Origin: Prochilodus magdalenae
Lineage: Eukaryota; Chordata; Actinopteri; Characiformes; Prochilodontidae
NCBI GenBank assembly: GCA_024036415.1
Contig: JAMWET010001910.1
Coordinates: 43,501 to 107,500, forward strand
DNA: 64,000 nucleotides
Direction: 5' to 3'
The notes beneath the pieces are model-generated. The model saw nothing but the letters and a program-made list of their open reading frames with translations, made no database searches and was not told the origin of the DNA. Within the stretch, counting starts at the first letter, position 1. The number at the start of each line of letters is the position of its first letter. Below are positions 1 through 64,000 of the stretch, in pieces. Both the position numbers and the translations under genes were made by a program.

Positions 1-3000
1 AATACGAGTTTTTCCTTACCTGCTATTAACCAAATATACTGGGACAGAATTTGAGCAAAAAACATTTGCCACAGACAATAGCTACAAAAGTGGAAATAGT
101 ACACCACTTCCATATTAATAATGGACCCTCCATGTCACATCCCATGCCTCTACAGCTCATGTTGTCATCCAGAATTTGCTCAGTAAGTCAATTAGCTAAA
201 AGATGTGGAGAGCAAAAGCAGCAAATGCATGTCTCATTCAGAATAACCTACATTAACCAATTCCCCACACCCTCAGCTGTCCATATTTCTCTCTTCCCCT
301 TTCTCTGTTGGGGTCACTAACATCCGTCCATAGCAACAAGACTGCAATCTAATTACTCATTTCCTCACTGGAGTTCACGCACAGACTATTTCATCTGCTG
401 CTCCCACCAGATCTCCTTATAGAGGGTGGAGTCGGAGACTGAAGTGTCAGATACTCATCAGAGAATGCTGCTGTTCTCATTACACCCAAACCCACATATA
501 CCCCACCCTCCCCCAGTGAGACAGTGACATCAGAGACATTCAAAGCCATTCCAGCAACTCTGCATCACAGGATACTGCATGTCCAGAGCACCATTTCCAG
601 TGTTATCAGACAATAAGCTGTGCCGTTCATTCGCCAACATCTGCTGAAGCAGGGTTTATTATGAGCGGATTCATGATCTGTTATTCCAACTTGTCAGAAC
701 ATTGGCTCAGGGCCTTAAACTGTCTGCTCTTACACATTTTAGATCTAATCACACTCTGCTAGTAAACAGTCTACAGAGGGAGCATGCATCTTGCACCAAA
801 TCAGAATTTCCTTCATAATTACAGCCTCAACATTCATGCTAATTATGCTGTTTCCTCCCTGAGCGATTGTAGTAGATAAATACCTTTGGACCTTAGAGCA
901 CTGGGTAGTCACTGATTTGAAACATAACAGACAATGAGCAATTACGGCTTGTTGAGCAGAGAATAATCACAAAATTACAAAATTGACAGTAAAATTGTGT
1001 CTTCAAGCACAGGAGTGGAATATCAATCCCCACAGTACAGCTAATGGATGATACGATCAATAAGTTTATCTGCCATTCCCTCTGAAGTCTACTCAGCTGT
1101 ACCAAACAGCCTATCCCAATAAACAAACACAGCAATATTCACATTTCAAGACATTTTATAAGCAAGACCAAGTAACCAAACACAAAATATATGGACCTAT
1201 AAGCCTATAGAACCTATAAGCCTATGTGAACCTATAAAAATATATGACTCTATATCCTTTTGCCAGCAATCCTTTTGCTATAAACTCTACCTGGCTTCTT
1301 TTTCTTAGTCCCACACAGCAGTCCAGCCATATCTGAGAAAATTGTCCTGAATCCAGCAGGTCCCTTCAAGAAAAGTGACGAGAGAACTGGTGTGTGTGAA
1401 AGTGCGGGGGTGTGTGTGCGCATGTGGTGGGTTGCTGCCAGTGAGGCTATAGCAGTGGACCCAGCATTAGTACATGATATTTTTGTCCATGTCACAACCC
1501 CCCACCCTTTACTGCTCCTGTTTCACTTGGGGAAGCGAGAAGAGAGGAGGGGAGAGGAGAGGAAGACACCAGCAGACCAAAACAAGCCTGAAGCCAAAAG
1601 GACGCTGCAGCACACAGTGAGGAGAGTCTCTGCACAGGTAGAGTGAATATTCTCTGTAATATCAGTCAGTCTGGGGTGGGCGTGTGTATGATGATCAAAC
1701 AAGCATGCATTTACCTACAGAGGTATGAATAGTAACGTTCACTATTAATTAATGGCATAAATTGGCAACTGTGACCATGACTAGTCTTTAGAATTTAATA
1801 AACCATCCCAGGCAAACAAAAAATGAGTACAGATCAGCAAATAAAGACTAACTCTCCGATTTCTAGGCTTATTTTATAGTTATTGACTTGTAATTACTCT
1901 ATAACTACTATACACTAAGATGTCATCGCTGTCTGATGATCCCCAAAATGGTAAGTTTTGGGTAGAAGGAAAAAATATTCCTAACTTGTAATGGAAGTTT
2001 ATGCAAAATTAGATTTTTGGAGTAATTTTGGACCATTTCTGTATGTCATTAAATATTTGCTCAGGTAACTGAGGGTTACAAATTATGCAAAGCAAAAATC
2101 TAGCAACCAATTTTGTGTGCAGCAGCAGCCGTATGTAGTTACAAGAGTGAATAATAAAACCGTGGCAGTCACCTAATAGCCCTTAGGATTGAAGGGGTTA
2201 ATTTTTGCCTTTTAAAATTCATTCTACAGGCTGTGTGTTTTGCCTAGTGCTGCCCTGACTAATTAATTTATTCTTTAAATTAATCTGCAGGCCCTTACTG
2301 AGGTGCAATACATCATCCTAAAAGCACTATAGCCATAATCTTCTGAAACCACTTTCATGTTCAAGTCCATTAGCAAAGTGCAGCTGAGCAATGACTGCAG
2401 TCCAAACAGAGTGGCTGCATCTGACTGTGCTGTCGCAAGCCTAAACAGACAACCACTTACAGCCAGTAGCAATCAATACCACTCCTGCTTTCCTTACAAG
2501 CGGCCTGTGCTCTCAAACTGCTGACTTAGGATCAGTTTTTGCTGTTTCATGTCCTAATGAAGAGGCTTGCAGTCACTACGATTCACTGCAGGATTTCTCT
2601 TGCTGAGGTTTTTTTTTTGACCATGTGGCAAAAAAAGGTAACATAAGGTAACCAAACCTGCCTTGTCTTTTTCACAGGCTGCATGTTCTTGCTTTCACAT
2701 CCAGTCATCTAAATTCAGCAAATAAACAGTATTTATGCAGTAAAATGTGCAGACCTGTGTTCTCTGTAGGGAATGCAGGGGAAGATATGAACGCTTGTGG
2801 GCCTAATCCAGGAAAAAGTGTGCTGTCTTTGTAGGTCAGCTATTTTATGCTGATCTTGTTACTGTGCGGATAAATGTTTTGCATTCAAGGGCTTCAATTT
2901 TGGGTAAAAAAAATTAAAATAAAACTCTGGTCTAACTGTAAAAACACAGCCATTTCATCAAAACTGAACTACAGTGGAACTAGGAAGCCATTAACCCATT

Positions 3001-3260
3001 ACAATGTACTACAAAAAGCTTGAGGAGAATTTTAATCCATATGAGTGACTGTCCTCGTTACGTTTCCACCAACGTTAAAGTAGATGCAGATGTGTATTTC
3101 TTCAATGTCATGTACATTTAACAAGCATACATAAAATGTACCACAGCTGTGTGGCCAAATATTGGTCAATGACAAACAAGCCCTATTACTATGGGTGATC
3201 AACACAGCAAATCTAACACTGTGATGCTTAAAGAAATGATCAAGATTCATGGTACATGTA
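1..3260. other. No recognisable gene (left flank)
   Basis: I see only short, unrelated open frames on both strands and no protein family I recognise. The sequence is ordinary AT-rich teleost intergenic or intronic DNA. A purine-rich stretch near 1530-1640 on the plus strand ends in CACAG followed by GTAGAGTG, which resembles a 5' UTR exon with a donor, but nothing else supports a gene there. Confidence 0.5.
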
Positions 3261-3261
3261 A

Positions 3262-4210
3262 AATGGGTAGCACTTCACTTTACAGATCGGTAATAAGTAG
3301 GTAATAATATGTTAATTTTACTGTAACAAATTGAAGTTAATCATAAATAAAAAGTCAATTTCCTAATTGTTACTAATAATAAATCAGAAATTGCAGTAAT
3401 TGTAGCAGGAGCGTTAACAAGGCCATTATAAAATAAAAAATAATGATGACTGGTTTACTTTAACTTACTTAAAAATGACCTGCTTCTTATTTTATAGTTC
3501 TTTATGTATAATAGGTGAGCAATAGTACTTGCAACAAGGCACTAATGTAATAAAAACACAATGGTAACAAACACTTTTCTAACTATTACATATATCTTTC
3601 AATCATTAATACATGAAAATATTGTTACAGTATTTAGTAAATAAAATAAATAATAAAATAATAAAATGATTATGATAAATAATAATATATAATAATGATA
3701 AATAATAATATAATAAAATGATAAACAGTGACAGTAAGTTTTATTTACCCAAAATGACCCACTTATTCTACAGTTCATGATGAACGATACAAGAGAATAA
3801 TAGCTGAGTACATGTATATAATATACGAGTTATTAACCCAAAATTAATGAAGTGGTTCTGCTGTAATTACCTGGTATCAGGGCTGTAAAATAGTAATTCA
3901 CTTGTTTCTGTTTTATTTCTTACCTGTTAATTACAGTGAAACTACATGGTATTAGAGTCACAAACAGCAAACTCACTTACTACACGTCCCCTCAGCTCAT
4001 AACATCAGTTCAACATGGTCCTGTGCTTCACCTACAGGCCCACCTATAGACAAGTACTGTTTCCCAGGAACTGAATGAGGTAAATCTATTCTATTACATT
4101 ACTGCCTTGTAACCCTACAGTCACTCACTTACTACACATAAAAACTACAAAATAAGCCAGTCATTTTTGGGTAGTCCTACAGACATGTCTGATCATGACT
4201 TTCAGAAGTA
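3262..4210. repeat. AT-rich dispersed repeat debris
   Basis: This segment opens with a phrase of the type GGGTAGCACTTCACTTTACA, and similar wording recurs near 15670 (GGGTAACACTTCACATTATA). It contains partly repeated blocks, for example AAAATGACCTGCTTCTTATT near 3473 and AAAATGACCCACTTATTCTA near 3752. The pattern suggests a degraded non-coding interspersed repeat. The family is not identified and the borders are approximate. Confidence 0.35.
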
Positions 4211-6039
4211 TTTTTGAGTGCCATTTGTAACCAATAATAAAATTCTTTATGAGCAAAGACACTACTGTCAGCATGAACTATAAGCAACATGAGGATAAAA
4301 ATGTAAAATGAGTACACTTACTTTCTTCAGTTGCAGTACAATTAATAAACTCTCACTACAAGGACATGGAAGACAATGACTTGCAGTACCACAGCAGCAT
4401 TTATACATGTCAGTGAGTGACACTTGGTGAACGACTCTTGGTGAACACATTACAGATACACACTTCCTCCATGCTTATCTGAGAGGACAAGACTGTTTAT
4501 TTGTACAATAAGTCAGTGTGGGCTGGTCTATGTGCATCCACTGTGTGGATTTAGGACGATTTTGAGACAACTACCAGGCTTTCATTAGGTTAATTATTCT
4601 ACAACGCACAGTGGACATCCAGTAGACCATCTATAAAGGACAACAATGAAAACTGAGCAATTCTAAAAGCACCGCTTTGTTACATCTGAAAAGATTTCAA
4701 GACTAGAGGTGTCGAGTCAGATTATGCAGCAGCTCTTTGGGCCTTAAATGCAAAACCAACATTACACTGATACAGATTAGTGACTAGATCATTTACTCAC
4801 ATCCTTAGATGACTCGACCTCAAATTTAACTGAGCTTTATTTGAACACTAAACTTTTACTTTCTCCCTTGTGAACTCCTACTCCTAATCTACAAATGTTC
4901 ATAAAATATAATGATATACATATATATATATATTCAGATGAGCCTGTATATACTGTATATACATATACTTGTAGTTTAACAACAGTAATTATTTTCTCCT
5001 CAGATGCTTTCATAATCCAGTTTGTTGGCAGGTCCTCAGAGTGCATTATCGGCTTGATCCAATGCATTATTAGCTTGTTTCTGTTCGGTGTGAGATCAGG
5101 CTGGTAACCAAAATTCTTTTCTTTTCATTTTCTTCACAAGGGTGCCAATATTTCCGGCAGGCAGTCCATTACAGTAGTGGTTCTACTGGCTAAAGCTATG
5201 TAGGACACTAGCGTAGAAATGTAAAGTTGTACTAAGGGTGCCCCTCAATGGGAACTGTTGACCAATATTTCCCATACACATATCAATTGTTAAGGCTGAT
5301 ACGGATGCAGATTCATAAACAATTATAAAATTTGTACTTGGGACTAAATTTGCCTGGATTACTGTTACAGGGAATATTGGACATTTATTTCTGTAGGGTT
5401 ACTAAAGCAGTTCAATATTAAAGAGCACATACTGAAGTACTGTAGTCCTGCATCATCCAATTTCAGCACTTCCTATTATATGCAGACGCCGATATGCGCA
5501 CTCCTAAACAATATGAGGCTGTAATCTCATTGCCTCAGGGTTTGTAAACATGCTCCTATTTGAAGGGCAACTCCACCCACTTTTTTTATATCTGCATAAT
5601 TAAATGTTTACATGCCAACTAAATAATTAAGAGTAGTTTAGCTGTAGAGAAACATAGCAGTCAGAGCAGTTCGCCGTGTTGTTAATAAGAACCAGATGTC
5701 TCCTTATGGAAACTCCCTCACAGAAAGGGATTACATGAAATGGTTCTGAATACACACCTTAACGTCTGAGACGTTGCTTTATGGTAGGTTTCTGATAAAG
5801 TTCCACCCTAAAATGTACTTCAGATCAATTTATATAAATGCATGCAGAGTGGAGGGATACATAAAGGCTCTTCTGAGGCAAAATAGTCCCCCCCCCAAAT
5901 ACTTAAACTTTTCAGACTTTAGAAGACTTGCAGGTTCAGCTGGATAGTAAATAAAGTCACCACTGTAAAGAAACCAGCAAGGGTCAAAAGCAACAACAAG
6001 CACATGCACAAGTATACAAACCATGTAAAACCAGTTACA
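4211..6039. other. No recognisable gene
   Basis: Low-complexity and AT-rich DNA with no supported exon on either strand. It includes a short AT dinucleotide tract near 4918-4935. Confidence 0.45.
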
Positions 6040-6660
6040 GTATAGATACCACAGGTAAAATACTACTCCAGTAAAAGTAGGAGTAGGAGACAAGTTTTCA
6101 CTTGAGTGAAAGTATATCAGTATTTACCTTCAGATGTACTTAAGTACAGAGAGTAAAAGTAGCAGGATTTATTATGGCTCTAATCTCCTTACATCGTTCC
6201 AGGAACAAGACTCTAAATCAGCTCATTTTAAGCAAGGGGACTCTAGTGTGTCTCTCAGTCTCTCAGTCCGCCAGTCTTTAACAATAGGTCATTAATTAGG
6301 CGGACACTGACGCCTAGCCAAACGATCATAAGCACTAAACACTGAAGGCAAACCATCTCTGTTAGGTAGAACTATAAAATAGCTTTTAGTAAACTAGCAA
6401 AGTTTTAGTTTAAGATGTATTTGCAGCTTAGTTACAAGTTTAGGTTGAATAAAAATGTAAAAACTTTAAACACAGGTTCACAAATGAGTTTTCTTTTCCT
6501 ATATTACATCTGTTTTTATAAGCCGTAGGGAACGACAGATTACGTATAATGTAGAAAGATATTTGACTTAGTAAAAAGTGGTCCAATATGGAAATACTTC
6601 AGTACAGATATACGACAAAAGTACTAAGGTACTGTAACTTCGTTACTGTCCACCACTCTG
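6040..6660. repeat. Non-autonomous DNA-transposon-like repeat
   Basis: The block is rich in phrases such as AAAGTAGGAGTAGGAG, CTTAAGTACAGAGAGTAAAAG and AAGTACTAAGGTACTGTAAC, and it ends in GTTACTGTCCACCACTC. Short 'agtaaaagta' and 'acttaagtac' words of this kind are characteristic of abundant non-coding elements in fish genomes. There is no coding capacity. Assignment to a family is from memory of the pattern only. Confidence 0.4.
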
Positions 6661-7261
6661 AATGACAATGTAGAATTTTGAAAACTCGGTGGAATTCCCC
6701 TTTAACTCTCTTAGCCTGGTGTCAATGAGTCTGTGTTTACAGAGACTAACACTGCTCACGTTTCTGTCTTACAGGCTATGTGGGGGAGCTGTAACAACAC
6801 CCATACACCTCGCAGCTGTTCACATAACAGCCAGGGAGTCCGGGACAGTGTAGGATCAAACGGGTTTGTAAGAAGGAACTTAAATATCAGATTTGAAGAT
6901 GAACAAAAACGCAACGCTCTCAGTCTTTCAGAGCAGTTAAACCTGCAGAGATGTGAGAGAAGATGACATCGCCGGTCAGCTTTTGTCTTAGCAGTCCAGC
7001 ATTCCTGGCATACTGTCATGTCTATTTCTGTTCATTTCATCAACTCCCCTGTCAGTGTACGTGGCTGTAGTGGGGGTGACTTCACCGGTCACGCGCGCTT
7101 TATTAGCCATTAAGATGTCCGGCACATTTATTCCCCCTCCGTTCCCCTCAGTGCACAGAGTCACCAAACACAGAGCAGGACACCCTGATACTCTATCCCT
7201 CCTCAGGACACATGATAGGGTTTAATGGTCAGCTGTAGCTCTCTCATGATACACAGGAGGC

Positions 7262-7760
7262 GGAATCACAGCAGTCTGCTCTGACACACTCGCTCGCGCG
7301 CGCGCGCCCGGCTGGTTAAACTGAACACGACCCGGAGTCTGAGGTAAGTACAGCCGGGATGAACGGAGACAGCACGACACCCTCAGGTCTACTTTCAGTC
7401 GCTTTACCTTCTTTTGTCCTCTTCTTTCGGGCCAGCGTCCCTCCGAGCTTCCCGAGAAAGCCTTCGTCCTTTTTAGTCCTGCCCGGATTAGTCGACATCT
7501 CTGCCTGAGCTCAGCTCACCTGCAGCCGCCAGTCTAAGGAGGAGGAGAAGAAGAGCGAGGAGAGCACAATGGCCGGCTGGACGGGCCTGAATGAGCTGGA
7601 ATGGCAGCGTGTAAGTGATTGGAGAGGGGGGGGGATGATGGCCAGCCTCCACAGATGCTCTACTGCCTCCACCCACTGCGCTGTCCGAGCCTGAGTAAGC
7701 CTGGACAACAGCGACCCACCAGCGACACCCCGACCACCCCATACAGCCGCGTGTGGAGAA
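7262..7760. promoter_or_regulatory. CpG-rich island, putative promoter/first-exon region
   Basis: This is the most GC- and CpG-rich part of the left flank, including an alternating CG run at about 7291-7307. On the plus strand there are two good donor contexts. One is GAGGTAAGTA near 7342. The other is CGTGTAAGTG at about 7610, after an ATG at 7569 in favourable context that would encode MAGWTGLNELEWQR. On the minus strand, CTGCAGGTGAGC near 7518-7529 is also donor-like and follows a leucine-rich open stretch. The gene served is not identified: no matching downstream exons were recognised on either side, and hdac10 occupies the DNA to the right in the opposite direction. Confidence 0.45.
7569..7611 (+). 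CDS. Candidate first coding exon, unidentified gene
   Basis: The ATG at 7569 lies in a purine-rich leader (GAGAGCACAATGG) inside the CpG island and opens 14 codons (MAGWTGLNELEWQR) before a GTAAGT-type donor. The peptide is not one I recognise. No second exon could be placed, so this may equally be a chance reading of promoter DNA. Confidence 0.2.
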
Positions 7761-8930
7761 CAGCAGTACTGAAGTGCATGTAGCGTCAGTGAACTTTCAT
7801 GTACATTTCAACACCACTCTTTCTCAATGTCATGAGTCCCGAACACAGCCCACAGCTTTAAAGGGGGATTGCATTGAGTCTCAACATTTCTGGCCAGTTC
7901 AGCCGGTGAGAGGTATACAGTCATTCAGAGTGGTTTGATGTAAAGTGGTTCACTGTGGAGAAACTCAGATTTCTTTACAGTGGTGGTGAAATTAGAGGAC
8001 ACAATGTCTACATCGACAAACATAACCTTTTTTATACTATACAATGAACCTAGATGTGCTTCCTGGATTTTATAATGTAATGCTGATAATTGTAAAACAG
8101 GGCTAAAATATTTTTTAAAATAATAATAATAATAATAATAATAGCAGTAATAATAGAGACAATTTAGCCTTATTCAGATTCAGTATACATTCAATGTAAT
8201 ATAGGCATTCAACTTATCAAACTGTGACGTTTCACATTAAAGTATCCCGAATGCCTTTGTTTACATTACAGGAGTTGACAGAACCTCTGTAGGACACCAG
8301 TACAATTCCCCTTCAAATAAACAGTGATTATGAAATGTGCTGTCGTCTGACTTTTATATCTGTGTAAGTCATATGACCCTAGTGACTTTCTGCAAGTCTT
8401 ATGTCAAGAGTTTTTAAGATTTGTTGTAAATTTGATGTGTCAAGTTTAGTTTACTGAACCTCTGAACATACAGAAATACTAAAACTGTCCTTAATACTAC
8501 AGCACATGTAAAAAATTGGAATGCCAAATGAACATGAGCTAAGACGAACAGCTATTTGATGAAGAAAAGGTTAAAAAGTATCTTTATTTTCGTTACAGTA
8601 AAAATTGCTTTAAACACCATTAAAATAGGACACAGGATTAAAACTCATTGTCCCCCTTTCAACACTTTTCTAGGAAATCAGGAAGTGTTTCATAATGTTC
8701 ATGAACAGACGATCATGGGTGAGGCTCTCCCCAAGTCAGATCTAAAAACGTGTTGTGGATACTGAAACATCACAGCACTTTCGTAATCACTGGGGTCAGT
8801 TCACACACATAGACCACCATAGACCTGACTGTGTAGAAAAGTGACTCTACAAAAACAAAGCAGTATAGTTATATTGGTCTTGTACTCTTCTGGGAGTGGC
8901 CAAAGGGGTGTATGAATGATTTTATTCATC
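7761..8930. other. No recognisable gene; downstream of hdac10
   Basis: Non-coding DNA between the CpG island and the hdac10 3' end. It contains a TAA trinucleotide run at about 8121-8145. No exon is supported on either strand. Confidence 0.5.
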
Positions 8931-8936
8931 TTGGCT
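8931..8936 (-). terminator. Candidate hdac10 polyadenylation signal
   Basis: The plus strand reads TTTATT, which is AATAAA on the minus strand, about 110 bases past the hdac10 stop codon. It lies just beyond a (GT)n tract on the transcribed strand. A second AATAAA lies farther downstream at about 8583-8588, so the used site is uncertain. Confidence 0.4.
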
Positions 8937-8958
8937 CTCTGTTCTCCTTCCTGAAACT

Positions 8959-8985
8959 GAACACACACACACACACACACACACA
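8959..8985. repeat. (AC)n microsatellite
   Basis: A pure CA dinucleotide run just past the hdac10 stop codon, within or near its 3' UTR. Confidence 0.9.
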
Positions 8986-9046
8986 AATATCAGTTCATTC
9001 ATATTATACACTTTGATGTTCGCAGTAAACAGCTCATTGTTTGGTA

Positions 9047-12000
9047 TCAGGCTTCAGGAAAAGCTCTGCTTATACTTCTGAAAGACAAAGAAAAGAAAAA
9101 ACCCTCACTTGTGTTTAACAGTAGACTCCATCTGCCCCGCAGTCTCCGTCTCTGTGTCTCTATAGCTTCCACATCCTCAGGTAATGGATGACCCAGTGGA
9201 CTAAGAGAAGGAGCAGGAGCCCCAGACAAAGAGACACATGTAGCCATCACCACGTCTTTGTCACAGCCCTGCTTTATCAAGAAAACATGTAGAAACCTGT
9301 AACTGCACTGTAGCATCCATTTCATCACTAAAGGTCACATTTTTGTTATATTTATTTCTCACTTCAGCTCAGCTTATCGTTTTTTAGTTTTATGTCTCCA
9401 AAACTCTGATAATTAATTTTTACATAACTGTTTTCAAGCCTCTCTTTATTTCTTGGAATCAAACAGGCGCTTTTTGTTTCTGTGCCTCTAAGACTGATAT
9501 CGGTTAAACAGATGGATAAGCCAGTTCTTGTGCCATTACAAAAACAATGAATTTAAAACAGCCTGATTTTGCAGCTTAGTTTCCTTATATGGACTGTACA
9601 GACAGAGAATTTGAGATAGTGATAAAATATTACTTCATAAAGAAAGGAAAACTTAGTTTTCCTTTATGTGGGCCCATTAAAGGTGAAATGTCAAAAATAT
9701 ATCACCAAAACAAATTTTCTAAGAATAAAGCAGTTTTATTAAATAAGCAGGTTTTTGTTTATGTGCAGTTTTGGATCAGTCTTTTGATTGATTATCTGAT
9801 GACACTGTTGTTCTAGTGTTCTTGTATAAAGCAGTGCTGAAGTTACACGTGATCCAGCAATACAGGTCTGTACAGTTGATTAAAAAAAATAAATAAATAG
9901 AAAGCTGATGCAGAGCAACATGTCTCCTATTCCTATTACAGTTAAACTTGCTGATAACACAGGCTTAACTTTCCCACTACAGTGACTGACCTGAAGTAGG
10001 GCCAGGGTCCTGCCCTGTGCCAACCCTTGAAGAAGGCTGCTAATCTGAGCCCAGACTGACACCTCCAATCCAGCGCTGCCTGCCAGGACCTCCAGCACCA
10101 GGCCAGGACCAAACTCATACGCCAGAGGAAGGAGTAGACCCAGCACTGCCTGCATCACACTCGCTCTGCAGTGCGTGTCCTGCAGCATGCAAAAAAAAAA
10201 AAAAGAAAAACAAGGCAATGCTGTCCCACAATCATTGCTTAATGGCTGGGCTGCAGACAGTGAAGGTATAGTACAGCACTAAAATCACAGTAAGGCTTCA
10301 AGTATAAGTAAAAACAGTTTAAAGTTTAGCAGTTGTAAAATTACATACTAGTAAAAAACAAGTATGTATGCTCTAACAGAAAACACACATTTGCACATTG
10401 TACATTTTGTGAGACTGTGTGAAGGTGAGAATTTTAGGTAGGGTTGAATTTAGAAGAAGTGGTCAGTTACATCATAAAATCGATGAATGAGTTCATAGCA
10501 AAGTAAACAAACACCTTGCTTAGACACACGGGCACGTGATAGTGCGACATCACCCTCTCAGGCTCTTTACTGCAGATCTGCACCAAAAGCACCCTCCTGT
10601 AGACAGACACATAAATGACTGTCAATGGTTTTCATAAACCTCACCTGCAGTGCTTTTTGCCCAATTTGTTTTCTTGAGTGAAACACACAATGGCCCTCAT
10701 TCATCACTGCACAACCTCAAATCAGTTTCATCTATGGAGTACATATACAATCGAAGTGGAAGAAGTGAATGTAGATTAAGGAGAATAGACCTGATTTAAA
10801 AACCCTATAATAAGAATAAAAACAGAAAAATCACATTGGGCCTTATTCACAAGGATGTTATAAGAATTCATGACATGTTCTTCATGTTCTTAAACCACAG
10901 AATTGTTCACACCTTCGTGCTCCTGACTGTGTGGAGATTCTGTTCTCGCTTAAGAATCAATTCCGAATGTCAGAATATAATTATACTACTAATAAGACTT
11001 CTAATAATACAATATTACTAATAATAATACAGTAATACTAGAAGACAGGTAGATGCACTGATTGTAAATATTTTATAAACCATTGTTGCAACACCGAACA
11101 GTGTTTTACTATGTAAACACAATCACACTACACAGTCACATCATTCTAATCAATTTGTGAATGGGAGTTAAAATACTCACCCATTGCTCATGTCCAATGC
11201 AACATCCTCATCCCCCACAAACACCACCAAGACCCTGATACACATACGGCGTTCTGCATTATACAATCGTTGTCTAGTGTTCGTTTCAGACATATTTCAT
11301 TTTAAAACAACACATTAACACATTAAGAAGCATTTAGTTAAGATGAAGTGCATACCGAACAGAGAGGGACTTTAAGGCATGCTGCACAGCACAGCTCACA
11401 GATACACACACATCAGGCACCATCACTAAGCCATTACGCACCTGCCAACGGATGGCAGTTAGGAATGTTGCATTAGCCATGTACAAATTGTTTTAGTGTA
11501 GAGTGATGTAAACCTGCACACACAGCTGTTGAAAGAAAACCCCTATATATGCCTTTTTTCTACAACAACGTACACGCTGTAGCCTAATCAACACATCAAT
11601 ACAATGAGTGCCTGTGCTTAAATTAAAACACTCAACAAAATACATTAAGACGGGAGCTTTTCTTCAACAGAGATGCTGACAGACACTGTGAATAAATCTA
11701 ATAGCAAATGTGAATACAGAAACAGCAGACAGGAGGGGGGAAAAAAATACACTTCCTGTCTGCATGAGCTTGTATCTAGGTATTCACCCAGATGCAAACT
11801 CTTCTTAAAACACACTTGGCTTTCCAACTTTGCATGTATAAACAAAATGACAAGGCAATCAGAATGACCAAATATCCACCTCAAGGCTTACCTCTTTGTT
11901 CTTGATTTTCTCCAAAACTGAAACAACATTCTGTAGGCACTCTAATGATTTCTTATCAGTCATGTCCTGAAAATGTTCATTCCTGAAAGGACAATTTGTT

Positions 12001-14432
12001 GTTTTTACACAGGTCTGATTGAATACATCCTCTACAGATAAACACACTTCTATACATTTTAATGCATAATTAATGTTTATTTACTGAAAAAAAATAGCGC
12101 AAAACTTATATGCAAATGCTCTATAGAGGATGAGTTAACTTCCAGCAACTTGTCAACAACACTACCTATGCACTTGGCTTTATAAACAGCTAACCTGATC
12201 TTTTCTGCATCCTCTTTACAGGTTTGTGGTATTTCATCCAGACGCTGACAGCCCTCTGGCATTGAGCCCTCCAGTTCTGTGGAGATCACCGCAACTGTGT
12301 GTAAAGGAGGTGCAGGACGGGGTAAGGGTTCAGGCCACTTAATGTCCTCAGTCTTCTCCTCTGTTTCTTCCTCTTCTTTCTTCTCTCCATCTCCTTCCTC
12401 TACTCTGCAGCGCTTGGTGCTGGGCTCTGCGACCAGAGATTCAGCTAGAAAACAAACAAGGACAGGTTTTACTACTGATTTAAGATCAATCTATAGTGCC
12501 TGTGTAGCGAGTGATGTTCTTGATCATGATCATGGGGCAATACTTTTCCTATAACATTTAACAGATCTCTGGAAGAGAAATTCACATTTATTTCATATTT
12601 ATTTTCACATTATTATTTCATGTGCATTAAATTCCTGTGTTTATAAGTTACATATGTGGCTTACATATCGAAACACACTATACTATTATACCTGTTTTAG
12701 TGCAACAGTAGGATTTAATGTATCATCTAGCGGTGACAAGTAGAGAGTTGTTCTAAGACTGTGTTCTCTTACCTGTATGTTTGAAACAGTGCCAGTACTT
12801 CTGGTGAACAGCTCGAACATTTTGAACAGACTCCAGAGCACTAAGGAGTCAAGATACAAAAGTTAAATTATACATACTTGCAAAAATCATCAATGATTCA
12901 ACCAAACCTTGTATCTCTAAAACAGTAACTTTGTTTTGTTTTTTTTTTCCAAAAACTTCTGGATCTTTTTTGTTGGTCTGCTGAACACAACATAAAGAGT
13001 AGCTGTTCATATGCAAAAATAACAAAGCAGAAAATATGAAGATATTGTGTTTTTAGTGAGTGCAGCAAAATACACACTAATGATTACTTAAAGCCAAATT
13101 AATTTGAAACATTTTTTAAAATCTAAAAAAAAAAAAAGTCAAATCCACCTGTCACATGGGGAGCCAATTCCAGTCAATAATGATGTTGGGTCTCCAAGCA
13201 GGGTCTGCAATGTCTGGCAAACTGACTGAGCAAGCGAAGTCAAGTTATACCCACCCTAGAAGAGAAAAAAAAACTGTCTAAGAAATCATGAACACAAGCA
13301 TGTATTCAGGTTTACAACCCTGAAAGACATCCCACCTCTAGGATAGCACACAGTCTGCCGTTGGCCAGAGACATCAGAAGGTGTGTAAGGTGGCCAAAAA
13401 TCTCCGGAGTGGCACACATGTGACCCTGGCAGTAAAAGTAGTAAAAATCACATACTGATCAGCTGTGAATTTATAGAATATGAATTTATATGTCAATTCA
13501 TTTTTTTTATCCCAGTGGAAAGTGAGGTACATTTACATTGGAATTAGGTTTTAATAATGTTTTAAACTTATAAGCACCCTAAGAAAGATAAAGCAGCTAT
13601 TGAAATGTAATACTCAGTTTTATGAATATATTGTACATAAGCGCATTGTACATTGTTGGCCTACACTAAGCCTAAGTGGATCGCTAAAAGAACAATGAAA
13701 AAAACACTGGGGTATTATAATTCAATTCTTTTTAACTAAACTTTGTCATTATACCAATGCAGGGTTGTACAGTATAGCATCTGTACAACATCTGTACAGT
13801 ATCAGTGTAGAAAGTTCACCTCTGGGTCTCCTATGGCAGAATCAAACCCTGCACAGACCAGCACCAGCTCAGGATCAAACTGGAACAACAATTAGCGGTA
13901 TGGTCAGTAGTTACTCAGGTGCATGTATACAGGCACATTTCAAATATGAATATTTAAGAAGAATTCCACAAATATTCCAAGAAGTCATAATTAAATAGTC
14001 AGGAGGAGGACCTAATCATGAGGAGTGTCTCACTGTGAAATGTCCCTGTTCTAGAGAAACTTACTACATCATATTTGTTCACACTGGTAGTGATGAAAGC
14101 AGAAGTCTGAAAATAGTCCATTGCATCTTAGGGCTCCCTCACAATACATTATTACAATAAATGTTGACACTGCCTTATACAAGTTTGTTTTAAATTCTTT
14201 CTGAGATACAGTTTTAGCATAAAAACATTTTGTCTTTAATTCTTATATAGACATTTAATAATGACCCTTCCTTTAACTATTAAGCAGAAGTCTTTTAATG
14301 GCGGAGTTTGATACTAACCTCATATGCAATAGGTAAGAGGACATGGAAGAAGACAGAGAGGTAGTCACTGTTGGTCATTCCCACCTATTAAACAAATGTA
14401 TTGTAAGACTTAATAATAAATAAATAAACAAA

Positions 14433-14491
<59 letters not shown>

Positions 14492-17400
14492 ATATGAATG
14501 AAACACAGGAAAAAAAACTCATCCCAGTTTGACAATATAATTTCATCTAAATTAATTGGCATGTTCAGTTATTTGTATTTTTATAATAAAATAAAATATT
14601 TTCTTAATTTTTTAATAATTTTTTATTTTTAAGAAGATTTTAAAATTTGGATCCTAAAAGACAGTGTTTCAGACCAAGAAATGAGTCTAAAGCTTGTCAC
14701 TTCTACGCCTAAGTTTCAAGAGGTTAGCATTATTTAGGAGTCAGTGTGGCCTTATGTAGGCGGCCACCAATCAGTAACGTAGAGACCAGTCTTGGTAAAG
14801 AACCTGACAGTAGTTCCAAATTAATTTTAGAACGTGAAGCTAGAGAGAGGCACCTTGTTCCAGGGCACGTTGATATTGAAGCCAGCTCCTTTGCCCTTAC
14901 CCACACTATCATAGTCAGACTCTGCAAGGTTGGGCCAGAAACGCTGGTGCTCATAGCGATGCCATGAGAAATACAGCACACTATGAAACCCAGAGGAACA
15001 CAAGAAAAGTGAGAGAACAAACAAAGGTGAGAAGCTGCTTGGTTCAAATAAAAAGATACTTCTGCAATGCTACATTAGGTCTTGAACAGCCACCCGATTT
15101 GCTGAAATCAAGCTTACCTTGGATCTTCCTCAAAGCAGTACTGAACTCCCTGGCCATGGTGAATATCCCAATCCACGATCAACACCCTGAACACACAGAG
15201 AGCCTCCTCAACCAACACAAATCAGCTCAGTTCCCCTAAAAAAGCTCACTTCTTCTGCTCTCTCATTACTTCACTCCTTCAAGATACACTTGTGTCAGTT
15301 GGAGAATCGCTTGTGTACATCCTCAAAAATTAAGGTGCAGTACGCCCAGAAAAGCTAGGGGGAGTAAAACCTCATGAAGTCCACAATTACCTGCATCTGT
15401 ATGATGTGTCTACACATGACCATTCAACAAGTATATCTACATCCTTACCTGTTCACGTTGTAGTGCTTTTTGGCATAAAGAGCAGCAATGGCCACATTGT
15501 TGAACACGCAGAAGCCATTGGCTGCACTCCGTTGGCTGTGATGACCAGGAGGCCTGTAGAAAAAAGAAGAAAGAAAAATATAACACAGTTGTGCATTTGT
15601 GACTAAATAAAGATATACTACTACTGCAAAAACTACTACTACCAATATTAATAATAGCAACAATTATATAAGGGTAACACTTCACATTATATAGTAGAGT
15701 TATTGAGCATCCTGGAATGCATAGGGCTGTATAACAGGCCTCTCTTTGTATCACTTTTCCCATTACTCCAGCATTCATTTAGTTGCAATAAGTAAATTTG
15801 TTAAGGAGTGTTTATTTAGATATGTAATGTACATATAAATGTATATAGATTGTGCATGTAAACTTATTTTTGATCAAGGTTTATTTTATGTTTATGTAAA
15901 TTTAGTTATTTTGACAAAATAATGGTGGTGGTGGAGTGGTGGGAGCCTGGTGGGAGTGTATTTGTTATTTCTGTATATGTTGGTACTGTGCACCTTGCTT
16001 TTAGCTCAGTTATAAAATAATAAAAAATGTTCAAAAAAAAATAATTCTGGTCTTTATGCTTACCTTACAAGGGCCATTCCATTTCTCACTTTCCCTGCCA
16101 TTACACTGTCCACCAGCTGCAGTGTGGCACCAATAGCCAGCTTAGCACAATGGTAGATATTCTACATATATAACAAAAACACAGGAATACACAAGAAAAG
16201 CAATTTTTAGGCAAATTTGTTTGGCTTAGGACACAGCTATAGTTGTGTGTAAATTATTGGACACCCCTGGTCAATTTGGGTTCAACTACATAAACAGAAA
16301 ATATGCATTAAAAATGTGTGTTCTCTGTAAACGATATGTTACTGTTATTTGAGATGGGGGCTCTAACTTTTGCGTACACCTGTACAGTAAGTAATCCTTA
16401 CAGGATGGAAGTAGACATCTCCATATTGCTGAGTGAAGGTCATCAGATCCTCCAAGGACAAGTAAGGCGTCTGTTTCACTGCTTCAAGATATTCTTTGCT
16501 GCAAAGAACAGCAAACAGTGGAAAACAGGACATTACACAACACATTAAGACCATCAGTTCTGTTTAATTTGGCTAATAATCTGTCACGTTCATACACAGC
16601 AAGAACCAAGGCTTTAAAACGGACAGAAATAAAATGTGCTGAACAGTCTGTGGGAAACTGTGGAACATTATTTGCATAGGGCAGCATCTGAAACAGTATC
16701 TGAAAAATTCATAGTAAATTGACCAACAAAAATGCTCCATAATTCCTTGGGATGAAATCTCTTTACATCCACATACATTTCAACATTCCGGCAGATTTCA
16801 ACAGGGGTAGCACCTGATTGACAGGTGGTGTTTCATTTCTTTGTTACGCCTGTACACCTGGAAAGTTCTTTCAGGTTTTCACTTCACAGAGTAAACAGAA
16901 TTATTCTGTTATATGCCAATAATTACTATTAATATGAGCTAATTCTGTCATCTAATAAAATAATGGGGAACTCCACTGAGTTTACAAATATTCTACATAA
17001 TTAATTAAGATGTAAAGAGAGTCATTGAAACGCTTTGGTGTGAAATGCTTCGTTTACAGAAATGTATTACTGAGTCTGAATTGTTCCAGTGGCAGTAATG
17101 GGAACCAAATGTCTGAAGATTACAGAAAGTAATAATTACATGAACCAGTATGAATACTTAGCCTATATGGCCGAGACTTTGTTTTATGAAAGTCCTGTGA
17201 TAAAGTAATGTAACAAAAGGTCTTATAATTCAGCTATTTATGATTTATTTATGAAGGAGAATTTGTCTATTCATGGTGTGGATTTACTGGCTGGTTTGTA
17301 TAGTAAATGAAACGGCTGTATTTGTGTTGTACACATTGGGATGCCTAGTTCCCATCACCACCACTGTAAAGACATCAGAGTTAGTTTCTTTATTACTGCA

Positions 17401-17802
17401 CATCAGAGTCTGAATCATTCAGATATGTAGAGAGAGCAGGAGTAAAATCTGGCAGATTAGCTCAGTATGTGAGATATGATTTGATGTGCATGACTGTCTC
17501 ACTGTGAGTCTCACCTGTGGACCAGCAGGATCTCCTCCTCGGTGGCCTGACGGACAGAGAGCGGCACGCAGCGGTGCTCCAGCCCTGCTCTCTTCACAGC
17601 TTCATAACTCACGGTCAGCCGCTCCGGCACCTCTATCTTACACACCGGACTACACACAGTAGCACACAGCGAGGTTACTAACCCTTACAGGAGAACCGGC
17701 CGTCTATCAGAAACCCTCTACTGCGGACACTTACTCTGTCCAGAGCAGCTTGTAGCCGGTCATCTCCTCATCGTAGACGAACGCAGTACCGCTGCCGCTC
17801 AT
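9047..17802 (-). CDS. hdac10: Histone deacetylase 10 (polyamine deacetylase), complete, 19 exons
   Basis: This encodes a class IIb zinc deacetylase. The family member HDAC10 removes acetyl groups from N8-acetylspermidine in the cytoplasm. Exons: 17735-17802, 17515-17649, 16402-16498, 16064-16161, 15449-15553, 15118-15186, 14854-14980, 14319-14384, 13820-13879, 13336-13425, 13149-13255, 12773-12840, 12195-12444, 11892-11982, 11356-11441, 11181-11234, 10515-10596, 9991-10179 and 9047-9268. They sum to 2064 nt (687 residues plus stop), close to the size I recall for zebrafish. Visible motifs are RPPGHH (His137/His138), VDWDIHHG (zinc ligands Asp175, His177), [10 protein letters not shown] (zinc ligand Asp268, gatekeeper Glu275) and EGGYN (catalytic Tyr308). 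The C-terminal half is the divergent leucine-rich pseudo-deacetylase domain. The ATG at 17802 opens the conserved YDEEMT start. The P(E/A)CE motif reads P24-V-C-K27 here, with Glu replaced by Lys. The exact 3' end is less certain than the catalytic exons. Confidence 0.9.
14415..14493. repeat. (AAAT)n microsatellite in hdac10 intron 7
   Basis: A long, nearly pure TAAA tetranucleotide run of about 80 bases between hdac10 exons 7 and 8. Confidence 0.95.
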
Positions 17803-18000
17803 GCTGGAGGAAAACGCTCTGAACCGAAGACGTTTAACAGAAATATCTGACTCCAATACAGCCTCTTTGTAACCCAGGGAATTGTTTCAGAGCGCTGCCA
17901 TCTTGTCATTTACTTGACAGTTGCGTTAGCGAGAGGCAGATGGTGCGTTGGCGCCCCCTGGAGGCTCCGCCACGCACGCACAACACTGCCTCGGTAAAAC
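17803..18000 (-). promoter_or_regulatory. hdac10 promoter/5' UTR region
   Basis: This is the DNA immediately upstream of the hdac10 ATG on the minus strand. It is moderately GC-rich (for example GCGTTGGCGCCCCCTGGAGG near 17944-17963) and has no obvious TATA box at the expected distance. It is assigned from position alone. Confidence 0.4.
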
Positions 18001-18441
18001 AGGCCCATTACTGGGGAACAAAACCCCTCAGATACCTTCAAAGACCAACACAGCACAGCCATGGGTTTATGTCTTTTATCTGTCTACGTTATGAAATTGA
18101 TGGTTGTATATGCAGTGGTTTTCTACAAAAGGAGTTTATGTGGATGATATTTGGTGTTTTCCCAAAACTGAGAACTGAAAGTTTGGAATTCTAAAAAGGG
18201 ACGGCATATCGTCACTGCAACATTAAAGTTAAATGAGATTTTTGCCCTCTCCTGTAAAGTTGCAATGGAACCAGACATCTTTCCAAACAGCTTTAGGCCA
18301 TTTCTGTTGGTCCATTCATCATGAGATTCTCACTCAGTGTAAACAGCAGCTGATGTGTTCAAATGATGCATTAAAGTAAAAATGGACAAAAGTGGAGATA
18401 CATGTTTTTCATTGGACAGTGACGATATATACATACACATA
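18001..18441. other. Spacer between hdac10 and Tc1 remnant
   Basis: Non-coding DNA with no recognised gene. A stretch near 18240-18400 has the look of an old interspersed repeat, but the family could not be named. Confidence 0.4.
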
Positions 18442-18770
18442 CAGGTGCTGGTCATATAATTACAATAATTACAATATCACGAAAAAGGTTTGGTTTATTT
18501 CAGTAATTAGATTTAAAAAGTGAAACTTGTATATTATATTCATTCATTACACACAGACTGATATATTTCAAGTGTTTATTTCTTTTAATTTTGATGATTA
18601 TAACTGACAACTAATGAAAACCCCAAATTTAGTATCTCAGAAAATTAGAATATTGTGAAAAGGTTCAATACTGAAGACACCTGGTGCCACACCCTAATCA
18701 GCTATTAACTCAAAACACCTGCAAAGGCCTTTAGATGGTCTCTCAGTCTAGTTCTGTAGGCTACACAATC

Positions 18771-19624
18771 ATGAGGAAGACCGCTGACTTGACAGTTGTC
18801 CAAAAGATGACCACTGACACCTTGCACAAGAAGGGCAAGACACAAAAGGCCATTGCTAAAGAGGCTGGCTGTTCACAGAGCTCTGTGTCCAAACACATTA
18901 ATAGAGAGGCGAGGGGAAGGAAAAGATGTGGTAGAAAAAAGTGTACAAGCAATAGGGATAACCGCACCCTGGAGAGGAGTGTGGAACCAAACCCATTCAA
19001 AAATGTGGGGGAGATTCACAAAGAGTGGACTGGAGCTGGAGTCAGTGCTTCAAGAACCACCACACACAGACGTATGCAGGACATGGGTTTCAGCTGTCGT
19101 ATTCCTTGTGTCAAGCCACTCTTGAACAAGAGACAGCGTCAGAAGCGCCTTGCCTGGGGTAAAGACAAAAAGCACTGGACTGCTGCTGAGTGGTCCTGAG
19201 TTCTGTTCTCTGATGAAAGTAAATTTTGCATTTCCTTTAGAAATCAAAGTCACAGAGTCTGGAGGGAGAGAGAGAGGCACAGAATGCACATTGCTTGAGG
19301 TCCAGTGTAAAGTTTCCACAGTCAGTGATGGTTTAGGGTGCCATGTCATCTGCTGGTGTTAGTCCACTGTGTTTTCTGAGGTCCAAGGTCAACGCAGCCG
19401 TCTACCAGGAAGTTTTAGAGCACTTCATGCTTCCTGCTGCTGACCAACTTTATGGAGATGCAGATTTCATTTTCCAACAGGACTTGGCACCTGCACACAG
19501 TGCCAAAGCTACCAGTACCTGGTTTAAGGACCATGGTATCCCTGTTCTTAACTGGCCAGCAATCATGCCTGACCTTAACCCCATAGAAAATCTCTGGAAG
19601 GATGCACAGACATCTACAGGCTAG
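18771..19624 (+). pseudogene. Tc1 transposase pseudogene (5' family)
   Basis: The reading starts MRKTADLTVVQK with the N-terminal paired-type DNA-binding helices (KAIAKEAGCSQSSVSKHINR). A TGA at 19197-19199 ends the frame just before the first catalytic block, at a point where the family normally continues. The following FSDESKF block is readable in another frame, and 19343-19624 restores a frame carrying FIFQQDLAPAHSA and [10 protein letters not shown]. At least one stop and frame changes mean no functional protein. The normal family C-terminus is missing because of the switch to the second Tc1 family. Confidence 0.75.
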
Positions 19625-20142
19625 ACAACGGCACCCTGACTGCTATTAGGTATCAGGATGAAATCCTTGGACCCGTTGTCAGACCCTACGCTGGTGCAGT
19701 GGGTCCTGGGTTACTCCTGGTGCACAACAATGCCCGGTCTCATGTGGCGAGAGTATGCAGGCAGTTCTTGAATGAAGGAATTGATACCATTGACTGGCTC
19801 ACCGGCTCGCCTGACCTAAACCAGTAGAACACCTCTGGGACATTATGTTTCGGTCCATCCGACGCCACCAGGTTGCACTTCAGACTGTCCAGGAGCTCAG
19901 TGATGCCCTGGTCGAGATCTGGGAGGAGATCCCCCAGAACACCGTCGTCTCATTAGGAGCATGTGGAGGCCATACAAACTACTGAGTATCATTTTGAGTT
20001 GCTGCAATGGAATTTGGGTTAAATGGACGAGCCTGCTGCATCATTCATTACCCAGTCTATATGAGGAAAGATATTCTGCATGATTTTTTCCCCCATTGAG
20101 ATCTGATGTGTTTTCAAAGTGCTCCCTTTATATTTTTGAGCG

Positions 20143-20145
<3 letters not shown>
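19625..20145 (+). pseudogene. 3' fragment of a second Tc1-like transposase
   Basis: The plus strand reads RDEILGPVVRPYAGAVGPG, then HNNARSHVARVCRQFL (second catalytic Asp region, here Asn), then SPDLN with a stop just after it, then EHLWDIMFRSIRRHQ. This is the C-terminal half of a Tc1-like transposase different from the one to its left. In-frame stops and the missing N-terminal half make it a dead fragment. Confidence 0.6.

Positions 20146-20205
<60 letters not shown>
20146..20205. repeat. (TA)n microsatellite
   Basis: A pure AT dinucleotide run directly abutting the right end of the Tc1 remnant. It probably grew from the TA target site. Confidence 0.95.
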
Positions 20206-20216
<11 letters not shown>

Positions 20217-20875
20217 GCATATAGTTCCTCTACTACATATTCACAGACTCTCCCAGGTCAGATTCATCTCTAATTTACAATGTGACATCAGTCACAGGAA
20301 CAGAGTAAGCAGGAACTGAGAAGCTTCCTAAATACAACTTCTGATTGTGAACAAAGTTTCACATCACATTGCACATGAAGGATCGAAATAACAAGGTATC
20401 CGGTCTCAGCACAGATCAAATAATAATAAAAAAAATCCGCCCATACTAAAACTAGCGCAAAAGACACAGAACTACACAAAAATAAGTTCATCTTAGTCTT
20501 TAAAATTTCAGTAGTCTTCACACCGAAGAGTAAGAAACAGCATCCTTATTTTGGTAATCCTTTAAACTTTGAACTAACTTGGGATTTATATTGAAATTAC
20601 TATTTAGCCATTTGGAAAAAAAAACATTTATTTTATGTAAAGAATGTAAATACAAAATTGTCATCCAATTGTACTTGCAGAGGTGATGCCTGCATACTTA
20701 CTAAAATAAATGTTAAAGTTAGTTCCAGTAATTACATGTAACATCTCCATATATTTTATCATAAAAGTCTCATCTATTCAGAACAGGCAGAAAGGCACAA
20801 ATAAGTACAAGAAGTATCAGCTGTGAGAAGTCTGCACTCGGCACAGTAACTGCAGAGATAAAATAGGTGAAGATT

Positions 20876-23800
20876 TCAGAATCCAAGATCCTCTTCTTTG
20901 ACCTGGCAGCCCAGCAGACAATTACCCACACGAACACACTCAGAAAGACTGACCACTAGAAAACACACAAAAAACATCATCATCATCATCACCATCACCA
21001 TCATCATCACCATCATCACCGCAGTAAAACAGGCTTAATAATGGACTTTAGAACTAGCAATGTATTTTGTAAATGTTTTGGGTTATATTCTGTGATTTCT
21101 GATGAACTGAGAGTTTACCTTTCTGGTTGCGGATCCATGTCACAGCTTTCATGGCCACAAGCTGCCACTCAACCTGAGCGTCCATCTTAAACCCGTGCAA
21201 CCAGATCAGAGCCAGAACTGTAGCCCAGACCCCCTTCTCCACCTGAACACAAAACCAGGACATACAAGATAATACAATGTTGTGACAGTTAAAGCTACAG
21301 TAAAATCAGGTCAGGACCCATTCACTTCCAATTAATGAGATCTTTTCATCATATGACCATGAAAGAGAGTTGTTCGACAAGCTTCAGCAGTCATTGTTTT
21401 ACTGCTCATGTCATTGGTAACCTCTCTTCAAATGATCTACTCAAGAGCAGGACCTCCATCATAACTGACAAGAATACGATGTCTGGGTCTAGCTAGTTAG
21501 CCTGCTAACTTCAGTAGATACCTCTGCAGCATGATGCACTGATGCTTTTGACATACATTGTTTTTGTGACATTCACATTTAGCAGTTTTGCAGGGTTTGA
21601 AACTAAACGTCTTTTTGTAAATGTCTGTATTATACTACACCTAGAGACCACCAGAACATCATGAAGCCAGTTTTACTGACACACTTCTCATATTTAATAC
21701 ATCACTAACCTGAGCGGGGGTCTCCTTGACCACTTCCTTTTCTGTCTTCCCAAACACTTCCACCAGGGCACTGTCCATTTCCCAGCAGCCTGAAGCCTTC
21801 TGGAGGGAGATGAGCTCCAGCAGGGGGTCTTTAACAGCCTCCACAGTTTCTACCGAGGCACATGCATCTGCCACTAGAAACACACATACACACAGATTCA
21901 CGTCGTTCAGATTCAGCTGACACTCTGTGCTCAAGTGTATGTCATCAAGTGTGTAATCATCTTTCGATCTGAAATACAAATTTATTTAACGATGATGAAC
22001 AATTTCACTTCATTGTGCCAACATTTCTGATTGCTTACTGTATCACACCTCAACACTAAAATATTATAAAGGCAAATGAAGCACATACTGTGGAAACCAA
22101 GTCACAAAAAATCTGTTAATGGAATATTATTTGACTGAACTGAGTGCTGAGTTGGATCTAGCCATCTGGGTGCACTATGAACAATGACTTCCTAAATTAG
22201 GTACATCTATAACTGGCTAATTTGTATACTGGTGAAGACTAGATGCTTGTTTGTGTTACAGTTTAAATGACGGATGATCTTCTCAGCATTGATCTTGATC
22301 CAGGGTTAGGGTCTAAATGTGGCGGCTAAGACGACAGTGTTAGTGATTTATTTGTTTTACTTCATATTCAGGTTCATTTAAAATAGTTTACTTCTAAGGT
22401 GACTTATCTTCAGGCTTCGCACAGCCAGCTCTTCCTTCTAAACATTACATTTTCATTTAACTCTATGAACAATAACATAATCTTATCATACCATATCACT
22501 CCTGTCACGCTTCCGGGTTTCTCCATTTTCCCTCTGTAGCTCTGCCGAATACTATTTACTTTCACCTGCACCTCATTTCCCATTGCAATTTCCCATTTCT
22601 GTATATAAACCCTCAGTCACAATCCCACATTGCCAAGTATTGCCAAACCTGGTTTGCATACTGAGCTGACTCTCCTGTTACTCTCTGCTGGTTATCCCTG
22701 GTCCCAACTCTTCTTTTTATGATTCTCTCTCTCTGACTCTCTCTCTCTCACTCAGATTCTCCCTTCTGGTTTTGTTTGCTAACGTGTTCCACTCAAAAGG
22801 TGCACAGGAAATGATCTACTCTTAAAAGGAATGGGCCAAGAAAGGAACATAGCAAATCGTTTCAAGGAACAGACTGTGGCTAAGGAATTTGAGGAAAAGT
22901 ACCCCTCTCTTAGCTCACTCTGTTTATAAGATATGTCGTGTTTTCTCCACTTAACTGAATATGTAACGGATGGATGTTCTTTTTTTATTTGTGTTGTTTG
23001 TTTTAACTCCATTATTCCATTTAGTTCTACGATGCTGGTGTTGTGTCTCGATATACTCATTATACGGCCTTGAGAAAGGAACTTTAGCCTTCAAGTTGTG
23101 ACTAAGGGCGGCACAGTAAGTAATATAACACACCTGTCAATAAAAGTGTTGCAATGTCTTGCTAATTAAGAGTGACTAGGGCTTTTTAAACAAAATAACT
23201 TTCACTGGAACAGTAAGTAATTCTGACTGATTCCCCAGTGAAAAAAATGAGAAGAAAAGAGAGGAGTTAAAAAAGCCATCAGCTCTGTTGGTCTTCTAGA
23301 TTTGAGCTTGATCAGCTAATTTAGTTCACATACTTAATGCAGTAGTTACACAGTCAGTGTCATAAAAGTCACTAATATGGTCATTATTTCGAGTGAACAA
23401 TAATTCGGGTGATTCACCAAAGACTCATTGTATTTAGTGTGCTTATAGGTTTTAACAAGGCTCACAGATATTTATGGGAAAATAAAGGTCATGTTTTACG
23501 CCCCCTTGTGGATATACATTGATTAACTTGATCAATGCATCATCATACCAGCTAAAAATACAGGGGTTTCAAAATCTGCAACACAGAATTGTTATACACA
23601 GTAGTTACTAAACCAGCTCATATTATCAACTAAGCAGCCACTGAAATGACACACCTTTAAACAGACACTTTTATTGATATGTGTGTTTAGCTAATGGTGC
23701 TGTTAGCCACACAGATCAATACAAAGTTGTATTTTAACTCTACTCTGTATATATGTGGCTAGATCCAAAATAGCCATTTGTTAGACATATTACGCAGCGT

Positions 23801-26800
23801 TTGGGTGCAGGAGTGGGTACTTTAAGTGCATTGTTGTGCACTAGCAATGGAGTAGGACAACATTTCTGATTCACCCTAGCAAAGGGACGTACAAAAGTTC
23901 TAGCTTCGTACTAAACAAAATCAGAAATCACTTAGAAGCCTTAATGGAACATGGTGTGTTTAAATTGGTCTGTCAGCATACATCAGTAGAGTGTGTATAA
24001 AAATAAATGAATAACTGTTTATTAGAATCAAATATAAGTCGGCAAAATAAGTAACATATATTTACACAAATTCATCTTCGGTGAACCACCTTTGGGAAGA
24101 TAAAATGAGAAAAACATGTTTGGACAGTCAAATCTGTACACACTGTGAAAGTGCACCACATTACCTGTACATCATAATTAGACGTTCTACAGTAGCCTAG
24201 TGTCAATGACCTATATGCCTGACACATGACAATGTCATGCACGCCATGTGGTTGTGCTCATTACTGTAATCACCGCAATTTCTTTTTTTCTTTTAAATAG
24301 GGGAATTGGGGCAATGGTGATAAAGCACCAAACAACAAAGAACACAAAGACCCCATCCATGTAACAATCCACACTAATAAAGTTGGAACTGATATGTCTG
24401 CTGGTTCCTTATTTCATCAGTAGATGTCAGTAGGTGTAAAAAAAAATTAACAAATAAAACTGTAGTAATTTTTTTAAACTGAAATGACTACTTATCAAAG
24501 TAGATTAAAATATTTATTTACCCATGGCCATCATTGGTGGAGCACCTTTGGAGGGATAGAAATAGAAAGGAAACAATACAGATTTACAAATTAATACATA
24601 ATAAAGTAGTGCATAATTAATAAATATGTTTATAAAAGTAATTTATAATTTGCTGGTTCCTTATTTCATCAATTGATGTCAGTAGGTGTAAAAAAACTGT
24701 AGTTATTTTATGGCTTTAAACTAAAATGACTATTTATTAAAGTAGATTAAAATATGTATTTACCCATGGGCTGCATTGGTAGAGAAACTTAGGAAGGATA
24801 GAAATAGAAAGGGAAAAATACATATTTACAAATGTATACATAATAAAGTAATGCATAAGTAATAAATATGTTTAGTAAAGTAATTTAAAAAGTAATTAAA
24901 TCTTTTGTTTATATTGTTACATAATTAGTACTTCAAATTTTACTCCATTTAAATCAATGCAAAATAAGTGTTATTCGTTTACCTATTGGAGCACATTTGG
25001 TAGGATAAAAAAAGGGAAACAATTTACACATTTACAAATGTACACATAATTAAGAAAAGTATAAGTAATTATCTTCCTTAAATAAAAAATAAAAAAAACA
25101 TCAATCTGGCATTAATATTACAACAAAATTAGTACATACAAGTTTACTCCACTTAAAATCATAATAAAATCTGATACATACATAGTACATCCATAGGCGG
25201 CAGCGGATAAACTTTCATCACTTTGGAAAGATAAAAATATATATATTAAAAACTGGTGAGGCAGGGGGTTGACATTGTCACCTTCCAGCTTGGACATGTC
25301 TCAGTGAAATCGCCTTGGACAGCAGACATTAGGAATGAATTTAGAAATACTCAAATTCTTTTGTCCTGCATATCAGACCTACAGTACAAAACCTGGCTGC
25401 AACTTTCGACTCTAAGCTCTGTTTTAATCCTAAATGTAAACACTAAAGTAAAGTAAGTCACTAAAGTATATTTTGTATCATATCAAATCAGAAATAATGC
25501 TAAACTTGATCATGAATTTGCTACAAGCAGAGCTGGTTACAGTAATGCCCTTCTTACAGAGCTTCTTACAAACAGTGCCATCTTATCAGCAAAATCGCTG
25601 ATTTAACTATACAGGCTAAATGTATTTTTTAACTATAGATTGTGAAATTCACTTATTAGTTCTGGAAAGCACAGATGGCAGAGTGATGATCACACTGAAT
25701 ACTCTCTACTCGTTAAGACAATCTCAACTCTGAGCTGTTTTTAGGAAACTGTTAACTGACCAAACATTTTTTTGTTGTTAATCATAAACATATTTATCCT
25801 CTACATAGCTTTGCAGACTGAAACGCTTGCAGTACTGTGTTCAGTAATAAGGACATTTAGTAAGTAGTATTTTCTGCAACTTACTTCCCCCAGGGACAGT
25901 ACCATATGATATTTTCACTGGTCCACCAAAACCAAACATCCCTAAACAGGAGCACATAAAAACAAGACACCAAGTTCCCGATGTGTTGCACATGATGTGT
26001 TACTACTCAAAGCAAAAGCACAGTTATAGCAGATGATTTATATAAAGCAACACTGACCTGGTGCAGGGACTCTCCTCCTCAGCAGTGGTCCTTGCACAGC
26101 CTCTCCACTGCCCTTGTGAACAGCTATGAAGGCTGTGTGTGCACTGCCCACTCCAGCCTGCACACTGAGCTCCACCACTCTGGCCTTTAAAGCCTCTTTG
26201 TCAGCTCCCTCAATCTGCTCCTCCCGTTCCAGAGAGCGGATCAGAGAGCGGGCACCCAGTCTGTGGATGGAGAATCTGAACAGACAGGCAGTGTTTAAGT
26301 TGTATGAAGGTGATTAAGCTAAATGATTATATATGCTAACAGGGTCAGCTAATCTCACAAAGAAAACAGACTGTGCCAATGAGACCCACAAGGACCATGG
26401 GGCAGTGACTGCCTCCAGGGCTTCGCTACTGTTCCACAACAAGGCCACTTTATTATACCTGACATTTGATCCCAGTGGTCGAGATGCGGTTCAGGGTTAG
26501 TAGCGAAACAGAGAACTGCCTCTTGGCTCAGGTGTGCTGCCAAATAATGAGAGCTCGCTGATCCTGATTTGACTTTGAGAATGGAGGCACCAATAAAAGA
26601 AGCAAAGATAGAGAAAAAGAGAAAGCAGAACGAAAGAAAAGGGAAAGAAAAAGAGAGACGAGCAGCAGCAAGACTGATGAGCTGAAAAGCTTGTGGGCAC
26701 TAAGTTCCTTTTTAGTTGGGCATGTCGTTTGTGCTGGAGTCTTTTCTGGCTAACACGCCCATCTTTCCCCCAGGGTGCCACAGGCATTGCTACACAGGAA

Positions 26801-29800
26801 CTACAATTTGTGGTTATAAATTTTAGCTGTTCATCTGTGGTTTGACTACTTTATCTTTCGCTGGTGTATTTTCTTAACCTACCAGTAAAACATCACAGCA
26901 CCATCACAATCGTACCAGCCTGACACAATCATACCACCACAACACACACTACCAAGCTTTAATGTAGAAGTTAAACGCACCCAGCTCAGTTTGACTGCTG
27001 TAGTTATTCTTATTGTCAAGTCATAATATCAGCAGATGAAACTGTCTGAAGAGAAGAGGGGGATTACAGGGTGTATGTAAGTGAATGTTACCCAGTGTTC
27101 TCAGCAGGTCTGAGGGAGAAGCTGAGCGTGCTGGTGACTTCTTGATCTACTAGACGGTACTTTACTGTTACAGTCCCCTCAGAGTCTGCGCTCTGATTCT
27201 ACAGACAGAAAGAAAAGTCGCTGTGTCATTACAAATCATTCAGTCACAAAATAAAAAGACTCATGCCTGAAAGCTGAAACAGTGCGAAAACGTGTTTAAT
27301 AAAAGCTCTCACCTCTCCTTTCAGATGAGCGTAAATCAGTGCCCTTTGACCCTGGAACAGTGCAGTAATGGGCGGGCTCAGGCGGGTGGCGGACATGCCC
27401 ACTGGGACCTTCCATTCTTCACTAATATCCCCCACAGCTGGCTGTAGAGCATAGCGGAGAGACTGCATTACCTAGAAAGAGGAGAAAACGGAGTAAACAA
27501 TGTGGAAAACAATGTGAAAGGTGTAGAAGGAGAGTGATGAACGAGTTATAGGTGATGACAGAGAGGGAGAATAACACCTTTATGGTGAATTTAACTTGAT
27601 ACTGATAATTTTTTTACAGGAGTGAAACATAAGAGAAATGAATGAGCACTTACTGTAAGATATACCAACCATGAAGAAGTAAAGAGTTTGTTTATGGAAA
27701 TGTAAATATGAATTAGGGATTTAAAAAAAAATCACATAATGTTATTGGTACTATGTAAACCTCTCCCCACTGCTTGGCTTATGTATTTTACTTTGGGCTG
27801 CATGCGGTCGGTGCCTGTGATAAACTGGGCGTGGCCACATCCCTCCCGGGCCATTCCTGTGATGAGAGCAGTGCTGGCACCCTCACCAATCCCAAACGAG
27901 AAGCACCTGTTGAAACACCACCAGTTGAGTCATTTTTCAGGAGACTAAAAGGACTGATTTTACTGAAGCTGTGCTGTATTACTCGCACTATTACTTTTTA
28001 CACTAGTATGTATTTAAAACAATGTATTATAAATATCTCAAACATTTATCTATACGCCAAAGAGACAAGAAAATCACTACTACTGCTTGGAGGTACAAAG
28101 ACCTACTTGTAGTCATCAAATCCTTAAATCTGTCCTTTAAACAACTAGTCTGTGAACAGCTACATAAAGCACAGTTTCTCTAACAGACACTGCAATAGAA
28201 TATTTGTACTTGTAAAGTTCTGCTGAGTAGCTGAGGACCTATATGCACCATGTCACTCCAAGTTTGATTTGACACTTGATGGCTAACTGTAATATCAACA
28301 GCTTTGAATATTTAACCTTCTAGTTAAAAGTTTTCATGAGCTGAACTATACGTGCCTGTGGGAATCCGAGTTGTTTCTCACAAGGGCAAGAATGTCTTTG
28401 TTGTTCCACACCTCTCCATCAGTAAACATGAACAACTGCAGTAAAGAAAGATGGTAGAGAACTTTAAGGCCAGGCCATTCAGGGCAAAAATAATTATTAA
28501 AGATGAACTTCAATCTTTTTCAAAAAGTACAGCTGTAAAATCAGTTTTTTACACAGTGCTGTGTTAGTTGTTTGCCACACATGACTACAATATTTACTGT
28601 TATTTAGATAGATAAACAGATTGGATGCAAAATATGGGCCTTCTGGAGGTTTTACACATTTTCATTTGGAGAGAGGGGTTGTTTGTGCTGACAGACTGTG
28701 TACGGTGAAAAGTACACAGATACACAGATAAAGTCTAAATGAACTCCTGATGAACAGGTACCATTACCTGTCTGGGGTGGTTGGGGATGCACTGCTGACT
28801 GTAGATGTGTTGCAGAGGCTGCAGAATCTCAGTGCCACCCATGTTAGCATCCATCTCCTTTACTCTCTTCACAGCCTGGTCCATCGTCTCCTGAGTGTAT
28901 TCCACACTCTTCCTGGAGACAGCACACACACACGCACGCACACACACACACAAACACACAAACACACACACCAGAGCATTAAACCAGTTCGAGGCTCCTC
29001 ATTAAACTGAGGCTGTGGTATATATTCACTCACGGGAAGAAGGAGTCATAGTGTGATCCAAAGCTGTAGATGTTGAAGTAGCAGCCCAGAGGTAGACTCT
29101 TCAGCAGCAGGAGCAGAGTGTCCTAAAGACAAGTAAACGTTGATTATCTTGATGCCGTCTACTACTGTATATATTCATGTAACATTTGAAAATATATACT
29201 TTTCAAATATACCACATTCAAACCTCTCCTCAAGCAAGCATATATCATTTCATTACATTAAATCAGGGGTGCTTTTGTTGGAACTGAACAGATCTACATG
29301 AAAGGTGTATAGAAGAGAAATCTGGAAATAAACCTCAAAATATTTCAGGAATGTTTTTGTTTTACTGCATTAATGTATTGTACAGGGCTATATATTTTAA
29401 AGCTAGATTTTTGTGCAGTGTTTAATATATACATATTTTGCCTGGAAAGACAAATGACAAATTCTGTCAAATACAATGTTTTATAAGCAAGCAAATTTTT
29501 AAAAAAGCAGCACCCCAGTTCCATATACAAACCCAATTATTTAATAAAGGTGAGACAGAATGAAGAACAAATAAAAACAGAAATCAGTCATTTGTAGTTC
29601 AATTCAGTTTATATTTAAATGAAAACAGTACAACATGTTCCAAAAAGTTCCACAAAAAAGGAACGCTAAATAATATGTTATCAGTCAACACAGCATGGTT
29701 AGTAGCCTTGGCATCAGCGAACCCTGTTAGTGAAATCCACACCTTTTCTATGGACTCTTCATGTGTGCAGTTGACACCAGGATTTATTACCCTGTTTATT

Positions 29801-31856
29801 TTGAAAACTACCCAGACTTGTCTCCCTTTGGGACTCCAGGCCTTTTATACTCCAACTTTTACATCGGCGAAACAGGAGCACCTAAATGCATTATGTCACG
29901 TGATGATGCTGCGGATTTATGGGAAGTGTGTTCAGCTATTTGTGTCCTGGTCCAAGCCACATGCAGACAAAGCGATTTCTAAACAGCAGCTAACACACTG
30001 GACTACAGAAGCAATTGCTTTGGCTTACTCCAGCAAAGGTCTGACAGCTCAAGTTGGGGTACAAGCACGTTTAACAAGTGGGGTAGAAACCTCTTGGGCA
30101 GTTTGGAATCTGGATCCAGGACGTGTGCACAGCAGCGAGCTGGTCCTTGCCTCACACTTCCGTCAGATTCTAAAGCTGGACAAAACAGCACTGACACACA
30201 GCACAGCACGCATGTGGTGCTTAGTGCCAACTCTGGGAATGAGCAAACTCAGGGGACTTCGAAACATGTTTGTCTGGAAGTATGTGAGGTAGGATTTCCC
30301 ACAGTGAGACACCAAAACGAATACTGGAAAGAGAAATTAACGTCGTAACTCCGGTTTTATAATGGGTATGGTGTCACACAAGATCACCAAAAAAATCTTT
30401 CTTTAAGATCACATAGGAGTAAATGTGATTAAGCAGGATTAACTACATAAAGAAATGTATATAACTGCCATTAATCATTTAATCATTACACACACATGTT
30501 CAGTCTTACCCTGGCACTCTCGATGCGGGTCTGGGCATCTTTTCCATTATGCATGGGACATTGCATACTGCCAGATCTGTCCATCACGAACAGAAACTCA
30601 CCACAAGACGACACAGAGGACATCAGCGCTTCAGGGAACTCTGGGTACAAACTTAGCATGACCACAGGGTCTCCCATGAGAGATCCTAAAGGAAGAAGAA
30701 ATAAAAGAATGAGTAACAGAAAAAAAGTAAAATCATGAACCAAAAAAAATAGAAAGAAAGAAAGCGATTAAAAACACATGAGGACAGACTGTATATACAG
30801 ATGTGTAATCACCGCTGATGATGTAGCTGCTGATAAGAATATTCGATTTTGCTGAGATTTTTAACTTCTTCACAATCAACAAATACCAATGTCTTCTTTA
30901 GAACTCGAACATGCATAGCTGTCTTTTAACCTTTACAACTTCGGAACACTTTAAGCTGCTGACATCTTATCGAGTCATTGTGATTAATTCAACATCGAAA
31001 ATTCACAGATTTTAGCCTTTCTGTTTATCTCATTCATGTTATAACAAAGAGTCAAACAGCAGCATGGTTTACATATTAGAACACTCAGCATAACCCCTGC
31101 CCTCACTGACCAAGGTGGTTTCACCCACCTCTGACCATCCACCAGCCAGCAAACCAACTCCAAAATCCACTTACTAGCATTATAATATCTCTCTGCTTTT
31201 AACCTTCATATTATCCATAGAGGTTTACAATAGCATTTGGAGTCCAGAGAGATATCTTCCATTTCAGCCATGATCCAGAGAACAATCCAGCTCCAAAACC
31301 TGTCCAGCTGCACATGCTGGTTTAGACATTCCCCTCGTGTCTCAAACATTCTCTGACCGACTCTGACTTTGACTTCAGAGCTGATAGTTTTTGATAAAAA
31401 TTAGCCACATTCATGAAGACATCAAAACCCTGTTAGCATCTAGGTGTCAGATAATAGTATATAAGTAGCTCCAACAATCAATACCACAAAAATCTCACCA
31501 AATTATCCTGGAGTTAAATCATTGTCTCTTGCTGGATATATAAAATTTTGTTTTATATCTATTTTTTCTATATTTTTTCTCCTGTTCATGTTATTTTCAT
31601 TTCTGTCTTCTTAGCATTAATTCTTCTTCACAGGAGCCATAAAACACAAATCCTGATTCACCTGGCACAGTTAAACTATACGTTATTTTATTTATTTTTT
31701 TGTTTGTTTAATTGAAGTAACTGAAACTGTGTTTCTTTTACCTGGCTGTGCTGTAGACTCTCCTGCCTCCACTATAGCAGTGGGCTGGTGGGGATTCTGA
31801 TAATACAGAAACAGCTCCACATCTCTGTCAAACATATGACCTGCACACAGACTCAC

Positions 31857-31891
<35 letters not shown>

Positions 31892-34301
31892 CAAAATTAG
31901 ACAGAGTTACTAATATCAGACAGAGTAACACTGTGCAGATATCATAACTGTCCCTCTATATCTCCATGTAAACAAGACAGAACTTCTGTGTATATAAGTG
32001 TATATGTATATGTATATATGTATAAAATGACAAACTGATTTTCAAAAAGTCAGTTTGACATGTTTGACATGTCTGTGTTTCAGAAAGCTTGAAGAAGAAT
32101 CCTGAATTTGTGGCCTCTGTACATCAGGAAGTTATTAATACGCACATCTATATTTAAATATGAGTAAGCTACATGAGCTACATCATCTCCTCTGCTCTGA
32201 TCTACATTCTCTCTGTGTAAAGACACTCATACCTTTGCGTTTGTGTGGTCTGCGTTGAGGAACGTCAGAGGCTCAAGAGGACATTTGGACTCCACTTTAG
32301 TGATGGGGTTGGGAGAGGTCACATGGGCAGTAAGAGAGAGAGTGTAGGGAACACCTGCTGGTGTTGATGTTACCTCTGATGCTATGCCACTAGTTGTAGC
32401 TGAGAGAAAACCATAGGAACCAGAGACAAAAGTTCATTAAGCACAATTCCTTTTATACACACAGTCTAAGAAGTAAGTTCCATCATACAATCATTTTGTA
32501 CACGTATCTTTTAAAATATGAGCTTTAACTGAATAAAATAAGTGACCATAAAAGTGGAGGCATAGATTACACTGTATGTCTGTGTTCAGTGCTTAAAGCA
32601 CCAATCATGTCAAAATGAAATATTGGTCTGACCCTTACAGGACCAGATTGTTCACATTGGATTCAGACCCTCATCTTAAGTACTAATGAGCTTCTCTTTG
32701 GGCTCCAATATCATGTTTGTCATATCCTTCCATATTTAGGAGACTCTGGCTACATTTACATCCACTTTATTCTTTCTCCCTAATTTTATTATCTTAAACT
32801 TGTTTAATCTGACACACTGGAGTCACTTGCATTACTGGCTAATGTGTGGATAGGTGAATGATTACAGCATGTTCAGTCACATTGGGACAGAGTTTTGTTG
32901 GGCTATGTGCAGGTCAAGATTCTAAATTAGCCACTGTGAGTTGAACTCAGACAACATATTCAGGTATGATTCAGAGTTACAGACCTAATTAGAGCTATAA
33001 TTAGTAACAGGCCAGGTGTTGTGTTGTTCAGGGTGGTGTGCTTGTTCATGATGGAAAGGTGCAGGGTGTGTCCTTCAGTGAGATGAAGCAGTTTATTACC
33101 TGTTGGGGAGTAGCGGGGGTTCAGCACTGCAGGCAGGCAGAAGCGCAGGGCGTGGTCAGCCTGCACGGAAAGCTCGGTGACGTAGATGAAGGTGACAGCA
33201 GCACTCTGGCGTGGAGGCAGACTCCCCACACTCAGCCTGAACACATCAGCACTATCCTCACTCTCCTCCAACAGAAAGGCCTGATCTCCTGAAGCGATTG
33301 CATCGTCATACTCCTCCCGGGCCTGATACACACATATGTTAACAGGGCAGAAATTCAGAATGTGAACTGGGTTCATTTGAATCAGTTGGCAAACACATGT
33401 AATTAAAATAAAACAGAAAATGTATTTACTAAAATGAACTTTCAATGCGCGTTCTGTCTGTCAGATTGATGATATAGAGGTGAGTGATGATATTTCACTG
33501 TGTAACTGTGTTTGCTGTCATGTTGAAGCTTTTAAGTATTATCAACTATTAAGCAAGATAGTGAGGCTTCTATACACCTGTAGATTAAATACAGGCCAAG
33601 CTCATTATCAACAATAAAAACAATAAGAAACCCTTCTTAAAACATGAAAGGTCATGAAACAGAATGCCCACATTAGTATCTGGTGAGGCCAACATTCACC
33701 TGCAGTAGCACCACACATTTCATTTTTTCTGCAACTTTGAAACACAACCAAAAGTTTTCCGATTAGAGGTTTGCTCCTTTCTCACCTTCTCTTTCTCCTG
33801 CACCTTCGCCACTATCTCCTGGTCTCCAATCTTTGCACTGAAGTGGCAGAGAGCAACCTCTGCAGGCATGGGGAAGACAAACACGGCCTCCAGGGGGTTC
33901 TCTTCTTCGTTTACATAGTGCAGAGTGGAGCTCACTGTGGCTACATGCCCCTTCACCTGCAGATCCACCTCTATGCTTTTCAGAGGAACTGAGCAGGAAA
34001 CACAAAGCGGGTCTTGGTTAGCTGATTCAGACTCAAAAACCTGTCTGTGCTACCTTGCTAGCTACCTTTATGCCCTCGGCTTTTTTTTTTTTTTGCAGAA
34101 CTAACTTTTTCAATGCGCTTTAAATGATCCTTTAAAATGATGCAGCAGCTGAAACATTAAGATGATGGTACTGTTCACAAACAAATTCATCTTTGTCTCA
34201 ACTTTAACGTGTATTCTTTTAAAGAGGAAAGGGAAAAGCAGAAAGAAGGGGTTTCTATTACCTGGTTCATTTCTTGGTGTCAGTAAGCCACAGTTCACCA
34301 T
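20876..34301 (-). CDS. vwa5a: von Willebrand factor A domain-containing protein 5A, copy A
   Basis: Main exons: 34262-34301, 33786-33988, 33100-33322, 32233-32399, 31742-31856, 30510-30685, 29034-29122, 28768-28912, 28356-28435, 27792-27906, 27313-27471, 27092-27198, 26058-26275, 25885-25941, 21710-21960, 21119-21242 and 20876-20955, plus micro-exons 24764-24787, 24522-24545 and 24066-24089. Together they give about 806 residues; human VWA5A is 786. Residues 1 to about 140 form the VIT domain, starting MVNCGLLTPRNEP. The VWA domain follows, with MIDAS Asp285-x-Ser287-x-Ser289 in FVMDRSGSM, the MGGTEIL threonine and the MFTDGEV aspartate, so metal binding looks intact. The C-terminal part includes KGVWATVLALIWLH and ends GCQVKEEDLGF. 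The protein is a cytosolic VIT/VWA protein of poorly known function (BCSC-1/LOH11CR2A family). Intron 9 uses a GC donor. The copy lies next to hdac10, in the same orientation. Confidence 0.85.
20976..21021. repeat. (CAT/CAC)n microsatellite
   Basis: A trinucleotide run between the last two exons of vwa5a-A. The matching tract in copy B is at about 40516-40568. Confidence 0.9.
21874..21891 (-). other. 18-nt GT...TTTCTAG segment inside vwa5a-A exon 15
   Basis: On the minus strand this reads GTGTATGTGTGTTTCTAG. It starts with GT, ends in a good acceptor-like TTTCTAG, and its length is a multiple of three, so the frame is open with or without it. It is far too short for a normal vertebrate intron. 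I therefore model it as coding, but it may be a collapsed ancient intron. Confidence 0.4.
22500..23735. mobile_element. Copy-A-specific block, LTR-like at its left
   Basis: From about 22500 the text (GCTTCCGGGTTTCTCC..., a TATATAAACCCTCAG promoter-like phrase, CTCTCTGCTGGTTATCCCTGG) resembles an LTR of a fish retroelement. Copy B keeps only its first part (about 42022-42100) and then resumes at CTACTCTGTATATATGTGGC. Copy A therefore has about 1.1 kb that copy B lacks. No terminal repeat pair or coding domain was found, so the LTR call is tentative. Confidence 0.35.
24066..24089 (-). CDS. vwa5a: vwa5a-A micro-exon 3 (24 nt)
   Basis: Acceptor CCAAAG, donor GTAAAT, phase 1-1. It encodes approximately GGSPKMNL and joins exon 15 at ..DDYTLDD, the position of MDDYSL in human VWA5A. 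Confidence 0.6.
24522..24545 (-). CDS. vwa5a: vwa5a-A micro-exon 2 (24 nt)
   Basis: Acceptor CCAAAG, donor GTAAAT, phase 1-1. It encodes approximately GAPPMMAM and is nearly identical to copy B micro-exon 43059-43082. Confidence 0.65.
24764..24787 (-). CDS. vwa5a: vwa5a-A micro-exon 1 (24 nt)
   Basis: Flanked by CTAAG on the acceptor side and GTAAAT on the donor side, phase 1 to phase 1. It completes the codon from exon 14 and encodes approximately ISLPMQPM. It is a member of the repeated exon/intron unit array. Confidence 0.6.
28920..28971. repeat. (CA)n microsatellite next to vwa5a-A exon 8
   Basis: An imperfect CA run (with CGCA variants) only a few bases upstream of the exon 8 acceptor. 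On the transcribed strand it forms a GT-rich tract at the 3' splice site. Copy B has a longer version. Confidence 0.9.
29675..30300 (+). pseudogene. DIRS-like tyrosine recombinase fragment in vwa5a-A intron 6
   Basis: A plus-strand frame of 205 codons runs opposite to the host gene. It resembles the recombinase of fish DIRS/Ngaro-type retrotransposons: VALASANPVSEIHTFS, LFVSWSKPHADKAISKQ, LTHWTTEAIALAYSSKGL. The expected catalytic AHSTRG is ARLTSG here, so the His and Arg are lost. The Tyr expected just before the ..LD motif is also replaced (ILKLD). It is an inactive relic. A matching relic lies at the same place in copy B, so it was inserted before the duplication. Confidence 0.65.
31857..31889. 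repeat. (CA)n at vwa5a-A exon 5 acceptor
   Basis: A CA run abutting the exon 5 acceptor (GTGTGTAG on the transcribed strand), replacing a normal pyrimidine tract. Confidence 0.9.
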
Positions 34302-34700
34302 TTTGTCCTGTTACAGAGAGAAGTGTGGGCGTGACCTGAATTCCTGCAACAACCACAGTGTATCAGAGCAAGCTGAAGTTCAACATCCTGTACAGGAGAA
34401 TCAGACTGTTTGATGAACTATGAAGAGATAATCAGTCCTTACTGTCAATCTGTGAAGTCAGATCCCAAGTCAGAGTGAAAGTGAAAGTAGGCTCTCCTTG
34501 TGTTAAACGTCCCTATAACAACAACTGCAGTGAAGGTAAACTAAAGCTATGCAGCTCTAATACTTCCCAGCACACTGATTCAGCAGCTCACTGATAGAGA
34601 TGCGCAACGACACGAAAGATAACCACTGAAACAGAAAATACATACAAAAACAGACCGCAGGGCTGGATAACCCCCCCACTCTGGGGCGGAGCTCTTTATG
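34302..34700 (-). promoter_or_regulatory. vwa5a-A promoter/5' flank
   Basis: Upstream of the copy A ATG and alignable by eye with the copy B flank up to GGGGCGGAGCTCT (34682-34694), where the duplicated unit seems to end. It contains an ISRE-like motif at 34477-34486 and blocks shared with copy B such as CAGCTCTAATACT and TTCAGCAGCTCACTG. Confidence 0.55.
34477..34486 (-). promoter_or_regulatory. ISRE/IRF-like element, vwa5a-A
   Basis: The plus strand reads GAAAGTGAAA (TTTCACTTTC on the coding strand), an exact match to the GAAANNGAAA core bound by interferon regulatory factors, about 180 bases upstream of the ATG. Function is inferred from the motif only. Confidence 0.45.
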
Positions 34701-35142
34701 CATTCTGAGACAAAACTTTATTCAAAATAAAATGCAGATTAGAAATGGCAAATGTTGTATTAACAATTAGCGTTTCTAATAAGTGTGCATTATTGCAGAC
34801 ACAAATCAGATTTATATCCTAAATGTGAATTTGTATTTGCATTTGTGTAAATAAAATAGCAACAAAACAAGGCTGACCATAAGCATTGATCTTAAAGCTT
34901 TTGTGCTTCACAACTGTAGACTGACTGCAGTAACTGCTTTTGGCAGGCAAAACCGTTATAACACACTTGCTAACATACCAAAAGTCAGGGGATAGCAGTA
35001 CGGAAATGGATTATGAAGTACTGTTACCACAGCGGACAGCTTAATTAGGAACACCCACACCTGTAGTTGTTAGGTGTTATCTTGTGAGTAAGGTTGCATA
35101 CTGGTCAGCGTGCTGATGGCAAGACGATGTGAATAACTGTGT
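34701..35142. other. Spacer, no gene seen
   Basis: Non-coding DNA between the end of the copy A duplicated unit and a retroelement fragment. Nothing is recognised. Confidence 0.4.
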
Positions 35143-36470
35143 TTGAACGATACGTCATTACCACCCACAGTGGACAGAGAGGCGGCATACAGCCAGATTC
35201 ATGAAACATACAAAGTGCAACAGATTGACCTACTCCACATACTTCCACAGAGGTCAGACCATTCCTGGAACTTCAAACCTAATTATTCACCATGCAGTTG
35301 CTTTCCATGCACCTACAGAGAAGAATGTACCACATCAGTGGCCGTCTCAACATCAAGATGCATTCACTTACTTAAAACATGCCCTGTTAAGTCCTTCAGT
35401 GGTTACTTTTCCAGATTTCTTATTAACCTTCTGTCTTCTTGTTCTGCCATTAGAGCTATGCTAGTTCAAAAACATGGAAATTATGAGACCATGATCACAA
35501 GCAGGCGAATGAGATCATCACTGCCCACAAACCTTTTGTTGGCCTTCGGGAAATTCCAATTGACAATGACAAAACTGGCCGACTTGCTAGCTGGGCTCTA
35601 GAACTTGATTATTTTGAATAGACTATACCGAAAAGGACACAGTAATGCTGAGGCTTTATCAGGTCTCTCGGATGTTGACAGACCCACAGAACATATCACC
35701 TCTTCCACTCCGTTCAAAAGTAATCATAAGAAAATCTAGACCTGTTACTCTGTCAGGTGCTTTAAATATACTTTAGCATGGCACCATATTTATTTATGGT
35801 CTTGTGTAATGCTTTAGTAAGTTCAATGCTAACTCACTCGTTCATTCATTCCTCTGGCCAATCACATTCCGCCACCTAAAAAGGACTCAAGGTTTCAACA
35901 CTTCGGTTCTGCTGCTTTCAGGTGCCGGTTTTCGATGTTCTCCTCCTTCCTCCCCCCACCACCTGTTTGGTCCATTTATGTTGTCCATGGAAGTAGGCGC
36001 CGCCCCTGCTGTCCATATAGGCATTCCCTATAGTCCTGTACATTATGTTGATGCTGTATTTTGGACCACGAGGTCTGAAGAACACTAATTTGTTCCAAAG
36101 CACTTCAGTCCCTTCTTTCCATCCCATGCAACTGAAGAAATGATGCCTGCTAACCTGCAGTTACCTAGCAGTATATCATCTTTTTCCTGCAAGTCATCCA
36201 ACTTAACTCAAACCAGCTATCAAGTCTGCGGCAAAAAATAGAGACTATGCGTACAGTCAGCGAAAACTATATTATGACAAGTTTATCAAACACACTCCTT
36301 ATAATCCAGGAGACTTTGTATGGTTCTTCTCAATGGACAGATCCCTTTAAAATGTTGGCTTCCTTTGGACCTAAAGAGAACAATCCTGGAGTAACATACA
36401 GAATCTGCTATCGGCCGACTAGTCTGATGAATCTCCAATTGTCAATTACAATTGCCTGAAGTCTACTTGC
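35143..36470 (+). mobile_element. Degraded Ty3/gypsy-like retrotransposon fragment
   Basis: Plus-strand frames with many stops show two recognisable parts. Around 35280-35740 is the reverse-transcriptase/RNase H region: FTYLKHALLSPSVVTFPDF, GLREIPIDNDKTGRLASWAL, then a NAEALSGL form of the NADALSR box. Around 36190-36460 is the integrase C-terminus: QRKLYYDKFIKHTPYNPGDF and VTYRI, then IVNYNCLK. Large parts, including most of the integrase core, are missing. No LTRs were found. Confidence 0.6.
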
Positions 36471-36825
36471 CATTGAGTGTGACACAGCTGCATGTGAATT
36501 ACTTCAGCAGCTTTAACTACCATGCATGACTGCTGTACTGTCATACAGAGAGACATTCATAGAGAAAAGCCTGCTCTGTATTTTGGATTTGTTTTTTCTC
36601 AAAAAGTCAGTCATTTAAGCATGGTCGCTCCTCAGTGTGGCGTTTCAGACCTTGGAGTATCTTTGCCTGTCTAGCATAGTAAGGCGCACCTGAGTGAGGA
36701 CCCAATACCTGCTTTACCAGGTGCTCTGCCCCTCAAACTTTCAAAGTCTACAAGCAGCAGGACCCTCAACACACCTGCTGACAGCCAAGCTCGAGATGTA
36801 AGAGAAAGAAAAAAGCTTGTTCAGC

Positions 36826-36950
36826 TGTAGAAGGAAAAGTGGAGGTTGTCTGACTTCCTGTAACAACCACAACAAAATCACGCTTTATCAGAACAAGCTG
36901 ACTTTATCATTCAGTACAGGAGAATCAGACTGTTTAGTGAAGGATGTATA
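36826..36950 (-). repeat. Orphan copy of the vwa5a 5' flank
   Basis: This segment (ACTTCCTGTAACAACCACAA ... TACAGGAGAATCAGACTGTT) matches the DNA just upstream of the start codon of copy A (34313-34425) and copy B (55733-55842). No start codon or exon follows. It is a stray duplicate of the promoter-proximal region, probably left from another rearranged unit. Confidence 0.55.
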
Positions 36951-37099
36951 CCTGTCTTTTAAAATCTTCTGCTATAACCTGCAGGGTAGTTGCATTTAAG
37001 TTGTTAAATTAAAGGTTCATTTAGCTTTGTATCTCTAATGTTTCCTAGTATTTTATGTCACTTCAACATCCCAGTAAGGGGAGGGACTGTAGGGACAGT

Positions 37100-37715
37100 G
37101 CATTTCTTAATTTCGCATTCTTAAAAAAGTATTCTAGTGATATTATTAATACGGTCATCGAAGGCCAGATCAGGATCGATCGTGACACCAAGACGTTTAA
37201 CAGAGGTACCTGGTGTAACTATGAAGCTATTTAAATTGAGCGGCAATGCAGATGGCTTGTTTCTAACACTTTTGGCACTGAGAAGGAGAACTTCTGTTTT
37301 GTCCGAGTTCAATAGGAGAAAGTTACTTGACATCCATTCTTTTATGTCTTTGACACAGTCCTCTATCTTATTATGGTGAAGTGGATCATCTGGTCTAGCT
37401 GAGATATACAGTTGTGTGTCATCGGCATAGCAGTAAAAAAAGGTATGTTATGGTTTCTGATTATGGTACCGAGTGGTAGCATATATAAGGTAAATAACAT
37501 GGGTCCTAAGACAGATCCCTGTGGAACACCAAACTGTACTTTTTGAGTTAGTGGATGATTGACCGTTTATATTTACAAATTGATAGCGGTCGCTTAAGTA
37601 AGATCTGAACCATGAAAGAGCTTTTCCTGTAACTCCTACAAGGTTTTCCAGCCTATCTAGTAGGATGGAGTGGTCTATTGTGTCAAATGCTGCACTAAGA
37701 TGCTGCAATAAGTCA
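37100..37715 (-). mobile_element. L2/CR1-like LINE reverse-transcriptase fragment
   Basis: On the minus strand, in pieces: LSAAFDTIDHSILLDRL, WFRSYLSDRYQFVNI, a damaged GVPQGS-like region, a YADD-type region, then LLLNSDKTEVLLL and VKRLGVTIDPDLAFDDRI. These are the consecutive conserved blocks of a fish L2/CR1-clade non-LTR reverse transcriptase. Frameshifts and stops make it inactive, and no 5' or 3' end was located. Confidence 0.65.
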
Positions 37716-39200
37716 CAGTAAAAACGTGTGTTTTGCTGAACAAAAAAAAAAAAATTAGTTAGCTAGCTTAGCTAAGTTAGCTTTTATCAGGACCATCAAT
37801 AGCACTGAACTTGAGGGAAATAAAATGACACTTTAGTAACGTTTAGTAACCCTACGCTAACTCTTGGGTATCTATATTTACCCAAGACAGACAAATATTT
37901 AAATCTAATTTGGCTAGTTTGCTAGCTAGCTAACGATGTGCACCACCGAACGCTAAAGTTTCACTTAGCCAGCAAGGCTTTTCTAGCACTAGCTAACCTT
38001 AGCACAGTGGACGGCGACACAAACGTTAAGAGGAGACACTTCGTTCTCTCAACATCACTTTGACATCCACCGCATTTCAGGTCCATTTTACCATCCTGAC
38101 TATAAACATGTTACAGTATGTGCTAATAAACTGGCATAGGCTTCAAGCTTTAGCGTTATCTCAGTTGTAGACGCTTTTACGCCGGGAAACGTTTCCTCAG
38201 AAGTAGAATAATTTCCTGTATAATATCTCTCAGCGTTCGACTTTTCCCGAAGCTGCATCCAGCTTCTCATTCACCCACCTAAAAAGGTACAGCAGTTCTT
38301 TAAGGTGGAATGAGAAAATTCGAACTTTTGACTTCACGACTTAAAAGTTTCTGTCAGCTTCTGTGTTGCAGATTTAGCTCGTCAGGAAACCAGCTGTGTG
38401 CTTATAAAAGTCCATTCGGCTCTCAGTGCGGTGTTAGATTCAGATCGTTACTACTCAGATCTCTCTCGTGTTTTGGTTTTGATCATTTCGAATTTTAGCT
38501 TAATTCTAAGCGAAGTGACCAGTGCGCTTCTGCTAAACCTTCAGGGCAGTCGAGGTAGCTGATCAGAGCACAGTTATCGACTCGCATGGTTTATAAGATT
38601 GCATTTTTAGCAGCTATAACAACGAACAGCAGGGCTTTGTTTTACTGCAAAGGACGATTATTATATGTTATCTAAATAAATCATTCTGCTTTGGAGCTGG
38701 GACAGAGCAGTAAACGAGCCACATGCGGCTCCGAAGCCATATTGGTGCATCCCCCAAACCCACACCGTTTGACTGACATAACTGACCTGTGGAGTGTGAA
38801 TGCTATTGCAAATATACTTTCATTTTGGCACCATGATGATAAATGCATTTGCAAATGGGCGTTTTTGTCATTATATTAACATTATTAATAAATCACAAAT
38901 GAACTGACTGCTTTAAAACCCATTTTGGACGTCTACTGACATTATTAACAGGTCACCAATGAACTGACTTTATAAAATGGATTTTGGACGTCCTTTGATG
39001 TTCAAAGCATGTCCCTGACGGACTATCTAGTTTAAACACATTGTAGACGTCCATGGACGATCATTGTTTACTGGGATGGAAAATTCATAGACCGTCTGTG
39101 GTGCTGGATATCCCCGTCTACTCTTAGACAGAACTCTTCATACAATCAGACACAAAATAAAATTAAAACCATTTCACAGGTCACGACACTCACTGAAAAA
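37716..39200. other. Spacer; imperfect tandem repeat at 38876-38990
   Basis: No gene recognised. Near 38876-38990 two imperfect copies of a unit of about 60 bp occur (ACATTATTAA..., AATGAACTGACT..., TTTTGGACGTC...). Confidence 0.4.
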
Positions 39201-39850
39201 CAGCAGTGAAGCTATTCAGATGCAATATGGACGCTATTCAGGCGACTAGCTCTCCCAAGTTCACATGCAACACCTCCTCGACCAGTAGGTTTTATACATC
39301 ATCATGCTGACATGCTACAGGCCGTAATTCTGCCACCTGTTTCTTCTCAGAGTCTGAAGAAAGGTTACTGTTTGAAATTTCTGTTCATGTATCAGCACTC
39401 TCTCAGAAAGTCAGTTCTCTTCTGGGCAGTGGAGCAACAGAAATGTTCAGCCAAAGAGCTTTTACTTGCTTATTTCTGAACCGCCAGTGGCTGAATCAAT
39501 TTTTAAGGCTCTATCCTTTTGCATGCCTCACAGCTGCCTATGTACACAGTGTTCAGGAAGGAGAATGGTTTACCTATAAAAAGGGGAATTCCACATTTCC
39601 ATTGCATCATAGTTGTTTTCTCCTGTATATGTGCTGAGGCGTGTTTCAATTCAGGTCCTGTCCTTTGAACTGGCAGTGGCTCCAATGATGTTGTCAAATG
39701 GGAAGCAGGCCACCCCAAAATCCCTTATGGAGTAAGGTTAAAATTCTTTCGGATTTGGATGACTTGCTGGTATGTTCCAAAGAGCAAGCTCTCAGGGATG
39801 CCTAGTGGATTGTCTCCTTTGAATGGGGAGAATGAGGGGGGTTGAACACA
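39200..39850 (+). mobile_element. Possible retroelement reverse-transcriptase debris
   Basis: Plus-strand pieces such as LTAAYVHS and, later, VKILSDLDDLLVCSKEQALRDA resemble parts of a reverse transcriptase (a degraded x-DD motif followed by a 'CSKEQA' phrase seen in DIRS-like elements). Frames are broken and the assignment is weak. Confidence 0.3.
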
Positions 39851-40414
39851 TGCTGTCTCGTTTCTCTACTTCAGAATATTTTTCTTTATTGATTTTGGAA
39901 TTTTCAGTATAGTTTCATATAGTTTTTCTCAACCATTTTTTATTGAGACAATTTTTCACTTGTCTTAGTTTTCTAACGTTCCCTATTTTTCAGGATGTAA
40001 ATGCAATTTATGTAGTTTGGCATTTAACCAATTTAGGAAACCATGTGTTATTGTTGGTAAAAAAACTTTGGTAGCAAGAATTTTATTTGGAGGAATGATG
40101 CTCACATCTTTATTAACTGATTTCTAGCTGTAGTAGTTACATGTAACATTTGCATATGTTATATCTTTATAGTCTATATCTTTAAAGTGTTATCTATTTG
40201 GAACAGGCAAAGAGGCACAAACTGGTTAGAAATAACAAACAGGCCCTTCAGTTTAGCGCAATGATTCAAAGATGAATAGCTATTTGACTTAAGGCATTGT
40301 TACTAATTCTGCTCAAATCAAACCAGTGAACAGAAGAGGCTGAGTAAACATCAGTAAATGAGATGTCAGTTGTGAGACTGTCTGCAGTAGGCACAGATAG
40401 AATAGATGAAGATT

Positions 40415-43400
40415 TCAGAATCCAAGATCCTCTTCTTTAACTTGGCAGCCCAGCAGACCATTACCCACACGAACACACTCAGAAAGACTGTCCACTGAAA
40501 AAAAAACACATACGCCATCATCATCATCATCACCATCATCACCATCACCATCACCATCATCATCATCACCGCAGTAAAACAGGCTTAATAATGGACTTTA
40601 GAACTAGCAATGTATTTTGTAAATGTTTTGGGTTATATTCTGTGATTTCTGATGAACTGAGAGTTTACCTTTCTGGTTGCGGATCCATGTCACAGCTTTC
40701 ATGGCCACAAACTGCCACTCAACCTGAGCGTCCATCTTAAACCCGTGCAACCAGATCAGAGCCAGAACTGTAGCCCAGACCCCCTTCTCCACCTGAACAC
40801 AAAACCAGGACATACAAGATAATACAATGTTGTGACAGTTAAAGCTACAGTAAAATCAGGTCAGGACCCATTCACTTCCAATTAATGAGATCTTTTCATC
40901 ATATGACCATGAAAGAGAGTTGTTCGACAAGCTTCAGCAGTCATTGTTTTACTGCTCATGTCATTGGTAACCTCTCTTCAAATGATCTACTCAAGAGCAG
41001 GACCTCCATCATAACTGACAAGAATACGATGTCTGGGTCTAGCTAGTTAGCCTGCCAACTTCAGTAGATACCTCTGCAGCATGATGCACTGATGCTTTTG
41101 ACATACATTGTTTTTGTGACATTCACATTTAGCAGTTTTGCAGGGTTTGAAACTAAACGTCTTTTTGTAAATGTCTGTATTATACTACACCTAGAGACCA
41201 CCAGAACATCATGAAGCCAGTTTTACTGACACACTTCTCATATTTAATACATCACTAACCTGAGCGGGGGTCTCCTTGAGCACTTCCTTTTCTGTCTTCC
41301 CAAACACTTCCACCAGGGCACTGTCCATTTCCCAGCAGCCTGAAGCCTTCTGGAGGGAGATGAGCTCCAGCAGGGGGTCTTTAACAGCCTCCACAGTTTC
41401 TACCGAGGCACATGCATCTGCCACTAGAAACACACATACACACAGATTCACATCGTCCAGATTCAGCTGACACTCTGTGCTCAAGTGTATGTCATCAAGT
41501 GTGTAATCATCTTTCGATCTGAAATACAAATTTATTTAACGATGATGAACAATTTCACTTCATTGTGCCAACATTTCTGATTGCTTACTGTATCACACCT
41601 CAACACTAAAATATTATAAAGGCAAATGAAGCACATGCTGTGGAAACCAAGTCACAAAAAATCTGTTAATGGAATATTATTTGACTGAACTGAGTGCTGA
41701 GTTGGATCTAGCCATCTGGGTGCACTATGAACAATGACTTCCTAAATTAGGTACATCTATAACTGGCTAATTTGTATACTGGTGAAGACTAGATGCTTGT
41801 TTGTGTTACAGTTTAAATGACGGATGATCTTCTCAGCATTGATCTTGATCCAGGGTTAGGGTCTAATTTATTTGTTTTACTTCATATTCAGGTTCATTTA
41901 AAATAGTTTACTTCTAAGGTGACTTATCTTCAGGCTTCGCACAGCCAGCTCTTCCTTCTAAACATTACATTTTCATTTAACTCTATGAACAATAACATAA
42001 TCTTATCATACCATATCACTCCTGTCACGCTTCCGGGTTTCTCCATTTTCCCTCTGTAGCTCTGCCGAATACTATTTACTTTCACCTGCACTTCATTTCC
42101 CCTTTCAGTATTTCTCTCACTTAAACTCTACTCTGTATATATGTGGCTAGATCCAAAATAGCCATTTGTTAGACATATTTCGCAGCGTTTGGGTGCAGGA
42201 GTGGGTACTTTAAGTGCATTGTTGTGCACTAGCAATGGAGTAGGACAACATTTCTGATTCATCCTAGCAAAGGGATGTACAAAAGTTCTAGCTTCGTACT
42301 AAACAAAATCAGAAATCACTTAGAAGCCTTAATGGAACATGGTGTGTTTAAATTGGTCTGTTGGCTCCTTATTTCATCAGTATACACCAGTAGATGTGCA
42401 GTGTGTATAAAAATAAATGAACAACTAACTGTTTATCCAAATCAAATATAAGTCGGCAAAATAAGTATATATTTACCCATGTCAGCCATCATTAATTTAG
42501 GTCCAGCTATAGGAAGATAAAAAATAGAAACAAAAAATGGGGATGATTTTGTGCAATAAATACATATTTATTTGTAAATGTTTAATCTAGGCTTTAATAG
42601 ATGCTCTTATCCACAGATAGTGGGTAGTTTAAACATGTACATGTACTGTAATGAGAAACTAATGTATAGAAACATTTAGAAGATCAGTACTTACAATTTT
42701 AGTCCACTCAAATGTCAAAGCAAAAAAATAAATAAATAAATATATATATATATATATATATATGTATATTTACACAAATTCATCTTCGGTGATCCACCTT
42801 TGGGAAGATAAAATGAGAAAAACATGTTTGGACAGTCAAATCTGTACACACTGTGAAAAGGCACCACTTTACCTGTACATCATAGTTAGAAATTCTACAG
42901 TAGCCTAGTGTCAATGACCTATATGCCTGACACATGACAATGTCATGCACGCCATGCGGTTGTGCTCATTACTGTCATCACTGCAATTTTATGGCTTTGA
43001 ACTAAAATGACTACTTATTAAAGTTTACTCATGTCAGATTAAAATAATATTTATTTACCCATGGCCATCATTTGTGGAGCACCTTTGGAGGGATAGAAAC
43101 AGAAAGGAAAAAATCCAGATTTACATATTAATACATAATAAAGTAGTGCATAAGTAATAAATATGTTTATAAAAGTAATTTATAATTTGCTGGTTCCTTA
43201 TTTCATCAGTTGATGTCAGTAGGTGTAAAAAACTGTAGTTATTTTATTGCTTTAAACTAAAATGACTATTTATTAAAGTTTATTCATGTCAGATTAAAAT
43301 AATATTTATTTACCGAACTTTGGTAGAGCACCTTTGGAGGGATAGAAATAGAAAGGAAAAAATACATATTTACAAATGTATACATAATAATGCATAAGTA

Positions 43401-46400
43401 ATATGTGTATAAAAGTAATTTAAAAATAATTTATTGAAAGTAATTAAATCTAGTGTTTATATTGTTACAAGATTAGTATTTTAATTTTTGGCTAAAGAAT
43501 TACACATTTACAAATGTACACATAATTAAGAAAAGTATAAGTAATTATCTTTATAAATATTTAAAAGAAAAAAAACATCAATCTTGCATTAATATTACTA
43601 TAGAATTAGTACATACAGTGTTACTCTACTTAAAATATAAATAAAATATGTTACATACATTTAGCCATGCGCCGCATCGGTGGGGCACTATGGAACATCA
43701 CTTTGGAAAGATAAAAAAAATATATATTATAAAAGAAAAACTGGTGGGGCAGGGGGTTGACACTGTCACCTTCCAGCTTGGACATGTCTCAGTGAAATAG
43801 CCTTGGACAACAAACATTAGGCTAAGCAGCTACACAAACCACTGGCTCAGATAAATATACAGCAAGGTCTGTGTAAGAGTCCCGCAAGGTTCAGTGCTTG
43901 GGCTTTTTCCCTTGTACACATTACTCAATTAATTTCAAAAAACTTTTTACAGCTGAATCAAGACAAAGCTGAAATACTAAAATTCTTTTGTCCTGCATAT
44001 CAAACCTAAAGTAATCTCCTTCCAGAAACATTTGTGAAATGTAGCTCTGGCACAGTCAATTTGATGAAAGTGTTTAGCAGATTTGCAGCATGTGTTTAAT
44101 TGTACTGTGCTGCGGGTCTTGTTGTCCATTGTAGTGATATCATCTGGATCGATCAACTGGAAAGCACAGATGGCAGAGCGATGACCACACAGAATACTCT
44201 CTACTCGTTAAGACAATCTCAACTCTGAGCTGTTTTTAGGTTAACTGACCAAACATTTAGTTGTTAATCATAGACATATTTATCCTCTACATAGCTTTGC
44301 AGACTGAAACAATTGTTGCTAACAAGTCAGTGAGCTGTCACCGCTTAGCTGTTGACCAATTGTATCTAGTGTGCTTATAAGTTTTAACAAGGCTCACAGA
44401 TATTCATGGGAAAATAAGATCATGATATACGCCCCCTTGTGGATATAGATTGATTAATTCTGTGATGCATTTGTGATCCCAATGTACTTCAAATTATGCA
44501 AGAAATGTGTCTAGTTTGCTGCAGTTGAGAAGCTTATTAAGGATTAACGAGATTCTTTCATTTATACTTTACAGTCAGTTATTTAATTCTTGCTCTTAGA
44601 TGTCGGTTACATGATAAAAGAAATTAAAGAAACTGTAGAAAAGTAAGTACAAGAGCAGTACTGTGTTCAGTAATAAGGACATTTAGTAAGTAGTATTTTC
44701 TGTAACTTACTTCCCGCGGGGGCAGTACGACATGCCATTGCCACTGGTCCACCAAAACCAAACATCCCTAAACAGGAGCACATAAAAACAAGACACCAAG
44801 TTCTCGATGTGTTGCACATGATGTGTTACTACTCAAAGCAAAAGCACAGTGATAGCAGATGATTTCTATTAAGCAACACTGACCTGGTGCAGGGACTCTC
44901 CTCCTCAGCAGTGGTCCTTGCACAGCCTCTCCACTGCCCTTGTGAACAGCTATGAAGGCTGTGTGTGCACTGCCCACTCCAGCCTGCACACTGAGCTCCA
45001 CCACTCTGGCCTTTAAAGCCTCTTTGTCAGCTCCCTCATTCTGCTCCTCCCGTTCCAGAGAGCGGATCAGAGAGCGGGCACCCAGTCTGTGGATGGAGAG
45101 TCTGAACAGACAGGCAGTGTTTAGGTTGTATGAAGGTGATTGAGCTAAATGATTATAAATGCTAACAGGGTCAGCTAATCTCACAATGCAGTTTACACTG
45201 ACTGGCAATTTTATCAGGTACATCCACCATACGCGTGCAGTTTAAGATAAGATGAGATAATCCTTTATTGATCCCACAGTGGGGAAGTTTGCAACCTTTT
45301 GTAGGCTTACAACTACCAACTCTCGACCATCATTAACCATCAACCCCATTTAATCCACACTGTTTACATGTACTGTCTACTTTATTAAACACACCTACAT
45401 TGTTGCTTCACCTGTAAAAATAGAGATAACAGATTGTGCCAATGGGACCCACAAGGACCATGGGGCAGTGACTGCCTCCAGGGCTTCGCTACTATTCCAC
45501 AACAAGGCCACTTTATTATACCTGACATTTGATCCCAGTGGTCGAGATGCGGTTCAGGGTTAGTAGCGAAACAGAGAACTGCCTCTTGGCTCAAATGTGC
45601 TGCCATATAATGAGAGCTCACTGATCCTGATTTGACTTTGAGAATGGAGGCACCAATAAAAGAAGCAAAGAGAGAAAAGAGAAAGCAGAATAAAGAAAAG
45701 GGAGAGAAGGAGAGAGACGAGCAGCAGCAAGACTGATGAGTTGAAAAGCTTGTGGGCACTGAGTTCCTTTTTAGTTGGGAATGTCGTTTGTGCTGGAGTC
45801 TTTCCTGGCTAACGCCCATCTTTCCCCCAGGGTGCCACAGGTGTTGCTACACAGGAACTACAATTCGTGGTTATAAATTTTAGCTGTTCATCTGTGGTTG
45901 GTTTTTTGACAACTTGCTATCTTTCGCTGGTGTATTTTCTTAACCTACCAGTAAAACATCACAGCACCATCACAATCGTACCAGCCTGACACAATCATAC
46001 CACCACAACACACACTACCAAGCTTTAATGTAGAAGTTAAACCCACACAGCTCAGTTTGACTGCTGTAGTTATTCTTATTGTCACATCATAATATCAGCA
46101 GATGAAAAGAGGGGGAGAAGAGGGGGATTACAGGGTGTATGTAAGTGAATGTTACCCGGTATTCTCAGCAGGTCTGAGGGAGAAGCTGAGCGTGCTGGTG
46201 ACTTCTTGATCTACTAGACGGTACTTCACTGTTACAGTCCCCTCAGAGTCTGCGCTCTGATTCTACAGACAGAAAGAAAAGTCGCTGTGTCATTACAAGT
46301 CATTCAGTCACAAAATAAAAAGACTCATGCCTGAAAGCTGCAGCGTATCACCAAAATCAAGTTCTGAATGTTTCTGGCTTACTTAAGTGACTGTAAGTTA

Positions 46401-49400
46401 ACGGACTGGTAGATACAGGGAGAAGTGTGAAAACGTGTTTAATAAAAACTCTTACCTCTCCTTTCAGCTGAGCGTAAATCAGTGCCCTTTGACCCTGGAA
46501 CAGTGCAGTAATGGGCGGGCTCAGGCGGGTGGCGGACATGCCCACTGGGACCTTCCATTCTTCACTAATATCCCCCACAGCTGGGTGTAGAGCATAGCGG
46601 AGAGACTGCATTACCTAGAAAGAGGAGAAAACGGAGTAAACAATGTGAAAGGTGTAGAAGGAGAGTGATGAACGAGTTATAGGTGATAACTGAGAGGAAG
46701 AATAACACCTTTATGGTGTATTTAACTTGATACCAATAATTTTGTTACAGGAGTGAAACATAAGAGAAATGAATGAGCACTTACTGTAAGATATACCAAC
46801 CATGAAGAAGTAAAGAGTTTGTTTATGGAAATGTAAATATGAATTAGGGATTTTAAAAAAAATCACATAATGTTATTGGTACTATGTAAACCTCTCCCCA
46901 CTGCTTGGCTTATGTATTTTACTTTGGGCTGCATGCGGTCGGTGCCTGTGATAAACTGGGCGTGGCCACATCCCTCCTGGGCCATTCCTGTGATGAGAGC
47001 AGTGCTGGCACCCTCACCAATCCCAAACGAGAAGCACCTGTTGAAACACCACCAGTTGAGTCATTTTTCAGGAGACTAAAAGGACTGATTTTACTGAAGC
47101 TGTGCTGTATTACTCGCACTATTACTTTTTACACTAGTATGTATTTAAAACAATGTATTATAAATATCTCAAACATTTATCTATACGCCAAAGAGACGTA
47201 GAGAAAATCACTACTACTGCTTGGAGGTACAAAGACCTACTTGTAGTCATCAAATCCTTAAATCTGTCCTTTAAACAACTAGTCTGTGAACAGCTACATA
47301 AAGCACAGTTTCTCTAACAGACACTGCAATAGAATATTTGTACTTGTAAAGTTCTGCTGAGTAGCTGAGGACCTATATGCACCATGTCACTCCAAGTTTG
47401 ATTTGACACTTGATGGCTAACTGTAATATCAACAGCTTTGAATATTTAACCTTCTAGTTAAAAGTTTTCATGAGCTGAACTATACGTGCCTGTGGGAATC
47501 CGAGTTGTTTCTCACAAGGGCAAGAATGTCTTTGTTGTTCCACACCTCTCCATCAGTAAACATGAACAACTGCAGTAAAGAAAGATGGTAGAGAACTTTA
47601 AGGCCAGGCCATTCAGGGCAAAAATAATTATTAAAGATGAAGAAAGAACTTCAATCTTTTTCAGTACAGCTGTAAAATCAGTTTTTTACACAGTGCTGTG
47701 TTAGTTGTTTGCCACACATGACTACAATATTTACTGTTATTTAGATAGATAAACAGATTGGATGCAAATTATGGGCCTTCTGGAGGTTTTACACATTTTC
47801 ATTTGGAGAGAGGGGTTGTTTGTGCTGACAGACTGTGTACGGTGAAAAGTACACAGATACACAGATAAAGTCTAAATGAACTCCTGATGAACAGGTACCA
47901 TTACCTGTCTGGGGTGGTTGGGGATGCACTGCTGACTGTAGATGTGTTGCAGAGGCTGCAGAATCTCAGTGCCACCCATGTTAGCATCCATCTCCTTTAC
48001 TCTCTTCACAGCCTGGTCCATCGTCTCCTGAGTGTATTCCACACTCTTCCTGGAGACAGCACACACACACACACACGCACACACACGCACACACACGCAC
48101 ACACACGCACACACACACAAACACACACACCAGAGCATTAAACCAGTTCGAGGCTCCTCATTAAACTGAGGCTGTGGTATATATTCACTCACGGGAAGAA
48201 GGAGTCATAGTGTGATCCAAAGCTGTAGATGTTGAAGTAGCAGCCCAGAGGGAGACTCTTCAGCAGCAGGAGCAGAGTGTCCTAAAGACAAGTAAACGTT
48301 GATTATCTTGATGCCGTCTACTACTGTATATATTCATGTAACATTTGAAAATATATACTGTTCAAATATACCACATTCAAACCTCTCCTCAAGCAAGCAT
48401 ATATCATTTCATTACATTAAATCAGGGGTGCTTTTGTTGGAACTGAACAGATCTACATGAAAGGTGTATAGAAGAGAAATCTGGAAATAAACCTCAAAAT
48501 ATTTCAGGAATGTTTTTGTTTTACTGCATTAATGTATTGTACAGGGAGATATATTTTAAAGCTAGATTTTTGTGCAGTGTTTAATATATACATATTTTGC
48601 CTGGAAAGACAAATGACAAATTCTGTCAAATACAATGTTTTATAAGCAAGCAAATTTTTAAAAAAGCAGCACCCCAGTTCCATATACAAACCCAATTTTT
48701 TAATAAAGGTGAGACAGAATGAAGAACAAATAAAAACAGAAATCTGTCATTTGTAGTTCAATTCAGTTTATATTTAAATAAAAAAAACAGTACAACATTT
48801 TCCAAAAAGTTCCACAAAAAAGGAACACAAAATATTCCGAAAATTATATAAGCATGCTGGGTATAAAAGAAGCATCCAGGAAATACCTAATCCTTTATCA
48901 GTGAGGATAAGTCCAGGCTCACCAATTTACCAAAAATGCATCGGCAAACAGTGTAACTGTTTTAAGAACAATAGATGTCATTCACCAACCTTAAGGAAAA
49001 GTAGGTTTGAGAACCTGACGTATGTCATAGACCGTACGTTATGGTTCTGACGTAGAATTTTAGGTATTTAAAGCACTACACTGTATACCGTTATTAAAAG
49101 AATCAGGAAAACCAGATAAGTACCTGCAGGTAAAGCAGTGGGAAACCACAACTGAAAGCCAGTCTCTACTGGTGTTAACACGCCCTGCAGCCAGCGGGTC
49201 ACCACACCTGCTATGCCATGTACCTCCATAACTCTGAGCTAGGGTGACCAGCTCAATGCCTATGCCCCTCTCCCCTCTTTTTTCAAAGTAGAGGACAAGG
49301 GAAGAGGAGGTAGAGGAATAAGACAATAAGGGGGAAAATATATTCAAAGATTCCCTATTCCTCCCAGGCTGTGAAAACCTGCAACACAGCGGAACCTGAA

Positions 49401-51841
49401 GAGAAAGCAGGAGAGATGCCATCCTCTGCCACTCCTGATCTGCAAGACATGCTGAAACACGTGGACAGGATATTCCACGGCCTACCGTGACAGCAGAAAC
49501 TGCAAAAGCGCACCATGAGGGAAGAAACTGTAAAGAGCAAAAAGAGTGGAAAGACAGACAAAACGAAAAAGACACAGCCGGCCCCTCACACTCCACGAGC
49601 CCTACTTTCGCACAGGCAGCCTCCCACCCAGCTGCCCACCCAGCCTCCAGCTTTCAAATACCTAGGTGACCCAAGCCACAGACAGGTCTGTCAGGTGGAG
49701 TCCCAGAACTTAAGGTTAGCTGGCACAGGAAGCCCCATGCCCAGTTAGAATCACAAGCAGCCCAGCTGCCCCTCAAGCCTAGCAGGCAGAGGAGGAAGAA
49801 GAAGTCTGAGAATGCCTTTTCTTTGGAGGACAGCCAGCCTGCTCCCTGTTAAGTGGCAACTGTCCCTCAGTTATCCAGTGTTCAGACAGAGCAAAGTTTC
49901 AGTTCTCCACAGCGTATGATGTGACACAGACCCTGAGCAGCCCAGGAGGCAAAAGGCATCAGAAAGGAGAGGTGGTGCTACAGTGGTCAACTTCAACCCA
50001 CTACACACAACTCACTTTTACCAGTCTCAGGAAATAAATGTCTGATAGCATGTAAAGATCTCACAGTTCATTACATGCACAGCGCAGAGCACCAGTTTAC
50101 TCACACACTTGCTACCACAGGGGGGCACCCTTAGACCAGGCAGGTCTTAAAATGTTATCAGTCAAGAAAGCATGGTTAGTAGCCTTGGCATCAGCGAACC
50201 CTGTTAGTGAAATCCACACCTTTTCTATGAACTCTTCATGTGTGCAGTTGACACCAGGATTTATTACCCTGTTTATTCTGAAAACTACCCAGACTTGTCT
50301 CCCTTTGGGACTCCAGGCCTTTTATCCTCCAACTTTTACATTGGCGGACCAGGAGCACCTGAATGCATTATGTCACGTGATGATGCTGCAGATTTATGGG
50401 AAGTGTGTTCAGCTATTTGTGTCCTGGTCCAAGCCACACGCAGACAAAGCGATTTCTAAACAGCAGCTAACACACTGGACTACAGAAGCCATTGCTATGG
50501 CTTACTCCAGCAAAGGTCTGACAGCTCAAGTTGGGGTACAAGCACGTTTAACAAGTGGGGTAGAAACCTCTTGGGCAGTTTGGAATCTGGATCCAGGACG
50601 TGTGCACAGCAGCGAGCTGGTCCTTGCCTCACACTTCCGTCAGATTCTATAGCTGGACAAAACAGCACTGACACACAGCACAGCACGCATGTGGTGCTTA
50701 GTGCCAACTCTGGGAATGAGCAAACTCAGGGGACTTTGATGTTTGTCTGGAAGTATGTGAGGTAGGATTTCCCACACTGAGACACCAAAACGAATACTGG
50801 AAAGAGAAATTAACGTCGTAACTCCGGTTTTATGATAGCATGGGTAAGATGTCACACCAGATCACCAAAAAAATCTTTCTTTAAGATCACATAGGAGTAA
50901 ATGTGATTAAGCAGGATTAACTACATGAAGAAATGTAAATAACTGCCATTAATCATTTAATCATTACACACACATGTTCAGTCTTACCCTGGCACTCTCG
51001 ATGCGGGTCTGGGCATCTTTTCCATTATGCATGGGACATTGCATACTGCCAGATCTGTCCATCACGAACAGAAACTCACCACAAGACGACACAGAGGACA
51101 TCAGCGCTTCAGGGAACTCTGGGTACAAACTTAGCATGACCACAGGGTCTCCCATGAGAGATCCTAAAGGAAGAAGAAATAAAAGAATGAGTAACAGAAA
51201 AAAAGTAAAATCATTAACCAAAAAAACAGAAAGAAAGAAAGCGATTAAAAACACATGAGGACAGACTGTATATACAGATGTGTAATCACCGCTGATGATG
51301 TAGCTGCTGATAAGAATATTCGATTTTGCTGAGATTTTTAACTTCTTCACAATCAACAAATACCAATGTCTTCTTTAGAACTCGAACATGCATAGCTGCC
51401 CTTTAGCCTTTACAACTTCAGAACACTTTAAGCTGCTGACATCTTATCGAGTCACTGTGATTAATTCAACATCGGAAATTCACAGATTTTAGCCTTTCTG
51501 TTTATCTCATTCATGTTATAACAAAGAGTCAAACAGCAGCATGGTTTACATATTAGAACACTCAGCATAACCCCTCCCCTCACTGACCAAGGTGGTCAGT
51601 GAGGGGAGGGGTTATGCTCCCTCACTGACCTGATTTACCTGGCACAGTTAAACTATATGTTATTTTATTTTATTTTATTTTTTTGTTTGTTTAAGTGAAG
51701 TAACTGAAACTGTGTTTCTTTTACCTGGCTGTGCTGTGAGCTCTCCTGCCTCCACTATAGCAGTGGGCTGGTGGGGATTCTGATAATACAGAAACAGCTC
51801 CACATCTCTGTCAAACATATGACCTGCACACAGACTCAACT

Positions 51842-51873
<32 letters not shown>

Positions 51874-54800
51874 ACACACACACGTTCAAAATTAGACAGA
51901 GTTACTAATATCAGACAGAGTAACACTGTGCAGATATCATAACTGTCCCTCTATATCTCCATGTAAACAAGACAGAACTTCTGTGTAAATAAGTGTATAT
52001 GTATATGTATATATGTATAAAATGACAAACTGATTTTCATGAAGGCAGTTTGACCCATTTGACACATTTGTGTTTCAGAAAGCTTGAAGAAGAATCCTGA
52101 ATTTGTGGCCTCTGTACATCAGGAAGTTATTAATACCCACATCTATATTTAAATATGAGTAAATATAGAAAGTGTAAAGACACTCATACCTTTGCGTTTG
52201 TGTGGTCTGCGTTGAGGAACGTCAGAGGCTCAAGAGGACATTTGGACTCCACTTTAGTGATGGGGTTGGGAGAGGTCACATGGGCAGTAAGAGAGAGAGT
52301 GTAGGGAACACCTGCTGGTGTTGATGTTACCTCTGACGCTATGCCACTAGTTGTAGCTGAGAGAAAAATACAGGAAGCGGAGACAAAAGCTTTTTAGACC
52401 ATTTAACATGATTCCTCATATTAATATATGTTATATGTTATACACTACCACTCAATATTTAGGCTCACTGGTCATACTAAAAAAATGTTTTTCAGCAAAA
52501 ACGTATACAGTGTAGAGTAAAATGCTAGAAATTAGAAGCCAGAACCTAAACCAATACTTTATTCATAGTTTACAGGATTTTGGGAACATGGTAGGACACG
52601 GTAAAAAGTGTTATTACAACCCCATATCAGACAAATGTTGTGAAAATGAAAAAGCTGTGGTTATTAGTTTTTAAATATGAAACACTGTGAATATGAATTT
52701 CTTTATACAGTATGTTTATTCTTAGTGATGTTCAGATTTCTCACCTACAGCTCCATTTATCATCAAAAGGGTGTTCATTTTTACAGGTTCCTACAAGCTG
52801 TTTAAAACTAGTATACATTTATTTCTACTATAAATCATTTTATACACTAATTTTCTAAGAAATTACTTTCATATGAATGAAATCAGTGACCCCAAACCTT
52901 TGTGTGGTGGCATGCATTACACTGTATGTCTTTGTTTTGTGCCTAAAGTATTGATCATGTCAAAATGAAATATTGGTCTGACCCTTACAGGACCTGATTG
53001 TTCACACTGGACTCAGACACTCATGTTAAGTACTAATCAGCTTCTCTTTGGGCTCCAATATCATGTTTCTCATATCCTTCCACTATTAGGAGACGTTGGC
53101 TGCGTTTCTTCTCCATAATTATATTACCTATTATTCTGACACACTGGAGTAACTTGCAGTACTGGCAAGTCTATTAAGGGCAATGTGCTTGTGGAAAAAT
53201 AACTGGTTAGTAAAAGAGCAGGTTCAACATGATTTTTGTTGGGCTACATGCAGATCTGTATTCTAAACTTGGGTCAGATTCAGAACATTCAGGTTTCACT
53301 CATAACTGCTGTTATGTGCTATTTGGTTCATGATGGAAAGGTGCAGGGTGTGTCCTTCAGTGAGGTGAAGCGGGTTGGTACCTGGAGGTGAGTAGCGGGG
53401 GTTTAGCACTGCAGGCAGGCAGAAGCGCAGGGCGTGGTCAGCCTGCACGGAAAGCTCGGTGACGTAGATGAAGGTGACGGCAGCACTCTGGCGTGGAGGC
53501 AGACTCCCCACACTCAGCCTGAACACATCAGCACTCTCGTCACTCTCCTCCAACAGAAAGGCCTGATCTCCTGAAGCGATCGCATCGTCGTACTCCTCCC
53601 GCGCCTGATACACACAAAACAATTTAATCTGGAGCTCTACAGAAAGGCCGCTCAAATTAATCAAAAATCGTCTAGCCGTAATTACTTAATCAGCTGTTAA
53701 CGTAAATATTTACACAAAGCAATAATATAAATGTAACATTTCATAATGACAAAAAACATGTTGGGTCATGAAAAGGATTTACCACATTAATATCTGGGGC
53801 TGCATATTTTTATCAGTATGGATCTCAACAAAAAAATAAATTAATATACATATATATATTATTAATTATATTTATATTACAGATATATTAACAGCCACCA
53901 AAATATAATTAGCTCGTTTTAACATTTTTAAATCTTTATTTTCTTATCCTTCTGAGAGAACAACACCATCAGCAACTGATGAACCAGTGGACATTCTCCC
54001 TCTTGCTCTGGCGCTTCCATACCCGCTCGCTCGTCCAAGCAAGACGAGTCTACTGCAGATCACACATGCTAGCTTCAGCTAGGGCTAGAGCACTGCTTTT
54101 TCATGCACTGATTAAGCAGATTAGTATTCATAAAACTGTTTGAGAAATAAAGCATGAGAATAAGGAGGAGAGATTTCCCATATTCATTGGCTTTGGAGCC
54201 CTACTCTGAAAAACCTAGACAGGAAGGTGCTCTGTAACTTTTTCTTTCTTGTTTTACACATCGCATTTAGGTAGATGGGGGATCTGTGCAATATGGCTAT
54301 TTAATAACCAAATAAAATCAAACCATTATTGTGATGGCAGGTAATGCTGGCCCTTCAGTCTACTATCACATGTGTAGTTCAGACCTGTGGTAACACTGAA
54401 TCCTCAGCAAAAATAATGATGATGTCACATGATGATTTTTCTCACAGTGAGAACAATATTCTTAACACCAAATTATGAGAGGTGTCTTCAGTAGTCACGG
54501 TTACTGTATAGGTGCGGCAAAGTGGAAACTCACGTGTTTCCTATACATTACAAATATCTGTTACGCATCTCTGGTATGTGTATTTTGCAAGGTTGACTGT
54601 TGATAGCAACCAGAAAAACAGGGTGTAAGTCAGACACCAGCTGTAGTGAAAAGCAAACATTACAAAAGACCTGCTGAGATAGAACTGATTTTTGCTTCCC
54701 TTCTACTGTGTCTGTGACTTTTTAACTCTAAAGCAGTCAGGCTAAGCTGTATATGAACAGGGCTGGTCTGGTGGCTCTGTTCCTCTTTCTCACCTTCTCT

Positions 54801-55225
54801 TTCTCCTGCACCTTCGCCACTATCTCCTGGTCTGCAATCTTGGCACTGAAGTGGCAGAGAGCAGCTTCTGCAGGCATGGGGAAGACGAACACGGCCTCCA
54901 GGGGGTTCTCTTCTTCGTTTACATAGTGCAGAGTGGAGCTCACTGTGGCTACATGCCCCTTCACCTGCAGATCCACCTCTATGCTCTTCAGAGGAACTGA
55001 GCAGGGAACACAAAGAGGTCCTTGATTAGCTGATTCAGACTCCTGTGGTTTTTATTAGGAACTGAATCATACAAAAATTCTAAAAAGGAGAGACAGATGG
55101 CCGTAAACACAATGCACATGGCATTATCTGTGACATTAGCCATTAGCTTTACTATTCCTTTTAAATGTTGGCATTTTCACACAGGTAACACACATAGGTA
55201 AATACAAACACACACACACACATAC

Positions 55226-55292
<67 letters not shown>

Positions 55293-55296
55293 TACA

Positions 55297-55359
<63 letters not shown>

Positions 55360-55717
55360 ATCATTAGACTCATGAAGAGGAATATACTCCAACCATGGAT
55401 GCGGTTAAAGCCCCATAGGAAACACTACAAAATAAACAGTACACAATATTAAATTATTATTAGACACTTTAAACCAGTGTTTCTCAATCCTTGTCCCGAA
55501 GGTCCACTGCCCTGCCCACAGCCTTCATTGACAGCTATCGGGTTTAACCACATGACAGTGCAATTTCTCTAAATGTTTGTTCTCTAAAACTGGATTTCAC
55601 CTAGACCATTTCTTTGATGGATGTTTTGGAACAATGTCAGTAGAAGAAAAGGGTGTGGCGAGGTCATGTGTTCATACCTGGTTCATTTTTTGGTGTCACT
55701 AAGCCGCAGTTCACCAT
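40415..55717 (-). CDS. vwa5a: von Willebrand factor A domain-containing protein 5A, copy B
   Basis: Main exons: 55678-55717, 54794-54996, 53382-53604, 52190-52356, 51725-51839, 50988-51163, 48193-48281, 47905-48049, 47490-47569, 46923-47037, 46456-46614, 46156-46262, 44884-45101, 44711-44767, 41260-41510, 40669-40792 and 40415-40494, plus micro-exons 43314-43331, 43059-43082, 42774-42797 and 42477-42506. They total 2445 nt, about 814 residues. Each main exon has exactly the same length as in copy A. VIT domain: NEEENPLEAVFVFPMPAEAA. VWA domain MIDAS: MDRSGSM, MGGTEIL, FTDGEV, all kept. Differences from copy A include MVNCGLVTPKNEP at the start, a replaced stretch in exon 14 (MACRTAPAG against ISYGTVPGG) and a different micro-exon set. 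No stop or frameshift was seen, so both copies look functional. Confidence 0.85.
40516..40568. repeat. (CAT/CAC)n microsatellite
   Basis: Trinucleotide run next to the last exon of vwa5a-B. It corresponds to the tract in copy A but differs in length and order of variants. Confidence 0.9.
41424..41441 (-). other. 18-nt GT...TTTCTAG segment inside vwa5a-B exon 15
   Basis: Identical to the segment in copy A (minus strand GTGTATGTGTGTTTCTAG) and in frame. It is kept as coding in the model; it may be a remnant of a collapsed intron. Confidence 0.4.
42477..42506 (-). CDS. vwa5a: vwa5a-B micro-exon 4 (30 nt), absent from copy A
   Basis: Acceptor CTATAG, donor GTAAAT, phase 1-1. It encodes approximately SGPKLMMADM. 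Joined to exon 15 this yields ..ADMDDYTLDD, which recreates the MDDY of human VWA5A. In copy A the DNA jumps directly from AAGTCGGCAAAATAAGTA to the next unit, so this micro-exon was lost there or gained here. Confidence 0.6.
42722..42764. repeat. (AAAT)n(TA)n microsatellite
   Basis: A compound AAAT then TA run between micro-exons 3 and 4 of copy B, absent from copy A. Confidence 0.85.
42774..42797 (-). CDS. vwa5a: vwa5a-B micro-exon 3 (24 nt)
   Basis: Acceptor CCAAAG, donor GTAAAT. It encodes approximately GGSPKMNL and is the counterpart of copy A 24066-24089. Confidence 0.6.
43059..43082 (-). CDS. vwa5a: vwa5a-B micro-exon 2 (24 nt)
   Basis: Acceptor CCAAAG, donor GTAAAT. It encodes approximately GAPQMMAM and is the counterpart of copy A 24522-24545. 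Confidence 0.65.
43314..43331 (-). CDS. vwa5a: vwa5a-B micro-exon 1 (18 nt)
   Basis: Acceptor CCAAAG, donor GTAAAT, phase 1-1. It encodes approximately SALPKF after completing the codon of exon 14. Confidence 0.6.
43830..44060 (+). mobile_element. LINE reverse-transcriptase scrap in vwa5a-B intron 14
   Basis: The plus strand contains a phrase readable as VPQGSVLG (at about 43877-43905) and then LNQDKAEI (about 43955-43980), two conserved blocks of an L2-type reverse transcriptase brought close by an internal deletion. Copy A lacks most of this segment. Confidence 0.4.
45185..45425. mobile_element. Copy-B-specific short repeat insertion in intron 12
   Basis: About 240 bases interrupt the alignment with copy A (near 26356). 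The insert contains GATAATCCTTTATTGATCCC and CACTGACTGGCAATTTTATC, phrases seen in fish interspersed repeats. No coding capacity. Confidence 0.45.
48059..48130. repeat. (CA)n/(CGCA) microsatellite next to vwa5a-B exon 8
   Basis: A longer version of the tract in copy A, with regularly spaced CGCA interruptions, lying right at the exon 8 acceptor. Confidence 0.9.
48822..50148. mobile_element. Extra ~1.3 kb of retroelement relic, copy B only
   Basis: Copy B carries about 1.3 kb between AAAAAGGAAC and the recombinase relic that copy A lacks (the junction in copy A is near 29661). It contains a lysine/glutamine/proline-rich plus-strand frame near 49487-49748 that could be gag-like. I infer that it is the upstream part of the same DIRS-like relic, deleted from copy A. 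Confidence 0.4.
50149..50760 (+). pseudogene. DIRS-like tyrosine recombinase fragment in vwa5a-B intron 6
   Basis: Close copy of the relic at 29675-30300, with the same broken catalytic motif (ARLTSG in place of AHSTRG). A TAG at about 50649 ends the frame after about 166 codons, where copy A continues with AAGCTGGAC. It lies in the same intron and orientation as in copy A. Confidence 0.65.
51564..51618. repeat. Perfect 26-bp inverted repeat with 3-bp loop
   Basis: The left arm 51564-51589 (AGCATAACCCC...GACCA) is followed by AGG and its exact reverse complement at 51593-51618. It sits where copy B lacks about 540 bp found in copy A (about 31118-31657). Confidence 0.9.
51841..51883. repeat. 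(CA)n at vwa5a-B exon 5 acceptor
   Basis: CA run with one GACA interruption abutting the exon 5 acceptor, longer than in copy A. Confidence 0.9.
55208..55357. repeat. Compound (CA)n(CATA)n(TA)n microsatellite in vwa5a-B intron 1
   Basis: About 150 bases of CA, TA, CA, CATA and TA blocks in series. It is absent from copy A intron 1. Confidence 0.95.
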
Positions 55718-56160
55718 CTTGTCCTGTTACAGAGAGAAGTGTGGGCGTGACCTGAATTCCTGCAACAACCACAGTTTATCAGAGCGAGCTGGACTTCATC
55801 ACCCCGTACCGGAGAATCAGACTGTGTAGTGAAGTATGAAGGGATAATCAGTCCTTACTGTCAGTCTGTAACCTCAGCAGGTAGGTTTAGGTCTGTGGAG
55901 AGACTGGAGCGCTGGTGAAGTCGGATCCCGAGTCGAAGTGAAAGTAAAAGTAGACGGCCCTCTTTATAAACGCCCCTGTAACAGCTGCAGTGGAGGTAAA
56001 TAAAGGTGTGTGAGGGAGAACCCAGCTTCTCAGCTCTAATACTCCCCAGCACAGGGATTCAGCAGCTCACTGGCAGAGATGCGCTCCGACACGGAAGATA
56101 AACACTGAATCAGGCCTGTCTGACCCCGCCCACTCAGGGGCGGAGCTCTGTACATGTTTA
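55718..56160 (-). promoter_or_regulatory. vwa5a-B promoter/5' flank
   Basis: Alignable with the copy A flank up to GGGGCGGAGCTCT near 56139-56151. It is somewhat more CpG-rich than copy A (AGATGCGCTCCGACACGGAAG). It includes a degenerate ISRE-like motif at 55940-55949. Confidence 0.55.
55940..55949 (-). promoter_or_regulatory. Degenerate ISRE/IRF-like element, vwa5a-B
   Basis: GAAAGTAAAA on the plus strand. It is one base off the GAAANNGAAA core that is exact in copy A, at the matching place in the flank (about 220 bases from the ATG). Confidence 0.35.
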
Positions 56161-57905
56161 CACACAAGGATTCAATCAAACTCGTTTCACAAATTCCTGC
56201 GAGATTAACCGCAGTAAAGGCTGATCTCAGCTACATTCACACAACCAACAACACTCGCCCCCCAAACAGACACACATACACACACAGAGCAGAAACTGAA
56301 TAGCAGCTAAACAAACTATATGCATTTTAAATGCATCCTTCTCAAATATACAGCGAACACTAAAATGTGTGATAAGATATTATATGTTTGGGCATTTTAA
56401 TATGATTTTAAATGAATTTAATAAATAGATTTTACGTGTGTATCTTTATTATATGGGTTACAACTGAAGCCCCCTGAATGCTTCCAGTCCATTGTCCGGG
56501 GTTTCCTGCATGTGTAACTGTGTTCTGTAGCTCCTGCTATAACATGAAACAGGCAGGGCTGTGCGCCTCCAGGGCTGTGATTGTGAAACGCTGCTGTAAC
56601 ACAGAAACCTGGATTTCACCACAGAACAGAAATCCATTTACCATAAATCCACCCACACCTTGGTTTTCCACCAAACCCTTCTTAGGCGTGACATGAGACT
56701 TAACCTCCCCTTCCCTGTTTGTACAGCCCCTGCCAATGATTCACCTGTAAGAAACCCCCACCGCCCATCCGCACAAGCGTACAGTACAGCCCCTCTACTC
56801 TCAGTCACTGCTCTCTGCCTGTGAAGCAGCTGGCACGTGACGGGGAGGCATTTTAAAATAAAAGTCCTACTGAACACTCTGAGAGGGGAAGTGCAGATCT
56901 ACGCTACCTGCTGGACACAATAACAGAACTTTGAACCATTCATTTGGCCCTAGGAGACGTTCCTAGGTTCACCTAAAACTGGGGTTGGGACAGTCTGGGT
57001 CACTTTCCTGGACACCCATTTAGTGGCTTGACATGGTATAGCATGCTTATGCTGCAGTCGATCTAAAATGTTGTGCTAAGCTTCCACACAGTGGATCCCC
57101 CCAGCTTCCACACTGGTGAGCTGATAATGGTGGTACCTGAGCGTCTTAGTTCACTCTTACATTCCCTGCAGACAGTAAAGATCTCGTCTGTCACTTATCC
57201 TAAAACCAATCCACATCCATGAATTGCATGCACACATACAAGGCTTTTATCTGACACGGCATGCTGGCAGTTTCTAGGCAGAAACAGTGAAGAAATACAG
57301 TGTTTATATCTTTACATATAATCTAGGCTAATAAGCAAATCATTAAACACAGCTGTCTGAAAAGGTGATTAAAATCTCTTGAGCAGGTTAATGTTGTGAA
57401 CACACATAGATCTCTCACTAGGCATGTAGCTGCACATCATATCGATATCGACAGCAACAGTCACAGCAGCAAGTCCAGGTTTTTATAACTGATCTCTTGA
57501 TCTGATCTATATGAAAAATATTTAAGCAGTATGAACCCAACAAAGATGTTTAAGTTACGTGAAAATGCAACACAAACCATAAACAGCAACTTCTTAACGA
57601 GAGGAATCAAGCAGGTAGTGTTGAAACCGGTGTTGAAATCAATGTTCATGCGTCACACTGATGGCATTGTGTGCTATTTGATTGATTTGCTGTTTGAGTG
57701 ATTCATCAGTGTAGAGTGACGAAGGAAAACTGGGAAGCCATGACTGTACATGATGTATGCAGTCCTCGGTTGAATCATGTAGGTTCTGTTACTCTCACTG
57801 CAGATTAGAAGCTATGTTCATCCTATTAAAATCATGTGACTTTCATTTTATGCCTCCACATGATAAAAATAACGTAAAAATGTAATAAAATAATGTAAAA
57901 AAAAA
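56161..57905. other. Spacer, no gene seen
   Basis: Non-coding DNA to the right of the copy B unit. No exon, repeat family or RNA gene is recognised. Confidence 0.45.
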
Positions 57906-57931
57906 TAACCCTAACCCTAACCCTAACCCTA
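57906..57931. repeat. Interstitial telomeric repeat (TAACCC)4
   Basis: Four perfect TAACCC units plus a partial one (TA), within AT-rich DNA between vwa5a copy B and the decayed unit. This is the vertebrate telomere hexamer (TTAGGG on the other strand). Confidence 0.95.
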
Positions 57932-58525
57932 GATAATCATTACTATGAAATAAATAACGCTCTGTCTGTTAATTGATGTTGAGTTAAAACAGCTTATAAA
58001 ACTGGAAATAAACATGAAGTCTGTCTTGCTTCATATGACAGAAAATCAATAAAATGCACATCCGCCTTAATCATTTATTGAATTGCCATTCAAATTCTTG
58101 CATTTTTAATTCACATACACTCAATCAAAAAAAAAAATCTGAATAGGTATATGTCCTGAAAGAGGTCTTTATGACCTGTATAAGCAAATACTTACTGATT
58201 TACACGCTGTTTCATTTTTACTATGAAGTTCAGTTAGCGTCTACGAGTCAGATAATTGTATATAAGTAGCTCATGGTCTCCCGAAAATAATAATATATGG
58301 CATGTGACCAAAATACCAAGACAATCACACTAAATTATCCGGGGTCATCATCATCTTGTGTGGATATATAAAATAGATCAAGAAGTGTTTGTTCATATTT
58401 ATATCTATTTTTTTTCTCATGTTCACGTTTATTTATGTGTACATGTCCTAACTGACTAATTATTCTGCACAGTGGCCATAAAACACAATTTCTGCTTATC
58501 CTGGCTCAGCTGAACTATATGTTTT

Positions 58526-59420
58526 TGTTCAGTAACATTAATAGAATATATATCAGTAGATATGTGTTTGAAATATACAGGTTTTTGCCTTAGTAGGTGA
58601 ACAGGCAAGCAGTCAAAATGTGTTTGGTATTAAACACATTTTTTTCTAGAAGCTGTACATGATTTTTTTGTATCAAGAAAGCTGAAAGAGATTTAATCCC
58701 TTTGATTTTCACCAGTGGTTAATGTCCAATCAGCTGATGTATTAAAGCTGTTTGTTCAGGAGATTCACAAGGCTGTATATTATCTACAGAGAATTATCTA
58801 CAGGGGTCAGTTGTTCTTACCATACTGCAATGGTTGTGTAACACCCAGATACACAGAAAGGAATGCTTAGATCTTGATTACAGAGATAGAGAGTAAAGCA
58901 CGAGTAAATATGGAATAGGACTCCACGTAACTTCAGGTAACTCCTTACAGACATATGTTAGTGTTATTGTTAAATATGCACACAGTTCATTTGTTTTTTA
59001 AAGTAAGAGCAAAGGAACAAGATGTAAAGGACCATCTGCCAGCATGTAAAAACAATGAAATGACATCACAAATATGCAAATGAGCACACTGTGTCACATA
59101 GCGTCAGTTAGTGACTTTTCAAGCAGGCTTAAGGTACTTTTCTCTGGCAACACCGACCAGCCCGTGTCTGACTGACATGCTATGCAATTCAAACAAGCAT
59201 AGTTGGGCTCATAGCAAGAAACACCCTATGAAACCTGTAGCCTGTGTAATAGGTATCTGCCCAGAGCCAGTTCGTTTAGCTAGCTAACATTAAGAGCCCA
59301 GTGGCACCACCGTCTTTGTTTTTTTTTTTGATTGGTTTAAGAATTGTAACCCCTCGTATCAACTGCAACCCTTTCCTCTATTCTCTCTCATCACACGGAA
59401 AGTGCTAGAATGATAACTAG
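58526..59420. other. No gene seen within the decayed unit
   Basis: Non-coding DNA; the exons expected here from vwa5a order (4 and 5) are missing. Confidence 0.4.
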
Positions 59421-59421
59421 T

Positions 59422-59498
59422 TTAAGTAATAAGAACTATTTAAGGTAACTACTTAAGTAATAAGAACTATTTAAGGTAACTACTTAAGTAATAAGAAC
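59422..59498. repeat. 31-bp tandem repeat, 2.5 copies
   Basis: The unit begins TTAAGTAATAAGAACTATTT and repeats perfectly at 59422, 59453 and (partial) 59484. Confidence 0.9.
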
Positions 59499-59968
59499 CT
59501 CAGCCAGGTCTGTAGGATCAGACCTGGATGTAAAGAATATGCCATGGTTTAATAGGGTTTAATAAGTCATAACCCTAACACCTCACACTCACCAGGTAGT
59601 GCTGGCCCTTTCACCACCACATGTGTAGTTCAGACCTGTGGTAAACACTGAATCCTTCAGCTAAAATGATGATGTCACAGGTTTCTACAAGGTGCTTTTT
59701 TCTCACAGTGAGAACAAAATTCTAGATACCACTTTTAAGTCTGGGAGGGTGTGTATTTAGTAGTCACAGTCACTATATAGGTGTGACAAAGTGGAAACCT
59801 ATATCTGCCATGCATCTTCATGGTAGGCGTATCTTGCAAAATTTGCTTTTGAAAGCAACCAGTAAAACAGGGTGTAAGCCAAACACCAACTGTAGTGAAC
59901 AGCACACATTACAAAAGACCTGCTATGATTAAAGTGACCTTTGCTTGCCTTCTAGTGAGTCTGTTCAC

Positions 59969-59971
<3 letters not shown>

Positions 59972-60041
<70 letters not shown>
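59972..60041. repeat. (TA)n microsatellite
   Basis: About 70 bases of pure AT dinucleotides inside the decayed vwa5a unit. Confidence 0.95.
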
Positions 60042-60044
<3 letters not shown>

Positions 60045-61183
60045 GTGTGTTAATCATATGATCAAGTATTAATCATGTGGCAAATATTTGTATGGACCTC
60101 ACAGGATCTTTTCACACTTCTGTTTTATCTTTTCTCAAAAACGTAAAGAGCTGATGCCGTTTGTCTTCTGGTTGTTGAAATAAATTATGATGTGTCCAAA
60201 TTCCAAAAGTGAGCTGCATCGATCTCCATCTGTGTCTACCCAGTGGTTGTGTTGTCTCGAATGGAAGATGTTAGCTGTGATGTGTTGATTGGTCCATTTG
60301 TACAGCAATATACATATATTTATATTCACATACTTCATATAACACTAATTCAGTTATATGTGACATTTCTGGCACTCTACAAACTACTGCCTTCACCTGA
60401 AGACAGGCCTTCAGACCACTGTAGGGTGCTCCATGGCCCACTGGTGGTCCGTGACACACAGGTTGAGAAACCCTGATGTAGACGAAGGTGACAGCAGCAC
60501 TCTGGCCTGGAAGCAGACTCCTAAAGATCTCCTCACTCTCCTCCAGTAGGAAAGCCTGATCTCCTGAAGCAACTACATCACCATACTCCTCCTGAGCCTG
60601 ATACACACAAAACACTTAAATCTGGAGCTCTACAGTAATGTCTGTGTATGGCAATACACTTTATGACTCCATGCTTATTAACATGTTTGTGTGCTTATAA
60701 GTTCATTTTGAAGAATTGAATCAATAAAGCCCGACAGTGCGAGTGTCTTTACTGATTTATGTCCAGATATTTTCAGTAGTCAAAGTTACTCTCTGGGTGT
60801 GGCAAAGCGTAAAACTCATGTGTTTCCCAGTTATTACAAATATCTGTCTTAAATCTTTATGGTATGTGTATCTTGTAAAATTCGCTCAACCAGTAAAACA
60901 GGATGTAAGCCACCAGCTGCAGTGAAAAGCACACATTACAGAAGACCTGCTAAGATCGAACTGATACTTGCTTCCCTACTGAGTCAGTCTTTAAAACATT
61001 AGCTATGGTATCAGGGCTCTAAAGCAGCCAGGCTAAGCTGTATATGAACGGTGCTGGTCTGGTGCCTCTGTTCCTCTTTCTCAGCTTTTATCCCCTGGTC
61101 TTCAATCTTGGCACTGACAAACACAGCCTCCAGGGGGCGCCCTTTAATTACATACTGCAGAGTGGAGCTCCCGGCACATTATA

Positions 61184-62763
61184 CAGTGAGGAAAATAAGT
61201 ATTTGAACACCCTGCGACTTTGCAAGTTCTCCCACTTAGAAATCATGGAGGGTTCTGAAATTTTTATCCTAGGTGCATGACCACTGTGAGAGACATAATC
61301 AAAAAAAATATCCAGAAATCACAATGTATGATTTTTTAATCATTTATTTGTGTGTTACTGCTGCAAATAAGTATTTGAACACCTGTGAAAATCAATGTTA
61401 ATATTTGGTACAGTAGACTTTGTTTGCAATTACAGAGGTCAAACGTTTCCTGTAGTTTTTCACCAGGTCTGCACACACTGCAGCAGGGATTTTGGCCCAT
61501 TCCTCCACACAGATCTTCTCCAGATCAGCCAGGTTTCTGGGCTGTCGCTGAGAAACACAGAGTTTGAGCTCCCTCCAAAGATTTTCTATAGGGTTTAGGT
61601 CTGGAGACTGGCTAGGCCACTCCAGAACCTTGATATGCTTCTTACGGAGCCACTCCTTGGTTATCCTGGCTGTGTGCTTTGGGTCATTGTCATGTTGGAA
61701 TACCCAGCCACGACCCATCTTCAATGCTCTAACTGAGGGAAGGAGGTTGTTCCCCAAAATCTCGCAATACATGGCCCCGGTCATCCTGTCCTTAATACAG
61801 TGCAGTCGTCCTGTCCCATGTGCAAAAAAACACCCCCAAAGCATGATGCTCCCACCCCCATGCTTCACAGTAGGGATGGTGTTTTTGGGATGGTACTCAT
61901 CATTCTTCGTCCTCCAAACACGGCGAGTGGAATTAAGACCATCTGACCACAGAACTTTCTCCCATGACTCCTCTGGATCATCCAAATGGTCATGGGCAAA
62001 CTTAAGACAGGCCTGGACGTGTGCTGATTTAAGCAGGGGAATCTTCCGTGCCATGCATGACTTTAAACTATGAAGCCTTAGTGTATTACCCACAGTAACC
62101 TTGGAAACAGTGGTGCCAGCTCTCTTCAGGTCATTGACCAGCTCCTCCCGTGTAGTTCTGGGCCGATTCCTCACCTTTCTTAGAATCATTGATACGCCAC
62201 GAGGTGAGATCTTGCATGGAGCCCCAGTCCGAGGGAGATTGACCGTCATGTTTAGCTTCTTCCATTTTCTAATAATTGCTCCAACAGTTGATCTTTTTTC
62301 ACCAAGCTGCTTGGCAATTGCCCCGTAGCCCTTTCCAGCCTTGTGGAGGTCAACAATTTTGTCTCTGGTGTCTTTGGACAGCTCTTTGGTCTTAGCCATG
62401 TTAGTAGTTGGAGTCTTACTGATTGTGTGGGGTGGACAGGTGTCTTTATGCAGCTAACGACCTCAAACAGGTGCTTCTAATTTAGAATAATAAGTGGGAT
62501 GGAGGTGGAGTTTTTAGAGGCGGACTAACAGGTCTTTGAGGGCCAGAATTTTTGCTGATTGGCAGGTGTTCAAATACTTATTTGCAGCAGTAACACACAA
62601 ATAAATTATTAAAAAATCATACATGGTGATTTCCAGGTTTTTTTTAGATTATGTCTCTCACAGTGGACATGCACCTAAGATGAAAATTTCAGATCCCTCT
62701 ATGATTTCTAAGTAGGGGAACTTGCAAAGTCGCAGGGTGTTCAAATACTTATTTTCCTCACTA
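61184..62763 (-). mobile_element. Full-length Tc1/mariner element (1580 bp)
   Basis: Flanked by TA at 61182-61183 and 62764-62765. The ends are inverted repeats: the left begins CAGTGAGGAAAATAAGTATT and the right ends AATACTTATTTTCCTCACTA. The similarity runs for more than 100 bases inward, with a few mismatches. A second inner repeat (AATAAGTATTTGAACACCTG and its complement) lies at about 61367-61386 and 62568-62587. One long transposase frame fills the middle. The element sits in the decayed vwa5a unit, next to the exon 2 remnant. Confidence 0.9.
61398..62399 (-). CDS. Tc1-family transposase, open frame of 333 residues
   Basis: Cuts and pastes its own element at TA sites in the nucleus. 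The N-terminal half carries two helix-turn-helix (paired-like) domains: [20 protein letters not shown], then [17 protein letters not shown] KxxK-rich linker lies between them. The catalytic triad is visible: Asp153 in LWSDGLN, Asp237 in [10 protein letters not shown] and Glu272 in DLNPIENLW. There are 34 residues between the last two, the DD34E spacing of Tc1. Length is close to the usual 340. The block after Asp153 normally reads SDE(S/T)K but is SDGLNST here, so activity is doubtful although the frame is open. Confidence 0.9.
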
Positions 62764-62765
62764 TA

Positions 62766-64000
62766 GTCAGTTTAACTAAACCTGTTGTTGTGATGTGGAC
62801 TTTGCTGGGCTTTCACAGTTCACAGTTAACAAATAATATTCTGTTGTATGGTCATTTTCACACTGGTAAGTACTGGATCACACACAATTCTTTAATATCC
62901 TCAAATGCAATTCAAGTTAACATACATTTAAAAAAAGTTAATATTACAATTCTGCCTTTTCCCCAGTCCAATCTTAAATTGATTGTTTAACTTGTGTGTT
63001 TAACATTTAGTGTGTTTTCATAAGAATATCATTTTTAATTCAAAACTGTCTGAACTGCTGCACACTGTAACAGAGGGTAACGTCTCATTAGCATTAGATT
63101 CTAAGTTCTGTATATCTAAACCGTAAAACAGTACACCACCATTGGAAAACACTAGTTGGGGTTTGGGACACGGCTCAGCCAGAATTCCAGTCAGACAAGA
63201 GCACAGGACTCTGAACACGCAGCTGTGGTGACTGTGTTTTTCTCAAGAAACTGACTCACTGTTAACTCACCCCATGCCCTGATTACTGTGTGGCTGAAAT
63301 AGAGACCCTCCCGTTCCCCATCATAAGAATATATTTCTGTTAATTGACTAGGAATAATATGACCGCCGTCCTTCCTGTAGCCTGGACTTCCTGAGTCCAT
63401 ACTGTAAGTGGTTACAATGACAGCGGCACTGCTTAGGGTGAACTGAGTTTTTCATTATAGAAAGGTAAAATAAAAACAGTATAGAATTAAATAACAGGAA
63501 TTCACTCACTCTTTTGAATAACTGTGGGAAATGCAGGCCAGCTTTAGAACGGATTTCTGGAAAATTCAATAAAAATGCAGTTACGCTTGTATGCATTCCT
63601 GTGGTGATTTTTTTAGTTTGTAGAGTTTGTTTTTTAAAGTCAAATGAAGCTAATACAACACTGAATGTAAGGTAAATAACACATTTCCACAAACTGTAAT
63701 TCATTTTTAACATTTATTCCTTGAGTTTAATATACTGGCAGAAAAGCTAAAATAAAATGTGTGTACTGAAGTTGGGGCAGTCTTTCAGTCGGCGTTATGT
63801 CTTTGTAAGGTCTCATAACGTTTTGGATATATGAGGTCAATTCCTGAACTTTTCTATTCTGGGATTCTGTAGTCCCTCAGGGTGCTGTGCTTACTGCCAT
63901 GAACTCATCTAAGCAACATCAGCCCTGTTCATCAGCCACTTTACCAGCACACCAGCTGCTTTACCAGCACACCAGCCGCTTTAGCACAAACTACACCCAC
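62766..64000. other. Right end, no gene seen
   Basis: Non-coding DNA. The last 70 bases contain a short tandem repeat (CACCAGCTGCTTTACCAG type, about 21 bp unit). No vwa5a exon 1 remnant was found beyond the Tc1 element. Confidence 0.4.

Follow-up and report, generated by a model that had tools for sequence, protein, structure and literature searches.

Two tandem vwa5a genes and the proteins they encode

The window, by which we mean the whole 64,000-nucleotide stretch of Prochilodus magdalenae DNA that was analysed, carries two tandem vwa5a genes, copy A at approximately 20.9-34.3 kb and copy B at approximately 40.4-55.7 kb. Each keeps its first and last coding exon. Self-BLAST of the window aligns A with B in 14 blocks; eight are 94-97% identical and six, mainly intron, are 73-91% identical. 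Within the 3' block the differences are densest at 20784-20840 (15 in 57 nt), just 3' of the last coding exon.

Beyond the window, a search of the contig with protein sequences revealed two further copies, C and D. P0010, an annotated P. magdalenae protein, matches copy D (contig 130.5-141.6 kb) at mostly 97-100% per exon. The N-terminal part of a second annotated P. magdalenae protein, P0072, matches copy C (contig ~113-125 kb) at mostly 94-100%, and its last ~120 residues have no match adjoining that copy. The A and B proteins are both absent among the best 120 of 2498 matches to the joined protein. On the minus strand, window 60475-60600 holds a fragment of a further VIT-type exon, which matches P0010 at 61% over 49 aa. 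Pfam finds nothing in the surrounding ORF, and by its sequence the fragment appears to be the remnant of another vwa5a copy. The neighbourhood also includes an open 351-aa frame of a Tc1/Sleeping-Beauty-type transposase (61401-62453, minus strand), a second Tc1-type piece on the plus strand from 18735, and a piece of a histone deacetylase domain belonging to a neighbouring gene (15451-15663, minus strand; PF00850, E 3.9e-13).

Exons for the same VIT-VWA stretches as in the relatives are present in A and B, and so are C-terminal exons. In all four annotated relatives scanned, Pfam detects VIT (E 2e-34 to 3e-33) and VWA_3 (E 6e-23 to 6e-22). An AF2 model of the 742-aa P0010, built with 45 sequences, replaced a first model whose mean pLDDT was 55. 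It gives the linker, residues 596-634, a pLDDT of ~27-30, which is only a proxy for disorder, while the C-terminal helices (637-731) mostly reach 84-92. According to this model, the exon array described below encodes a strap, predicted to be disordered, that connects the VIT/VWA half to a helical C-terminal domain.

A disordered loop of this kind has been discussed in a Dictyostelium homologue, where, according to the available text, it tethers a C-terminal domain for which autoinhibition of the VWA domain has been proposed (PMC10539598). The statement in the initial annotation that no function is described for such a linker was consequently too strong. Docking of the C-terminal domain on VWA in the fish protein is putative and follows the prediction made for Dictyostelium. 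Among solved structures the best sequence match is PARP4, a VIT-VWA relative (E 1.4e-48). The searches did not establish a relationship between the C-terminal domain and the MVP-binding domain of PARP4. In a profile alignment the end of PARP4 is collinear with the VWA5A C-terminal domain at -2.3 bits, which is insignificant by itself. A profile of the C-terminal domain alone gives no PARP4 match, and PARP4 is absent among the 50 matches listed in fold searches with the whole model, which are dominated by the VIT-VWA body.

Micro-exon arrays in copies A and B

The linker region of copy A is organized as follows.

26058..26276, minus strand: last conserved exon before the linker (FSIHR...VPAP), from its ORF and donor; phase 1 end GCACCAG/GTCAGT; upstream boundary approximate
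25885..25941, minus strand: linker exon L0, 57 nt, phase 1-1, MFGFGGPVKISYGTVPGG; signals TTTAG/.../GTAAGT
25182..25220, minus strand: micro-exon U1, 39 nt, phase 1-1, MKVYPLPPMDVL, donor GTATGT; aligned with the 42-nt U1 of copy B
24983..25000, minus strand: U2, dead by unit comparison, acceptor CCAAAT, exon remnant TGTGCTCCAATAG/GTAAAC
24764..24787, minus strand: micro-exon U3, 24 nt, SLPMQPM; CTAAG/.../GTAAAT
24522..24545, minus strand: micro-exon U4, 24 nt, APPMMAM; CCAAAG/.../GTAAAT
24066..24089, minus strand: micro-exon U5, 24 nt, GSPKMNL; CCAAAG/.../GTAAAT; chimeric, 5' part as in B U5 and 3' intron as in B U6
21710..21873, minus strand: first C-terminal-domain exon; two phase-1 acceptors, giving 21873 or 21867 as first base (6 nt apart)

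The array proper (24.05-25.26 kb) holds four usable phase 1-1 micro-exons of 39, 24, 24 and 24 nt and a fifth unit, U2 (near 24985), that is dead: its acceptor reads CCAAAT instead of CCAAAG and has lost the AG. The repeats that the initial annotation placed in this interval are indeed present. A direct-repeat search pairs 24473-24648 with 24715-24890 (88% identity over 176 nt, spacing 242), and self-BLAST of the window aligns 24399-24648 with 24651-24890 at 267 bits. A 73-nt segment occurs in three copies, 242 and 206 bp apart, and further repeat copies lie at spacings of 204, 252 and 456 bp. The array was not reported by TRF at score 50. Each unit had been described as holding a 24-nt exon with a CCAAAG or CTAAG acceptor and a GTAAAT donor. 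This is true of three units out of five (24764, 24522, 24066), but not of U1, with its 39 nt and GTATGT, nor of the dead U2. A further candidate exon, SKDDYTLDDIHLSTECQLNLNDVNL, was dropped, its phase 1 reading running into a stop (judged by eye).

Copy B carries five micro-exons, of 42, 18, 24, 24 and 30 nt, and no U2-like exon was seen in it.

44711..44767, minus strand: 57-nt linker exon L0; differs from A at 9 positions, 8 of which are nonsynonymous
43659..43700, minus strand: micro-exon U1, 42 nt, MFHSAPPMRRMAK
43314..43331, minus strand: micro-exon U3, 18 nt, ALPKF
43059..43082, minus strand: micro-exon U4, 24 nt, APQMMAM
42774..42797, minus strand: micro-exon U5, 24 nt, GSPKMNL
42477..42506, minus strand: micro-exon U6, 30 nt, GPKLMMADM, absent from A
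42479..42765, minus strand: stretch of about one exon+intron unit, missing from A; junction inside the donor-site homology GTAAATATA
41260..41423, minus strand: first C-terminal-domain exon; 3' end set by analogy with copy A

The two arrays share the same build: exon and flanking intron repeat in tandem, and the exons are symmetric, multiples of three and of one phase. In copy A all 32 subsets of the five linker exons (L0 and the four micro-exons) read stop-free into the C-terminal exon, and in copy B all 128 combinations, the two acceptors being counted, are open and in frame. The proposal that every unit is symmetric and that any combination could be spliced thus stands for the live units, all of them phase 1-1, but not for U2. 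The donors of the micro-exons all score below that of L0 (2.0-6.3 versus 8.6 bits); U5 has a weak donor of 2.0 bits. For this reason some micro-exons may rarely be used.

Comparison of the two arrays points to a recombination event. The acceptor and exon of A U5 equal those of B U5 at 73/74 nt, up to and past the donor. On the 3' side of this donor, 323/362 nt (89%) match the intron that follows B U6, and not the B U5 intron. The matching partner switches at the common donor sequence GTAAATATA. One exon+intron unit of B is therefore absent from A, with the frame kept, and A U5 is a chimera of two older units. From the chimeric junction we infer that the unit was lost in A, by deletion at matching donor sites, rather than gained in B. 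That the units repeat as blocks, and that A is without one such block of B, supports the earlier claim that exon and intron were amplified together.

A scan for further phase 1-1 exons gave more candidates on the coding than on the other strand (A, 9 versus 4; B, 7 versus 3; D, 4 versus 0; C, 4 versus 2). It required multiples of three, a property for which B U6 and the two D exons (see below) were thus selected. Since the scan is noisy, only candidates with homology between units, copies or relatives are relied upon.

The linker in paralogs and in related fish

Paralog D has an array at the same intron position. Contig 133154-132558 matches 132749-132070 in a 685-nt self-alignment at 77.5%, and the region (contig 132260-132785) contains two 36-nt phase 1-1 exons, Lys/Ser-rich, encoding MRSKSILKAGS and KKFKSAHKASY. 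The repeat blocks start at three donor sites, 133154, 132749 and 132259, the first of which is the donor of the preceding conserved exon. This suggests that the D array grew from that donor and its intron. The arrays of A and B have no BLASTN match to the linkers of C and D, and the D array is independent of that of A and B, though at the same place. Paralog C (~113-125 kb) shows no convincing array, with 4 candidates versus 2 on the opposite strand. A transposase frame lies inside its linker intron (contig 114018-115044), and P0072 (1012 aa) carries this frame at the linker position, probably as an annotation artefact.

Relatives were taken from the best 120 of 2498 matches to the joined protein, all of them fish as far as named. 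Among these best 120, 109 pairs of proteins are nearly identical at their two ends, sharing 400 or more N-terminal and 60 or more C-terminal residues, and 100 of the 109 differ only in the linker, a count to be read with the facts that the criterion itself favours differences late in the protein and that the pairs overlap, are not independent and come mostly from Triplophysa and Tachysurus. Most of the pairs are taken as variants of one gene. Within the same 120 proteins, linker-only differences are found in six species (Colossoma, Pygocentrus, Tachysurus fulvidraco, Neoarius, Triplophysa rosa and Misgurnus), and 30 pairs show a single clean insertion, one of which (6 aa) falls inside the C-terminal domain. 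Tachysurus has the 8-aa cassettes GMCLSKSL and GGFCTNSF, Triplophysa a 12-aa cassette, LYLRGSQLPVFG, Misgurnus an 18-aa repeat and Colossoma a 2-aa step, KC. A second donor lying 6 nt further downstream, such as GGCTAAAT/GTATGT in U1 of copy B, could account for the last. These annotated isoforms gain or lose 8-residue and other whole cassettes at this place, as expected from the initial proposal of steps of about 8 residues without change of frame. RefSeq "isoform X" names are predictions, and the isoforms of the relatives, being database predictions, count as indirect support.

In 106 of the best 120 of 2498 matches (the anchors had no match in the other 14, which were left out) the linker measures 11 to 147 residues, with a median of 73. 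Compared with the first 600 residues of the proteins, these linkers are enriched in Met, Pro and Cys. Annotated relatives have different repeated motifs at the linker place, with little similarity between species. In P0022 of Brachyhypopomus gauderio the same junction carries a repeated unit of ~55-60 residues (GSYIAIHKGSGKAVKGPLLKRNVPV...QQQQGLPAS), from which it appears that larger blocks can also repeat there.

Might the units be fossil exons, multiplied by tandem duplication of an intron and never spliced in? The weak donor of U5 and the death of U2 would fit such pseudo-exons, as would the deposited protein of paralog D, P0010, which joins the flanking exons directly and contains neither D micro-exon. 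In copy A, a transcript joining exon 14 directly to exon 15 could be one isoform among several. Against pseudo-exons, all live units have an open frame and paired splice signals, and these persist in A and B although two exons differ in length, by 3 and by 6 nt; being two events only, this is weak evidence alone. Finally, annotated Colossoma proteins do contain similar Pro/Met cassettes (GPVPMMAMG, GAPPMLADM). We consider the pseudo-exon explanation quite improbable.

Divergence of the linker and its possible role

Over 15 pieces of constitutive exons, the A/B differences amount to 10/1515 nonsynonymous and 16/465 synonymous sites (pN 0.0066, pS 0.034). These values look as expected under purifying selection and give no sign of gene decay. 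L0 differs at 8/42 nonsynonymous and 1/15 synonymous sites, and its near introns at 2/110 positions. The nonsynonymous excess of L0 has a Fisher p of 5e-9 against the constitutive exons and of 6e-4 against the near introns, L0 having been noticed first and then tested. The differences in U4 (1/24) and U5 (1/24) are about as frequent as in their upstream introns (5/100 and 6/100). By these comparisons L0 is anomalous, and U4 and U5 are not.

This divergence raises the possibility of a hypervariable interaction surface under diversifying selection, for which the micro-exons would be the raw material. PARP4 offers a parallel in exon 30, a disordered exon reported, in the accessible part of the study, to be under positive selection (PMC4038475). 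Besides the L0 excess, such a reading is favoured by the exon being more divergent than the upstream 100-nt flank in 6/8 comparisons, 3 of them with p < 0.05, some comparisons sharing exons; L0, U1 and the D pair stand out in this respect. However, pooling both flanks leaves a weak excess (odds ratio 1.47, chi2 5.1, the comparisons not being independent), and for A/B alone there is none (1.09, chi2 0.09). The five A/B exons together differ at 30/159 positions versus 79/542 in their flanks (p 0.21). The flank controls are imperfect, since rearrangements interrupt the downstream flanks and the upstream ones include splice signals; the downstream 100-nt flank of L0, with 36/100 differences, extends past the end of the aligned block. 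A general rule that exons evolve faster than introns was rejected, the A/B effect vanishing with both flanks, and positive selection across the array as a whole is not established. Nor is a pathogen partner known. Diversifying selection on such a surface thus strikes us as unlikely. The same holds for a bolder version, doubtful in our eyes, which extends to the tandem vwa5a genes of otophysan fish: recombining arrays, Pro/Met-rich in A and B versus Lys/Ser-rich in D, would make hypervariable straps under diversifying selection, that is, an intracellular, splice-diversified recognition surface analogous to the PARP4 exon and built like SmPoMuc (see below).

Neutral drift is a less remote explanation, albeit one we still hold to be somewhat unlikely. 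Symmetric micro-exons would be tolerated in an unconstrained disordered linker, and the array would expand and decay without function. The dead U2 and the unit lost between two young tandem copies are in keeping with drift, and so are the lack of BLASTN matches between the A/B arrays and the C/D linkers, the little likeness between species and the ordinary divergence of U4 and U5. On the other hand, paralog D has an independent expansion at the same place, where relatives show different repeated motifs; the L0 changes exceed those of the near introns and almost all alter an amino acid; and the live exons have kept the frame.

The explanation that we prefer, with a probability of about 0.55, is that a recombining array of symmetric micro-exons diversifies the disordered tether of a VWA5A-type protein that is intracellular. 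The initial interpretation, a tunable linker, is plausible and supported in part. What changes is an exon together with its intron. Such units multiply, die by loss of a splice site, or go by recombination between matching splice-site or intron sequences, and since the live units are symmetric the frame survives their gain or loss. In transcripts, the majority of cassettes are probably optional, in which case one gene would make straps of varied length and sequence. The strap may in turn govern the ease with which the C-terminal domain contacts the VWA domain, assuming the interaction proposed for the Dictyostelium homologue, and cassette number would then shift the balance of autoinhibition modestly. 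Points that weigh against this explanation are the low donor scores of the micro-exons, the dead U2, the lack of both D micro-exons in P0010 and the small expected effect of length: the cassettes would extend the strap by at most 56 (A) or 65 (B) residues, for which a polymer estimate suggests that effective concentration changes only several-fold.

An array of this kind probably lets both cell and evolution alter the length and sequence of the strap. If the cassettes are spliced combinatorially, this would be a vertebrate tether whose length and composition depend on the number of exons rather than on residue substitution, and tandem gene copies would show directly how units come and go. Such a case would provide a natural length series for studying the influence of tether length on intramolecular regulation, in a family of tumour-suppressor candidates that is still poorly understood. 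The array also suggests a reason for the many predicted isoforms of vwa5a-like genes in these fish.

Among the matches listed from the open-access literature, no account of a vwa5a micro-exon array was found. Several known systems share some of its features. Dictyostelium Vwa1 and human VWA5A have the same domain order, with a helical C-terminal domain on a disordered loop, and the available text on them describes neither a micro-exon array nor splice variation of the loop (PMC10539598). PARP4 is likewise a VIT-VWA protein with a disordered, fast-evolving segment. As far as the accessible text goes, however, its exon 30 is a single large exon without micro-exons, included in all isoforms found by its authors (PMC4038475).

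The micro-exon genes (MEGs) of schistosomes come nearer in exon structure. According to the text available, their micro-exons are symmetric and can be skipped without change of frame, most of these genes encode a signal peptide, and up to 75% of the coding sequence may reside in micro-exons (PMC4015677). Symmetric micro-exons are thus common to both, but in vwa5a the linker alone is so built.

The closest of all known systems, judging from the parts of the literature available, is SmPoMuc of Schistosoma mansoni, in which exon and intron likewise repeat in tandem in clustered genes. There, a 27-bp exon with its introns lies in tandem genomic repeats of ~1 kb, up to ~20 of them, whose number varies between the clustered genes (PMC2576457). 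The proteins contain a variable count of 9-aa repeats, and splicing adds variation (PMC2576457, PMC4015677). SmPoMuc has a mucin repeat domain adjoining the signal peptide, units of ~1 kb and far more copies, whereas vwa5a has a short strap in an intracellular protein, units of ~200-490 bp, 2-6 linker units and much diverged cassettes. What the vwa5a genes would add is the same trick, a frame-neutral array of short exons known from schistosome genes, within an ordinary intracellular protein of a vertebrate.
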